From Microbotryomycetes sp. JL201 (Eukaryota > Basidiomycota > Microbotryomycetes): DNA of 64,000 bases. Positions 1-64,000 of the stretch are shown one piece after another. The translations under genes were made by a program, and so were the position numbers. Location: contig JAQYUZ010000037.1 of NCBI GenBank assembly GCA_033819885.1, positions 62,001 through 126,000 on the forward strand, in the 5' to 3' direction. Numbering within the stretch: position 1 is the stretch's first letter; the number at the start of each line of letters is the position of its first letter. Below the pieces are notes generated by a model. The model searched no databases and was not told the origin of the DNA. It saw nothing but the letters and a program-made list of their open reading frames with translations.

Positions 1-534
1 ACGGGTAACTGACGTTCAGGGGATGACCATGACGTGCAGGTGCTACCGCAAGTATGGCGATTACAACATCGCTGCCGTTCCAGTCGGTCGAATGCTCGCC
101 AACTTTGGATACTCCAACTCTGCGGCAGGTCGAGCTTACTGTGGACTTGAAATTGAAGTTGTTGTCCCTTCAACGGGAAAGAGCATGACGATGATCGTCG
201 GCGACGGTTTCGACGACACTTGGGTGCGAACACCAGCAGCATTGTGAGCAGTGCCGTCGAGTCGCGCTGGATAAAGCTGTACACTCACACTCTGCACTGA
301 ATTTGTGTGCTCAGGGACATCACAACCGATGCAGTGAGTTTCGCCGCGCATGATTGACGAAAGAGCTACAAAGTGAGCTGACTCTGGCTTCTATCCATGT
401 TACAGTTCTGGTACCTGTTTGGCCGCGAGACCTGGAACAAGAACGATGTCTTGTGGGGCAACTGGCGCTTCACCGGCAGACGTGACAACTCATATGTCTT
501 CAACGACGGCAACCCCTGCGTCGGCTGTCCCTGA
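1..534 (+). CDS. Secreted double-psi beta-barrel-like protein, 3' part
   Basis: Partial gene; its 5' end lies outside the window. The visible coding exons are about 20-243, a 19-nt exon at 315-333 and 406-534 (TGA). Joined, the frame reads through YCGLEIEVVV, IVGDGFDDTWVRTPAALDIT and FWYLFGRETW to a Cys-containing end, NPCVGCP. A central CG pair, a GD motif and an 'LDIT..AF' segment near the end are typical of double-psi beta-barrel proteins (RlpA/expansin-like). These are usually secreted in fungi, but the signal peptide would be upstream and cannot be checked. The microexon restores both the frame and the 'LDITTDAF' motif, which supports the model. The family call is inference; an unrelated small secreted protein is possible. 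Confidence 0.5.
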
Positions 535-1154
535 TTGGTCGATCCATCTCCCTTCTCCGAAAGATGAAGTTCGTGAGGGTTCGGCGGCGCAAACGGGTTG
601 TTTCCCATCGTAGACTAGAATGTTGTCATTATCTTGGTTCTGGGTGATTTCTGCTGTCGGTCCGAGAAAAGTTTGCATATGACGTCGCGGATTAGCAGAC
701 ACGCTGGTGACCGAAAATTAAGCAACAGGATGACAAAGTGATAGTATGTCAGAATACGTGCATGGACTCACCGGGTCGCTGCCCCGACCATTTATTAGCC
801 AACAACGGGGCGATCTGCGTCTTTTCGCATCCAACCAACGAGGTGAGCATCCGGCTGCTGCACAGGCTAGAAGCCGCTCTTGAGCACTTTGGAGACATTG
901 CTTTCGAAGCAAGCTAGCCGGGCAATCGTTGATTACATACGTCGTGTGTTTGGACGAGCGGCATTTGCGTCGGTTTGCTAGGTTGCGTCGTACGCCACGC
1001 CTCGGCCGCAAGTGACGCTGATCCTACTGGCAGTCGATTGTCGAAACAGTATCGCACTTGCTCCTTGGCCAACTTGAGCTGCTGGGCGGCTGCCTGTACT
1101 ATCGCAACTGACTCGACGCCCACACTCGCGGGTGCCGCTGTCCTCTCTGCAGTC
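535..1154. other. Intergenic region upstream of SUP35
   Basis: No convincing gene is seen. Short open frames occur on both strands, but they lack conserved motifs and have no partner exons. The right part is the promoter and 5' leader of the release-factor gene. The frame of that gene stays open upstream to about 975, but it contains no earlier ATG. Confidence 0.5.
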
Positions 1155-3670
1155 ATGTCTTTCAACCCGAACGCAGGCTCGTTCAACCCAAACGCGGGCT
1201 CTTTCCAGCCAGGAGCGCCGCCGTTCAGACCAGGCGGACAGCAGCAGCAGCAACCGTACAATCCTTACGCCGCTGGACCACAGGACGCAACTCAGCAGCA
1301 GTTCTACAACCCGTACGCTCAGCAGCAGCACCAGCAACAACAATTCGGCTACGGACAGTACGGCTATGGCGCACCGCAGGCAGGATTCGGCGCGCACGAC
1401 CCTTTCGCACGACAGAACAATGCACCGCAGCAACAGCAGTATGGCAGTCAGCAATTCAACAGAGGGCCCGTCCAACGCGAACAGCAAGTATACCAACCAC
1501 CCGTTCGCAACGCAGAGCCAAAGCCGACCGCACCCTTCTCGAGGCCAGAGGCGGACCCTTCTGCACCCGCACCTGCTAAACCACCTACCATGTCGCTCAA
1601 GATCGGAGGTGCCGCGTCCAATAACGATAAGCCTGCCACAGTCTCACTCAAGATTGGCGGCAGCAAGGCAAACACGTCTGCATCGTCAGCTGCCGCATCC
1701 TCATCCGCTGCAAAGGCTGGTTCGGCCGCCACAAGCAGCAAAGACGCGTCCCCTCAATCATCAAAGCCTGGCACGCCTGCCCCCGGAGACAAGTCAGCAG
1801 CAACAACTGCAAAAGCACCGGCCGCCGCAAAGGCCAAGAAAGACGACGACGCCACAGCCGCTTCAAAGTCAAAGGCAGAGGCCAAGAAGGACGCGGCCGT
1901 CGCAAAGGCCGAAAACAGCAGGACGGCAGACGCCATCTCTGCTGAAGTCGCAGCTCACGTCGATGAGGAAACTTTGACCGATTTGTATGGTGATGCTCGT
2001 GAGTGCCTTTGCGCCAACAGTACGGTTTCATTGAGCCTGACTTGAGATATTGCGTTCTGCTTTTAGCCAAGGATCTCAAGCCTCACGTCAATATCGTCTT
2101 CATTGGCCACGTCGATGCTGGTAAATCTACTATGGGCGGCAACATCTTGTACCTGTGCGGCATGGTCGACAAGCGCACTTTGGAGAAATACGAGCGGGAG
2201 GCAAAGGAGGCAGGTCGAGACAGTTGGTACCTGTCCTGGGCGCTCGACTCTACGTCGCAAGAGCGTGAAAAGGGCAAGACCGTCGAGGTCGGTCGCGCTT
2301 ACTTTGAGACTAACCAGCGGAGATACACAATCTTGGACGCCCCCGGCCACAAGAACTATGTCCCTGCCATGATCTCGGGTGCCGCTCAGGCAGATGTCGC
2401 CATTCTCGTCATCTCGGCGCGCAAGGGCGAGTTTGAAACCGGATTCGAGAAGGGCGGTCAGACGCGAGAGCACGCAATGCTCGTCAAGACTGCAGGAGTC
2501 AACAAATTGATTGTCGTAGTCAACAAGATGGACGACCCGACCGTCATGTGGGACAAGGAGAGGTACGATGAAATTGTCTCAAAGTTGTCCCCGTTCTTGA
2601 AGGGCAGCGGTTACAACCTCAAAACGGATGTCGTCTTCATTCCCGTCTCCGGCTTCACTGGAGCAAACTTGAAAGAAGACCTCGATCGCAAAGTCGCGTC
2701 ATGGGTCGAGTAAGTCGAGCGAGCACAAGAAATCATTCTCAGAGTTCTGATCGCCATTTGCGCTCTTTTTCCCTGCGCAGAGGCGTCTCGCTTCTCAATT
2801 ACCTCGACGGCATGGAGCTTGTTGACAGGAAGAATAACGCGCCGCTCATGATCCCGATCTCGGAAAAGTATTCCGACATGGGTACAATCATTGTCGGCAA
2901 AATCGAGTCTGGTCAGCTCCGCAAGGGTCAGAGCATGCTGTTGATGCCAAACAAGGTGAGTCGTGTTGATTGAATAGGCTGACAAGGTCAGTCGAAATGA
3001 CGGTCTGCTCTTCGACAGAACAACGTTGCCGTCTCGGCCATTTACAACGAGATTGAGGAGGAGATTGACGCTGCATATTGCGGTGACAACATTCGAGTCC
3101 GATTGCGAGGCGTAGAAGATGACGAGATCTCGACCGGTTTCGTCTTGACCTCGCCAAAGGCACCCGTCCATGTTGTTTCGCAATTTGAAGCTCAACTAGT
3201 CATTCTCGACCACAAGAACATTATCACTGCGGGTTACAGCGCCATCATGCACGTGCACACATTGTCTGAAGAGGTCTCGCTCAGCGTGCGTCCTGGATCG
3301 CACTCACATCCCGACCGCAGTGCTCATCTGATTTGTTTGCACAGGCACTTTTGCACTATTACGACAAGAAGACTGGTCGCAAATCTCGACGACCTCCTCA
3401 ATTTGCCAAGCGAGGCATGAAGGTCATTGCCTTGATCGAAACGTCGGCGCCCGTTTGCGTCGAGAAATTCTCGGATCATCCTCAGCTCGGTCGATTCACG
3501 CTGCGAGACGAAGGCAAGACTGTTGCGATTGGAAAAATCACAAAAGTACGTTGACACCTTTCCATCGAAAGTATCTGCGTTCTGGTAAGCTGATCAACTC
3601 GTACATCACTTAGTTGATCGAAAAGGCAGAAGATTTGCCAGACGTGGCGAAACTGGCGCTCGACGCGTAA
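1155..3670 (+). CDS. SUP35: Eukaryotic release factor 3 (eRF3), translation termination GTPase
   Basis: Six exons (1155-1998, 2067-2709, 2781-2955, 3019-3285, 3345-3545, 3614-3670) give about 728 residues. The N-terminal part, roughly residues 1-115, is rich in Q, G, Y and N and starts with two copies of SFNPNAG, like the prion domain of yeast Sup35. A charged Ala/Lys/Ser-rich middle domain follows. The GTPase domain begins near residue 285 with the P-loop GHVDAGKST, then DAPGHKNY (G3) and NKMDDP (G4). The EF1A-like beta barrels follow, ending ...VAKLALDA. eRF3 works in the cytosol with eRF1 to release the finished peptide. Start: first ATG of the frame; an open stretch upstream has no ATG. 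The gene is convergent with eEF3 and their stop codons are about 215 bp apart. The identification is secure. Confidence 0.96.
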
Positions 3671-3886
3671 ATGTGGACATGCAAGGGGGGGATGGCATAT
3701 CTTTGCGATCAGACCTAAGTCTTGCACTATGTGCCAGAGTGAATTTTGCAATTCGCGACGTTTTCCAGACTCAGGGCCGATGAGGTCTAGAATTACAGTC
3801 TATCCTGAGATCAAGGGTATGTGTCTGGTCAACAAAAGAAGATCAAAAGAACACGATGCGCGTCTATGGAGAATCAAAGAACCGGG

Positions 3887-6800
3887 TTACTTCTTTGCCA
3901 TGCTGTAAGGAAAGTATCAAACGTGAGCTTTCACAGATACGTCACCAATGTACGGACAAAAGTACAACGTACCCTGCGATCTTGGGCGGCGTCGCTCCTG
4001 CCGCAGCCTTCTTGACCGCACGCAACTGCTTGCCATCAACTTCCTCGTCCGATTCAGTATCGGGTTCTCGAACGGCTCCCGGCACTGAACTCGACAAGAA
4101 CCTGAGCGTTCTCAACCTTCTTCGTTCCTCTCGCTCCTTCATTTGTTTCCTAGTCATCTTTTTCCTACCCTTGGCAGCCTTGAACTGCAACTCTTGTTCG
4201 GCGCCAGCAATCGTAGCCGCAGCACGAGCTTCGTCGCCCGAACCAGCAGGAGTCGACACAGCTGGCGTACTCGCGCCAGGCGTGCCAGCAGGTGTCACTC
4301 CAGCAGGTGTCGCCAATGCAGGAGTACCTGCAGGCGTTCCTCTGATCGAGTTCGGGTTGGAAGACTCGAACGCATCGTCGGCAACGGCCGCTTTGCCCTT
4401 GTGGGTCAACTCGCCATTCTCAACATTCCAAATTTCTGGACACAAGGCGCCGATAAACTCTTGCGAGTGAGAGATGCACAAAAAGGCGCCAGTCCACTCT
4501 TTGATGCCGACGGCGAGACCGCCGAGCGCATCACGGTCCAAAAAGTTGGTCGGCTCGTCTTTGAAACGTTGACCAATCGTCGTCGTCAGCCACTAAATCG
4601 CAAAGCCAATGTGAATATACCAGGCCATGCTTACCAAGAATCAACATCTGAGGCTTGCTCCACATGGCGGCAGCGATGACGACCTTTACTTTTTGTCCGC
4701 CGGACAAGCTGTCAAATTGCGAGGTTTAGCCCTGATTTTCTCAGAAATAGATAACCAGGCCTGTAAAAGTTCTTACCCTTTCATCTCGTTGTATTCGGCG
4801 ATGTCACCGTCCAATCCGACGTCCTCGAGATGTTTGCGAACGAGCTTGCCGCTCATCTCGCGCGAACCGGCACCTTCTCGCGATGCTTCAAAATCGTCAA
4901 ATTCTTGCACGAGTTTACTGAAACCGAGCTCCAACAGCCTCTCGCGAGGGATGAATGTGTTGAACTACGGTTCAGACAGTGTCAGTTTACCGTCTCCTCG
5001 GTACATCAACAACGATTGTCGTAATACGAACCTTGTGAAGCATGCCTTGCCACTTGATTTCGTACGTGTAAGATTTTTTCAATTTTTGACGGCCGACAAT
5101 TCGCTCGAGGTACCTGCTCGAGCCGTCACTGCCCGTAAAAGGTTTCTTGAGCAACTCTTGCTCTTCAGGTGTCAACGCTCGTGTCGCCTTGTGAGCCTGC
5201 TCCTTGTCGACACCTTCTTGGTAACGCCACATGATATATTGAACTGCAGTCTTTTCCAAATGCTCCTCAATGTGATGGAAAGCGTGTTGTGCGACGTAGG
5301 CGATGCGCAAATTGGGATGCTTCTCGACCTTGCCAGAGTCGGGCAGTGTCTCGCCCGTCAAGAGCTTGATGAGCGTCGACTTGCCTGCACCATTGGGACC
5401 AACTGGTTCGGAAAGACAGGTAATGATCAGTAATGTCAGGATCGAAAAGTGAGGATCTTGAAGCTCACCGATGCCGACTCGAGACGAGAGCGAAACAGCA
5501 ACCGACACATTCTTAAGCTGAGGCTTTGTTTGGCCAGGATACGTGAAAGTACAGTTGGACATTTTGAGAATCGTCTTGGTGGCTGATCTGACACCCATGA
5601 GCGAGCCTGGCGCCGGGAACGTGAACTTGACGACGGAAGCCGACAGCGTGTAATATGTCTTGGCAGCAGGGTACTTTTCGACGAACTTGGCGAGATTGCC
5701 TTGATAGTAGTGAAGTTGCTTCTTTTGATAATGAATGATGTTTGTGCAGACGGCGTCCAAAAATCCAGAGTCGTGAGAGATGATCATGCAGGTAATGTGG
5801 CTTTGGGCATTCAGATCTGTGTGGGAGCGGACCATCAGTCATTTTCTGCATACGGGAGATGATGGTCAACTTGCAGTCTTGAAGCCAGGCAACGGATTGC
5901 ACATCCAAATGATTGGTCGGCTCATCCAACAAAAGCAAGTCGACCTTCATGAGCATGGCTCGGCAGAGCGCGACGCGCATCTTCCATCCACCAGACAACG
6001 AGTTGATCGCCTTATCCTGTCGCTCGGCGTCGAAACCTAGTTCCGACAATGTTGCTCGAATTTCCGTCTCGTCGGCCTTGATGCGCGGCTCTTCGATCAT
6101 GAGTTGCGCTACCGTGATGCCCGACTCATCGCCATCAATGTCGTGTTCAACGTATGCTGCCTTGAGGTCCTCGGGAAAGTTTTCAATCTGTTTACGGTTG
6201 ATGGCCTTGAGCAAGGTGGATTTGCCGCAACCGTTGGCGCCGCAAATGCCGTAGCGGTGCCCGCGACGGAGCTTTAAGGTCGCATAATTAAGGAGCAACA
6301 GGCCACCGTACGCCAACGAGAACGGCAGATCGACGACAATTTCGCCCTCCTCGTCGTCAAAGTCGGCATCGTCAACTTTTTGACGCGATTTGTCGACGTC
6401 CATCCATCGCTTTTTCAGGTCGGCGGCAATGCCATCGGCGACGGTCTTGTCCATAAAGGTGGACAAGTATGGACCGACATACGTCTCTTTCCACTCTTTG
6501 TCGCCAAATGCTCGCTTCCTGACGAGATGCGACACGGCATATGCAATGTACGCAAGCGACACGTTGGCAAACTCGTCTGGCTTGGAGCCCGTTGCAGTCT
6601 CGACAGAGTTTTGTAGCTCAGTGTAGATTGCCTTTTCGTCTGCAAGCGCCTCTGTAAAGTGATCGACCGCGGGAGTGGCAGCACCTTCGCACGCCGCATC
6701 AACTGCCTGTTTGGCCTCTTCGGCGAACGCCCGGATCTCCGGGAAAGCAGCACCTTCGATAATACGATCGATTCCTGGTGAGACTGCAGCCGCATGCTGC

Positions 6801-7852
6801 GCTGCAAGGTCAGGAGACCTGACCAACTTGAACAAGTTGGTGATAAGCACGACCTGCGAAACGGACACGAGGTGAGCTGTGCAACCAGTTGGGCGTGATC
6901 GCGGAGCAACGCACAGTTTGTCGTTGCACGGTGGTGCCACGCTCTCCCAAGGCGCGCGTCAAGAGCGGCGCGACGACAGCTAGAAGATTGTCTGGTTAAT
7001 CCACACAACGAGCTGAGAGATACATTCAGAGGGGTACGCACCCAGTGTAGGACTGTCAACTTCACGAACCCAAACGGTTGAAGACAGCCTCTTGATCGCT
7101 GCCGGGACCGTTGTCGGGTCTGCCATGCATTTGACGAGATCGGGCACGAATGGCTGAATGTCGGGGTTTGTCAAGACCTTGCACAGCGCAATGCCCGTCT
7201 TTTCTGCCTTGTTTGAGATTTCACTCTTGACGTCTCGCATTGGGTTTGTCAACCTGGGCACATAGTCGCCCAAGCGTTCCGCGACTTGGTCCTTGGCCGA
7301 GGTGGCGAATGTTGCGAGCAGTTCGAGCGCGCCGACTTTTGACCTCCACTTTGCGGGGCTCTCGATGACGGCAAAAAGCTCTTCAATGACTTTGGGTGCG
7401 AGTTCTGGCGGCGAGAGGCGGACGAGTTGCTTAGCTGCTCGCTCCGCGGCGTCTGCGACGGTTTGCGTCTTGCCCGACTCTTGATAGCGGTCCAAAACGA
7501 CAGGCAGGAGAGAGTTCAAGTAAGCGTCTGCGCCTCCGTGTGAAGCGAGCTTGCGTGCGAGCTCTTCGACAGCGGCCATGGCGCCTTCGCGCTCGCTCGG
7601 CTCTTTTGCTTTCGTTGCCGCCCGCACGAGCTCGTCTGTGATGCCGTAGAGGGCGAGCGTGTGGAGACCATTCTTTTGGACGTATGTGGCAAGTGCTGCT
7701 GCCGCGTTTGCCCTTGTCGTGCGCGTTGTCGCTCCAAAGAGCTCTTGCAGGAGCGCGGACGGCGACGCATCAGACGCGAGCCTGCCTCGGGCAAGCATCA
7801 GTCAGCGGGAGCATGACGACGCAGGGTACCAGACAACTAGATCGACCTACAT
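3887..7852 (-). CDS. YEF3: Translation elongation factor 3 (eEF3), ABC-F ATPase
   Basis: Spliced from about ten exons into about 1,122 residues. In order: HEAT repeats (SALLQELFGATTRTTRANAA at the start), four-helix region, ABC1 (P-loop GANGCGKST, signature LSGGW, Walker B LLLDEPTNHLD), ABC2 with inserted chromodomain (GPNGAGKST, LSGGQKVKVV, DEPTNFLDRDA), then a TPAG-rich linker and a basic KKMTRKQMKEREERRR tail. The tail ends in a 16-nt exon coding for MAKK. eEF3 is fungus-typical; it releases E-site tRNA and helps translocation. One intron (5817-5874) has a GC donor. The start is either ATG 7798 or, more likely, ATG 7850-7852 split by an intron (AT|G); both enter the same frame. Family and end are secure; the start is not. 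Confidence 0.95.
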
Positions 7853-8220
7853 GCTGACTTGCAGCTTGTCAAGATGCGGCAGAGACCGGCCAATGGCCCG
7901 AGATCAAAAAAACCCGCGCTCGGCGCTCAAAAAGTTGCTAGACAACCGTGAAGCGACACACGCGCTCAAGCTACACACGAAGCGCTCGTGCAGTCAACTT
8001 GAAAGCAGGTGGACACGCAGAGACGCGGTGAAGAGATGGTACTCAAGAGACACACGGGCGGCGCAACGCTGAGGCAATGGCACGTGCCTCGACATCAATA
8101 ATGCGCGTACCGCGTGGTCACCCGCACAAGAAAATCGTAAATTCAAATTGTCCAACGGCGTATGTGCTGCTCGACACCACGAGGGAACCCCCTATCTCTC
8201 GCCCTCTTGATGCCCCCATC
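7853..8220. other. Intergenic region, eEF3 promoter
   Basis: About 370 bp between the eEF3 start and the end of the next minus-strand gene. It should hold the eEF3 promoter and the 3' end of the HTD2-like gene. No coding segment, repeat or RNA gene was seen. Confidence 0.5.
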
Positions 8221-9380
8221 TCACTCGACCGTCCCGGTTGCAGTCATGTGCACAGTACCGTCCTTTGCTACACACCACAGGTCACATAGAGTCTGACTAC
8301 CGTTTCGCCATTGGCCACCAAACGTCACTTCCGTATTCACGACCAACGGCGCGGTTGCCCTGTAGTCAAACGATAGTACTCTTCGTTCGGCCGCGGCTGT
8401 TCTGAACGTGTTGAGAAGTAACAAAGCCGTCAAAGGGCCATGAACGATCAGCCCTGATCAGCGGGTGCATTTCGGTCAGTCTCTTCCGATGTGAAGGTGC
8501 TACGCCACACACGGCGACGTACCTGGCCGGCGTTCAACATTACGACAGTACGCCTCGTCCCAGTGAATCCGATGCGCATTAAAAGTTAGCGCAGAAAACC
8601 TGATCAAATGAGGTGGTGTCGGGTGAAACGTCCACTCAAAGTCGGCACGCTTTGCCGCCACAGCGTTTTCAGGAGCAACCTTGTCGCCCGCCGAAACAGG
8701 CTCGGTCTTGTTCAGGTTCGTCCTGTAAAGATGAGTCCTCGTCTCGAGGAGCGACGGACTGCTTGCGCCGACCGGTCGAATGTCCCTTTGCTGTGACACG
8801 TATACGCCGAGCCTGCCATCCTTGCCCGTCCTTTGCTTGACATCAATGATGCGTGCCTCGCATTGAACGTCTTGACCTATCTTCAGACGCTCGCCTACAA
8901 ATTGCCACTGCCCGCCGACCCACATGCGCTCGTCGAGTCCAGCTGTTGACGGCGGGTGATGATCTGTGACTTCCGTTGCGTCGGCCCTGTTCAATTGTGA
9001 TGTTGGCGCCAGCGCCGGCGGAAAGAACGCCAACGTCCAACCCTCGGGCAAGTCGTCTCTGCAAAGCGCGCGTGTGTTCGTGCAACAATGAGCAGATCGA
9101 GCTCAGCTCGGGCCGCTCGGAACGTTCTACTTGTCCGGCCCGATACGCACCCTTTACTCCATTTGCTAGCCGGCACGTCACCTTGAGTCTCGATTGTGCT
9201 AACGAGTGCTTGCACATGGGGCAGAGAGATGTGTTCCTCGGAATGAATGATGGCTCGCGGGGACTGGACGTAGTCGATCCAACGTTGCAGAGCCGGATTG
9301 GAGCTGTGACGGCGTGTTTGAAAAGCCGAATGACTTGGTCGAGCACATGATCGTGTTAGGAAGCGAAGTCTGGCGTGCAT
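8221..9380 (-). CDS. HTD2: Mitochondrial 3-hydroxyacyl-thioester dehydratase (HTD2-like, hotdog fold)
   Basis: Three exons (9380-9151, 9058-8523, 8453-8221) code for about 332 residues. The N terminus (MHARLRFLTRSCARPS..) is rich in Arg and Ser with no acidic residues, as in mitochondrial targeting peptides. Then come WTLAFFPP, MWVGGQWQF, FRFSALTFNAHRIHWD (the MaoC/hotdog active-site region) and GLIVHGPLTALLLL. This order matches fungal HTD2 and bacterial MaoC-type dehydratases; yeast Htd2 acts in mitochondrial fatty-acid synthesis, which supplies octanoate for lipoate. Introns have GTGCGT and GTACGT donors and preserve the frame. The gene is divergent from cytochrome c over 470 bp. An alternative is a mesaconyl-CoA-hydratase-like enzyme of the same family. 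Confidence 0.82.
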
Positions 9381-9850
9381 TTGTGGGGTTGAGCCGAGTG
9401 TCCGCAGCAGGCAGGACCGCTGTCGAGGACCGTCAAGTCAAAACGTCGATAAACCTAGAGACCACTGTCCGCAACCAGACTCTCGTGAAGCGTTTTTCAT
9501 GCGTTTGGAACAACAGTGACGCCGACGACCAAATTCTTCAGCGATTGCTGGACTGCCCGACGGCTCGTCGGTGGCGACGCGTATGTTGTCAAGCAAAGCG
9601 GCGCGGGCGATAGGCGGACAATCATTTTCGGATGCTTTGACATGAGATTATCTCGTTTGCATTGTACCTTTTGCTTCACGTCACGGGTGATCTCGCCCAA
9701 TCGGATCGCGCCGAACTTGCAAGATGGCCGACGTTTTTTTTTTCGAGTCGGGCTTTGTCCTCCACCAATTGACATTGTACGCCCGGAGGGATTCGATCGA
9801 GCACGCCGGTCGCTGACCTCAGTGTTTGTCTGTCTGCAGTTTTGATCGAC
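9381..9850. promoter_or_regulatory. Shared divergent promoter, HTD2-like / cytochrome c
   Basis: A 470-bp interval between two divergent starts, both for mitochondrial proteins. It carries a short T run near 9735 and no conserved coding frame. It is called a promoter from gene geometry only; no specific site was recognised. Confidence 0.45.
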
Positions 9851-10789
9851 ATGGGATTCTCTGCTGGTGAGCTTGCCGTGGCCGTCGAGCGATTCGACCC
9901 GAGCGTCATCCAACGCGCGCGCGCCTTCGTCAACACCACACGCCCACGCCCCTCCGCGACAGTTTGCGGCCTTTGTGGTGCAGGTTTGATCACACTCTGT
10001 CGCCAATGGCATGCGATCGCGACGTCGGGCGATGGGTGGCGACTGTTTGGGCTGGCGATCGCAGTTTGTCGTTGACGTCTCGCGTTTTGTTTCCCTCTCC
10101 CGATTGCAGGTGACGCATCAAAGGGCGCTTCCCTCTTCAAGACCAGGTGCGCTCAGTGCCACACCGTCGAGGCTGGCGGAGCCAACAAGGGTGCGTGACA
10201 CGCTCTCATTCCACAAAATCCCCAAGCGACCGCGAGACGGCGCGCATCGACACCGAACGACCGATCTCGTTCGAAGATTGCATTCACATTGCATCTTGCG
10301 CATCGAGTTTGGAGCAGTGTACATAAAGGACATAACGCTGACATTCATCCGATCGTTGTTGTACAGTCGGCCCCAACTTGCACGGCCTCGTGAGTTTACG
10401 CCGAAATGACCGTCTTCGGGAGCGATTCGATACTGACGGCCATCTTTTCCTCAGTTTGGCCGCCAGTCTGGCTCTGTCGAGTCGTTCAACTACACTGAGG
10501 CTAACAAGAAGGCTGCCGTCCACTGGGACGAAAACACCTTGTTCGGTCAGTCTCTGTCGCCGGTCGTCGCCACCGTTTTCTGTACTTGTACTGACTTTTG
10601 CCTGTTGGCAATGTGCAGACTACCTCGAGAACCCCAAGAAGTGTGAGTGCCCTGGCAGTGTGTGAAGGCAACAATCAACTGACTTGGTGGATTGCAGACA
10701 TTCCGGGCACCAAAATGGCTTTCGCAGGCCTCAAGAAGCCGAAGGATCGCAACGATCTGATCTCTTATTTGAAAGACAGCACTGCTTAG
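9851..10789 (+). CDS. CYC1: Cytochrome c
   Basis: Six small exons (9851-9866, 10110-10190, 10367-10389, 10455-10545, 10619-10642, 10698-10789) give 108 residues. The haem-binding motif CAQCH, the GPNLHGLFGR loop, the NYTEANK helix and [12 protein letters not shown], with its axial Met, are all intact. It is the soluble intermembrane-space electron carrier between complexes III and IV. The first exon codes for only MGFSA plus one base, and five introns in a 327-nt coding sequence is a high density. The start is fixed by the exon-1 ATG immediately before a GTGAGC donor. The identification is secure. Confidence 0.97.
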
Positions 10790-11200
10790 AAGGTGGAAAC
10801 CTAGAGTAGGTCTTCGCGCCGGTCCTTGTAATCACAACTCTTTTCTTCGGACTAGATTGTCCAGACGGCACAGCATTGCTGCTGACTCGATCATGAAGCA
10901 TATTGGGATTGAGTACACGAAGTTGATAAGAGCTTCCGCAGCTACGAAAAGCAGAGGATGAGCGGAACGAGCTCGGGTGCACGTGAACGTCAATTTCTTT
11001 CAGCGCAGAGCCTCGAATGCCACCGTTTCGCAACGCTGCAAGATCTCGTTCTCATTGGAACGAAAAGGTATAAACACTTCAGCTTGACGAGGCCCAACAA
11101 AGTGGTGCTCTCTGATGCCCTCAGCAGGTCCGCATTTTTTTATTGTGGTCTTTCGTATCGAATCCGATTTCAAAAACTAATAGGGCTGACTTAGACCAGT
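10790..11200. other. Intergenic region between convergent genes
   Basis: About 410 bp between the cytochrome c stop and the stop of the cysteine-rich gene. It holds the 3' ends of both. No gene or structured element was recognised. Confidence 0.5.
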
Positions 11201-14200
11201 TCAAGAAGAAGCAAAATCGCACTTCGTGTTTCCATACTTATCTGCGAAGCAATTGCCTACGGCATCCCAGTATGTATCCTTGCAGGCCGAACCCACGACG
11301 GCGCCTTGCACGGAGCAGCCTCCGAGACCCCACACCCACGTCGGCAGCCACAGCTGACTGTAAACAGTGTCNNNNNNNNNNNNNNNNNNNNNNNNNNNNN
11401 NNNNNNNNNNNNNNNNNNNNNNNNNNNNNNNNNNNNNNNNNNNNNNNNNNNNNNNNNNNNNNNNNNNNNNNCCAGCATCGCACGTGCACAGGCCCGTCGT
11501 CGAGTTCACTGTCAGCTTGTCGACGCAGGTGAGAGACTTGTCTGCGTCACAAGTGACTGCAGAGGAATCCTTAGCGGCGCAATTGAAGCATTGATCGCCT
11601 GATTGAGACTGTGTGCACAGCCCTAAGCACGATTGATGATCGTCAGAGCGGACAGTTCCATTCGAGCATGTCGCGATTCCGTCGCGAGTGCATGTAGAAG
11701 CGTTCGGGAAACGAGCACTACAGGCTTTGCACTGCGCGTCTGTGCCTGTCAATGTCGGCAAATCCCGCATCAGCAGCTTTGTACAAAGTCACTCGCGCAT
11801 ATGGATATGCATCTCACCATCCGTAGTCATATACGAGCCTAAGGGACAATCGCACTGATGGTCTTTCAAGACCAGATTGCCAACGCAAGACTTGATACCG
11901 GTAGCGTCGCATTCATTCACCAATGGGCTTGTGCGACAGCCAACGCATTGACCGTCGCCGCCAAGAAGCTGGCCAGAAGGGCATGCGCACGTTTTCGAGT
12001 CGGCCTTGACGAAGCCAGCTTGGCAAGTGCCGACCTCGGTCGCAGTGCAAGTGGCCGAATAAGGAAAGAGCGTTGAGCATTTCGCGCATTGAGCAGCCGT
12101 GGGATCTGTCAGGTTGGTGCTGCGTCAATCGGTTGCTGTTACAAGGCATGCTCGGTCGACGCTGCTCACCGGTCGAGGTTAGATATGTGGAGCTGGGACA
12201 AACACACTTGCCTCCAAATGTGGGAACAGTGCCGATACACTTTGTGGAGCCTTCCGTCAACGAGCACTGAGTCGCAAGCGGATCTTGGTCCGCGCAATTG
12301 TAGCAGACGCCGTATTCATCCGCTGCTTGACTGCTTGTACATCCGCAAGCTGCGCCGGGAACGCATTGGTTCCCACCAGGAAAATCGCATTGCTTGTTTC
12401 CATACTTATCTGCGAAGCAATTGCCTACGGCATCCCAGTATGTATCCTTGCAGGCCGAACCTACGACGGCGCCTTGCACGGAGCAGCCTCCGAGACCCCA
12501 CACCCACGTCGGCAGCCACAGCTGACTGTAAACAGTGTCGGGGGCGGCGCTGGCATCATCACGCAGGCCATTGATGTACTGGATCTCTGTCGCCTTCAAT
12601 CGGTAGCCCCCCGTCCCGAGGGCCACTACAAGGCGGTTCTTGTCCGATGACAGCACCAATCCTGCGTTGATGTCTGGGAAAAGGCTGCTTGCAGCTGCAG
12701 CATACGGCGACTCGCCGTTGCTCGTCACGTTGGTGATTGACGCAGTCGGTTTCAAAATGACCGAGTTTGCTGCAGATATTTTTCAATTTAGCTGTGCAAG
12801 GCTGAGTTTTTGCAGAGGGATTACGGACGCTGTGTGCTCGGTTGCAAAGACGACCAGAACGACAGTTTCGCCATGCAGATCTCTGTGGATCAATGAACCA
12901 GAATTGAGTTGTGAAATCTGACATCGCTGCTGCCGCGGTCAAGCGCACTCCTGCCAAGAGGATCCGTGCCAATTTCGGTACCGATGTTGCACTTTGTCGG
13001 TCCGTTTGCTGTGCAAGTCTCGGACCACCTCCATCGCGACGTGCAAGTAGAACACAGACCTCCGCTCGCTGCATTGCTCGGCACGCGTCAACTTTAAGAA
13101 TGGTATACACGTGCGTCTGTGAACGGAGCTCACAACCTTGGTACGAGCCGCTCGCGCAAATGCACGTCGATGCGGAGCCTGTACCAGACGGCGTGAAGCC
13201 GTTGATGCATCTATCGATAGTGCCGTCGGGTCGACAAGTGAGGGCAAAAGTGTTGAAGGTCCTGCAGGTGACGCATTGGCCGTTTCGGCTAAACTCATCG
13301 AATCGACAGGCTGGACTGCAGCCAGTCGAGTTCCTTTGCTGCCAGCCGGTGTTGCATTCGGTCACGGCGTCGGCAGTGCACGTCTTTGCATTCGGGAACA
13401 GCGTTGAGCATTGTCCACATGTCGCCGCCAACCCTGAACAAGGCAGTGTCAGCGACGAGAATAGTACAATTAAATCACAAATGGCGAACCTGTTCCAATT
13501 TGGTACGAACCAGCATCGCACGTGCACAGGCCCGTCGTCGAGTTCACTGTCAGCTTGTCGACGCAGGTGAGAGACTTGTCTGCGTCGCAAGTGACTGCAG
13601 AGGAATCTCTAGCGACGCAGCTGAAACATTTCCCATCGTTTCCGACAGCCTGGCCTTTAGGGCATAAGCACATTTTTGAATCAACTTTGTCGAACCCCGC
13701 TTGACAAGTGTCGATCTCTGTTGCAGTGCAGGTAGCCGCATGGGGGAAAAGCGTTGTGCAATCTGAGCATCGGGCAGACGCAGGATCTTCCGATTCGATG
13801 TCACGCAAGTCAGAGGCTTTTGTAAGATACGTTTGCCTGTCGTGACTCACCGGTCGAAGTTAAGAATGTCGAGCTAGGGCATCCACATTTGCCTCCGACT
13901 GCCTGAATAGTGCCGATGCACTTTGTTGAGCCTTGGGTGGCCGAGCATTCAGTCGCAAGGGGATCCTGGTCCGTGCAATTATAGCACTGTCCTTCGATAC
14001 TGAGCCCTTGAACGTTCGAGCAAGAACATGTTTGGCTGTCACTGCTCTTCGTGAAGGTAGCAACGCATTCCGTAATCGCATCAGTCGTGCACTTCGCACT
14101 ATTTGCAAACTTTGAGGAGCAAGTTCGGCATGTGGAAGTTAATGCTGAAATAGTCACGAACCTTGTGAGCAATGGAGAAACATTGGTAACGGAGAGCAAA

Positions 14201-15116
14201 GCTCACCGTCGACAAACTGTCCGTCCTGACATATGCATTGTCCGTTGAGGATTGTGAAGGATGTGCTGGTGCAGCCCGTTGCTCCAGAACCGTCGCATGT
14301 CTGGCTGAACGGAAATCTGCTGGCACATTCAAAGCAAGACGAGCCTGCAGCAGAGATGGTGACGGTACATTGTGCATAAGGATTGGGACTTATACGCTGT
14401 ATGCGAGCTCACTGTTTGCTTCAATAAACTGTGACGATGTACAGGCACACATGTTGCCCTTCTGCACGAAACCCGAATTGCAGGCACTGACAGTGGTAGC
14501 ATTGCACTTGAGCGCGTTGATGAACGTTTTGCTACATTCGACGCAGGCGGTCTCTGCATCAGGCGGATCCGTACTATAGTCAGACCATTCGGACAGAATT
14601 TTTGCAAACGTACTATCTGCTGTGAGGTATTGCGTGTCTGAGCAGACTAAGTTTTTCGTACAAACTCGACCGTCTGTTCCAAAGGGTGTTTAGTGGACAG
14701 AAGTTGACAAGGTTACCAGCGAGCACGAACCGGCGGTCCTGGAGCCAGTGTACCCTGGAGGGCACGAGCCCCGACAGCTGTTGTCCGCTTGCACAAGATA
14801 TTGAGTCTTGCATGCAGCGATCTTGGTGAAATTTGTGCATGCCGATGCGTCCTTGTTCTTGAGCTTGCAAGGCACGCATAGCAAGGCTTTCCAGGAGATG
14901 GGGGCAAATGAGGCTCATTCTTGCCGCGAGACATGGCGGACACTCACTGTCTCGAAGTACAGGTGTAGCCTGACAAATCGCCTTCTGCGCTCTCTCGAGC
15001 CAGGAAAAGTCGAGCGCACGCTTGTCGATATTGTGTGCGCGTGTTCCCGTAGGGCTCGCCGCTGCATTTCCGACCAAGCCGCAGAAAGCAGCCAGCGCTG
15101 CCACTGTGAGATGCAT
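11201..15116 (-). CDS. Secreted modular cysteine-rich protein, interrupted by assembly gap
   Basis: Starts MHLTVAALAAFCGLVGNAAA (signal peptide), then NIDKR, a Kex2-type site. Exons, 5' to 3': 15116-14948, 14886-14731, 14673-14413, 14344-14207, 14144-13851, 13786-13490, 13433-13134, 13068-12825, 12769-12170, 12105-11818, 11745 into the N run, then 11371-11201 (stop). Most exons carry a module of the type C..C...F..A..C....C...F followed by a second Cys pair, as in SRFPFSQTC, SSKFANSAKC, TTLFPHAATC, STLFPNAKTC, STLFPYSATC and SARFPNASTC. One non-repeat domain (IDPQRSAWRNC.. to QLWLPTWVWGLGGC) occurs once in full and again, partly, at the C terminus. All ten reconstructed introns are phase 1. 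No GPI or TM segment is seen at the end. A frame change near 12951-12981 needs a very short intron or a sequence error. I do not recognise the family; the modules resemble furin/growth-factor-receptor-type Cys repeats only in spacing. Confidence 0.72.
11220..11371 (-). repeat. Duplicated segment, copy 2 (other copy 12393-12539)
   Basis: About 145 bp almost identical to 12393-12539. A c/t difference is visible at 'gaacc(c/t)acgacgg', plus divergence at the outer end. It codes for the TVYSQLWLPTWVW ... CFADKYGN block. This copy ends soon after with a stop codon, whereas the other continues into further Cys modules. Confidence 0.9.
11372..11471. other. Assembly gap (100 Ns)
   Basis: Exactly 100 undetermined bases inside the cysteine-rich gene. 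Both flanks are near copies of sequence further upstream in the same gene (about 11220-11371 matches 12393-12539; 11472-11590 matches 13511-13630), so the gap sits in a tandem duplication. Its true length is probably not 100. Confidence 0.97.
11472..11590 (-). repeat. Duplicated segment (other copy 13511-13630)
   Basis: About 115 bp nearly identical to 13511-13630, with isolated substitutions increasing away from the gap. It codes for RDSSAVTCDADKSLTC / KDSSAVTCDADKSLTC and TTGLCTCDAG in the two copies. The high identity points to a recent duplication or gene conversion. Confidence 0.9.
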
Positions 15117-16488
15117 GGTGCGCTCGTCGCAGATCTACCTGTACGCCCGGATATGAAGAGAGAAAGAGAACATTTCAGGAAGCGAGATGTCGTGCATCTC
15201 GTAGTCTCTGAGATGGGGCAGCTCCGTGTCGGCGGGAAAGGGCGAGTTTCAGGTGATCGGTCGGCACTGCGGTCCACGAACGCATACGAGCAAGCGAATG
15301 CAGCTGCGAAGAGCAGCCAGGGAGCTTGGGACAGCATGTTGTTGTACATGTATCAGTTCATCTGCATTCCATTGTCAATTGTCAAGGAGGGAGACCAACG
15401 GTGCGGCACCGCGAGCGCGACTCTATTCTTGCGAGCTTTGGGCAACACCACGAACAGTTGCGCTTGCCCACCCGAAGCTCTCCTGCCGTGGATTTTCAGT
15501 TCGATTGAGACATGTTGTTCTGGTCCAACGTGGGTTCAAGATGTCCTTTTTCAACACTTCGGAAGCGAAAAACGTTTTTCGCTTCCGTTTTCTCGCTTCC
15601 GGGGTGCCTGGTCAAGCTGGGCATCGGCGATTGTACCGGGGATGTCGACCATCATGACAGCTTCGGCGCTCAAATGATTCGAACATATTGCATATGCCAG
15701 TACATTTGCAGACCAGTGTACAGACACATTTGCTCAAACTTCCTGGCTTTCGTAACCGACAGCGCGGGGATCGTTGCAGCAGGGGAAGGTGTTGTTGCGC
15801 TGATCGTGCGATGGGTCCCAAAATGTCGAACGAATGTCTATTTTGTCCTTGTCAGTAGAAGTAGAAGCCGGCGGCTCTTGCGCCGAGAGCTCGCCAACAT
15901 TAGGACGATCTCGCACTTTCGAGGGTCACAGAACCTGTTGAAGGGCTCGATCCCAAATGGCACGTAATGAGGTCAGCACAGATGACAGTAGTCAATCTCG
16001 TCTCGGTGGCGTCAAGAAAGCTCCAGGCCAAAGACCGCCGTCATGCAGAGCCGATAGCGCCATTGGCAACAGCGCGCCTTTAGAATCGAGGTTCACGGCT
16101 TTGCTTCACTGTACATTCTCCACATGTGGCGAATCTGAGAAGGCTGAAGCGGCGAAAGATCGGAGCGGTCTCACAAGCTTAAGCTTCAGCGAGTGACATT
16201 TTTTACAGCAGCACCGAACCGAGCCAGAGACAAATTGTTGTCTTACGTGCGCTTCAGGGCAGATTCCCGCTTCCATCAGAAGACGCGAGCGCGAACAACG
16301 TCAACGTCGACCGGCCGAGACAGAGCTCTCAGCCTGACCACGACCAAGCCTCACAATCACGCATCGGTTCCAACCCGGCTTGATAGTGTGACAAGTCTGT
16401 GTGAGACACATTTTCGGCACTTGACCTGCGGCGTCTTGCGCACTGTCCCCGCAGCTCACGAGAGCGTTCGTCAAGTAGCGCGACCACG
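15117..16488. other. Intergenic region, divergent promoters of Cys-rich gene and UBC13
   Basis: About 1.37 kb without a supported gene. It contains a 28-bp perfect palindrome (15560-15587). On the minus strand at 15349-15270 there is an ATG-led hydrophobic stretch resembling a signal peptide, which may be an alternative first exon of the cysteine-rich gene. Otherwise nothing was recognised. Confidence 0.5.
15560..15587. promoter_or_regulatory. 28-bp perfect palindrome
   Basis: Arms of 14 bp (CGGAAGCGAAAAAC on each strand) meet with no spacer, so the whole 28 bp equals its reverse complement. A further partial copy of the arm (CTCGCTTCCGG) follows at 15592-15602. It lies about 450 bp upstream of the cysteine-rich gene start. 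It could bind a dimeric regulator or be a chance cruciform; no known site was recognised. Confidence 0.6.
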
Positions 16489-17385
16489 ATGTCTGACGCT
16501 GCTCTCCCGAAGCGGATCATCAAGGTATGTCACGCCTCTCGTGTGTTGTGTCCGTGGATGATCCAAGGGGGACGTCTGTCTTACGTCGAAGCTGGCGGAC
16601 CGAGTTACCTCATCGCGAATCGAGGCAAGCCCCAACGACATACCATGAAGTGTTTGCAGACTAGCGCCTCGGCGGAATGGAGTCGCTCAATGGCCGCACC
16701 CTTGTCCCTTCTCTGTTTCCCTTGATTCGAGCGCTGACACATACGCCGTCTCGATCGTCCGTGACAGGAAACGCAAAGATTGGTCGCCGACTCTCCACCA
16801 GGTATCAGCGCTATTCCTCACGAGGACAACCTGCGGTACTTCGATGTGTTGATTGCCGGTCCCGAGGGCTCGCCGTTTGAAGGTGCGGAGTTGTCACTGT
16901 GTTACTATACCTTCAAGTGGCGCCTTTTGCGCCAACTTCTTGCTGATATAATATTACAGGCGGCACATTCAAACTCGAGCTCTTCTTGCCCGAGGAATAC
17001 CCGATGTCGCCACCTAAAGTCAGGTTCTTGACAAAGCTCTACCACCCCAACATTGGCAAGTGCTCCATCGTCACCTCCTGCAATTGAAAAACCAAGCTCA
17101 TCGGAGATCCCACTTTGCAGACAAGCTTGGGCGTATCTGCCTAGACATTCTCAAAGACAAGTGGTCGCCGGCTCTGCAAATCCGCACAGTCCTGCTTTCG
17201 GTTCAGGCACTTTTGAGCGCACCAAATCCCGTGGGTTGTACCCTTGATCGCAATGTCGCTGACACTGACTGTGTCTTGCGTCGCAGGACGACCCTCTGGC
17301 TAATGACGTTGCAGCACATTGGAAGGAGAACGAGCAGGACGCGATGCGCGTCAGTCGGGAATGGACTGCAAAGTACGCTCAGTGA
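16489..17385 (+). CDS. UBC13: Ubiquitin-conjugating enzyme E2 N (Ubc13)
   Basis: Five exons (16489-16524, 16768-16882, 16960-17055, 17121-17230, 17287-17385) give 151 residues. Starts [17 protein letters not shown]; contains the E2 core [19 protein letters not shown] and the catalytic cysteine in [18 protein letters not shown], then [17 protein letters not shown]. This is the Ubc13 signature. With Mms2/Uev1, Ubc13 builds K63-linked ubiquitin chains in post-replication repair. The third intron starts with GC (GCAAGT) and ends TTTGCAG; with it the reading frame and the NIDKLG motif are exact. The identification is secure. Confidence 0.96.
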
Positions 17386-17494
17386 TTTCGTTCAGAATGA
17401 GACCCAGTTTCGTGTCATCTCTGTCCTGTGCGCGTTTGGTCACCTGTTGCAAATACCCTTTCTCCTTACAATGCCCAAGAATGTAATACCCAAT

Positions 17495-18676
17495 TCAAAG
17501 CTTGGGTCCGCGATAAACAACATCGACATCTGTCCACCACGGCCACAATTCTGTAGGCATGTCCCTCGGCACTCTACCTGGAAAGTTCGGACTGCGTTTC
17601 TCTTTGAAAGACGCGACACCTTCCTTTGCATCGACAGATGCACCAGCGACATACATTGCTCGCGAGTCCAACAAGTGTTGAGCTTCGGGAGAGTCTTTGC
17701 CCCGCCAGACAAGGTTTTTCGTTAAAGCCATGGAGATAGCGCTGCGCAAGAGCAGCAAACGACCTGTCAACCAACACCGCATAGAAGAACGCTTCCTGTA
17801 AACCCACGAATTGTTCCTGGCAATTTCGTGTGCAAGCTTCATAGCTGCGTCAACGGTGGCCTTCGGCGACGAGTGCTTAGAGGCCCAGAGCGAATCGAGT
17901 GAAGGGGCTGAAGCAGCTTGTACGCGTGCGGTCTAGACACATTGTCGAGACATGTCTCGTCAGTCTAGGATATAACGAGAGGATTGCGACTGACCAGCAA
18001 TAGTTCCATCGCCTTTGAATGGCCGATCAACCTCGGCAAGAAATAACTGCTGGCCGCCTCGGGCACAATACCACGCTGTGCGAACACAAACCCAATCTTT
18101 GCGTTTTCGTACACGACGCGAATATCGCAGCCGAGCGTCATCGTGATGCCTATCACTCGTTCGCCATCAGTCATCGCCACCGGGGCACAATCGAGCTAAT
18201 TGAGACTGACCGATACCGACGGCATGGCCGTTTATAGCAGCAATGGTCGGTTTGAGCGATCTGAAGAATGCGAGTGACGTCTGTCCGCCGTGGTCTCGGT
18301 GCTCGCCCAGTGTTCTAGGACCACCTCTGTAATCAAATGCCGAACCTCCGGACAAGTCTGCACCAGCGCAAAACGCGTTTCCTGGATTGTCCTGTCCCTT
18401 CAGAACAATAACTTTGACTCTGTCGTCCTCGTTGAGCAAACGGACTGCCTCTACGATGGCGCTTGCCATTTCCGCTGTGAAGGAGTTGCGTGCTTGAGGT
18501 CTGTCTAGTGTCAAGACGCCGATAGCATCTTGGACAGATACTGAGATTTGCTGCAAGTGCCCGTAAGTGGTCGACATCGCGCGAATTGGCGAGAAGAAGA
18601 ATTGTGGGGTCAGCTTCGGGCGGGTTGATCTGGGTCCGGCATCGGTAAACAACCGTGTCACGCGTCGGAATAACAT
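17495..18676 (-). CDS. Enoyl-CoA hydratase/isomerase with C-terminal PKL
   Basis: Four exons (18676-18211, 18149-17995, 17932-17808, 17741-17495) give about 330 residues of the crotonase family. Motifs: [23 protein letters not shown] (oxyanion hole), [17 protein letters not shown] and [21 protein letters not shown], which carries the catalytic-region Glu. The last three residues are PKL, a PTS1-type peroxisomal signal. The first ATG begins a basic stretch ([16 protein letters not shown]) that looks mitochondrial; an internal ATG ([10 protein letters not shown]) would give a purely peroxisomal form. A role in fatty-acid or branched-chain beta-oxidation is likely; the exact substrate cannot be told. 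It is convergent with UBC13, with stops 109 bp apart. Confidence 0.88.
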
Positions 18677-19335
18677 GGAATGTAGATGGCGAGTCTATTG
18701 GGACTCAATAGGACGGTGCTTGCGAGTGTGACACGTCAGGATTGTCACGGAAGCCGCCGGATTCGGCTGCAAAGTGATGCCGATGGGCCGGACCTCCTTT
18801 GATGGTAATCTGTTGACAAGCACCTACGAGACTCTGGAATCGTATTCTGCACGAGCCAATTGAGTGTAGGTCATCGTATTGCTCACGTGACCTCTGTTAC
18901 CGCAACCGGAGCAGGTAAATCCAGACTTGTGTGAATGCAGATCCCTATATCAGGGGATCTGGCTGGCAGATCTGCCTCTGTGTAATGCGTACTTCCTGCT
19001 ATTTTTGGCTTGTTTTCGGCTGCCGCGATCGCTGCGAAGGAAGGCTCGCGTGTGCGGCTCGGGAAGCCCGACGAATACTATCAGCACTTCCCCTCCACTT
19101 GACCCGCTCACAACCGTAGTTGAAGACGCGCCCTGCTCGCGAATTGCACTCGCGTGGGCAGTTGCTGCGCGTTCAAGCCAACCTGCCAGACTCAGTTTGC
19201 AGTGTTGTGTCCCCATCATCGCATCCTCGACGCAAGCTCAGACATCAATATAGCTAGCACTCTCCAGACCTGCCAGCTCAGGTACAACTTTGTCGGTGCA
19301 ACTACCGTGACTGACGGGTGCACCGCCGAGGAGCG
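18677..19335. other. Intergenic region, divergent promoter
   Basis: About 660 bp between divergent starts. It holds only short, unconserved open frames. No repeat or RNA gene was seen. Confidence 0.5.
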
Positions 19336-21162
19336 ATGAGTGCTGTGCGTCGAGGCGTTGCCAGAGCCCAAGACCCAACGTTCACGGCTCAAACTTGCAG
19401 ATCTATTCAATCTATACGTCCCCCAACCAGCGCTTGGCGCAAGACAGCCTCCCTACGCTGCTCGTAACTCCGCACGGTAGACCAGCTCAAGTCTTATGTA
19501 CGCCGGTGCGATCATTGGCCAAACCACGCCTGCTGACATTTGTCACACGATAGATACGTACTTGCATACGAATGGCAACACCGAGAATTATCTGCTGACG
19601 CCGTCAGAGGCGGGCGATGTCGTCGTTGCCAAACTTCAGCCACCTAGCGCTCTGTTGAGCAAGAGCTCATCAAGCGCGAGCTCTCAAGGACCACACATGC
19701 CTTCAAACTCGTCGACAATTCGGTGTGAAGCGTCGCGCAACTTGCGATGGTCAATTCATAATGTCGGACTCCAGGTGCGCTGAGCTCATCTTCCTCGCAG
19801 GCCTTTGCTGACTTTCTTCTTACTTAAACACAGAACCCAATTTATAAAATGATGGTGCCGAATCCTCAAGAGCCTGGCGAAGAGCAGCCTTTGTTCCAGG
19901 TATCAAAGCCGAATCCACACTCGCCGTGGTGGACTTTGTTTTATTTTGCGTATGTGCTCTTTATCGGTCTCGTCTTACACCACGAAATGACCATCTTTGC
20001 CTGCTTAAGCTACGCTGGACATCTGATTCCGCCTGAGCGGATTGAATTTGGCAGGATACAAAAAAACAGTCCCGAGTCCGGAGGCGGCACGCGGGTGACC
20101 ATTTCGGGCCGCACGGAAGCAGAAGCAGCAGTGTGGCGAACCCTTGGCGACAACAACGAAGATATGGTCGAATGGATCGTGATGTGCGCCGCGCTGACCA
20201 TTCTTGATGACGAGATTAAGAAGGAAGCCGGCAAGGGTGGCACTCCGGCCCTCGCGCCTCCATTGATGCCTACTGCTGGCGCACAGCAGTCGCGAACGCC
20301 ATCTCCAGCGAGTTCTACCGGCATGCAAGGGTTTCCCAGCTCGCCAGGCGTACCCCCACGCCAGCAGCCTTCACCTCTTCGCGATATGGGTCATACAGCA
20401 CTGGGCGGCAGTCCGGCCCCGGCGCCTGCTCGTCAGCGTGAGACCTCGGCATCGTCCGCTTCGCGAGTACCGCAGCCGCAGCTGCCACCAGCAAGTCGAC
20501 AGATGCCGCCTCCGCCATTTGGCGCCGGTCAGTCCGTCTTCCAAGAGGCTCTGCCTTCTCCCACCGCTCGAGGCTTCCAGCTGCACGACCAGCCTGTCCC
20601 TCATCCGCCTTCGACAGCTCAATCTCGAGCATCTATTCATCCCGAAATCGCCGGCCAACAAGTGCAGTACCCTGAGATGCAGCGGCCTGAACCAACATAC
20701 GGTTACGAGCATCCGACACAACGGGAGCAGCAGTACCCGCAGCAAACAGCAGTTCCGTCAAGGTCGTGTACAAATTCACCTGCATCGCACAGCGGCTCGA
20801 TGCCAGTTTTGAGACCTGATGCGGACGGATCGCGAGCTGGTTCAAGGCACGCTTCAGCATCACCTTCTCACCAGCAGCAGCATTACGCTCAACAGCAGCA
20901 GTACGCTCAACAGCAGCAGTACGCTCAACAGCAGCAGCATCACGCCAATCAACCCTATTATGAGCCACGGCAGCAGGATCGTGCGCAGCAGGTGTGGCGG
21001 CACCAACCGGAAAACGAACAAATTGCGCCGGAGCAACCTCCTGCCATGTCTCAACAGCAGCAAGCCGCCTTCCTGCAGAGCTTGGTTGCGCCAGCTCGCG
21101 GCTCACATGCCAAATTGCAGAAAGATATTGGCGCGAAGCGCGCCGCAGCTGGTATCCGATAA
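19336..21162 (+). CDS. Uncharacterised fungal protein with conserved core and Gln-rich tail
   Basis: Five exons (19336-19344, 19401-19497, 19554-19774, 19834-19949, 20010-21162) give about 531 residues. The N-terminal core, about 190 residues, reads like a conserved basidiomycete family I cannot name: YTSPNQRLAQDSLPTLLV, NPIYKMMVPNP, PLFQVSKPNPHSPWWTLFYF, GHLIPPERIEFGRIQKN, VWRTLGDNNEDMVEWIV and LTILDDEI. The rest is Pro/Gln/Ser-rich and looks disordered, with YAQQQQ repeats. A weak resemblance to tubby-C-like/phospholipid-binding folds is only an impression. The first exon codes for just MSA. The fourth intron (60 nt) is in frame without a stop, so retention would add 20 mostly hydrophobic residues. 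No function is proposed. Confidence 0.75.
20872..20945 (+). repeat. 18-bp tandem repeat coding YAQQQQ
   Basis: Three perfect copies of TACGCTCAACAGCAGCAG (20884-20937), flanked by degenerate copies, within the Gln-rich tail of the preceding gene. It is likely length-variable between strains. Confidence 0.85.
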
Positions 21163-21322
21163 TGATAGATGACCAGGGTTTTCAGCGCCATAGAAAAGAC
21201 ACTTGACTCTTTGACAACAAGAATGCAATTGCTATGAAGACGATCAGATGCCGTCTCTGTGCCGAATTGCATCCGAGGTCAGCATCGGACGGCTGGAACA
21301 TCTTTGTCCCCTGCGATTCACC

Positions 21323-22124
21323 ATGTCACTACGATCAGCGCTCGGTCCTGCTGTCAAGGAGCTCCGAGTGTTCGGCTGCCAGTCGTCGTCTGGCTCCGCA
21401 GGTGTTCGGTACGTTGCAGAACGCGCGTGGGCGAATGTGCCGCTCTGTCACGCATCTATTCGCCTCGCATCGTGGATCGAATGTCTTGCATTCGCACCGC
21501 TCGTCTAGCGATTACAGCCAGCTGACCTCTGCTCACTTACCATGGTGCTTGTGCGCCTGCTCGCCGACTCGTTTCCAACCTTGTGCCGCCCATTCTACGT
21601 CTCTGATTCATATCGACGCACTCACGCGAACTCATTTGTTGCTCTGATCCACCGAATTGCTTGCTGCTGATGGCTGGCTTGCACGACTCGCACGCATTCC
21701 GGTCTCGAAACAGCGCCTTTATTCAAACATCTTACCCACATGTCAAGAAGGCCAATCCCGACTTGCCTATCTTGATTCGTGAGGCCTTGGGCACACCTGC
21801 GAGGGCGTTTGCTCGTTTCGGTAAGCTTCGTATCCGGCGAACGGGGCACGGCGTTCATGAGGTTGTTACGGACCGTGGAAATGGCTCAGTTCAACATGTC
21901 TCGCGAAGTGGAGCACATGATCCGTCCGCTCGGCTTGTGCTCCAACGTGGACGGCGGGTCATTCGTCCTATCCTCATGGCGCCACCGCAATGGGTCTCGG
22001 GGATCGCCCAGCACTGACACGACACTCTCCTCGTACAGATCGCGGTGTCGAAAAGGTTGTATCTTTGGAAGGCGTCAAGAGTGCAGAAGAGGTCGAGCAA
22101 AAGATTGCAAGCTTGATCAAGTGA
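21323..22124 (+). CDS. NADH:ubiquinone oxidoreductase B8 subunit (NDUFA2-like)
   Basis: Three exons (21323-21408, 21714-21820, 22039-22124) give 92 residues: MSLRSALGPAVKELRVFGCQ.., AFIQTSYPHVKKANPDLPIL, ALGTPARAFARF and a Lys-rich C-terminal helix ending in IASLIK. This is the thioredoxin-fold L51/S25/CI-B8 domain in its complex I form. It is an accessory subunit of the peripheral arm in the inner mitochondrial membrane. The first intron (305 nt) is long for this window. Length and motif order match the family. Confidence 0.92.
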
Positions 22125-22473
22125 AGAGGCGGCCGCGTGGCGTGACCTTTCCCAGGAGTGAGAAGGAGCAATGCTTGTAAAATAGACATTTTGCACTGGG
22201 CCCACATGATGAGTATCCAGTGGCGATGAAATCGATCCAGAGGCATAGTGCCGCCGGTTACGATGCTCTGTGCCCTGGACGAGTCCACTTTATGACATGC
22301 CTTAGTATAGCACATTCACTTACAATATCTTCAATATGTATGAGAGTCAAAGACTGAGTTTCTTGCGATTTGGCAGTCCATGCCCAGACCTTCGTCGACA
22401 GGCCCCCTATTCGTCAGCCAACTGTCGAGCGGGCCCGCACGACCATTGTTCCTCGTTCGCCCCGCCGCCCAAT
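22125..22473. other. Intergenic region, eS24 promoter
   Basis: About 350 bp containing the 3' end of the complex I gene and the promoter of the ribosomal protein gene. Nothing else was recognised. Confidence 0.5.
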
Positions 22474-23375
22474 ATGGTCAGTCTGCCTCTTGAGCGGCTT
22501 GTGTGCAGTATTCTCGACAATGCCGTCCAGCAAATGCTCCCACTCGCCCGCCTGCTCCCATGGCTTCGGGTCCCTTCCGACAGAAAAATCGAAAAGTTGA
22601 CCGCGAGCCGCCGTGCACGCGAGCAACGCCGCGCACGAACCTGAAACAGCTCAGGACGCAGGTTGTTCGTATAAAGGACAGGTTGGGCCGGGCGAGGAAC
22701 TTTTGTTGGACGACTGCAAGGCGCAACGGCAGCAACACGAGGCGGAGGTTCGCGCGATCATGGCGCTGACACGCGCTGTGCCCTTTTACACAGGATCCCA
22801 ACGGCCCCGTGACGATCCGCACTCGCAAGTTCATCACCAACCCTCTGCTTCAACGCAAGCAGATGGTTGTCGATGTCCTTCACCCGACCCGACCCAACGT
22901 CTCCAAGGACGAGCTCCGAGACAAACTTGCTGCCATGTACAAGGCACCCAAGGAGCAGGTTATCGTCTTTGGCTTCCGCACTCAATTCGGTGGTGGAAAG
23001 TCTACTGGTTTCGCTCTCGTCTACGAATCGAAGGAGTCGCTCAGGTTCGAGCCCAGGTACCGATTGGTTCGCGTACGTTCATACACCAACTGCTCTGCGT
23101 TTCAAGAAGCGGGTTCGGCTGACTGCTCACTCCAATGCTGCACAGTTCGGCTTGGCTGAGAAGAAGGAGAAGGCTGGCCGCAAGCTCCGCAAGGAACGCA
23201 AGAACCGTGCCAAGAAGTTCCGCGGTACGCAGGGACCTGTATTATATCGCTGCACTTTTGATAGCTGACTTGGCTCTCGCCCCGTTTCTTCTCCGCCCTC
23301 GCGCGTTTCTCGCTCGGACATACGACGACAGGCACTGCCAAGGTCAAGAAGGCCGATGCAGGCAAGAAGAAGTAA
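22474..23375 (+). CDS. RPS24: 40S ribosomal protein eS24
   Basis: Exon 1 is only the ATG (22474-22476), followed by a 317-nt intron. Then 22794-23072, about 23146-23224 and 23332-23375. The 134-residue product reads [18 protein letters not shown].., [31 protein letters not shown], a basic [16 protein letters not shown] segment and a GKKK end. An intron directly after the start codon is common in fungal ribosomal-protein genes. No snoRNA C/D boxes were found in the long first intron. The identification is secure. Confidence 0.95.
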
Positions 23376-23759
23376 ACAGCCCCTTTCCGCCATGGGATGG
23401 GCAGTGGTCGTTTCATTCCGACTTCTCGGCTGGAATTGGGGCTTTGTGGACCGATCAGCGGAGGAGACTTCAGGATGTTTACGATGGCAGGGGGAGAGAA
23501 CGAGACGAGACGAGACAGAGAGATCTATTTCTTTCTTGTTGTTCTTTTGGGAAAAGGTGCAGGTTCGGATGCTCTGTCCCGAGCCTGTATTTTGTGGTTG
23601 CAACATCAGAGCTTGGATACTTATAATGGCTGCTCGCTGTCGGCAAGATCGTTGTGCCTGCTCAAAGGAAAGTTGTTGAGTCATGTTGCGATTTGTCTGC
23701 TTCCAAAGCGCGTACAAGAAGACGCGGCCGGCCGATTCGTACTCCATCATTCCGTCCAC
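23376..23759. other. Intergenic region
   Basis: About 380 bp. The reading frame of the next gene happens to stay open upstream through this stretch, but it shows no conserved motif and the first good ATG with a targeting-like start is at 23760. Confidence 0.5.
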
Positions 23760-24440
23760 ATGTCGCGCCGCGCCTTCTCCACAGCGTCGAGACTAGCGCA
23801 GGAAGCGTTTTCATCAGCGAGGAGAAGTGTAGAAGGCTCTTCAAAAGCCCGACTGGCGCGCACGAAAGACCCGCTGTCGTCGTCAACGCGCGCTGAACAC
23901 TACGTTCTCGAGGGGGGCAACCGGTTTATTGTCCGACCACCACCTTCAACATTGCCGCCAATACTCCCTGTGCCGTCAACATCGTCGTCCTCATCTCCGA
24001 CTGACGCTCCGAGCGGCAGCGTCAACGCGACCGCCGCTTTTGCAGCTGCATTCATTGCACCGTCAACATCACGAAATACACGGAGCATTTTTGGTCTTGA
24101 TCAGTTGTCTGAAACACCGTCTTTCGAGCACCTTTTGCCGCCGACTCGCAAGACCGCTTCGGGTGTACCTAGAAAACTTTCAGATGCCCAAGTTGCCGAG
24201 CTACAACAGCTGAGGCGGTCGGATCCTGCAGCATGGACCAGGTCGAAGCTAGCTGCAAAGTTTGGCATTTCGGCAAATGCGGTCGGAACGCTCGGGTTTG
24301 GCAAGGGAATGGAGGCGAAAGTGGCAGCACAGGCAAGACAGTTGCAAGTAGAGCAGGCGCAGGCCCGCAGAGAGCAAAGGTGGGGCTGGAAGAAACAAAT
24401 TGCCCGGCAGGAGAGGAGGAGCCGCAGGGCAGAGTGGTAG
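23760..24440 (+). CDS. MRPL20: Mitochondrial large-subunit ribosomal protein MRPL20 (mL58)
   Basis: Single exon, 226 residues. It starts MSRRAFSTASRLAQEAFSSA, a typical mitochondrial targeting peptide. The C-terminal half has the MRP-L20 pattern: PRKLSDAQVAELQQLR, DPAAWTRSKLAAKFGIS, VGTLGFGKGMEAK and RREQRWGWKKQIARQERR. The central region is low-complexity. The start was chosen because the frame upstream lacks targeting character. The family call rests on the conserved WTRSKLA..F.IS and RWGWKK blocks. Confidence 0.85.
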   Translation: MSRRAFSTASRLAQEAFSSARRSVEGSSKARLARTKDPLSSSTRAEHYVLEGGNRFIVRPPPSTLPPILPVPSTSSSSSPTDAPSGSVNATAAFAAAFIAPSTSRNTRSIFGLDQLSETPSFEHLLPPTRKTASGVPRKLSDAQVAELQQLRRSDPAAWTRSKLAAKFGISANAVGTLGFGKGMEAKVAAQARQLQVEQAQARREQRWGWKKQIARQERRSRRAEW

Positions 24441-24921
24441 GCGTGCGCCTAAACGCATCCGGGGCGGCGCGTTGTAGTCATGTGCCTGGCACGTTCTATT
24501 GCTAGTATCGTGACGTCCGAGATATCCGTCCTTGTTCCACGACGCCTTCATGGGGGCGACTAGCAGATGTAGCGTGCGGCGATACTGCTGTGGCGTTTGC
24601 AAACCTTGAGCCGCTGGCGTTTCTTGATCGATCATCTGCTTCGGATGGAAATTATATCTGATTGAAGTGAAGCTTGCCTAATTATGCAACCCTAGCCCAT
24701 CGTTTTGAGCTCCACTTCTCGCTCAGTCCACCTCGGTCCTGCTCAGCGGCTTTGCCAAGGAAGGAGCACAGGCCCAATCAGATCGTCCAGAATAGCTTGC
24801 GATTTCCTACGCTGGCTGCTGCACTCAAAATAACTGCGGGCACAGAGCACCGAGGGCCCGTGCGCCTGGCGTTGCATCGGCGCTCCCTGCAAGACTACAG
24901 CGCTGACACAAGCACTCGGAA
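24441..24921. other. Intergenic region
   Basis: About 480 bp holding a 3' end and a promoter. No gene, repeat or RNA was recognised. Confidence 0.5.
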
Positions 24922-26533
24922 ATGCCTTTGAATCCGAATGCATCTGCCTTCGCCCCGTGAGTTATGCCTGTATGGTCTCAATCGGCCAATGATGCAGAGG
25001 GGCCCGCGCGTCGCTCAACCGATCCGCGTAAACGCTCGCAGTTCATGGTCTGCGCCCTCTGAACCAAGTCCTCCGCCCAACGACAACTCTCCAGCATGCC
25101 GATTGAGTGAGCAGGCGCAAGACCTCGTGCTCGACTTCGTTCGCGAGACGTCCAGCGTTCTCGTAGCGGAGCGAACGTTCGCTGCAATCTGCATCACGAG
25201 TCGACACTGGCTCGAAGCAGGACAACGTGCCTTGTACCGAGCTCCATTGGCTGCAAGACGAGCCACGTGGCCACGTGCGCACGCCCTGCTCAACACTTTG
25301 CGCTCTCGTCTGGGCCTGGCAGCTCAAGTCAAAGATCTACGCATGCTCGGACGCCGTGTTGCAGAACTCGGATATCTCAGCAAGCAGGCCGAGCCTTCGT
25401 TCAACCGCAAGAAGCGCCCTAGTCGCAAGCAACCAAAAGCAGAGAACCTCGAGCTTCGCGGATCAAGATCGGCCTGGGCGCTTGAAGTAATCCGCTCATG
25501 CCCACTTAGCAAGGTGGTCGGTATCGCGCTCGGTACTGCACTCAAGGTACAAGATGTGCTTGACTCGATGGCTCGAAGCGTCGAACACATAGAAGTCGTC
25601 CGCGTCGGCCGGCTCTCTCACGTGACAGCATATGAGGAGGTCAACCAGCTCGTGACATCTCGGCCGTTCAAGTCTGTCGGCTTTTCCAATTTTGACAACG
25701 CCCAATCGGTAGAGCAAGAGGATTCGATACAATTTGTCATGCCCGAAAACGTTCGAGTTGTTCCAACAATTGACGACGTCCTCTTGCACAACTCGTTGCA
25801 AGATGCGCTGCTCAGGTGGAGCATCTTCAAGCAGCCGGCGATCCATGTAAAAAACCTTAGAGTCAATACCAAATCGATCAGTGACGAGATCACAGGCATT
25901 GGAATCATCCGTCGGGTCCTCGAAGGACAAGCAGCGCACCTCGAGACTCTCCAAATCGAAAGCACCTCGCCAGAACACAAACGCAAGGTCTACATCCAAA
26001 CATACGACATGGATTTAAAAGGGTTCATCGACTGTTCCGAACTTGGTGGCGTTCGTTGGCACCTTTTTAGCCGCTTGACGCATGTAGCCCTGCACGGCTT
26101 TCAAGGTTTCGATTCCAAGATGATCGAGAAGATGGTCGGTCAACTCGCTGTCTTAACCAGCTTGTCACTCCAAGATTCGACGTGGACTGACGTTGAAGAT
26201 TTCGACGAGATGTACCATGGACGCTTTCGCACATTGACTCTGCATATCGAGACGCTACATCGTCAAACACCTACCCTCAAGCGATACGACCTTGGAGTGA
26301 TGCCTCTGACGTCTGGTGACCTGATTTACGAAGCGTTGGATGAGCTCGGCACTTCGCTCGACATGCTCATCACCTGTCAACTTGCCAAACAAGGTGGCTT
26401 TCGTGGCGGCCGAGCTTTGCATGATTCCGACTACATGGAGCTCATCATCCGTCAACTCGAAGCAGAAGCGTTTTCGGACGACCTTTGGGAATCTGACCTG
26501 GATGATGACTTGACACTCTTCTACGACTACTGA
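24922..26533 (+). CDS. F-box-like / leucine-rich protein
   Basis: The frame is open from ATG 24938 to TGA 26533 (531 residues). A better model starts at ATG 24922 (MPLNPNASAFAP), splices a GTGAGT intron (24957-25041) and continues SWSAPSEPSPPP.., about 508 residues. Near residues 30-75 lies an F-box-like helix set: LSEQAQDLVLDFV, TFAAICITSRHWLEAGQRALYR. The rest has scattered Leu-rich segments (LTSLSLQDSTW, HIETLQIE-type spacing) and an acidic end, DLWESDLDDDLTLF. This looks like a fungal F-box/LRR adaptor of an SCF ubiquitin ligase, but no close relative is recognised. The function is inferred from the fold pattern only. Confidence 0.6.
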
Positions 26534-27515
26534 CTGGAGACTGCGCTTCCCAGCTGATTCTCTTCTGGTCTTTTTATTGTTGTTGATAGTTTGCTTGCAG
26601 TCACTTTCAATCAGAATGCCACTGTCGCCAGTGAAATCAATTTAGGCGCTCTACGGAGTCGGGAGGCTGTTTGGGTGTTGGTATCGCCCCAAAAGTTCAA
26701 ATTCGCGACCTTGTTAATCCCCTTTGGATACCGCAGTTTAAAGTAGCACACATCAGGTCAGGCGCGAGCCAAAATGGGCAAACGCACGCTTTTACACGGT
26801 CGCCAAGGCCAAGACAAACGGCTACTCGCGGCGAAGGCGTCGAGAGCACCGTACTTTGACTATGAATGAGAATTGTGATTGCCAAGAGCTTTTGAGTAGC
26901 TCAAAATACCCCTCGAATGGAACGCGCGCTAGCCAGGTTTTGCAGGATTTATGTCGTCGGTAGAGCAAAAATTTCGGAGACAGTTTCTCAGCGCGCATCT
27001 ACCTGAAATTGGAGAGGCGTGATTGGGCAATGGCCTTCATTCGCCTGCGTGCATGTTTCTAGGCGCGAAGACGGGCAGGCCGCACTGAGCTCGGGCCTCG
27101 TCGTCATCAACGGCGCTTCGCTGTGGATGTTCAAGCGATCGATAGCATGAGGTTTTCTCCTACCGTCTTCGGTCTTCATCAATGGTCGCAATACTGCCGT
27201 ACCCGTTGAGTATGTAATGCCAGACCGATCCGCCTCGTCTGGACGAGAGGCGCGCCACTCGTAGCCAAACCTTCCTATTCCGTCGCGATGAACCGAATGA
27301 GCGGACCCGAAGCGAGTGCCGCCTATTTCTGCCTAGCCCACAATCTAAGCAAATCATAATTGAACAAGTCGGCGAGGCAGGAAGGGCCGCCTGAGACTTT
27401 TGACTTTGGTGTTTCGTCACTTTGCGCGCAAACGCACTGGGACGACGAACCGGCCAGCTTACGTTCTGGTGACGACGTTTGCGGTGCTACACCAAAGTGG
27501 CACCACTGTTGTCTG
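26534..27515. other. Intergenic region
   Basis: Nearly 1 kb with no supported gene on either strand. Only short open frames without conserved features are present. It probably holds the 3' end of the F-box gene and a long promoter. Confidence 0.5.
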
Positions 27516-30285
27516 ATGATCTCGTCCCGCCAACCTCCGAGCATGACTAGCTCGCACGGAGGTCGCCACAAGGACCCGATCCAGCTCAAGGCGACAGAGG
27601 CGGCGGGCAAGTCCCGCTTGACGGGCTCTGCCCCACCACCGCCAGGCTTGGCAATCAATTACAATCTAGACTACACCCAGTCGGCCAAGACGCAAGACCG
27701 CGGCCTTTACCAGGCGCCAAAGCCGAGCCAAACGCGGGCGAGGCCAGTCAAGGCAAGTTCTCGAAGCGCACCAGAGATCGCTCGGGGTGCGGGCGAACCC
27801 TACAAGCAGCTCGAGCATGCTTGCTTCTACATGCTGAGGTGTCAAAGCGGTTGCTGACTCGATCAAATTGGCTTGCGGTCAGCAGGATGACGACGAAGCA
27901 ACGGCTGCTGCTACTCGCCGAGACAAGCCGTTTCAACCTGCTTTCGACGCCGAGGCCGACGTCAGCAACCGCGTCGAGAGTGTGTTTGACTTGTATGCCG
28001 ACATGACTTCTGGCGATGAAGATGAAAGTCGCTCTCACGTTGCTTCAGAGCCAATCATCGAAGAAGAGCCAGAAGACGAGAACGCTGGCGACGAGCCAAA
28101 GCACAATGTAGACAACCCATGGGACACGCGAGGCGAGACAGGGCTGTATGGTGGCGGCGGACGGGGCGCAGACGACCGTGAGACGGGCTGGGTCAGCAAT
28201 TATGCGATCCAAGCTGCAGGAGGTCGCACTACCGGCCTAGAAGAAGATTTGAGGTTCACGGACGAGGACGGCGGTGCAGACCATTCGCGTACAGAGAGAC
28301 TCGATTCTGCTGCAACATATCGTGCGCAGGACCGGCGCCGCTCGTCCGAGGAGACCGAACAATCCTCGTACGAGCCCAAGACTCCTGTCACCGCGGCATT
28401 CCCGACGACTCAGGTTTATGTTCCGTCAGACTACATGCCATCATCTCCGACGAGGTCTGGAGCCATGCCAGAGCCCAAGACGCCCGAATCGCGCAAAGAG
28501 GACCGTCGACGTTTCCAAGTCTCAAAGCCGTCGCCTGCCAATGTCAAAGAATCCATTTCGCCGCCGCTTTCGCCCGGTTTTGAGCACGACTTGAGAACGC
28601 GACAGCAAGCACAAATGCCAGCTCAGAGGACGGGCTTCAAAGCCAAGTTTGCGCCGTCAAAAAGTACGTCTGCAGGTCTCCACATCAAGCACCCGCATCC
28701 TTTGCCGGACACGCCCCCTCAAGCGCCTGTTCACAAAGTAGATTCGGCCCTGCTGTCCAAGAGTCAGCCGGAGACGCCGAGTCCGGCACGCCGCAAGTCG
28801 TTCAGATGGACTGGTCGATCGAAAAAGACGCCTCAAATCTCGGCACCGATCCTGCCAGAGGGTTTTGTCGAGTCTCTTGGCATGGAGACTGTTCCTTTGA
28901 CTCCAGGAATGAAAGCTCCCGCTGCAGGTGCGATCAACATGCCGCAGACGCCACCGATCACGCCCAATGGCGCCGGACAACGATCGCCATCAGGCGCAGG
29001 TAGCCACACGGGTTCTGACCATCAATCACCGGCGAGTTCGATCAGATCCGCCGGCAACAAGATCAATCGCAAGGAAGCGCCTCGACCGCAACGCATTCCG
29101 AACCGACCAAACTATGTCCCGCCGAGACCGATGCAACTCGGTGACCCGATCGAACTTAGCCCGGCAGTTGGCCCGAGGTCGTCAACGCCTAGTAACAGTG
29201 AAGCAATACCGCAGCCTCAGCGACCGCTGGCAAGTCCCATTCGCCTCGGTCCTTCAGCACGACCAAATCTGGTTGGTGGCGAAACGGATGCACGGAACGG
29301 TTTCAGGAACGCCCCCAACAGTTCTGTTCAGTCCGAATCGTCCGCAACAAAGTCGCTAGCGGCGATAGCACAAACCCGCAAGCTGTACTTGAACGGGGTG
29401 AAGGAGGAACGAGCACGACAAGAAGCCTCTTTGTCGCCGGTGCCTTCGAGCACGTCGGTTCAACGACCTCAAGTGTCGCCGTCCGATTCGTCACTGCTAC
29501 CAAGCAATTCACCGCTGGCGACACCGACCAAGGCAGATGCCAACGGGTTCCGTAACCCTTGGGGCGCACCCGTGTCTGTGCCGCCTTCTTCGATTGCACA
29601 ACAACAGCACGGTGAAGGCATCCGAGACTCTGTTGCAACGTCCATCTCGTCTTCTGATCATTTCGGTACCGCCCATACGACAAACGTGTTTCATCCGACT
29701 GGCTCGAACCGCAAACAATCTGCCACGTCATCGTCTTCAAGAAACACTGTCGACCCGAGGATGTACCGCGCCACAACTACTCCGAGCGGGTATTCGGCAT
29801 CAGATCTGGCGCACTTGAAGTGTCAATCTGTTGACGACGATGAAGACGAGCAAGACCAAGAATCAAAGAGAGGCAGAGACGCGAGACGGTCAAACATATC
29901 GGGAGTGACGACAGACTATAGCAGCAATGCAGAGTATGATCATCGCAACTCTACGAGCTCAGCATACTCGGACTTGAGCAACTTTGATGACTATCCAGAC
30001 TTGGACAACTACGCTCATAACTTTGGATCGTCGTCGGACGTAAAGATCGGAGATTCGGTCGCTCCTAAACGTGGCTCGCGTACGTCAAGAGGTAGCGCCG
30101 GCGCAGATTCGTTCAGTCATCTCAGGTCAACTCAACCGCTCAACTTGAGCAAAAAGCCACTGCCTTCGACGAACGAATTCAGCAACCAACAGCACCAGTC
30201 AGCTTCCTCGACATCTGCCCCTAGGTTTGCCACGACGTCGGGGTCAGCTATCGGCAACACGGGATTCACAAACCCATTCGGTTGA
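27516..30285 (+). CDS. Large disordered Ser/Pro-rich protein
   Basis: Two exons give about 879 residues: 27516-27752 (MISSRQPPSMTSSHGG.. to RARPVK) and about 27883-30285. The intron appears to start with GC (GCAAGT) and ends CAG at 27882 or 27885. With it, both exons join in phase 0 to the acidic DDDEATAAA stretch. The protein is dominated by Ser, Pro, Thr and Arg, with many proline-directed phosphorylation-type sites (PKTP, DTPPQAP, ETPSPARR). A basic patch KSFRWTGRSKK is followed by P.TP, and the protein ends TNPFG, an NPF motif as bound by EH domains. No catalytic domain is visible. It could be a cytoskeletal, endocytic or polarity scaffold, but this is a guess. Confidence 0.7.
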
Positions 30286-30516
30286 ACAATCCGACCCCGT
30301 TCCGTCCTCGTCTGTAGCATTGCTTAATTCTTCTCATTTACGACTACTCATTTGTGTATGACGAAGCTTCTTTGTTTCCGTGTTGGATGTAAGACTTAAT
30401 GCGATGCTGGTTGTTCTAAGTCTGCCTTTCTTGCGAGCCACAACGATTCAAAGAGCAACAACATAGATCCTGAGATTACACCACGATGTACAACACGCTT
30501 TGTCTTCGGACGACAA

Positions 30517-31560
30517 TCATGGAATTTCTTCCGCCTTTAGCGACTGCAATAATTGATCTTGCAAGCTCGTCAGTTCCCGACTGTCGATCGCCTTGAGCGT
30601 TTCCATGGCCTGCGAGACAATTTCAGCATCGTATCGAGAGCTCTTTCAGCTTGTAAGTAATCCGTGATGGAGATTCTCACCTTTACAAAGTCTTGTGCCA
30701 TCTCTCGCAGTTGAGTTTCCGTCCGGTCTACCGTCGCTTGATGCTGCAAGATTTGTTGAAATGTCGCTTGGTTCTGCTCCGCTAGCTATGTTTCGTTTTT
30801 TGTTTTTTTTTTTGTTTTTTTTTTTTTTTTTTTTTTTCAGGAGTTTGATTTTCGATTCAGCGTAATCAAAAGGGTCGAGGTTGAATCAATGCTTACGGCA
30901 ATCCGCTTTGCCTTCAGGTCTTCTGTCGCCTGACGTAACACTGGCACGGTCGCGCTCGGAATTGAGATTGAACCGTCTGCACCATAGCTTTAAAGGGCGC
31001 AGAGAACGAGGGTGAGCTGGTTACTTCGCCTGTGGGTCCAGTAGAGGACTTACAAAAACATGTTTCTGGGCTCGTCGCCTCGAGCTTTGGCTTGCTTCGC
31101 TTCCTCGACGACCTTGTCTAGTTGATTCGCTCGTTCGATAAATTCGTACTTTTTGCACGTTTGGGCCCACAAGACCTGTGCGCGAGTGCATTCGCTTTAG
31201 CGGGTAGGGCCGCCACTTGGCCCAGCTCTATCTGACCAGCACAGAACGAAAGACGAAACTGACCGGTATCCGCTCATCAAAATCTTTGACGAATTGTTGC
31301 TTCAAGTTTGTCAACGTTGCCGTCAAGTGTTGTTTTGCCAAAGCCGGGTCGTTATCGTAAGCTCGCTGGTAGGCTTGGTCAAGTTCCGGAAAGCATTCGA
31401 GCATGGCCTTGTCTGTTAACGTCTTTGTTACTTTGCTTGATGCGCGCATGAGGGCGTCTTGAGTGATTTCGGCGCGTTTGCCGAGCGGCGCGAGCGGCGT
31501 GTCTGACGTAGACGCGTCAGGGGCCGCAGATGGAATGCTAGACGCATTTGGATCCACCAT
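30517..31560 (-). CDS. NNF1: Kinetochore protein Nnf1 (PMF1-like), MIS12/MIND complex
   Basis: Five exons (31560-31264, 31175-31054, 30987-30897, 30785-30681, about 30610-30517) give about 235 residues. After a Ser/Pro-rich start come ALMRASSKVTKTLTDKAML, FPELDQAY and FVKDFDERIPVLWAQTCKKYEFIERANQLDKVVEEA. This matches the Nnf1/PMF1 pattern of an 'FPEL' motif, a helix ending at a basic-aromatic segment, then 'N.LD..V.EA'. A C-terminal coiled coil (QATFQQILQHQATVDRTETQ) follows. Nnf1 is a MIND/MIS12 subunit linking the inner kinetochore to Ndc80. Intron 3 carries a long A/T homopolymer. The call rests on pattern, not on alignment. Confidence 0.78.
30786..30840 (-). repeat. Poly(T)/poly(A) tract inside NNF1 intron 3
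   Basis: The plus strand has long T runs broken by single Gs (about 30790-30838), that is, poly(A) on the coding strand of NNF1 just before the intron's 3' splice site. This is the longest homopolymer seen in the window. Confidence 0.9.
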
Positions 31561-31903
31561 CGGAGCTACAGTCGGTGATGTCTTGGGCTACGAGTGCGTG
31601 TGAGCGGGCGCGTCGACGGCGCGAGTTCAGTCAACAAATGACAATCGCGTGCTGGCGTCTACAGTTGAGCGTGACAGTAGAAGCGTGTATGTGTATTGAT
31701 TGAGACAGTGGATGCGGGATCGAGTGCCGCGGTCTTGATGGGAAAGATGAGATCAGGCGGGCTTTGACAGAGCGCGCGCACGATGGCGCGCACACGTTCG
31801 GCGTTCAATGTTGATCAATTTCGGTTTGCAATTTCAAAAGCTAACAGCCGATAGAATCACTTTCGAAAGAAAGCGAGAGTACACAGAGAGGTCTTTGCAA
31901 GTC
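31561..31903. other. Intergenic region, NNF1 promoter
   Basis: About 340 bp between two minus-strand genes. No gene or repeat was recognised. Confidence 0.5.
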
Positions 31904-34550
31904 TTACAATTTCGCCTGTGATGAAGAGTGCTCGTCCAGGTGAGGACTGTCCAGCGCATTCAGATCTCCAGTCAGTTCAATCGCCATGCGCGGCGAGGCC
32001 AAGGAGCAAACACCAACTCACGTCAAGTCACTCGTCAAAAACTCTGTCGGAACCTTGGCGCGAATCTGCTCCTTGAGATACCTTGCCGCAATGTCGACAC
32101 GGCGCTCGTTCAAGCCAGTCTTTTTCGTCTTTTCAGTCTCTTCGTCCAGAATCTTGTCGACGAGCGACGTCGTAATTTGTTTGCCTTCGGCAGTCTTGGC
32201 ACCATGGTACACCCATGACCACAGCTGGGTGCGAGAAATTTCGGCTGGTCAAACAAGGTTACAGGTGAGCTTTTCCCGTCGTTCCGTCGTCACAAGCCGA
32301 TCGCTCGAACCAGTCTAGCGAACTCACCCGTCGCGGCATCTTCCATCATATGGTCAACAGGCACGCAACCGAGACCGCCGATCCAATTGGCGCAGTAGTG
32401 CAACAGCGCCATGCAGTTGGACCTGATGCCGGCCTCGGTGATTTGACCGGGCACGTTCGTGTTCAACAAGTCGAGCGCTGTCACGTGCACGTCTTCGCGG
32501 CGCTTAAAGTACTGGTTCGGTCCCTGCATCTCGCGATTGAAAATGTCCAACGCGACCTTGACGAGCGCAGGATGGGCGACCCACGTGCCGTCGTGGCCGG
32601 CAGCAACTTCGCGCTCCTTGTCGGCAACGACCTTGGCGATCGCAGCCTTGTTCTTGGCCTCGTCGTTCTTGACGGGGATCTGGGCCGACATGCCACCGAT
32701 AGCGGCGACGCCACGCTTGTGGCACGTCTGAATAAGCAGACGAACGTACGCGTCCCTATCGCGACCAGCAGGTCAGTTCATTGTATCGAGTTTTCGAATC
32801 GTGAAGGACTGACATGAAAGGTACAGTCATGGTCACAGCCGAGCGATCAGGCAGAACAAAGTCCTTGTGAAGCCTGTGCTTTTTGATAAACGAGAAAATG
32901 TAGTCCCATCGGCCGCAGTTGCTACACACAATGTCAATCGTCAGCATCGAGTAGGTGATGAGATCTGACGATGAGGGAACGAACAGGCCAGAAGAGTACT
33001 CGCGCAGGGCGTAAATGAACTCGTCCATTTGGAAGGCGGCCGTGATGGTCTCGATCAGGCATGTCGCACGAATGCTGCCTCGCTTGACACCAATGTAGTC
33101 CTCGGACAAGCGGAAAATGTCCTATGATCATCCGACAGGTCAGCGACCCGGACTTTTCGATAATCAGAGGCCAGGCACTCACGGCCCAGAGCTCGGGTTC
33201 CTTCCAGTGCTCCATCTTTGGCAAGCTGGTGGAGTACAGGTCCTTCTCAGTGACCTGTTCACAGTCGGATTTTCTCGGACGTCTTACTAGAAGTACGGAC
33301 CGTGACCGCGGGCGAGAGCTTCCTTGGCGTTGTGGAAAAAGTACAACCCAAAGTCAAAGATTCCGCCGGCAATGGATTGACCATCAATCTGCAGGTGAGG
33401 CTCGTCCAAATGCCATCCTCGGGCGCTGTAACAGAGCCAAGATCCGAGCCAAAAGTCAGCTTCTGCAAGCGCCTCTCGCCTTTTGGAGACTGAACGGACC
33501 GAACAAGCAATTGAGCGACCTTGTCGTTGAGCTTGTACTCTTTACCGTTGGGTCCCTTGAACGAGATTTTGCGTCTGATCGCGTCGCGCATGTTGACCTG
33601 GCCGTCCAAATTGTTTTTCCAGGTCGGCGAGTTGGAGTCTGTACAACAAGCGCATGAATTGGTTAGTCAGCTCGTTTCGTGCTATATACTGGCAGCAAAG
33701 CGTTGTGGACTAGTCGAGCGAGTGTCACAGAAAAAGGGTCCCGTGACCCGCCTATGGCGGCATGCCGGTGGTACCCGGCCCTTGGCGGCGAGTGGAACGC
33801 CTATGACGTTGTCGGGGCACACAACAGAAAGACGCCAAGATAATGATCAACACGCAAACACACCTTCAAAGTCTGCCATGAAAGTGGCTGCTCCAGAGTT
33901 GAGCGCGTTGATGACCTGAAATGACGGTTAGCGAGTTTTGAGCGCCACAATCGCAAAAGATTGAGCCGGTCGACTGACCATCTTGCGGTCGACCGGACCT
34001 GTGATCTCAACTCGGCGGTCCTCGAGACCAGGCATTGGAGGCGGTCCTCGCCATGTCGGGTCGTTGCGGATGTGGGCCGTCTCTGGCAAAAAGTCTGGGA
34101 GCGCGCCGGCGTCAAACTTGGCTTGCTGCAGTTGGCGAGCGCGCAACAATTCTTTGCGGCGCGGGTCAAAGTTGCGATGCAAGACGGCCAAGAACTGGAG
34201 GACGTCGTCCGTCAGGATTTCGGCATGTTCGTCGTTGACAGAAGCTGTTGCGGAGCGGTGGAAGCCGCAGGAAGTCAGTTTGTGCTCTGCGCGGCTGCAG
34301 GTCGATGCGTATACGAATCGAGCTCGGTCGCGAGTGTGCGATTGCACTTGTGCATGCACCGGGGGCCGTCTCGTGCTCGGATACGGCGCCGGACGTGCGA
34401 TCGGGAATCGCCGCGCTCGAGCCGGGGACGACATGAGAAATGCCGCTCGGTGACGGCTAAGCGCCACCTTTTGCAGCTCGTGAGCGTGCTGCTCCGTCCG
34501 TGATACTCACCAAGAACTTTGACGCCCGGAACTTTGGTCGAGAACGGCAT
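31904..34550 (-). CDS. MLS1: Malate synthase, peroxisomal
   Basis: Eleven exons give about 538 residues. Family blocks in order: [158 protein letters not shown], then the lid-domain region. The last exon ends SSSQAKL: AKL is a PTS1 signal. The enzyme condenses glyoxylate with acetyl-CoA in the glyoxylate cycle and is needed for growth on acetate or fatty acids. First exon 34550-34511; last exon 31946-31904. An active-site Asp is expected in the 'MEDAAT' segment, which is present. The identification is secure. Confidence 0.96.
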
Positions 34551-34679
34551 GATCGTTTACGTAGGAAGCCAAAACCCGAACCCAAACGGCTCCACACTCG
34601 CTCCGACCTGGGGGGGCCCACGAGCACTTTTCATGCGATAACCAGCAATAGAATTCTGTGGGTTGGCGCCTGCAACCAA

Positions 34680-36114
34680 CTAGACATGCAACATCTTTAA
34701 AAACAATCTACCAATCTCGACGCCCTCGTCTCGTTCGGCCGCAAACTCGCGACTTTGAGCGGCAACTTGAGCCGAAATGACCTGACCCTGCTCGCGCGCG
34801 TCAATAATCTTGTTGACAATGTCGGCCGTAAACTCGGGGTGTCCTGCCAACCCATCAAACGTCATACAACTGTTAGCTTGGATCCGTCCGAGCGAGCACC
34901 TAAGGTTCTGTTTTGCGCGCGGCAATCCCGCTACGTCACTGCCGTCCGTCGGAACCCGCGCCTCGAAAGCACGGGCCCCGCCTTTGACGGCACGCCGCCT
35001 TGATGCAGACAACTCGACAAGACTTGGCTCACCTTGCAATGTAATGATATCAATGTCGTCGAGTGACTTGCCTGCACCGTTGTACCTGACCATACCGTGA
35101 ATGTCGCAGTCCTTTGTCGAACCAAGCAGCTCGAATCCTGGTGGCAACGTTGGCACGTGATCGCGGTGCATCTGGTGAACAGTCTTTCAATGAGAGAAAC
35201 GAGTCAGCCTGGTCCTGGGGATGGACGTCGCCGGAGATATCCTTTGATCCTGAGCCTCGCCACCAGCTCCGGTTGTGCACTTTTGAACTGACCAGACGAG
35301 AGCCACCAAAAATCTGCTTGCCAACGTCCGTCAAGTCTATACTTCTGACTCCAATTTCCCACCCTTTACTGTTGCGCTCGACCGAGCTGCCAAACGCTCT
35401 CGCCACAATTTGGTGTCCGAAACAGATTCCAAAAACTTTTAATCCAGAGTTCAGCTCGGGAAGTCTTGAGGTGAAAGCGACCAGATTGTTGATCCAGGGA
35501 ATGTCTTCGTACGCGGACGAGGCTGTCAGATTGAAGCGAGTCAGTTCGCGCCTTCGGAGGAGGATAACAAAGCGGGGACGGCCTGCGACGTCGACCGACG
35601 CTCGAGAGGGAATTTGGGCATGAGCGAAGGGCGCATTTCCCAGTCTCGTGCGGATGTGTCATGCTCAGACCGAGACTGAGCTCACCGCTGCCAGTGATCA
35701 AGACTGCGTCTGCTTGTCGAACTCGTTCTTCAGTTGGCATGATTTGGTGCACGGCGTCGTAGCTCTCGATTGTCAGCTCATGGACGGTCGTTTGCGCCAG
35801 ATTGATGCGTTGATCCTGGCCGTCTGATTGCTGTTGATCTTGGGCCAAGGCGAGCGCGACTGACTTTGCGAACATGGCTGTGAAGATGGCGTGATAGGTA
35901 CCATACTTTTCCAGGACTCTGAAGTTTGAATGAACGGACAGGCGTATCAGCGTCAGCGCCTGATGTGTCAACAGATGATCGATTCGAGCTCGGACTTTGG
36001 CAAGGGCGTGTCGGCGAGCAGGACGAGCAGCAGCAGCGATTTCGTGGCTGTCGGAGGCAGGCTGATGGTCACTGCTTTGGTGTCTTGCTTCGGCGGCAGC
36101 GTTGGGGGTGTCAT
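34680..36114 (-). CDS. Class I glutamine amidotransferase-like protein (YLR126C type)
   Basis: Five exons (36114-35996, 35918-35686, 35522-35293, 35183-35033, 34843-34680) give about 298 residues. Key blocks: LVLLADTPLPK at the start, YGTYHAIFTAMF, ADAVLITGSASSAYEDIPWI, KVFGICFGHQIVARAFG with the nucleophile-elbow Cys, HQMHRDHVPTLPPGFE and DIITLQGHPEFTADIV with the His-x-Glu of the triad. This is a stand-alone GATase1 domain as in yeast YLR126C, a likely cytosolic glutaminase-type hydrolase of unknown partner or substrate. It is divergent from MED8 with only 74 bp between start codons. ATG 36114 follows the divergent spacer; a TTG-led extension was rejected. Confidence 0.85.
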
Positions 36115-36188
36115 GTCGCGCCAGAGCAGAAATGCAACGTTGATTGCGTTCCCCCCGCACAACTCTCTCAAGTCTGCCCTCTTGTCAC
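36115..36188. promoter_or_regulatory. 74-bp bidirectional promoter/5' leader interval
   Basis: This is the whole space between the divergent start codons of the glutamine amidotransferase and MED8. It has a C run and a pyrimidine-rich stretch and no other recognisable element. Core promoters must overlap here or extend into the coding regions. Confidence 0.6.
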
Positions 36189-37097
36189 ATGGCCTCGACC
36201 GGCGTGGGTCTGGCAGCGCAATCGCAGTTGGTACTGCCACCTCGAAATGCCGCCCAGCAAGTTAACGTGCCGGCAGACCTTGACGCAGTGCGGGCCAAGC
36301 TCGTACAGCTGATCGACCAACTGTCGACCGTCTTGTCACAGCTGCACTACCTCCAACAGACGACTCCTGACCCGACGACCGCTACACCTGGCATACTCGG
36401 ATACAATGACTTGCTGGCGAGGTACAACTTGATGCTCAGTCACTTTGTCACGCTCGCGTCGCTCTTGAGCTCGGACGCCAACCAGGCCAACAATGGCGCC
36501 AGACCTCAATTCAAGCCGCAGGACAGAGGAAGAGACCCAAAAAAAGAGAAGTGGTCCGGCAGCGTCGTCGTGCCGGCCGTGCCAGTCGAGGAACAAAAGG
36601 ACTGGCTCGTCGGTATGCTCTTGCGCACGAAGCAGGTCAGTTCACTGCTTCTCTAGGCTATCCTCTCTCTCTCAGAAAGCATGCTCAGCTCTTTCTGATC
36701 TGCACAGGCACCCCATGTGGAGGAACATCTCGACCTCCTCGTCAAAAACCTGCCGTCACCGTTCAACGATGACAAGACATACTTGCAAGCGTACGAGAGC
36801 AGGACGCAGCTGACAAAAGCCGCAAGCGCAAGGATACAGTCTCTCAAGCAGGGGACGCAAGACGAAGAATGGGATTGGAAAGGCAGGGTCGAGATTGATG
36901 AGGAGGAGGACGAGGACGAGGACGCGAATGAAAACGACGAAGAAGGCGGAAATGATGCGACGAGCACTACAAAAGCCTTTGCGGAACAGACTAAACTCAA
37001 TTCAGACGGAGATGTGACCATGGGCGAGCCTGCCAAGCGCAAGTGGACCCTCCAAGAGGTGTCGACGTTTGTTCGCACTGGGCGCAGGCCCGAGTAA
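36189..37097 (+). CDS. MED8: Mediator subunit 8
   Basis: Two exons (36189-36635, 36708-37097) give 278 residues. The N-terminal helices (DLDAVRAKLVQLIDQLSTVL, LGYNDLLARYNLMLSHFVTL, LVGMLLRTKQ, VEEHLDLLVKN) follow the Med8 pattern of paired amphipathic helices with an 'LRTK' block. An acidic stretch (EIDEEEDEDEDANEND) and a basic tail, KRKWTLQEVSTFVRTG, follow. Med8 belongs to the Mediator head module and contacts TBP and RNA polymerase II. The call is by pattern and length; moderately sure. Confidence 0.72.
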
Positions 37098-37147
37098 GAG
37101 ATATCGCTTTGGTAATGCAGTCTATGGTGTTGTTGTAACCGATACAT

Positions 37148-38242
37148 CTATTTGAGCGCTTCACGAACGCTGCTATTGTCTAGAAACCGTGCCATTCTCG
37201 GTTCGACGAACAGTGCCCTACGCAGTGGACACTGATCAGCAATCTGGATCCGTATGTCACTCTGATGAAAGTAAACTCACTTGGCCTCGACCAAAACTTG
37301 TCCGTCCAAGTCCTCGATATGCCCTCTGACCCATGCTTTCCTGCCCTTCAACTCGACGAGCTCAGTCCTAATGACGACAAACTGGTTGGCAAATGTCGGC
37401 TTTTTGTACGACAACTCCAATGTTGCCGTCACGCCAATATTCGTGGGCAAAGCGATCAAAGCTGTCCTGCCCAAACTCTCGTCTAGCACTGTTCCGAGCA
37501 AGCCACCGTGTACGATTCCTTCGTGACCGCACAATCCGGAACCGAGGTGGACGACAAAGACGGCTTTGCGCTTGTCACGAGACGTAAACACGAGTGGAGG
37601 TACCGCAAACTTGCCAGGTCCTCTCAACGTGTAACCTGACAACGAGTGAGGACCGGGTGGAGTTGCCGCGTACGGTCTCGATTCTGTCCACTTTGGAATG
37701 TCATTGTCCGCTCCAGCCTGGTTGACTTGTGGTGTTGCTGCTGCTGCTACGCCCGCCGTCTTTTCACTGAATGGTGCGCTCGACGTCGAGAGAGACTGAG
37801 CAACGTTCGTACTCGTGCCTTGACCTTGCTCTGTCAGTTCGACCTTTATCATCTCGCCTCTCAGTTTCTTGACAATATCCAACGTCTGCAATTCGGTCTC
37901 GAGTTTCGACATTTCTTGTTTTCCTTGAACAGAATCGACATGGTGAGGTACCGGAGTCGGATCCGGGTACAAGATTTGAATGATGCGAGGGCGAGGTACG
38001 AACAAGCTCAACGCCAAGCCGCTGACGAGTCCGGTCGTCAACAACGACGAGTACAAGAGCGCTGAAGATTTCCTTAAAGTGGACGCTTGCGTAGCATTCG
38101 ATGTAGACGTTGACAACGATCTCGTTGACGTCGTCGTTGAGCGCTGTGGTCGTGCTCGGCCGACGGCACGGACAACAGCCGGACACTCCGTCAGCAATGG
38201 CCTGTGCGACGCGACAGCACGCATCATTGAACGCGCAGCCAT
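37148..38242 (-). CDS. Mitochondrial hotdog-fold (4HBT) thioesterase-like protein
   Basis: Exon 1 38242-37281, exon 2 37217-37148; about 343 residues. The N terminus (MAARSMMRAVASHRPLL..) is Arg/Ser-rich, fitting mitochondrial import, followed by a hydrophobic LLTTGLVSGLALSLF segment and a coiled-coil-like linker. The C-terminal hotdog domain carries GHEGIVHGGLLGTVLDESLGR, the helix motif of 4HBT thioesterases, and ends ALFVEPRM..REALK. It resembles yeast Fmp10 and similar fungal proteins; substrate unknown. The frame is open upstream to 38395 with another ATG, but the downstream start gives the better targeting peptide. The final exon was found by splicing a GTGAGT intron that hides an early stop. 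Confidence 0.8.
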
Positions 38243-38470
38243 CCGAGTAGCACCCTCTTTCTGCCTCTGCTCGCGAGGCAGGCTCGACCGAGACCACGTG
38301 ACCGAAAGGTAACCCGCGGCAAACGCAGCGAAACGGACAGGAGCGGCGACAATCGTCACGCTATGGTAATGACGAAATGGCATTAGCTGCATCAAAGGAG
38401 AGGACAGGGTATCACCAAAAAAGGGGCGCAGCTCTGCACGACATTCAAGGTATTCACAACAGACAACGCC

Positions 38471-39963
38471 TCACAACCGGTGTCCTGGCACGAGTGTAAA
38501 AAGGACAGTCAAGATGGCGACAATCATTGACGTCAGGAACGTGACCCAAAGCGCGCGACCAAAGAGCAATTTTCGAACGTAAGGTTCTCGAATCCCGATA
38601 GTTCGGAACGGCGTCTGCAGAAGTCGCATTTCGATCAGGCACGATGCAATGCACCGCAAAAGTTTCACACACCGTTTCTGAGAGCCCCATGAACACGAGC
38701 AGCGGGTCGAGATCGTAGCAGAATGCGATGATATTGATGATCGAGAACGTGAATGGAAGAATAATCTGTGGACCAAAATCTTCAGCAGATGATGGAGCAT
38801 CGTGTCAATACAACTGACCCATAGCCTCCTCGACTTTGGTTCGAGGTCGAGAAAGATGAACGAGAGCGCAGTCGCGAGCGCAATCCACAACGCCAGCAAG
38901 CCAACCCCCAATCGCACCAGCGCAGAGATTGGCGTCAAATTGCCAAATGCCTTTGCTCGTAAGAAGCGGGGGAATGAGTCTTGCTCCATCGCCCGGTACA
39001 CGTACTCTTTCTGCAAGTGGAACATGTCGGGCACTCTGGCTTGCGCCTCCGCTTCTCGCTCATACTCGGGATGGCCCACGGTTGGCAAAGCGGCAGAAGA
39101 CAACGGAAAATCATGCACGCGCAACGCCGGTGGCAGGTAGACTTCCTTCTCAGCTCCGGGCATCAGATATCGGCTGTAGATGCGTTCGGCACTCGCAATA
39201 AGATCTGTACGATTGATGGCGGCGTCGCGCATGATGTACGGTTGGGCAGCTGTTGATTGCCTCCTCCTTGACGACGATTGCCCTGTTGCGTCGTCGTCGT
39301 CGTCATGCGAGTACAGAGCCCGCAACGTCGGCGAGAGCGGGTACCGGTTTGGTTGCAGTTGCGAATTTGGAGTCGGTGTCCGCATCTGGCTGCGCGCCAG
39401 CCCGCTCGATTGCTCCCCTCGGTCGACCGACAAGCTGACGGCGCTCTCCTTGTCTATCTTTTCGGCAAATTCGCTGGTTTGTGGCGAATCTTGACGTGGA
39501 AATCGTTCGTATTCGCTGCTGCCGTCTCCCCTCCTGATCCCAGTGACCGGTCCATAAATACTGCCTCGCGTTCGCGCGTATTGGTAGTACCGTGGCCAAT
39601 CATCTTTGATTGCCCGACCCGACTTGCGCAAATCCTTGAAGTACGCTCGGCCTGCGGCAGCGGCGTCGAAATGCAAAAATATGTCAGCGGACACAACTTT
39701 TGATCTAGCTCCGAGACTACCGTACAAAGGTTTTCGTGTTGCTGCACATCGAGCCAAAAGTCAAGCGAATCTTCGGAGCCTTCACGTTGCAGAAACAAGT
39801 AGAAGCAGTACAAGTCGACCGGTGGGCGCGTGCCTGCCATCAGATCCCAAGTCAAATGCGTTCATGTAGGCAGCTCATCGCGTCTCTGGCACTTACTGCG
39901 TCGCAATACTTCGGCGAGCGCTGGCAGCCTGTTACGAGGCACTGTCGGCGTCCGTTTACTCAT
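38471..39963 (-). CDS. RAX1: RGS-domain membrane protein, Rax1-like
   Basis: Five exons (39963-39897, 39833-39726, 39651-38820, 38766-38673, 38614-38471) give 414 residues. Starts MSKRTPTVPRNRLPALAEVLRR. The RGS-like region has PVDLYCFYLFLQREGSEDSL, FWLDVQQHENLCRAYFKDL and, later, AERIYSRYLMPGAEKEVYLP. At least three hydrophobic C-terminal segments follow (LGVGLLALWIALATALSFIF, IILPFTFSIINIIAF, FLTSMIVAILTVLFTLV). A split RGS domain plus C-terminal TM helices is the architecture of yeast Rax1, a landmark protein for bipolar budding. Ser/Asp-rich inserts lie within the RGS region. Confidence 0.85.
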
Positions 39964-41610
39964 TGCGCAGTGGTGACTAGTCTGCATAATCGTACAAAGT
40001 AGAGGACCACGTCAGTTTCAGTTGACGATGCGACATGATCGTGTCTCGCCGCTGCACGCGCTCCGTGCGCCAACGTCGTCGCTTATCCCAAGCTGCAAGC
40101 GAACCAACGATGGCCGGCATACACATGAACTTACGAAGAGTCAAATTATGGATGGCTGATGACTTGACGCGTGTGTCGCTGCTGAAGTGCTGCACCAAGC
40201 CCAATGTTGACAGACAGCAAACGCGTTGGCACGCGCGTCTTATGCGCGTCGCACTGCTTTGCTGGTCAATACCACTGCGATGGCGGGCTGGGGCGCTGAT
40301 CAGACTCTGCCTCTCTCTCCCTCTCTGTCGCGCGCCGGATCCGGTCAGACGAGTTTGCTTGTATAAGCTCGCGCACCGCTTCAAACGGGGTCTGAGCGTG
40401 ACAGGAGTTCATGGTTGTCTGCAGGCCCTTTCGTCTTTCAGACGTTTGAACTGAATTGTACCAGACCCTCCTCAGCTGGAACAGTACGCTCTGCCAGGGC
40501 ATACCTGGTCGATCACGTGCGCTCTCTGAACATTTTCATCCGAGTTTCCTAGACCGAGACTGCGAGAGCAGACATTCGTACTGTTTCCTGCTTGCCAAAC
40601 TTAATATCAACCTCTAGCGCGCAAAGCGAGAGTGCTGTGCAGCAACCCTGTTCGCGCTACGGCAACCTCGTCGGCTTCGTGTCCACAAGCTCGCCGCCCC
40701 TTTCCCGTTGTTTCGGGTCAAAATGTGCGGTTGGCATTCAAACCTGCTCATTACTTGACAAACATTGCGTCAGCCATAGGCGCTCTTTGTTTGATCAACA
40801 CATGACACTCGAGCTCAGCAGTTTTGGGCAATTTGAAAAATTGCCAGTACAGGAAGTCATTCCGGGAGCGCGGACGCCAGAAAACCATGTTTACAAAATG
40901 TTCAAAGCAGTCTTGCTGTGCTACATTGCAGCCGAGTCGATGCGTCATGTTTGCATATATTGTGCACTTGATTATTTAGTTTGTCGGTGTGTCTCACTTT
41001 CTCTAGATCTGCCCGGCGCGACGTGCCAAACGTGTGGCTGCCCCTGACCGCGGTCTTGCCTGCCTGGGCACTTGCGCTGTCTCATTTTTGCCCCTCCTGG
41101 CTGCTCTAGCCGGGGCTCGCAGTTCCGGGCAAAGATAGTCTTTCGTGCAAAAGAGGCTTGTGTTCATTTCTCATAAGAAAAAAGCCAAAGGCGCAAACAA
41201 GCCGAGGGAAAGGGTAGAGGTGACGTTCGAGGGGTCGCGGCCCCAGCAAACGCAGCTCGGGCTTTGGTGTCGCTACAAGCACACAACTGAACCCAGCATT
41301 CGCCTTCGTGTGATTAAGTAAGGGCTGTCGGCTTGGCATCTGCCCAGTCTTCTTGTCCAACGTCGCTCGTCTGCGTGGTCCCGATCGTCTGTGCGTGCTC
41401 TCGAACGAGAACGCTCAAACGCTCGTCGGCTGGCCATCAGCAGCGTCCCCACTCCGTCAAGGAACCCACATTCGTTCATTCAGGAATCCGCCAACTTGCT
41501 GAGCTTGCTCGCCAACCCCGATACACGGGCGTGCCGGCCAAGTGCAGACTTTGCCCCTCGCCGATCCGTGCCCAAGTCTCAGATTGTCCACCATCTGGTG
41601 CGCGCGCGCC
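39964..41610. other. Long intergenic region between divergent genes
   Basis: About 1.65 kb, the longest gene-free stretch here. It has a CT-rich simple stretch near 40310-40330 and several short open frames (for example 40592-41047) without conserved motifs or partner exons. It probably holds two promoters; nothing else was recognised. Confidence 0.5.
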
Positions 41611-44600
41611 ATGACTGGAGACAGTCACGAAGGTAATTCGCCTGTCAGCCAGTCATCCATCTCGCCAGTGTTGTCGTCAGGGCCGCGCGAGTCGGCGATT
41701 CCCATCTCGCCTCGCCAGTCCGTCTCAGGGCCGGCGCCACCAGCTGTCGCGCCGAGCCAAGTACCGCTGTCGCCTCGCCGACTCCGCCCGATCACCATCG
41801 CACCTCAGCCACATGTCCAATCAGCCGCTGCAGTCGAGTCATCTGCGTCCCCAGGATCTCCCGACAGCCCCGAATGGACCAACTCGCTCGAAGGTGACTT
41901 GGCGGCGCCACCAGCCAAGCCTGTACGCTCTCCGCTGCCACCAGTGCGACCGGCAAGGCCTGGAGAGTCCCGGAAGCTGTACAATCCGGGATGGTCTCAC
42001 CCTTTCCCATCGTCTCAGCTCGATCCAGCGCCACCTCGTCCACCGCGGCCGGCCCGCCCGTCAGAGGCCCTCATGTTTGTAGCGCCTTCGGATGCAGCCG
42101 TACCCCGCACACCCGAGCAGCAAGACGCTTTTGACAACGAGAGAGTCGACATGGAGGAGTATCTCGAATCGACCGAGCCGCCGGTCCCCCCTGCGCATCC
42201 ATCGTCCTCGCCAGAGTCAGAAACGTCCCCCGTTCTCGCTTCGATGAGCGGTTCCGGCCCAAGGAAAAACTCTATCCAGCGAAAACCTGTTCCTCAATAC
42301 ATTGCGTCGCCTGTTCAGCGTCCCGGAACGCCGGGCAGGCTTAGTGTCGGCGGCTTTGAGGCGCTTCTGCATCCGAAGGACAAGACGGCGGCGGGTGCAT
42401 CGCAAAAGACACGGTCACAGGAGCTCGCTGCCGAGACCCATATGCGCGAGCCATTCAGTCCAAGGGTCGGGCTAGGCTTGCCTCAGGAAGGCGTCTCGGC
42501 CCGAGAGCAACGACTCGCTCGCGAACAAGCCGACATTCAAAACCGCGCAAGTCGATCAGGCGGTGACTTGGGCGAAGAGAACTTGACAAGCTGGTCAGAG
42601 CGAATGATGCAGAGCGAGTGGTTCCCCTCGACATTGTCCAAGCGGCTGTCGCTCTTGCCTGCATCTTCATCTCCTCGAGTCGACAAGGACGCTTGGAAAG
42701 CCGACGGACCTGCCAATGCGGCATACTTGCACGGCTACTCATCCTCGCGCAACCCAAGCACGAAAGAATTCGCTCCGCTGCCATTGCACAATACGCCGCA
42801 TGTCAAGCAGAAACGTGGCGTCAGTTCGCGTCGGACGCGCTCAGAGCCCGACTTTGTGAGTCCAACCACCGACAAGGGCGGAAAGGATCTTGGTGAGGTG
42901 GTCGTGATGCCGAGCGTATGGGAGGACGACGCTCCGGACGAGGACGACGTTCGACGTGATCCCAGTTTCCGGCAAGAGCGCATGTACTTCGAATCGATCG
43001 AATACCGGAACTTTTTTGCACGGATCATTCATGTGAGCATGGCATTAGGATGCGGATCTCACGACCCTGTTGCTTACCTTACTCCCCGTCTCAGGCATTG
43101 TACCCGTTCTTTGTCATGTGCGCTTGATGGATAGTCGATACCTGTGGCCCTCGCTGACTCCAGCCTTTGCATTTGACAGTGCACATATACCCGCAACACT
43201 ATTCCTCGACTACAACGTCATCTATACACTCGCTCAACTTGCCATATACCCGACGCTTCCCTCCACTTCTGTGCTCTTGCGGCGAGATGTTGTCGACGTT
43301 CCTACACTGCAGACCAGCACGGCATACTATGTCGCGTTGGGAGTTTACGCAGGTTGCACCTTCTTGTGGCTCGTCGTCGTCGTCATCTGGCTCGATATCG
43401 TCCGAGGTTTCGTGAAACCCTGGAGCGGAGGCGGACGAGTGCCGATCGGCCAAGTCTACCGGAGCGCAGCGTTAGTCTAACGATGTCTCGCGGTCCCTTG
43501 AACAAAGCTCATCGTGTTTGCGTAACAGTGGCTTCAATTACGCGTGCATGTCCAAATACGAACGATTCTGCTTCATGTGGCGTGTTCGCTTTGCACCTTT
43601 TCACAAGTCTGGCAAGGTCGGCAGCATGGTCAAAGACACTAGGTTCTCGGACGGCATTGCAGATTCGTGCTACTGGTACGCACAAAGTACGTGCTGCCCT
43701 TTACATGGTCTCCTTCTTTCGAGAGTTGACGAGACTCGGACAGATTGGCCCACTGTTATTTTGCTCGTGCCGAGAGCTGGTCTGTCCCTTGCGTTGCTTT
43801 TACTGTTCGGCACGACGGCGTACGGGTCTGCCAACATTGGCCCAACCGAACGCGACAATGCATATTTTCGTTTGAACGGCACCTTGACCAATTTTGCGCA
43901 AGGTGTCCTACTGACGTGAGTGTTGTCGTCGGGATGGAATAACGTAGCGCGCTGACAAAATCACATGACCAGGAATTGCGTATGGGCAGCTTTGCGATTG
44001 TTGATCGTGCTCGTCGCAGCCGTCGGCCTGTTCTTCTTCAACAAGCCTTTCGCCCGCTCTTCCAGGCGGTACTCTGTCCACCTCACACCGTCGCGGGAGC
44101 ACTTGACTGCAGCTACGCCCGAAATTGAAGACGAACTTGACGAAAAGGCGGACGCCTTGACAAAGCAATCGTCTGTGCCCGGTTGGATTTCGAGGAGAGA
44201 CCGTCGCATTCGCGCCGTCATCTTGCTATGTCTGCGACCGTCTGCTCACTCATCACCTGCGTACTCGCCCTTTTTCAAACGCAAGACGAGCACGGACGAG
44301 TGGCGGACGATTGATCTTGATTCGACACGCAAGTCAAGCGAGGCGCGTAGGGAAGAGCGACGGAGAGCAGAGTTGGCCAACAAGGGTGCGAACTGGTTGT
44401 ACTTTCACGAAGACGATTCACCAGACGGTCCAAGACTCGACAGCAAATGGGGCATGGCCTCGGCGTACATTTCGCCCCGTCCGAAACTTGCATCTGCAGC
44501 TCAACAGCGGTCGGCTGCGCTTTCGCCTCACGCGAGCTCGACGAGCGAGTACGTACCAACGCCTGCATTGCCTTCAGGCTTGCACCGCCGAGTTCGGTCC

Positions 44601-46077
44601 GTTCCAGTTCAGACGGGTGAAAATTTGACTGTCGGGGACCAGCCAAACGAAGATGACACGGAGCGAGTTCAGGTTCGTTTCGACGTACCAAAGTCGACTG
44701 CTTCAACCTCTGGAATACGACCGCTGTCGCTTCACCTCGATAACATCGAGCTCATGGATGAAGAGATTCTGAGACCGCAACTGAGGTCGCACTTTTCGTA
44801 CATCTCGGAGCAGTCCAGAGGCTCTCTAAATTCTGGCGGTGTGGAAGGCAGTGTTATGCGCGCTGGGTCTTTTGATGCAGCTGCAGCTGGCATCACCGGG
44901 GACCGCACAGGTGGCGGACCGATCGTCACCGTCCAGAAACCGTCTCCTCCGTCGTCGGTTGGCAGCACGCCACGTGTTCATCAAGGGGGATTCTCTGGCT
45001 TGACGACACCTGCGTTGACGGATGAACGCCCCGAATCTGTGTTGACACTCGGCGACAGACCATCGGTTGCCGATGTGAGGTACGCCCACACGCTCGAGTT
45101 GGCGCAAGGTGTGATCTCGCGCCGTCGTCTGTCTGAACAGCTGCTGCAAGAAAGTGAGTCCCATTCAATACTCTTCGCCACCAAAGAGAAGGGGCTGTCT
45201 GACATGGTTCGTCTTAGTCAAGCGATTAGGAGAGGCTGAAGAAGCCGTTCGTCGTGAAGAACGGCGACTTGCGGCGCTGAGACGAGCGTCGGAGCAGACT
45301 GAACGCGGCGGCGCCTCCGATTTGGTCCAGCCCGCGCACCGGCCCATATCTCACATCACGTCCAAGACTGAGCTGACTGCGCCAAAGTCTGACAACGCGC
45401 GCGTGTCGTCGCAATGGAGTCAAGGCGAAGATCATTATACGAGCGCAAGGTCTTCTTTAGCATCTTTGAATCCTCCTCCTCAAGCGCAAGCAGATGATGG
45501 ACATGGACATGGACCTGGCTTGCTTTTGCCACCGTTTAAATTGACGCAAGGCGGTGACGAGCCGACGTACGAACTGTCTTCGCCAACGCTCAACGACGGC
45601 GCGTTTGCAAATGTCGACATGGGAGATATCAGCTCAGCCAGGCTGAGTCCGACTCGGGCGCCTTCTCAGGACGAGGTTGGAGGAATTGGGCCAGCTTCTG
45701 CGACGGCTGGGTTCCTGGATGACGACAAGACATCCGTCAGCGATGACGGAGAGGCTGATCATACCGGACCTACCTCTGTCGGTCACACGCCTGCGAGCGT
45801 ATCTCGAGCGACGTTTGAGAACGATTCGGAGCAACCGGACGACGTCCAATCGACGCCTGCCAGGGCTAGATCATCATCATCTGGTGGCAATCGTCCGGCT
45901 CCGTTGATGGCGACACCAACCGCTGGTATCGCTCTAGGCAACGCTAAACCAATGCCAAGTCCGTCAGCCAACACGTTCGGCGGCAAAAAATCCAGAGAAT
46001 CAAGAATGCCAGCGTCTCCCGCTGCGGTCGCTTCTATCGTCAGAGACAACCAGAGTCCCCAAGAATTCCCGTTTTAG
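41611..46077 (+). CDS. Large uncharacterised four-TM protein with disordered flanks
   Basis: Seven exons (41611-43032, 43095-43117, 43180-43470, 43529-43686, 43744-43915, 43973-45153, 45218-46077) give 1,368 residues; the exon sum is an exact multiple of three. The first 470 residues are Pro/Ser-rich (PLPPVRPARPG, PPRPPRPARP) and disordered. A membrane part follows: HALYPFFVIAHIPATLF, YYVALGVYAGCTFLWLVVVVIWL, VILLVPRAGLSLALLLLFG and AALRLLIVLVAAVGLFFF, with a Cys-rich loop CMSKYERFCFMW. The long C-terminal part is Ser-rich with a charged coiled coil, EAEEAVRREERRLAALRR. Exon 2 is a 23-nt microexon starting the first TM region. I do not recognise the family; a polarity or cell-surface scaffold is conceivable. 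Confidence 0.75.
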
Positions 46078-46289
46078 AGTTATGTGTTTTGAATTTGATA
46101 CCCCCGGCACATTCATGCTCACCCTTTTTCGATGTTGTAACCATCTCCATTCGCGCGTCTTTGCTCGTGACCGACTAAGGTCTCAGCTCGAATGCGCCTT
46201 GCCGATATGATACGACAACTTTTCTAGATTTTCAATACAAAAGATCATGAAGCATGCCGATCAAGGCAGTCTACTGTACACAACTTCGC

Positions 46290-48184
<1,895 letters not shown>

Positions 48185-48906
48185 TGGCCAATGCCTTGAG
48201 CTCAATAGGTTTGATCAAGACAAAGCCAGCAAGCGCGCACTCCTCCGCGCCAGACGCCGCCGGTTGTTTAGAATGCTGAGCGAGGCTACCCCAGCAAAAG
48301 GGAAAAAAAACTCCGAAAAGATGCAATGTCTCATCGATAGGAGCCTTGACAGGAGCGCGCTTCTTGCCAATATAGAGTCACACAGGAAGCGGCATTCCTC
48401 GTCACTTGCAACAAGAGGAGCATGAACGATCAACGCACGGGATTAGCCCAGCGACTTTTGTCAAAGGTCACGTGCGCGACCAACAAACGCTCTGCATGAC
48501 CGGTGCGAGATCAGAGGAACCCGAGCTTGAAGCTTTTCGTGCAAGTGTACTAGCGAGCCGTAGTCGTCAAAATGTTTCACGACCCGTACAGGGATGGAGA
48601 AAGCTGGCCAGACTGGCTTGAGCCTCTCGCGCTCGAGCCACAAAGAACGTCACGACGCCGCCCAGGTCTATCCAGCCCGCGCGAGCCGTTCTTGCGTGTG
48701 CCTGCTTGCTATTGTTGTGCCTGATTGTCGTCTGGCCTCGCGGCATCTCGTACACTCGCCCAGCGCGACTGTCCGAGTCCGACTCGGAGCACGTCACCAC
48801 ACCACGCGTAGTTTCCTACCCTCAAGACGGCATCAAGGGCTCGTTACCTCGCAGGCCAGCTTTCAAACACTTCTTGTCCTACGCCGAAGAGTCCCAAGTG
48901 CGCAAG
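48185..48906. other. Divergent promoter region, ALT / acyl-protein thioesterase
   Basis: About 720 bp. The frame of the downstream thioesterase is open backwards to about 48622 and includes a hydrophobic block (AVLACACLLLLCLIVVW), but it has no ATG. An ATG-led frame at 48572 (MFHDPYRDGESWPDWLEP) lies in a different frame and ends at 48723. It is not annotated as coding. Confidence 0.45.
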
Positions 48907-49973
48907 ATGAGCAAGACTTTGGTCGTCGACGCAGCCACAAAGTGAGCGAACCACACAATCCTCGTCTTCCTCTGGAATTTGTTTGCCGAATCTACGAGAG
49001 CTCACCTCTGCGCAAAGGCATACGGCTAGCGTCATCTTTATGCACGGTCTCGGCGACTCTGGCGCGGGCTGGTACCCGATGGCGAAAATGATGGCAGACA
49101 GCCCGAGACTTCGACACGTCAAATGGGTCTTGCCAACCGCACCCATGCAGCCTGTGACAATGAACCATGGCTACAAAATGAAGTGAGTTGGTATGCTCAG
49201 GCCAGGGGGGCAAGAACGTGACAGAGCCAGAACACCTGACATTCCGTCTGATTGCTCGCATCGAAAAAGCTCCTGGTTCGACATTTACGATCTTCGACCC
49301 AGCACGAAAGAGGACGAAAAGGGTTTGCTCCAGAGCGTGTCGACGATTCAGTCTCTGATTCAGCAGGAAATCGACGCCGGCATTGACCCGAGCAGAATCA
49401 TCGTCGGAGGTTTTTCGCAAGGCGCAGTCATTGCACTCTTGACGGCAGTCACGTCAGAGCGAAAACTCGGTGGCGTCGTTGCCTTGTCCGGATTCTTGGC
49501 CTTGAGCGACAAGGTAAAGTGGCAGTGGAAACCTCTGTTGAGCGCGAAACACAAGTCAATCGTTAATTGGATGCCTTCTGCCCACCTTTATCTCGTCCTG
49601 CTATACAGATCAAGGCGATGAGTGTTGATCACGCTCGCAACTATCACACATTCTGGGGCCACGGAACCGATGACCCCGTTGTGGTGTATGCAACATTGCT
49701 CTCGCCGACTACTCTGACGCGAGTACTGACTCTGCCCCATTGCCAGTTACGAGTGGGGCAAACGCAGCGTAGAAAAACTTCGAGAACTCGGCTGGAAGAA
49801 CATCCAATTCGAGACGTACAAAGGTCGGCGATACATGCCCTTTTGAAAATCAATCTCTGCTCAAGCCATGTAGCTCATACTTGTGCGTTCTTTTCACAGG
49901 CCTACCTCACTCGTTTTGCGAGCCTGAGCGCATTGACCTAGAGGCATGGATTCATGCTCGAATCCCAGAGTAA
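48907..49973 (+). CDS. Acyl-protein thioesterase 1 (lysophospholipase family)
   Basis: Six exons (48907-48941, 49018-49182, 49270-49513, 49609-49685, 49747-49823, 49900-49973) give 223 residues, the usual length. Alpha/beta-hydrolase landmarks: VIFMHGLGDSGAGWYPMA (oxyanion loop), VLPTAPMQPVTMNHG, SWFDIYDL, GGFSQGAVIAL (nucleophile Ser), WGHGTDDPVV (catalytic Asp) and GLPHSFCEPE (catalytic His). It depalmitoylates cytosolic or membrane proteins such as G-alpha and Ras. Start: ATG 48907 matches the family N terminus (MSKTLVVDAATK). Confidence 0.94.
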
Positions 49974-50455
49974 TGGGCACAAAAGTGCATCAACACGTTT
50001 TGAGGCTACTTGTCATCCGTGGCATATTTGTATTTCGGATTCGTGGGAGATTTGCATTTCAAAGACAGGCCTCCGTCTCGGAGGTTGTGCTGCTGCAACG
50101 ACAGTACTTCTGCAAGCGTTTGTATAATACGATACTGGAACTAATTCTTGTTACTGGAAGACTGGTGACTTGGCCCGACGCGAGTGATCTACATGCCTTC
50201 ATTTTGGTGGCCTATCGCTATTTTTGGAGAGAGGAAAGCAGGCGCGCGCGCGTCGGCGTTGACAAGCGCTTCTCGCCAACACACTACGTTCCTCGCTTCT
50301 CTCTTTCGTCTCGGAACTCAAAGCAGGGCACTGGTTGCTCTTTGACACACTCTCGTTTTCCCTTGTGACGCTCGTTTCATCGCCTTTTTCTCTGTCTGTG
50401 CGCGTGCACGGACCCTTTGACCCGCATCAACCAACCGGCGCACCAAGAACTCGCC
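49974..50455. other. Intergenic region
   Basis: About 480 bp with a short CG-repeat patch near 50240 and a pyrimidine-rich stretch before the next start. No gene was recognised. Confidence 0.5.
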
Positions 50456-51890
50456 ATGTTGACGACCAGGCGAACGATCACGGTTGCAGCTTTTGCAGCG
50501 ACACTTGTATCTGCAGGTGGCTCAATTGACAACTCCCAAGAAGCCAATGCTGTGATTGTGAGTATCTAAAAGCTCTCATTTGACCGACTGCGCGCCTCTC
50601 AAAACAACCTCGAAAGAGGCCGAACGGCCAGGCATGCGACGCGCAATTTGCGACATGCCAACACAATGAGGGAGAATGTTTGGTACAGCAAGCTGACATA
50701 CACTTTCTCCCATCTCCACACGTGAACCTCAAAACTGGTAAAAATCCTCAGGCTGCAGCGAGCCAATTGTCGGGCTCGGGTACCTACGTGTTTGAAAACG
50801 CGGCGACGGGTCAAGTCTTGAGCTTTTCACGTCAAGGAGGCACTACAAACTTTTATCCAAACGACGACGGCTCGTCTGTGGACGTTCAGGTAAGCAAAAG
50901 AAACGTGCTGTGACCAATATTTGGGCTAGGGTGGAGAACGCTCGACACATTGGCACAGATCGCCCATGCCCTCTTCCCATGTGCTCTGCTATAGTTGCAA
51001 AATGCTTGTTGACGAGGTGGGACTGACCTGCTCCCGCTTGCGGCCGACTGCAGTTTGCGGACGGTGCTGCGCGTATCTCTGGTGGCAACAACAAGTGCGC
51101 AAGCGCCCAATGGAGCTACGACGTAGAGGGTGGTGTCGATCACGCTGCGGTGTCTTACGCTTGCGCAGTCGGAGAGGGTGAAAAAACGGGCACCGACACG
51201 CTTGAAAAGACAAAGCAGTGGTGGTACCTCGTTGCCGTCGACGGCGGAGACAGCGGAGGCGACAACAACAACAGCGGTAGCGATGCCCCTGATACCCAAG
51301 ATGATTCGGCTGCGTCGACGCATGTCATGCTCGCGGCTCAACCCGCCAAGAACGACAACAAGGACGATTCGACATCGTCTGGCTATCTGTCGCATGCCAA
51401 GGGCTACTACGAGTATCCCGAGTCGACCATTCCGCTCGATAAAGTTGACACGAGCGGTGTCAACAAGAAGGACCGCGCCTCTTGGATCTGCCGACACCCG
51501 GGATGGTGGCTCAACAACCACCCGGGATACGTCGATGCAGGTCACCCTGAGTGTGCTAGCGACCTCAAAGCGTACCGGTCTGCCAACAAGCGCTTGGTCA
51601 AGCGTTCCAAGTCTGCTCATCACGATATGGCCGAAGCTCTCAAGTTGCGCAAGCGTGGCGACGGCCAGAAGTTTTACATTATCGCTCAGGACCACTTGTG
51701 GGACATGGCTACTCGTGCTGTTGGTTCGGATGCCATTGGCACATATGGTGGCTACACGAGCACCATTCTGTCATTGTGGGACAAGGTACGTCCATCGTGT
51801 GTTGTTTGCCTGATCAGACGCGACAAACTGAATCTGCGTGATTCCTTGCAGTCTGACCCCAGCCAGATGTGGACCATCACGTCGGCTTGA
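50456..51890 (+). CDS. Secreted protein, tandem paralogue A
   Basis: Four exons (50456-50557, 50752-50889, 51054-51785, 51852-51890) give 336 residues. The start MLTTRRTITVAAFAATLVSA is a signal peptide. The N-terminal domain (GTYVFENAATGQVLSFSRQGG.., CASAQWSYDVEG, VSYACAVGEGEKTGTD, WWYLVAVD) has the 'Y.v.N..TG..L' style of beta-trefoil lectin-like domains. A Gly/Asn/Asp-rich linker follows, then a C-terminal domain: SWICRHPGWWLNNHPGYVDAGHPEC, FYIIAQDHLWDMATRAVGS, QMWTIT. Dibasic KR sites (NKR, VKR, RKR) lie in a Lys-rich stretch between these blocks, fitting Kex2 cleavage. Gene B downstream is a paralogue. No named family is recognised. Confidence 0.78.
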
Positions 51891-52861
51891 GTAACGGTCC
51901 ATTGCTCGAAGCTGCCTCGACGCGTTCACGTCTCTCGAAACCCTCATCTCTACTGTTCATACGCCTACTTTTCTCTTGATCTGCCTTCGGCCTGTTTTAT
52001 TTTTTTCTCCCTCGAGTCGGTCCATACGATATCATCTGGACGCAAGTCGACTCCCTAAGCTTTGCGAGGGCTATGCAGCTTCGTCATCGCTAAGGTACAA
52101 AGCTTCGACCGCCTGGCGCGGTGTCTCCCCTTAGCATTCTTGTATTCGCCTTACTTTCTTCGACTCTTCAAGCAGCTATGAACTGCCAGCTAGTCTTTCG
52201 CCATACATTCACTATCCCACTCTCTCGGCGGCTGTAGACAGCTCGGCAAGCTGGCCTGCCCGGCGTGCCAGTGCCAACCTCCCTTCTCTTTGTTCCAGCA
52301 TGCTATCGACGTTCCTTCGGACTTGCTTGTTTATTTCTCTTTGTCCTCTTTCACTTGATTATGCATTCAACTTGCTCAACATGACACCAAGTTTCGCGGG
52401 CAAGGACTTTGTTTGATCGCAGTCAGTCTCTCGGTTGTGCACATTGCACATGGCAGAGCGTGCTGCTTGCAACTTGTCAATATGGTCTTGTCATTGACAG
52501 GATGCACCACGATGGTTCACGACACGCGCATCGTATAAGCGCGCGCCTGCCAAGCCCCGAGCCCAAGCCCGGACTTTGCAAGGAGCGCGCTTTGGCCCTC
52601 GTCGGCGCCTTTTGTTTGCTCGTCACTCACGCCAGAGCTGGACTCTCCCCTCATCTTTGCCAAGTCACGCGCCGACTAGTCGTGGTTGCCTTTCGCCTGT
52701 CTTTTCTGCAGCTTGACGCTTGCTCCAACTGCTTCGACACTCGTTCGTCTCTCGCTCACGCCCTTCGTTTCTTGCAAGTCGTCGCCTCGTCGTGAATTCG
52801 TGTGCACATCAACGGGTCTTTTCTTGCTTTGAACATCATCGTTCGTTCCCATCACTCCAAG
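51891..52861. other. Intergenic region between tandem paralogues
   Basis: About 970 bp, pyrimidine-rich in places, with no supported gene. It should contain the promoter of paralogue B. No obvious direct repeat left by the duplication was noticed by eye. Confidence 0.5.
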
Positions 52862-54417
52862 ATGCGCACAAGCACAAAAGTGTCATGCGTCGCAATGGCC
52901 GCCCTCGCCGCTTGCTCAGTGTCGGCCCAAGGTATCATTGACAACAGCGCCGATCGCAACCGCATTCTCGTCAGTCAATCGACCAAACAAGTTTGAATCG
53001 TCTTTTTCGCTGACCATCAGTCTACCTTCTCTCCCTGTCCTTGTGTCGACCGTGTTGTATGCGTCGCGACGCGCTCGGACGGATCGTGCGCGACTGGTTT
53101 TCCTTGGCATCCGGACTGCGGGGACCGCTTACGCGCGTCATCGGACCGGCCATCGCGTCTTTGTTAAACAACAGTCTGCGGCTGTCGAATTTGACAGTGG
53201 TGACTATGTCGTTCAAAATGTAGCCACAAAAGAGTACTTGCGCTTCTCTCGACCGGCCGACACGACAAACGTTCACGGCCATTCCGACTATGGTACCGTG
53301 CATCTTGAACATGGAGGAGAGTATGGTGTGTCTGGACGCAAAACGGGTGACTGGTCAGGTACAATCATCTCTGGCGACGGCAAATGTGGTTCGGCACAAT
53401 GGGGTCTGCCAGGATTGGACATTGCCTTTGTCAGTTATGCTTGCAAGACGGGCAAGGACGGTCATTTGGGAACAGACTCGCTCGAGGTCGCCAAACAATT
53501 CTGGAGAAGTGAGCGGATCTTGATAACTGGACCGACCGCGCGTTCTGACTTTGTTGGCACGGTACGCGACGTTCAGTTGTTCCGTGTGGCAATCAGGGCC
53601 AGAATGAAGGAGACGACGATGATGATGACGAGACTCGACCGAACGTTAAACTCAATGTTGTCAAAGGCGGCTCAAAGGATAACAATGGCGTCGAGTTCTC
53701 TGGCAAGAAGGACGACAAACAGTCGGACGAGAACGAATCCAAGCCTAAGCCGACTCCGGCCCCAACAGCCAATAAAAAGGGCAACGGCAAATACGGCGAC
53801 TGGGTTCCTCAGACGACAAAATCCGTCAATCCGTACGACCGCTCAAGTTGGGTCTGTCGACACCCCGGGTGAGCTTGATTTGACCGGGAAAGCAAAGAAA
53901 AGGTCCTGACAGACTTTGCGACAGCTACTGGCTCCACCGTCATCCTGCGTACGTGACTGAAGCCGGACACGTCGAATGCAAAGACGACCTTGAAGACTAT
54001 CGAGCTTCTCTCAAGTCGAAACGATCTGTCGGTACTGTGACTCACTCGACAATGGCCCGTCGCACCAGACGCAGACGCAACCTCGTTCGTTCTTCTGGTC
54101 CGGCAAAGAGTTTGTCGAAGCGTGCGCCTTCGAGTGGCAGGTACTGCATCATCGCAGAGGACCATCTGACTGTGAGTGGCCGTTCCGCGGGGACGACGAG
54201 AAAGACAATTGACAGTTTGGTTTTGTAGGACATGCGCACTCGCGCTGTCGGATCAAAGCGTATCTCGACTTTTGGTGGTTATACGTCGCAAGAACTTGTG
54301 CATTGGGACGAGGTCAGTTCGAATCCATGGCTCAAGCGCTGTGGCCCGTTAAGCTTACAAAGATGGGGTAACATGCAGAACGACCCAGCTCAACAGTGGG
54401 ACATTTACCAAGTGTAG
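52862..54417 (+). CDS. Secreted protein, tandem paralogue B
   Basis: Six exons (52862-52969, 53175-53508, 53577-53868, 53925-54171, 54229-54312, 54379-54417) give 367 residues. The signal peptide is MRTSTKVSCVAMAALAACSVSA. Blocks parallel paralogue A: GDYVVQNVATKEYLRFSRP, CGSAQWGLPG, VSYACKTGKDGHLGTDSLE, then an Asp-run and Lys/Pro-rich linker (EGDDDDDDETRP, KPKPTPAPTANKKG), SWVCRHPGYWLHRHPAYVTEAGHVEC, YCIIAEDHLTDMRTRAVGS and QQWDIYQV. KR and RRRR sites (SKR, TRRRRN, SKR) bracket a basic segment, again Kex2-like. Compared with A it lacks one N-terminal intron and has gained others in the C-terminal domain, so the duplication is not recent. Confidence 0.78.
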
Positions 54418-54691
54418 GCTCGGGTCGAGGCGATTCGGATTCTGCGCACCTTTTTCCCCCATTTGTATGCACTGCCTACGAAGCTTGAGCAACAGAGGCT
54501 GGTCCTCTGAGCCCCATTCTTTTTCTCCGTCGAGATATCCAACGATTTGTGTATAGGATTGCGCTTTCTGATCGGTAATCCTGCGTTCGACATTGCTTTT
54601 ATGGAATCGCACTTTTTCGTTTCCCGTCAACTGGTCATGATCGAAAAGACGGAAAGCTATGCTCTCAACGGAGGGCCTGAAATTGTTGCTC

Positions 54692-55819
54692 TTACAATTT
54701 GAACAGGACGATCAGAATTACCAACAAGATGACTAGACCGACGATCAATCCAGTGCTACCTGTTTGTTTCGCTCTCCTGGTGAACCTGTCCAATTGATTG
54801 TTTGCCCTTCTCAAACTCGAGTCTGTCCTGTCCAAGGCTTGGTCCGTATCGTCCAACAAGTTTGATTGCATCTCGAGTTCGGACGAGATGTGTAGTGACA
54901 ATGAATGTTGACGAGCGATAGCCGAAGACAAAGAATCGAGAGTTTCATCTTGATCTGGGTTGTTTTCCCCCCCGGGAGCGCGAGCAGCAACAAAAGGTAA
55001 GTACCGAAAATTCGGTCATCGAAACGGAAACGACTGACCATCCATGATTCGTCTTTGCATTTGCATGACTTGATGATTTGCTTGATTGAGCGTGTCTTCG
55101 TCTTGCTCTAACCGGTCAAGCTCTCGTTGTGTCGTCAAATTCGCTGCAGGCTTGACGTTGATTGTCGTGTGATCCGGTTTATTGTCTTTGTATGCAATCA
55201 AGTCGTCGTCGTCGTCATCATCATTGTCACTGCATGGTCGATCAATCAAACCCGTTCACAGGGAGCCGCCAGGGTTGGAGTCTGATCGAGCTCGTGTCTG
55301 TCATAATACTCACTACTCGTCTATCCGTCTTTTCGTCTTGCCACTCCTCAACGGGTCCATCTCTTGCTTCTGAGCTACATTGTCGTCATCATCGTCGTCA
55401 ACTTGCTCGCCCGTATCGACCAGCTTTGCCGCCACTTGGTTGCGCGTTGTCCTCCTCTCCAGTTCGACACCCAACGGTTCACTTAAATCACACAACCTGT
55501 CGTATTGCGTTTCTAGTCCTCTCAAAGTCTCGTCATCGACGCTACCCGCGCCTCGACCGCCTCGTCCTTGTAGTCCTTCGTTGTCATCGTTCAAGACGTC
55601 CAAACCTTTCTTGAGTGCCGTCAAATTCTTAGAGATGGATTGTTGGAGAGAAGGGGACGGCAGACTGAGTTGGTGAGCTCGAGTGAGTTCGAGGATCTGA
55701 GACAACGTCGTCGTCGACAAGGATGACAACCGAGCCGCAGAGATTGGAGCTGTAGAAGATGCTGATGAAGACGAGTTTGGTTGCATAGGGTGATTGCGCG
55801 CTGATTGACGAGGTGGCAT
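54692..55819 (-). CDS. Tail-anchored Qc-type SNARE (syntaxin 8-like)
   Basis: Three exons (55819-55314, 55229-55039, 54955-54692) give about 320 residues. Starts MPPRQSARN. An N-terminal helical region (LTALKKGLDVLND, QYDRLCDLSEPLGVELERR) and a Lys/Asp-rich linker are followed by the SNARE motif, LSSAIARQHSLSLHISSELEMQSNLLDDTDQALDR, in register with a zero-layer Gln (ELEMQ), and a C-terminal anchor, GLIVGLVILLVILIVLF. Architecture and spacing fit Qc SNAREs of the syntaxin 8/Syn8 type, which act in endosome-vacuole fusion. The subtype is inferred. Confidence 0.82.
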
Positions 55820-56007
55820 GGTTTGTGGGGGGAAAAAGGAGCGATCGATTCGATGGCTGACGCTCAATGTGGGGGGCGGGGTTGTGCCAGGTAAGCGTGC
55901 ACGTACGATAAACAATCATCTCGAGAACAATGTTTAGAAAATGCAAACGAAACGCAAGATTGGCCCCCCTGGCGTCAACAAACAAAAGACGAGATCAGAC
56001 GAAGCGT

Positions 56008-57447
56008 CTACACTCTGACGAGAATGGCCATGCTGAGTCCTTGAGCGAACGCAATCATGAACAAGAACTGGATCCGTCTAGATCTGGCCGCGTGAGAATG
56101 AGTATTTGCGCCCGTGTTGGCAGTCGTGGACTGATCGAGCGGCGTCATGGCCGGGTCGGGCAGTATAATGTGGCGCAGGGAGCGCAACTGGTCGAAAGCA
56201 CGAACAAGTGCCGTCAGCGCACTGAACAGCAACCTTGAAAGGACAGTCTCATACCTGGAAGAAAAAGTTGGCAAAGAGTGTATAGGCGAAAACGAGCCAG
56301 AATGACCACCCTCCGATACCGACGAGCCCCGCGAGCAACGTGACGATGACGCTACCGAACAAGGACGACATATTGTTAGCGTCATCTCGCCATTGCTGAC
56401 CGTTGACGAGTGTACTGACCCGACAAATTTGTAGCCTTCGTAAGAAAGCAAGTCGACCATCGTGCCTTCTTCGCCGATCCCAAGCAAGTAGCACCCAAGT
56501 TTGATGCAGCAGAATTCAAGGAACAAGATACCGAATGCCTTGGACGCGGTCTGTCCCAAGATTTGCGGATCAAACTGGCCTTGCTTGCCCGCGTATATTG
56601 CGGCGAGAAGGATATAAGTGACGAGCGACATGACTGGTCCGAGAGGAAAACAGAGGGGTCAATGGGAGCGAGTGACAGCGGCAAAATAGTGGTTTGCAAA
56701 CTTACCCGGTATGTACAAGTCTGGGCAGTTAATGTCCTCTCTTGGCGGCTTGTAAGACTGCTGAACGCCACCGGACTCGCTCCGTTTGAGTGACCTGGAC
56801 CAAGGCCTGTGTCGCCATGGGAACAGAACGAGTCTGAGTTTTGTTAGAACGTAGCCGTTTGATACGTTAAAGCTGTGTTTGAGATGAGCGAGTGGGACCA
56901 TGCGTGTAATGTTCTTGTCGATGTAAGCCGAGCCTGCGTCGAACGCGTGTTTGCCGAATTGCATGCCCATCTGTGCCGTCGCGTCGTTCATGCCTGGCCA
57001 TGCTCCGCCTTCGCCTGAGCCCGACGCCGTCGCTGCGCCAAATCCTGCCATCCATGGCTGCGACGGCGGGACAAATGCTGTGGCTTGAGGCGCTGGTTGC
57101 TGGTGGCCGAACGACGCTGCTGATGACGACGATGACGAGTACGGGTCCTCGTACGCGTGGAAAGACCTCATATTTGCTTGCTGATCGTGTGCATTATTGC
57201 TGTTGTGGCTGTTTGCCATCATAGTCGCGCCGGGACTCGAGAAGCGCTCGTATCCGCCGTCACCAACGACGTGGCTCGCAGCGGCGGCGTTGCGGTTGTG
57301 CAAATGGCTGTGTGAGGTTCCATACGCTTGCTGCTGGTATTGTGATGGGTGAAACTCTGGTGGGGGCGGTGACGTGGACGGGATCTGCGACGGCGGATGC
57401 TGCGGGCGCGGATGCTGCAGCGGAGGAGGACTGCGCGCGCCGTACAT
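56008..57447 (-). CDS. YIF1: Yif1 family ER-Golgi transport protein
   Basis: Conservative start at ATG 57447 (MYGARSPPP); exons to 56706, 56633-56420, 56351-56255 and 56187-56008 give 410 residues or more. The N terminus is Pro/Gln/His-rich and cytosolic. Family core: GMQFGKHAFDAGSAYIDKNI, LKHSFNVSNGYVLTKLRLVLFPWRHRPWSR, PREDINCPDLYIPVMSLVTYIL, then TM helices (FGILFLEFCCIKLGCYLLGI, VIVTLLAGLVGIGGWSFWLVFAYTLF) and an end, FLFMIAFAQGLSMAILV. Yif1 works with Yip1 and Yos1 in COPII vesicle transport. The frame is open further upstream to 57552; an ATG at 57587 followed by a possible 32-nt intron may be the true start. Family secure, start uncertain. Confidence 0.9.
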
Positions 57448-57713
57448 GTCGCCGAATGCCGCGTCCACCACTGAACGTCTGTTTTGGGTAGGGGGCCCGT
57501 GTAACGCTTGCCGATGCGCGTGAGGATGTTCAAGCTCTGGGCTGGCGCTCACGAATCCAAAGTTGCAAAATACCTCGCGAATGTCATGACATATCAGTAC
57601 CTATTTTGATTTGTTAATGTGACGTGTCTACTGCTGATCTATTTTCTGACGACGTCACAAGCAAGTTGGCAACGCGCGCTCGAGTCGACTCGGCGTTGAT
57701 CGACCCTGGACGC

Positions 57714-60700
57714 ATGCCACCGCGTCAAGCGAGCCATGGCCGCACGCCATCCTCGTTCGAGGATGTGGAAGAGCACCAAGGCCGGCTGTTGCTGCCATTT
57801 CAGCGCAACGTGCTTGCGCAGCTCATGCCCGCACCCGAGCACTCGAGCACGGGCGACGCACTGCTACTGATGGCTAGAGGGTTGGGCATGAGGTCAATCG
57901 TATCAACAGTTGTCAGTCATGATGGTCACCAATACTCGTCCGGCGGCTGTGCCTCGAAGCGGGGCACCACCGCTCACAGTTGATCTGACCTTGTCCTCCT
58001 CCAGCTGCGGGTGTATGACAGCTCAGACTACCTCGTCATCATCGTCAATGCAACTCCAGACGAGGAACGCAGCTTTGCAGAAGAACTCGGAATGCGCGTC
58101 AAAGTCGTTGGCTTTGAACTGTCCGCCGCCACCCGGTCAGCACGCTTGCGCATTTGCAGCCTACACGAGCACTCCTCTGACGTACAGTCCTGTATACAAC
58201 TACAGTGAGGTCATGTATAAACAAGGAGGCATCTTTTCAGTCACATCCAGAATCTTGACAGTCGACATGCTCAACAAGAAACTGCCCATCGAACTCGTCA
58301 CCGGTCTCATCGTCATGCATGCCGAATCGTCAGTCATTGACACGCACCGCAGCGGCCATCTCTGCCCCCACAGCTAACCATGTGCATTCACAGAGTTACG
58401 CCAGAGTCATCCGAAGCATTCGTCGTGCGCATCTATCGCCAGTGGAACAAGGTCAGACATGTCGAAAAACTACGAGAACGCATGCAGGTACTCACAAACG
58501 GCACTTTTTCGCCACAGGATGGATTCCTCAAAGCATTCTCCGATAGGCCAGAGCAGTTTACGTTTGGCATCTCACCCTTGCAAACTGTTCTCCAACAGCT
58601 GAAACTGCGTCAGGTCATCATCGTGCCACGGTCGGTCACACCTGCGCTCTCGATATTTTTGTCTCTGGTTCATCAAGCTGATCCCGTCCTGTGCCATCTC
58701 GTGCAGGTTCCATTCGGAGGTGGATCTGGATTTGCAAAAACGCAAGGCTGACGTTGTCGAACTGTACCAGCCTCTGTCAACGTCAATGAAAGAGATACAA
58801 ACTGCCATCTTGGAGTGCATGGAGGCAACATTGTCCGAGATCAAGCGAAGCAATACCTACGTCTGTCACGGTTGGGTTTTCATCATGGGGTCAATCGAGC
58901 TGACCGTACATTGGCTTGCGTTTCTCCTTTTTCAAGCTCGAGATTGAAGACTTCACAGTCGAGAATGCCTTGTTCAAATCATTTGACGTCTTGGTTCGGA
59001 AACAACTCGAGCCAGTGTGGCACAAAGTCGGTCCGCGCACGCGTGGCTACGTTGCAGACCTCGCGACACTGCGCAATCTGCAAAGGTCCGTCCCCGGCGT
59101 GATGGCATTCATGAAACGTTCTGAGCATGGGCTTTGCAGGCTCTTGCTATCTCTCGATAGCGTCACGTTCTTGAGGTATCTAGAGACCCTCTTGTCGTCT
59201 CAAAGTGACAAGAAGGAACAAGCTGCTTGGCTGTTCACGTCTGCCGCCGATACCATAATCTCTAGCGCCAAGAAAAGAGTTTACATCCAGAATCGAATCG
59301 AAAAAGCTACGCCTGGTTCAGCTTCTGCGAGCAATGGATCGAACGGTCACACCAACGCCTCAGGTGTCAGATCAAGTAGGGAAATGACAATCGATGGATT
59401 CGAACTGCCTCACGATCTTGAAGACGACGAGTTTGAGTTGGACGGTCCGACAGAGGAAGAGGAAGAAATGCTCCGACAATTGGAGCAGGAAGAGGAAGAC
59501 AGGCGTCAGAGGATGGGTCTTCCGCCTTTGAACCCTACACCCATCTTGTCGGCCCCAGACAAAGGCAAGATGAAGGTGCCAGACAAGGAGAGAGAAAAAT
59601 CGAGGCACGAGAGGAAACGTCCAAAGTGGTTGCCACCAGGAGTAGAAGTCGTTCTGGAGGAACAACCAAAGTGGTTGCTGCTGGCCGATGTTTTAGCAGA
59701 AGTTGAGAACGAGATGCAGTGGGGAAATGTCGATTTGCGTCAGTCCTCGCGATATCTTGTCAGTTTGTGTGCCCTCAAAAAAACTGACTCAACGTTCGTA
59801 TCTCGGGGATTGCAGAAGGCTACTCGAACGACACGATCCTCATCATGTGTAGCTCGACGGAGACCTGCTCCACTCTCGGAGAGTATCTGTCCAGCAGGAC
59901 AGACGACGAAGGGGGCCGCACAATGTTGATGAGCAAGCTGCAAAGCTACTTCTATTGGAAAGGGTCGATGGGCAAGATGCAACGTGCGCTGAAAAGTAGT
60001 GACGCAAAAAAGCCGATGACGGCCACAACAGGGTCGTCGTCTACTGCAGCGGGTGTGGCGAGCACGTTCAAAGCCGGCTCTGCTGCAGGACCTACAAAGC
60101 AACACGGCACAGAAAGCGTAGCCTTGAAGCGTAAACAAGAATGGCAAAGAGGTCAAGCTCCGAGCACGAAACGGAGAAGAGTCCGAGGCGGTGGTAATGT
60201 TGGTTCCAGCGGAGCAACCGGCGGTCCTCACGTACCGCAAGTCAAGACGGAAGCGAATCCAGTGACGATCAACGAAGAAGCTGGTCAGATTGCGGATTTG
60301 TAAGCAGAGTCTCTTGAGACCGTTTGAGCGAGGTTGCTACAGAGGCTGAGTACGACGGTCGCCACGCAACCAGCTTCGAGTCCACCGAGGTCGGTGAAGA
60401 CTTGCTCGCCAAAATCTATGCCATTCAACACAACGAAGACATGTTTGACGAGACAGAGTTTCAAGACTTTTTCGGTATCGTCTCTAACGAGGACCTCGTC
60501 ATCATTCGACCCTACTCGGATGACGACGACGATCGCATGTTGGAAGAGATCAGACCGAAATACGTCATAATGTACGACCCGGATCCCTCTTTTGTTAGGC
60601 GATTAGAGGTGAGCTGCCGACGTGATATATCGTCAAGCTGGCGAGCGATACTCAAGCGGCTCGACAGGCTTATCGGGCGGCTCACGGCAATTGCGCATTG

Positions 60701-61926
60701 CGTGTCTATTTCTTGGTGTACAAGGACTCTGTCGAAGAGCAAAAGTACCTGAGCAGTATTCGCAAGGAAAAGGACGCGTTCGAGCGACTGATTCGCGAAC
60801 GTGGAGTAAGTTTATGGCGAGGTGGATGTCCGAGCAAACAATTTTGCTGATGATGCTGGACAGAATATGGCAATCACCCTCGAGGCTGAATACAGGCCAG
60901 GCGAGGACGAGTCGAATCTGCTGAGATCAGTCAATACTCGACGTGCAGGCGGTCGCACGGTCGAGACGGAGCCGCCGAGAGTGAGCATCCAAATCAGGTT
61001 GTGTATTTGATCGCTACTGCTGACTGAGCTGAGCTCGTTGTCAGATCATTGTGGATGTGCGCGAGCTACGCTCGTCCCTGCCTGGCCTGCTTCACCTCGG
61101 AGGGTTCGAGATTCTGCCGTTGACGATTGGGGTGGGAGATTATGTCATCACTCCCGATATGGCAGTTGAGCGAAAGGCTTTGCCGGATCTGATTCAATCT
61201 TTCAATTCTGGTCGCTTGTGCGTTGAAACGGCCTTGACGAACTCATGCGCTTTCATGCTGACAAGGTCGGAGGACGAAACAGATTCCAACAATGCGAGAT
61301 TATGACGGCGCACTACCAACAACCCATTTTGCTGATTGAATTTGACGAAAAGCGCTCTTTCAATCTCGAGGTGCGCTGTGGAATGATCTTTTCGACGACC
61401 GGTTTATTGACTCGTTCGAGTACAGGGATACGCCGAATTGAAACCTACGAGCGCAGGCACGGCGATGACCGAGATTGATCTACGTTCGAAAATCGTCATG
61501 TTGACGATCGCTTTCCCTCGGCTCAAAATCATTTGGTCATCTTCGCCTTACGAGACTGTTTTGATCTTTACGGATCTGAAAAAAGATCGCAAGGAGCCTG
61601 ATCCGGAACGGGCTTTGCTTGTCGGCGTTCCTGACGAAGACGTTCAATCTGTCGTCAATGCTGCCGGTACGATCCCTCAGTCTACCTCGTCAAACACGTT
61701 CGCCGCTCCGATCGGTGAATCTGGCTTGAACACGGTATCTCAAGAAGTATTGAGAAACTTGCCAGGCATCTCTACCAAAAATTACAGATACGTCATGAAC
61801 AAGACTGAATCGATTGAAACGTTGGTCGATTTGGGTTTGAACCAGGTTCAAGCGATCGTCGGCAACGAGTTTGGCGGACAATTGTACAGGTTCATCAACC
61901 ATGACGTTCGGTCGGAACTGGATTAA
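57714..61926 (+). CDS. RAD1: XPF/Rad1 structure-specific DNA repair endonuclease
   Basis: Fifteen exons give about 1,097 residues. The helicase-like half has LLLPFQRNVLAQLM, LLLMARGLGMRS, GGIFSVTSRILTVDMLN, NKDGFLKAFSDRPEQF and RFHSEVDLDLQKRKADVVELYQPLS. The nuclease domain has IIVDVRELRSSLPGLLH, GDYVITPDMAVERKALPDLI (the GD..ERK..D active site, intact) and QPILLIEFDEKRSF. C-terminal helix-hairpin-helix: LRNLPGISTKNYRYVM, VDLGLNQVQAIVG. XPF pairs with Rad10/ERCC1 and cuts 5' of lesions in nucleotide excision repair. The second-to-third exon junction (58188 or 58206) and the exon 9/10 junction (60283/60343) are the least certain. The start at 57714 is 126 bp from the possible YIF1 start. Confidence 0.95.
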
Positions 61927-62115
61927 AATTCATGCTGTTTACGGAGCCTCCCTTCCGATGCTTTTCTCCTGTGTTTCCCCACAAATGTTGTGTTTGCGTT
62001 TCTGAGGTTGCCCTCGGTTGTTGTAACTCTGGAGATACGACAACATTCTTGTATTGCATGCAAGTCAGGGACAACAAAGGAAGCACAAAAAATTGGAAAT
62101 TGTTCGATCGGGTGG

Positions 62116-63193
62116 TCATGGTGGCATTTGCACTTCGAAATTTGGTTTCGCCGGCAACCCAGCCTTTTGAGCGTCGACAACAATCTTGTTGCTGTGACCG
62201 TCTGAGGATGTTGACATGGATGCCGCATCAATGTTTACTTGCAAGTTGGACAAGAACTCTTCCGTCCTTGTCGACTCGTTCGCGGATGAAACTTTTCGAG
62301 ATGTCGATTGACCGCCGGAAGCCGAGTCTGCCCCGTCGTCATTTGTCGGTTTTGACCGTTTGATAGCTGCCAGCTTTGCTTCAAGCGCTGCTATTTTGCG
62401 GTCTGTGGACCTGTAAAAGCCGCAGAGGTTCAGCTAGAGCGTAAACCTGGGTTGGCAAAACCAAGGAAGAATAAGAAGGACTGACGCGTGTGCGACACCT
62501 TGACCTTTGAGCAAGCTGATTGTCGTCGGTCTCAACGGTTCCGAATGTCTGCCATGATATCCGCCTCCACTTGATCTGTTGGGTCCTCCTGACCCACTGC
62601 TGTACGTCCGTTCGTCCGTTTGCTGCTTCAAGAGAATGACGCGATCGGTCAAGGCATTGCAGTGCGATATCAAGTGCAGTTGTTGACTGACTTGTTCTGA
62701 TGCCTGCATTACGTTAATCTTGCGCCCTCTGACGAGTTTGTCATGCAAGTTGTTTCTCGCTTGTTGAGCTTCCTGAAACGGACGAGTTCATGAGCCAAAA
62801 CCGGAGCGTCAGTCTCTGTCACCAACAGGAGAGCCACAGAAGCAAGCCAAAAAGCAAAGAGGCACTGACCTGCACTGATTCAAATTCTACAAACGCGTAA
62901 CCTCTCGGTTTGCCCTTTAACGGACCAGTCTTGTGAAACAAAAAGTCGAGTTTTGTAATCTTGCCATGTCGAGAGCACAATTGCATCAACGAGTACCTGT
63001 GTGGCGTGGCGCGAGGAGGGCGGGGGCAACGGTCGTCAGCAGAAGCAGCGGCGCGTGAGCCATGACATCTCGGAACAACGACGACGGCGACTGACTCGTC
63101 AACAGATGGAGACAAATTTCCAATGTACAGTCGAGTAGACGTTAGAGCGCTCTTGCTCGTTGATGCAGATGCAGGCTTGCGATTCGCGCTCAT
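62116..63193 (-). CDS. RBM18: RNA-binding protein 18-like (single RRM)
   Basis: Five exons (63193-63096, 62996-62870, 62772-62692, 62625-62486, 62410-62116) give 246 residues. The RRM shows RNP2 LYIGNLSP, LDFLFHKTGPLKGKPRGYAFVEFE (RNP1 region) and EAQQARNNLHDKLVRGRKINV. The 'Y.L...C..HGKI..LDFLFHK.GP..G.PRGY' wording is characteristic of RBM18. A Ser/Gly-rich linker and a short coiled-coil segment, RKIAALEAKLAAIKR, follow. RBM18's role is poorly known. Intron 3 (66 nt) is in frame without stops, so it could be retained. Confidence 0.82.
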
Positions 63194-63452
63194 GGATCGT
63201 CACAGGCCCGAGCGGCCTGAGCGCAAAAGAAAGCAACAGTCGATCCCTTCCTTTTGCTTGTTTGCAAAGGCGAGTCCTTTTTAATCTTGAGAGACAGTAC
63301 AATCAAGTGAATAAAGTCTCTACCCAGATATATCAACGATCCCAGACTGCTACTGCTTCCGCCTGCCAGCCTGCCCACCCGGCGAGAGAAAAACACACGT
63401 TTCACTCGAGTCGGTATTGGGATTTTTGCAACTGATCAATTTTGACAACATC

Positions 63453-64000
63453 CTAGTTCTGTAAAGGGAAACAAAGTGAGCGACGAGTTTGACTAAACGA
63501 TCGACCCCGCCTCTATGAGCTGCATCGACTTACCACGTCATCGAGCTTCGAGTTCTATTTACGATGGGACATCATGGCAAAACAGGCGTCAGCGATTGGG
63601 TTTCCTCCGGGAATGAGCAGTACCAGGCTTCAACTGTCCAAGCGCCCCCAAACTCACGTCAGCATCGACAAGCTCTGGCACCTCGTCCTCGTCCGCTTCT
63701 TGAATCGTTTGCGTCTGGCCGTCAGGTCCTGATGCACCCGCTGCGGCTTGTTGAGCTTGGTAGCTCTCTGCGATCCTGCGCAAGCCGGCGACATGTTCGG
63801 GGCCGAGTTGGGGCAAGATGCCCGGCACGAGCTCTGTCAACTCCTTTTCTTGTCCTCGGCCGTAGATGGCAAACGTGTTGGCGCCCATAGCGGCGTGAAC
63901 TGAGAGTACAAGTGTAATGTCAGTCAGGTGCCCATTGCAGCTGGATCCGAGACGAGACTTGCCCTTTGGTGCGGTAAAGTTGAGCACGTTCTGGTTCTCG
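63453..64000 (-). CDS. EGD1: Nascent polypeptide-associated complex subunit beta, 3' part
   Basis: Partial; the 5' end lies beyond the right edge. Exons seen: 64000-63963, 63899-63658, 63554-63534 (21 nt) and 63458-63453 (6 nt: Asn plus stop). Protein: [26 protein letters not shown], then [30 protein letters not shown], an Ala/Gly/Gln stretch and [20 protein letters not shown]. The NAC domain and the acidic C terminus fit BTF3/Egd1, which binds ribosomes beside the tunnel exit with NAC alpha. The first visible intron (63962-63900) has a GC donor, GCAAGT. Identification is secure; the two terminal microexons are inferred. Confidence 0.93.

Follow-up and report, generated by a model that had tools for sequence, protein, structure and literature searches.

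Symmetric phase 1-1 exons in a family of cysteine-rich, probably secreted modular proteins of a fungus

Can a fungal gene for an exported protein be assembled from symmetric 1-1 exons, the modules bounded on both sides by phase-1 introns that are a hallmark of animal extracellular proteins, such as those with EGF and laminin-EGF repeats? A cysteine-rich gene of Microbotryomycetes sp. JL201 raises this question. It lies on contig C31, one of the 92 contigs that make up the 17.15-Mb genome; of C31 we analysed bases 62001-126000 (the window, 64,000 nucleotides; window positions count from its first base). In the parts consulted, a 2021 review describes practically no evidence of exon-shuffled modular proteins outside animals (PMC8001218), and its section 2.3.1 gives as criteria for class 1-1 that exon and domain boundaries match, that flanking introns share a phase and that phase usage is nonrandom. 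The consulted part of an earlier survey reports that a phase-1 excess was undetectable in fungal secreted proteins, the intron-bearing ones being too rare for statistics (PMC1626468).

The gene runs on the minus strand from a start ATG at 15116 to a stop codon at 11201 (Table 1). A small splice and coding model was trained on the window and four paralogue stretches; it recovered donors of the form GT[A/G]AGT as well as CTGAC branch points. The gene was then curated manually. Between the ATG and a 100-N gap, 12 introns of 56-72 nt can be placed, and all 12 are predicted in phase 1. Upstream of the gap the spliced frame, curated by eye, is open for 963 codons and includes 100 cysteines. The first-pass annotation had counted ten introns, every one in phase 1. 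The uniform phase stands, and the count is now twelve.

Table 1. Features of the cysteine-rich gene, in window positions.
Feature	Position	Strand	Basis or remark
Exon 1: likely signal peptide (by eye), KR (Kex2-type) site 15018-15023, N-terminal segment DFSWLERAQKAIC	14948..15116	-	segment conserved in C18, C45, C20_2
Exon 2, symmetric 1-1, VPC/RGSCPPGY segment	14731..14886	-	C45 and C20_2 introns co-positioned
Exon 3, symmetric 1-1, 20 aa	14614..14673	-	curated model, paralogue comparison
Exon 4, symmetric 1-1, single 6-Cys repeat	14413..14553	-	curated model, repeat alignment
Exon 5, symmetric 1-1, single 6-Cys repeat	14207..14344	-	curated model, repeat alignment
Exon 6, symmetric 1-1, two-repeat module F1	13851..14144	-	curated model, tree
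Exon 7, symmetric 1-1, two-repeat module F2, donor possibly 13510	13490..13786	-	AlphaFold2 pLDDT 85
Exon 8, symmetric 1-1, two-repeat module F3, irregular first repeat	13134..13433	-	tree partner C18_M4
Exon 9, symmetric 1-1, shortened single repeat	12949..13068	-	C18 counterpart
Exon 10, symmetric 1-1, 18 aa linker	12829..12882	-	C18 counterpart
Exon 11, symmetric 1-1: C-terminal-type domain copy 1 (about 12769-12378), partly lost repeat, one full repeat (F4)	12170..12769	-	
Exon 12, symmetric 1-1, two-repeat module F5	11818..12105	-	curated model, tree
Exon 13, gap-cut, module F6, irregular first repeat	11472..11745	-	11472-11592 94% identical to 13510-13630
100-N stretch, read as assembly gap inside near-identical repeats	11372..11471	.	
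C-terminal domain copy 2 (end part) and stop codon	11201..11371	-	11210-11371 97% identical to 12378-12539

This phase usage differs from that of the surrounding genes. Twelve other predicted genes in the window, two of them intronless, contain 66 introns (predictions as well) that fall 25/19/22 into phases 0/1/2; the subset with strict motifs (29 introns) falls 11/10/8. Against the control rate of 19/66, twelve phase-1 introns out of twelve give a nominal P of about 3e-7 when introns are treated as independent, a value that exaggerates the significance, since each exon copy would bring a copied intron with it. Such copying of exons with their introns is the finding itself.

We identified paralogues on contigs C18, C45 and C7 and three on C20 by searching the genome with module, N-terminal and C-terminal pieces. 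An additional related place on C20 (154518-154863) was seen as a search match, and the family comprises at least eight loci including the window gene, all compared within one genome. The seven gene models contain 58 introns placed with confidence, and 56 of these are in phase 1 (window 12/12, C45 8/8, C7 8/8, C18 8/9, C20_2 4/4, C20_1 11/12, C20_3 5/5). Both exceptions are in phase 0, one in C18 ahead of the C-terminal domain (3270-3186) and one late in C20_1 (6115-6195). One C18 intron was placed at only 38 nt, which makes its donor doubtful. For C20_1, two predictions starting at 1133 and at 2676 were handled as one gene, and two regions of it stand outside the tally: slots at 1999-2682, whose single posteriors are 0.28-0.54 and whose phases vary, and the part beyond 6300 with its three predicted introns (phases 2, 0, 2), where the local sequence is not Cys-rich and was taken as a neighbouring gene. 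Also excluded is a predicted phase-0 first intron of C20_3, where exon 2 shifts frame. A phase-0 intron that the GHMM proposed in C45 was rejected; the frame of the repeat is a different one, and both surrounding introns are in phase 1.

Exon number is unequal between paralogues. A single exon count fixed among relatives had been named at first pass as grounds for abandoning the idea of module gain, and within this genome the counts differ. The proposed export signal is a likely signal peptide, judged by eye, with a KR site after it; KR recurs in C18 (DKR), C45 (DKR), C20_2 (EKR), C7 (AKR) and C20_3 (EKR), and is absent from C20_1.

Other features of the paralogues were recorded alongside. Two predicted family introns are of the GC-AG type, both in phase 1, at about 3353-3296 on the minus strand of L028 (C7:228001-236000) and at 3542-3609 of L029; their donors are GCGAGT and GCAAGT, and C7 has one GC-donor intron among its eight. 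In the C20 cluster (L042, C20:119001-129000, about 1858-2827 and 5031-6743) and at C20:154518-154863, the N-terminal exons of the family are joined to another type of cysteine module, CQxCPxNAxCNGG. The second exon of C20_3 shifts the frame, and C20_2 reaches a stop where C20_3 stays open, so that one or the other may be a pseudogene or contain a sequence error.

The repeat unit encoded by these exons is about 44 residues long with six cysteines. Eighteen aligned repeats share the six cysteines (first row C-x2-C-x9-C-x7-C-x11-C-x-C), an invariance partly due to selection, since repeats were picked by fit to the six-cysteine pattern and irregular ones omitted. Exons 4 and 5 of the window gene hold one repeat each and exons 6, 7, 8, 12 and 13 two each; in three paralogues one 1-1 exon typically corresponds to one two-repeat module. 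In the window gene, C45, C7 and C18 together, 30 of 37 introns lie 1-6 aa ahead of a CxxC motif, where 3.7 would be expected and none of 100000 simulations reached this number, and in the window gene 3 of 12 are not directly ahead of one. In the window gene, C18 and C45, module exons have their first matched repeat 3-6 residues past the intron, the exceptions being irregular first repeats and spots where the automatic model was later corrected. No intron precedes the second repeats of two-repeat exons in these three genes. Exon and module thus mostly coincide, as the first-pass description of symmetric 1-1 exons with one or two Cys repeats had proposed. The match is looser in the distant C20_1, where four of eight matched repeats in the long part lie 88-181 residues from the last intron, in multi-repeat exons. 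Set beside the consulted part of section 2.3.1 of the review (PMC8001218), domain and exon boundaries agree in four genes, with C20_1 outside that count, and flanking introns share one phase with nonrandom usage (12/12 and 56/58 versus 19/66).

The 3' end of the window gene calls for caution. Its last 171 bp (11201-11371) lie beyond the 100-N gap, and the flanks of the gap are near-identical to 13510-13630 (94%) and 12378-12539 (97%), so the 3' end and the number of modules are uncertain. The C18 paralogue (L014, C18:40001-48000) also has a 100-N stretch within near-identical modules, and true module numbers in both genes may therefore exceed the assembled ones. A C-terminal domain of about 130 aa occurs at 12769-12378 and 11371-11204 of the window and at C18:42808-43194; matches to it in this genome are confined to these two genes. 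It has no Pfam match, and AlphaFold2 gave no usable model (pLDDT 35, two-sequence input). Copy 1 is 45% identical to the C18 C-terminus and is joined in frame to further Cys modules. The end of the domain is present twice, in mid-gene and ahead of the stop (97% over 162 nt), and a larger block of modules plus C-terminal domain appears to have been duplicated. New relative to the first reading are the gap in the assembly, the second copy of the C-terminal domain and membership in a gene family.

A 100-N gap between copies that are 94-97% identical, with a similar gap in C18, could mean that assembly created the last third of the window gene, at its 3' end, from repeats collapsed or misjoined at the gap, and that the real gene stops after one C-terminal domain. 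We regard this as unlikely, although it merits some weight. The frame remains open from copy 1 on through modules with normal phase-1 introns, and F5 is only 48% identical to F2. The phase pattern is already present in the ten introns upstream of copy 1, and the C45, C7 and C20_1 stretches, which are free of any N, show it too.

Evidence that exons were copied as units comes from two paralogues. In C18, two neighbouring modules align without gaps for 277 nt at 87% identity; the offset between them, 354 nt, is precisely the length of an exon (297) and an intron (57) together. In C20_3, two exons align without gaps for 113 nt at 83% identity, and here too the offset, 268 nt, is the exact sum of exon (210) and intron (58). 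Within the window gene, 338 nt comprising intron 6 and its flanks are 72% identical to the stretch around intron 11. Tandem exon duplication, suspected from the window gene at first pass, is borne out by the exact offsets, which also provide the multiplication of modules as exon units that the consulted part of the review asks of class 1-1 (PMC8001218).

Similarity between introns was dropped as proof of copying. Among six chosen pairs only C18 stood out; shuffled introns reached the observed score in 4 of 500 cases for C18, 104 of 500 for the window gene and 61 of 500 for C20_3, and in a comparison of all 66 pairs of window introns only two passed z 2.5. Unlike paired introns are expected if short introns drift fast, yet this falls short of proof. 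Introns that are mostly unlike between modules would also fit repeated, independent phase-1 insertion into the small-residue-rich linkers between repeats, with no duplication of exon units; two sources, in the parts consulted, propose such insertion for secreted proteins, at linker Gly codons and signal-peptide boundaries (PMC8001218, PMC1626468). This account is quite improbable given the exact offsets in C18 and C20_3 and the intronless second repeats of two-repeat exons in the window gene, C18 and C45. Moreover, an AG/G exon junction occurs at only 1 of 12 introns, and at 0 of 12 if intron 7 uses the donor at 13510. Tandem duplication of 1-1 exons in a fungus is well supported, as seen within one family.

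Because the phases are predicted from genomic sequence, we resampled the gene structure with a coding model built from the other window genes and the paralogues and excluding the window gene; the paralogue models used for training had originally been found with a model that included it. Each slot of the window gene carried a phase-1 intron in 801-1000 of 1000 sampled parses. The weakest slot, intron 3, was absent in 197 of 1000 samples and was skipped in one Viterbi run; its 60 nt are open in frame, and its position is shared with introns in C45, C18 and C20_2. Intron 4 appeared in phase 2 in 80 samples and in phase 0 in 5, and intron 9 in phase 0 in 48, each of 1000. Intron 7 has two candidate donors, 13510 and 13489, and is in phase 1 either way. 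Intron 2 is supported despite its weak GTTCGT donor, as the N-terminal introns are co-positioned in the window gene, C45 and C20_2. That predicted splice sites were misread, and that by-eye choice of frames produced the uniform phase, has very little probability: some introns have weak donors (GTTCGT, GTCCGT), intron 3 can be retained without breaking the frame, and an early model without family coding statistics (unused for our verdict) gave phase-0 and phase-2 introns inside modules, but the resampling left the window gene out of the coding model and several intron positions recur in paralogues.

A tree of twelve modules bears on when the modules arose. Module F1 of the window gene pairs with C45_m1 (95/97) and F3 with C18_M4 (97/94), the two starred branches among nine inner ones; C18_M1 and C18_M2 pair within their own gene (90/86). 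Because their partners are in C45 and C18, F1 and F3 were already distinct before gene duplication. Some modules are thus older than the gene duplications, and others, near-identical within a gene, look recent. The first-pass suggestion that module gain is both old and continuing agrees with this tree and with the near-identical modules.

Known domain families offer few parallels in sequence. No Pfam family scored above its cut-off on the pieces scanned (seven at E <= 1, three at E <= 10), and on the same pieces the Furin-like and growth-factor-receptor Cys-rich families gave no match. EGF_laminin reached 10.1 bits against a cut-off of 21, and cEGF 17.5 and 20.7 bits against 26.6. A PDB sequence search with the repeat alignment returned weak matches only (best E 0.1). 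The distant C20_1 paralogue weakly matched DUF5874 (Pfam accession PF19202) in three stretches (E 1.4e-4), a candidate dropped because its 22.6 bits fall below the 27.1 cut-off; searching this genome with DUF5874 gave no match but none anywhere else either, so absence cannot be deduced. The Fungal_trans domain has 36 matches in this genome, 32 of them above the cut-off, and none in 14 control genomes, those of them that are named being bacteria; on these matches the genome reads as fungal.

An AlphaFold2 model of module F2 (pLDDT 85) has R-spondin Fu1-Fu2 complexes or crystals as its first 12 Foldseek matches, followed by insulin receptor and EGFR chains. The resemblance of the predicted module to R-spondin furin-like repeats and to laminin-EGF is weak. 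For laminin-type EGF repeats (perlecan, laminin gamma1), the structural Z is too low to argue for kinship with the module. In the consulted part of the review, metazoan class 1-1 extracellular modules coincide with exons and have phase-1 introns on both sides (PMC8001218), as in the window family; here, however, the host is a fungus, the EGF-type Pfam models stay below their cut-offs and the pattern is known from one family only.

We conclude that the gene likely belongs to a fungal family of cysteine-rich modular proteins, probably secreted, which grew by duplication of 1-1 exons. Intron phases, introns at module boundaries, exon-plus-intron offsets in two paralogues and unequal exon counts are read from the sequence. 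The ancestral unit would have been the six-cysteine repeat of about 44 residues, on one exon between phase-1 introns, and a two-repeat module (about 97 aa) would then have become a single 1-1 exon. By a mechanism that we infer, unequal recombination in introns, or copying of an exon with its intron, would gain or lose whole modules, and frame is kept because nearly all flanking introns are in phase 1. Distinct modules would have come first and the separation of paralogues later, with near-identical modules added recently within single genes. From the by-eye signal peptide and the KR site we tentatively infer that the product, rich in disulfides, may serve as a scaffold or binding protein outside the cell or in association with the cell wall. 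A broader proposal, to which we give somewhat less than even credence, is that a fungus independently evolved class 1-1 exon shuffling in secreted modules of the furin-like-repeat type, still active, with gain by recombination in phase-1 introns and mixing of modules between paralogues behind shared N-terminal exons. The distribution of the C-terminal domain, and the pairing of N-terminal exons with the other module type in C20_2 and C20_3, could instead reflect divergence within one family. The family shows the exon/module match, symmetry and duplication expected of class 1-1, known here within this family alone.

The window also contains a cytochrome c gene with introns on the plus strand (10076-10789), downstream of the cysteine-rich gene. 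One exon matches Pfam Cytochrom_C and another matches PDB cytochrome c structures, the best being entries for iso-1, the yeast name for cytochrome c, which also fits a fungal genome. Two predicted intronless genes (19852-21162, 436 aa; 24938-26533, 531 aa) have no Pfam match at E 0.001.

Among the matches listed in our literature search, which covered titles and abstract openings and left subscription journals mostly uncovered, we found no description of this family or of class 1-1 exon modules in a fungus. Exon-by-exon building from 1-1 units, until now mainly described in animals, appears in a fungal cysteine-rich family whose modules are apparently still duplicating. Its small number of paralogues, its short introns and its recent exon copies make the family a compact system for the origin of extracellular 1-1 Cys exons, for which insertion of introns into linkers, selection on frame safety and descent from one ancestral intron are candidates.
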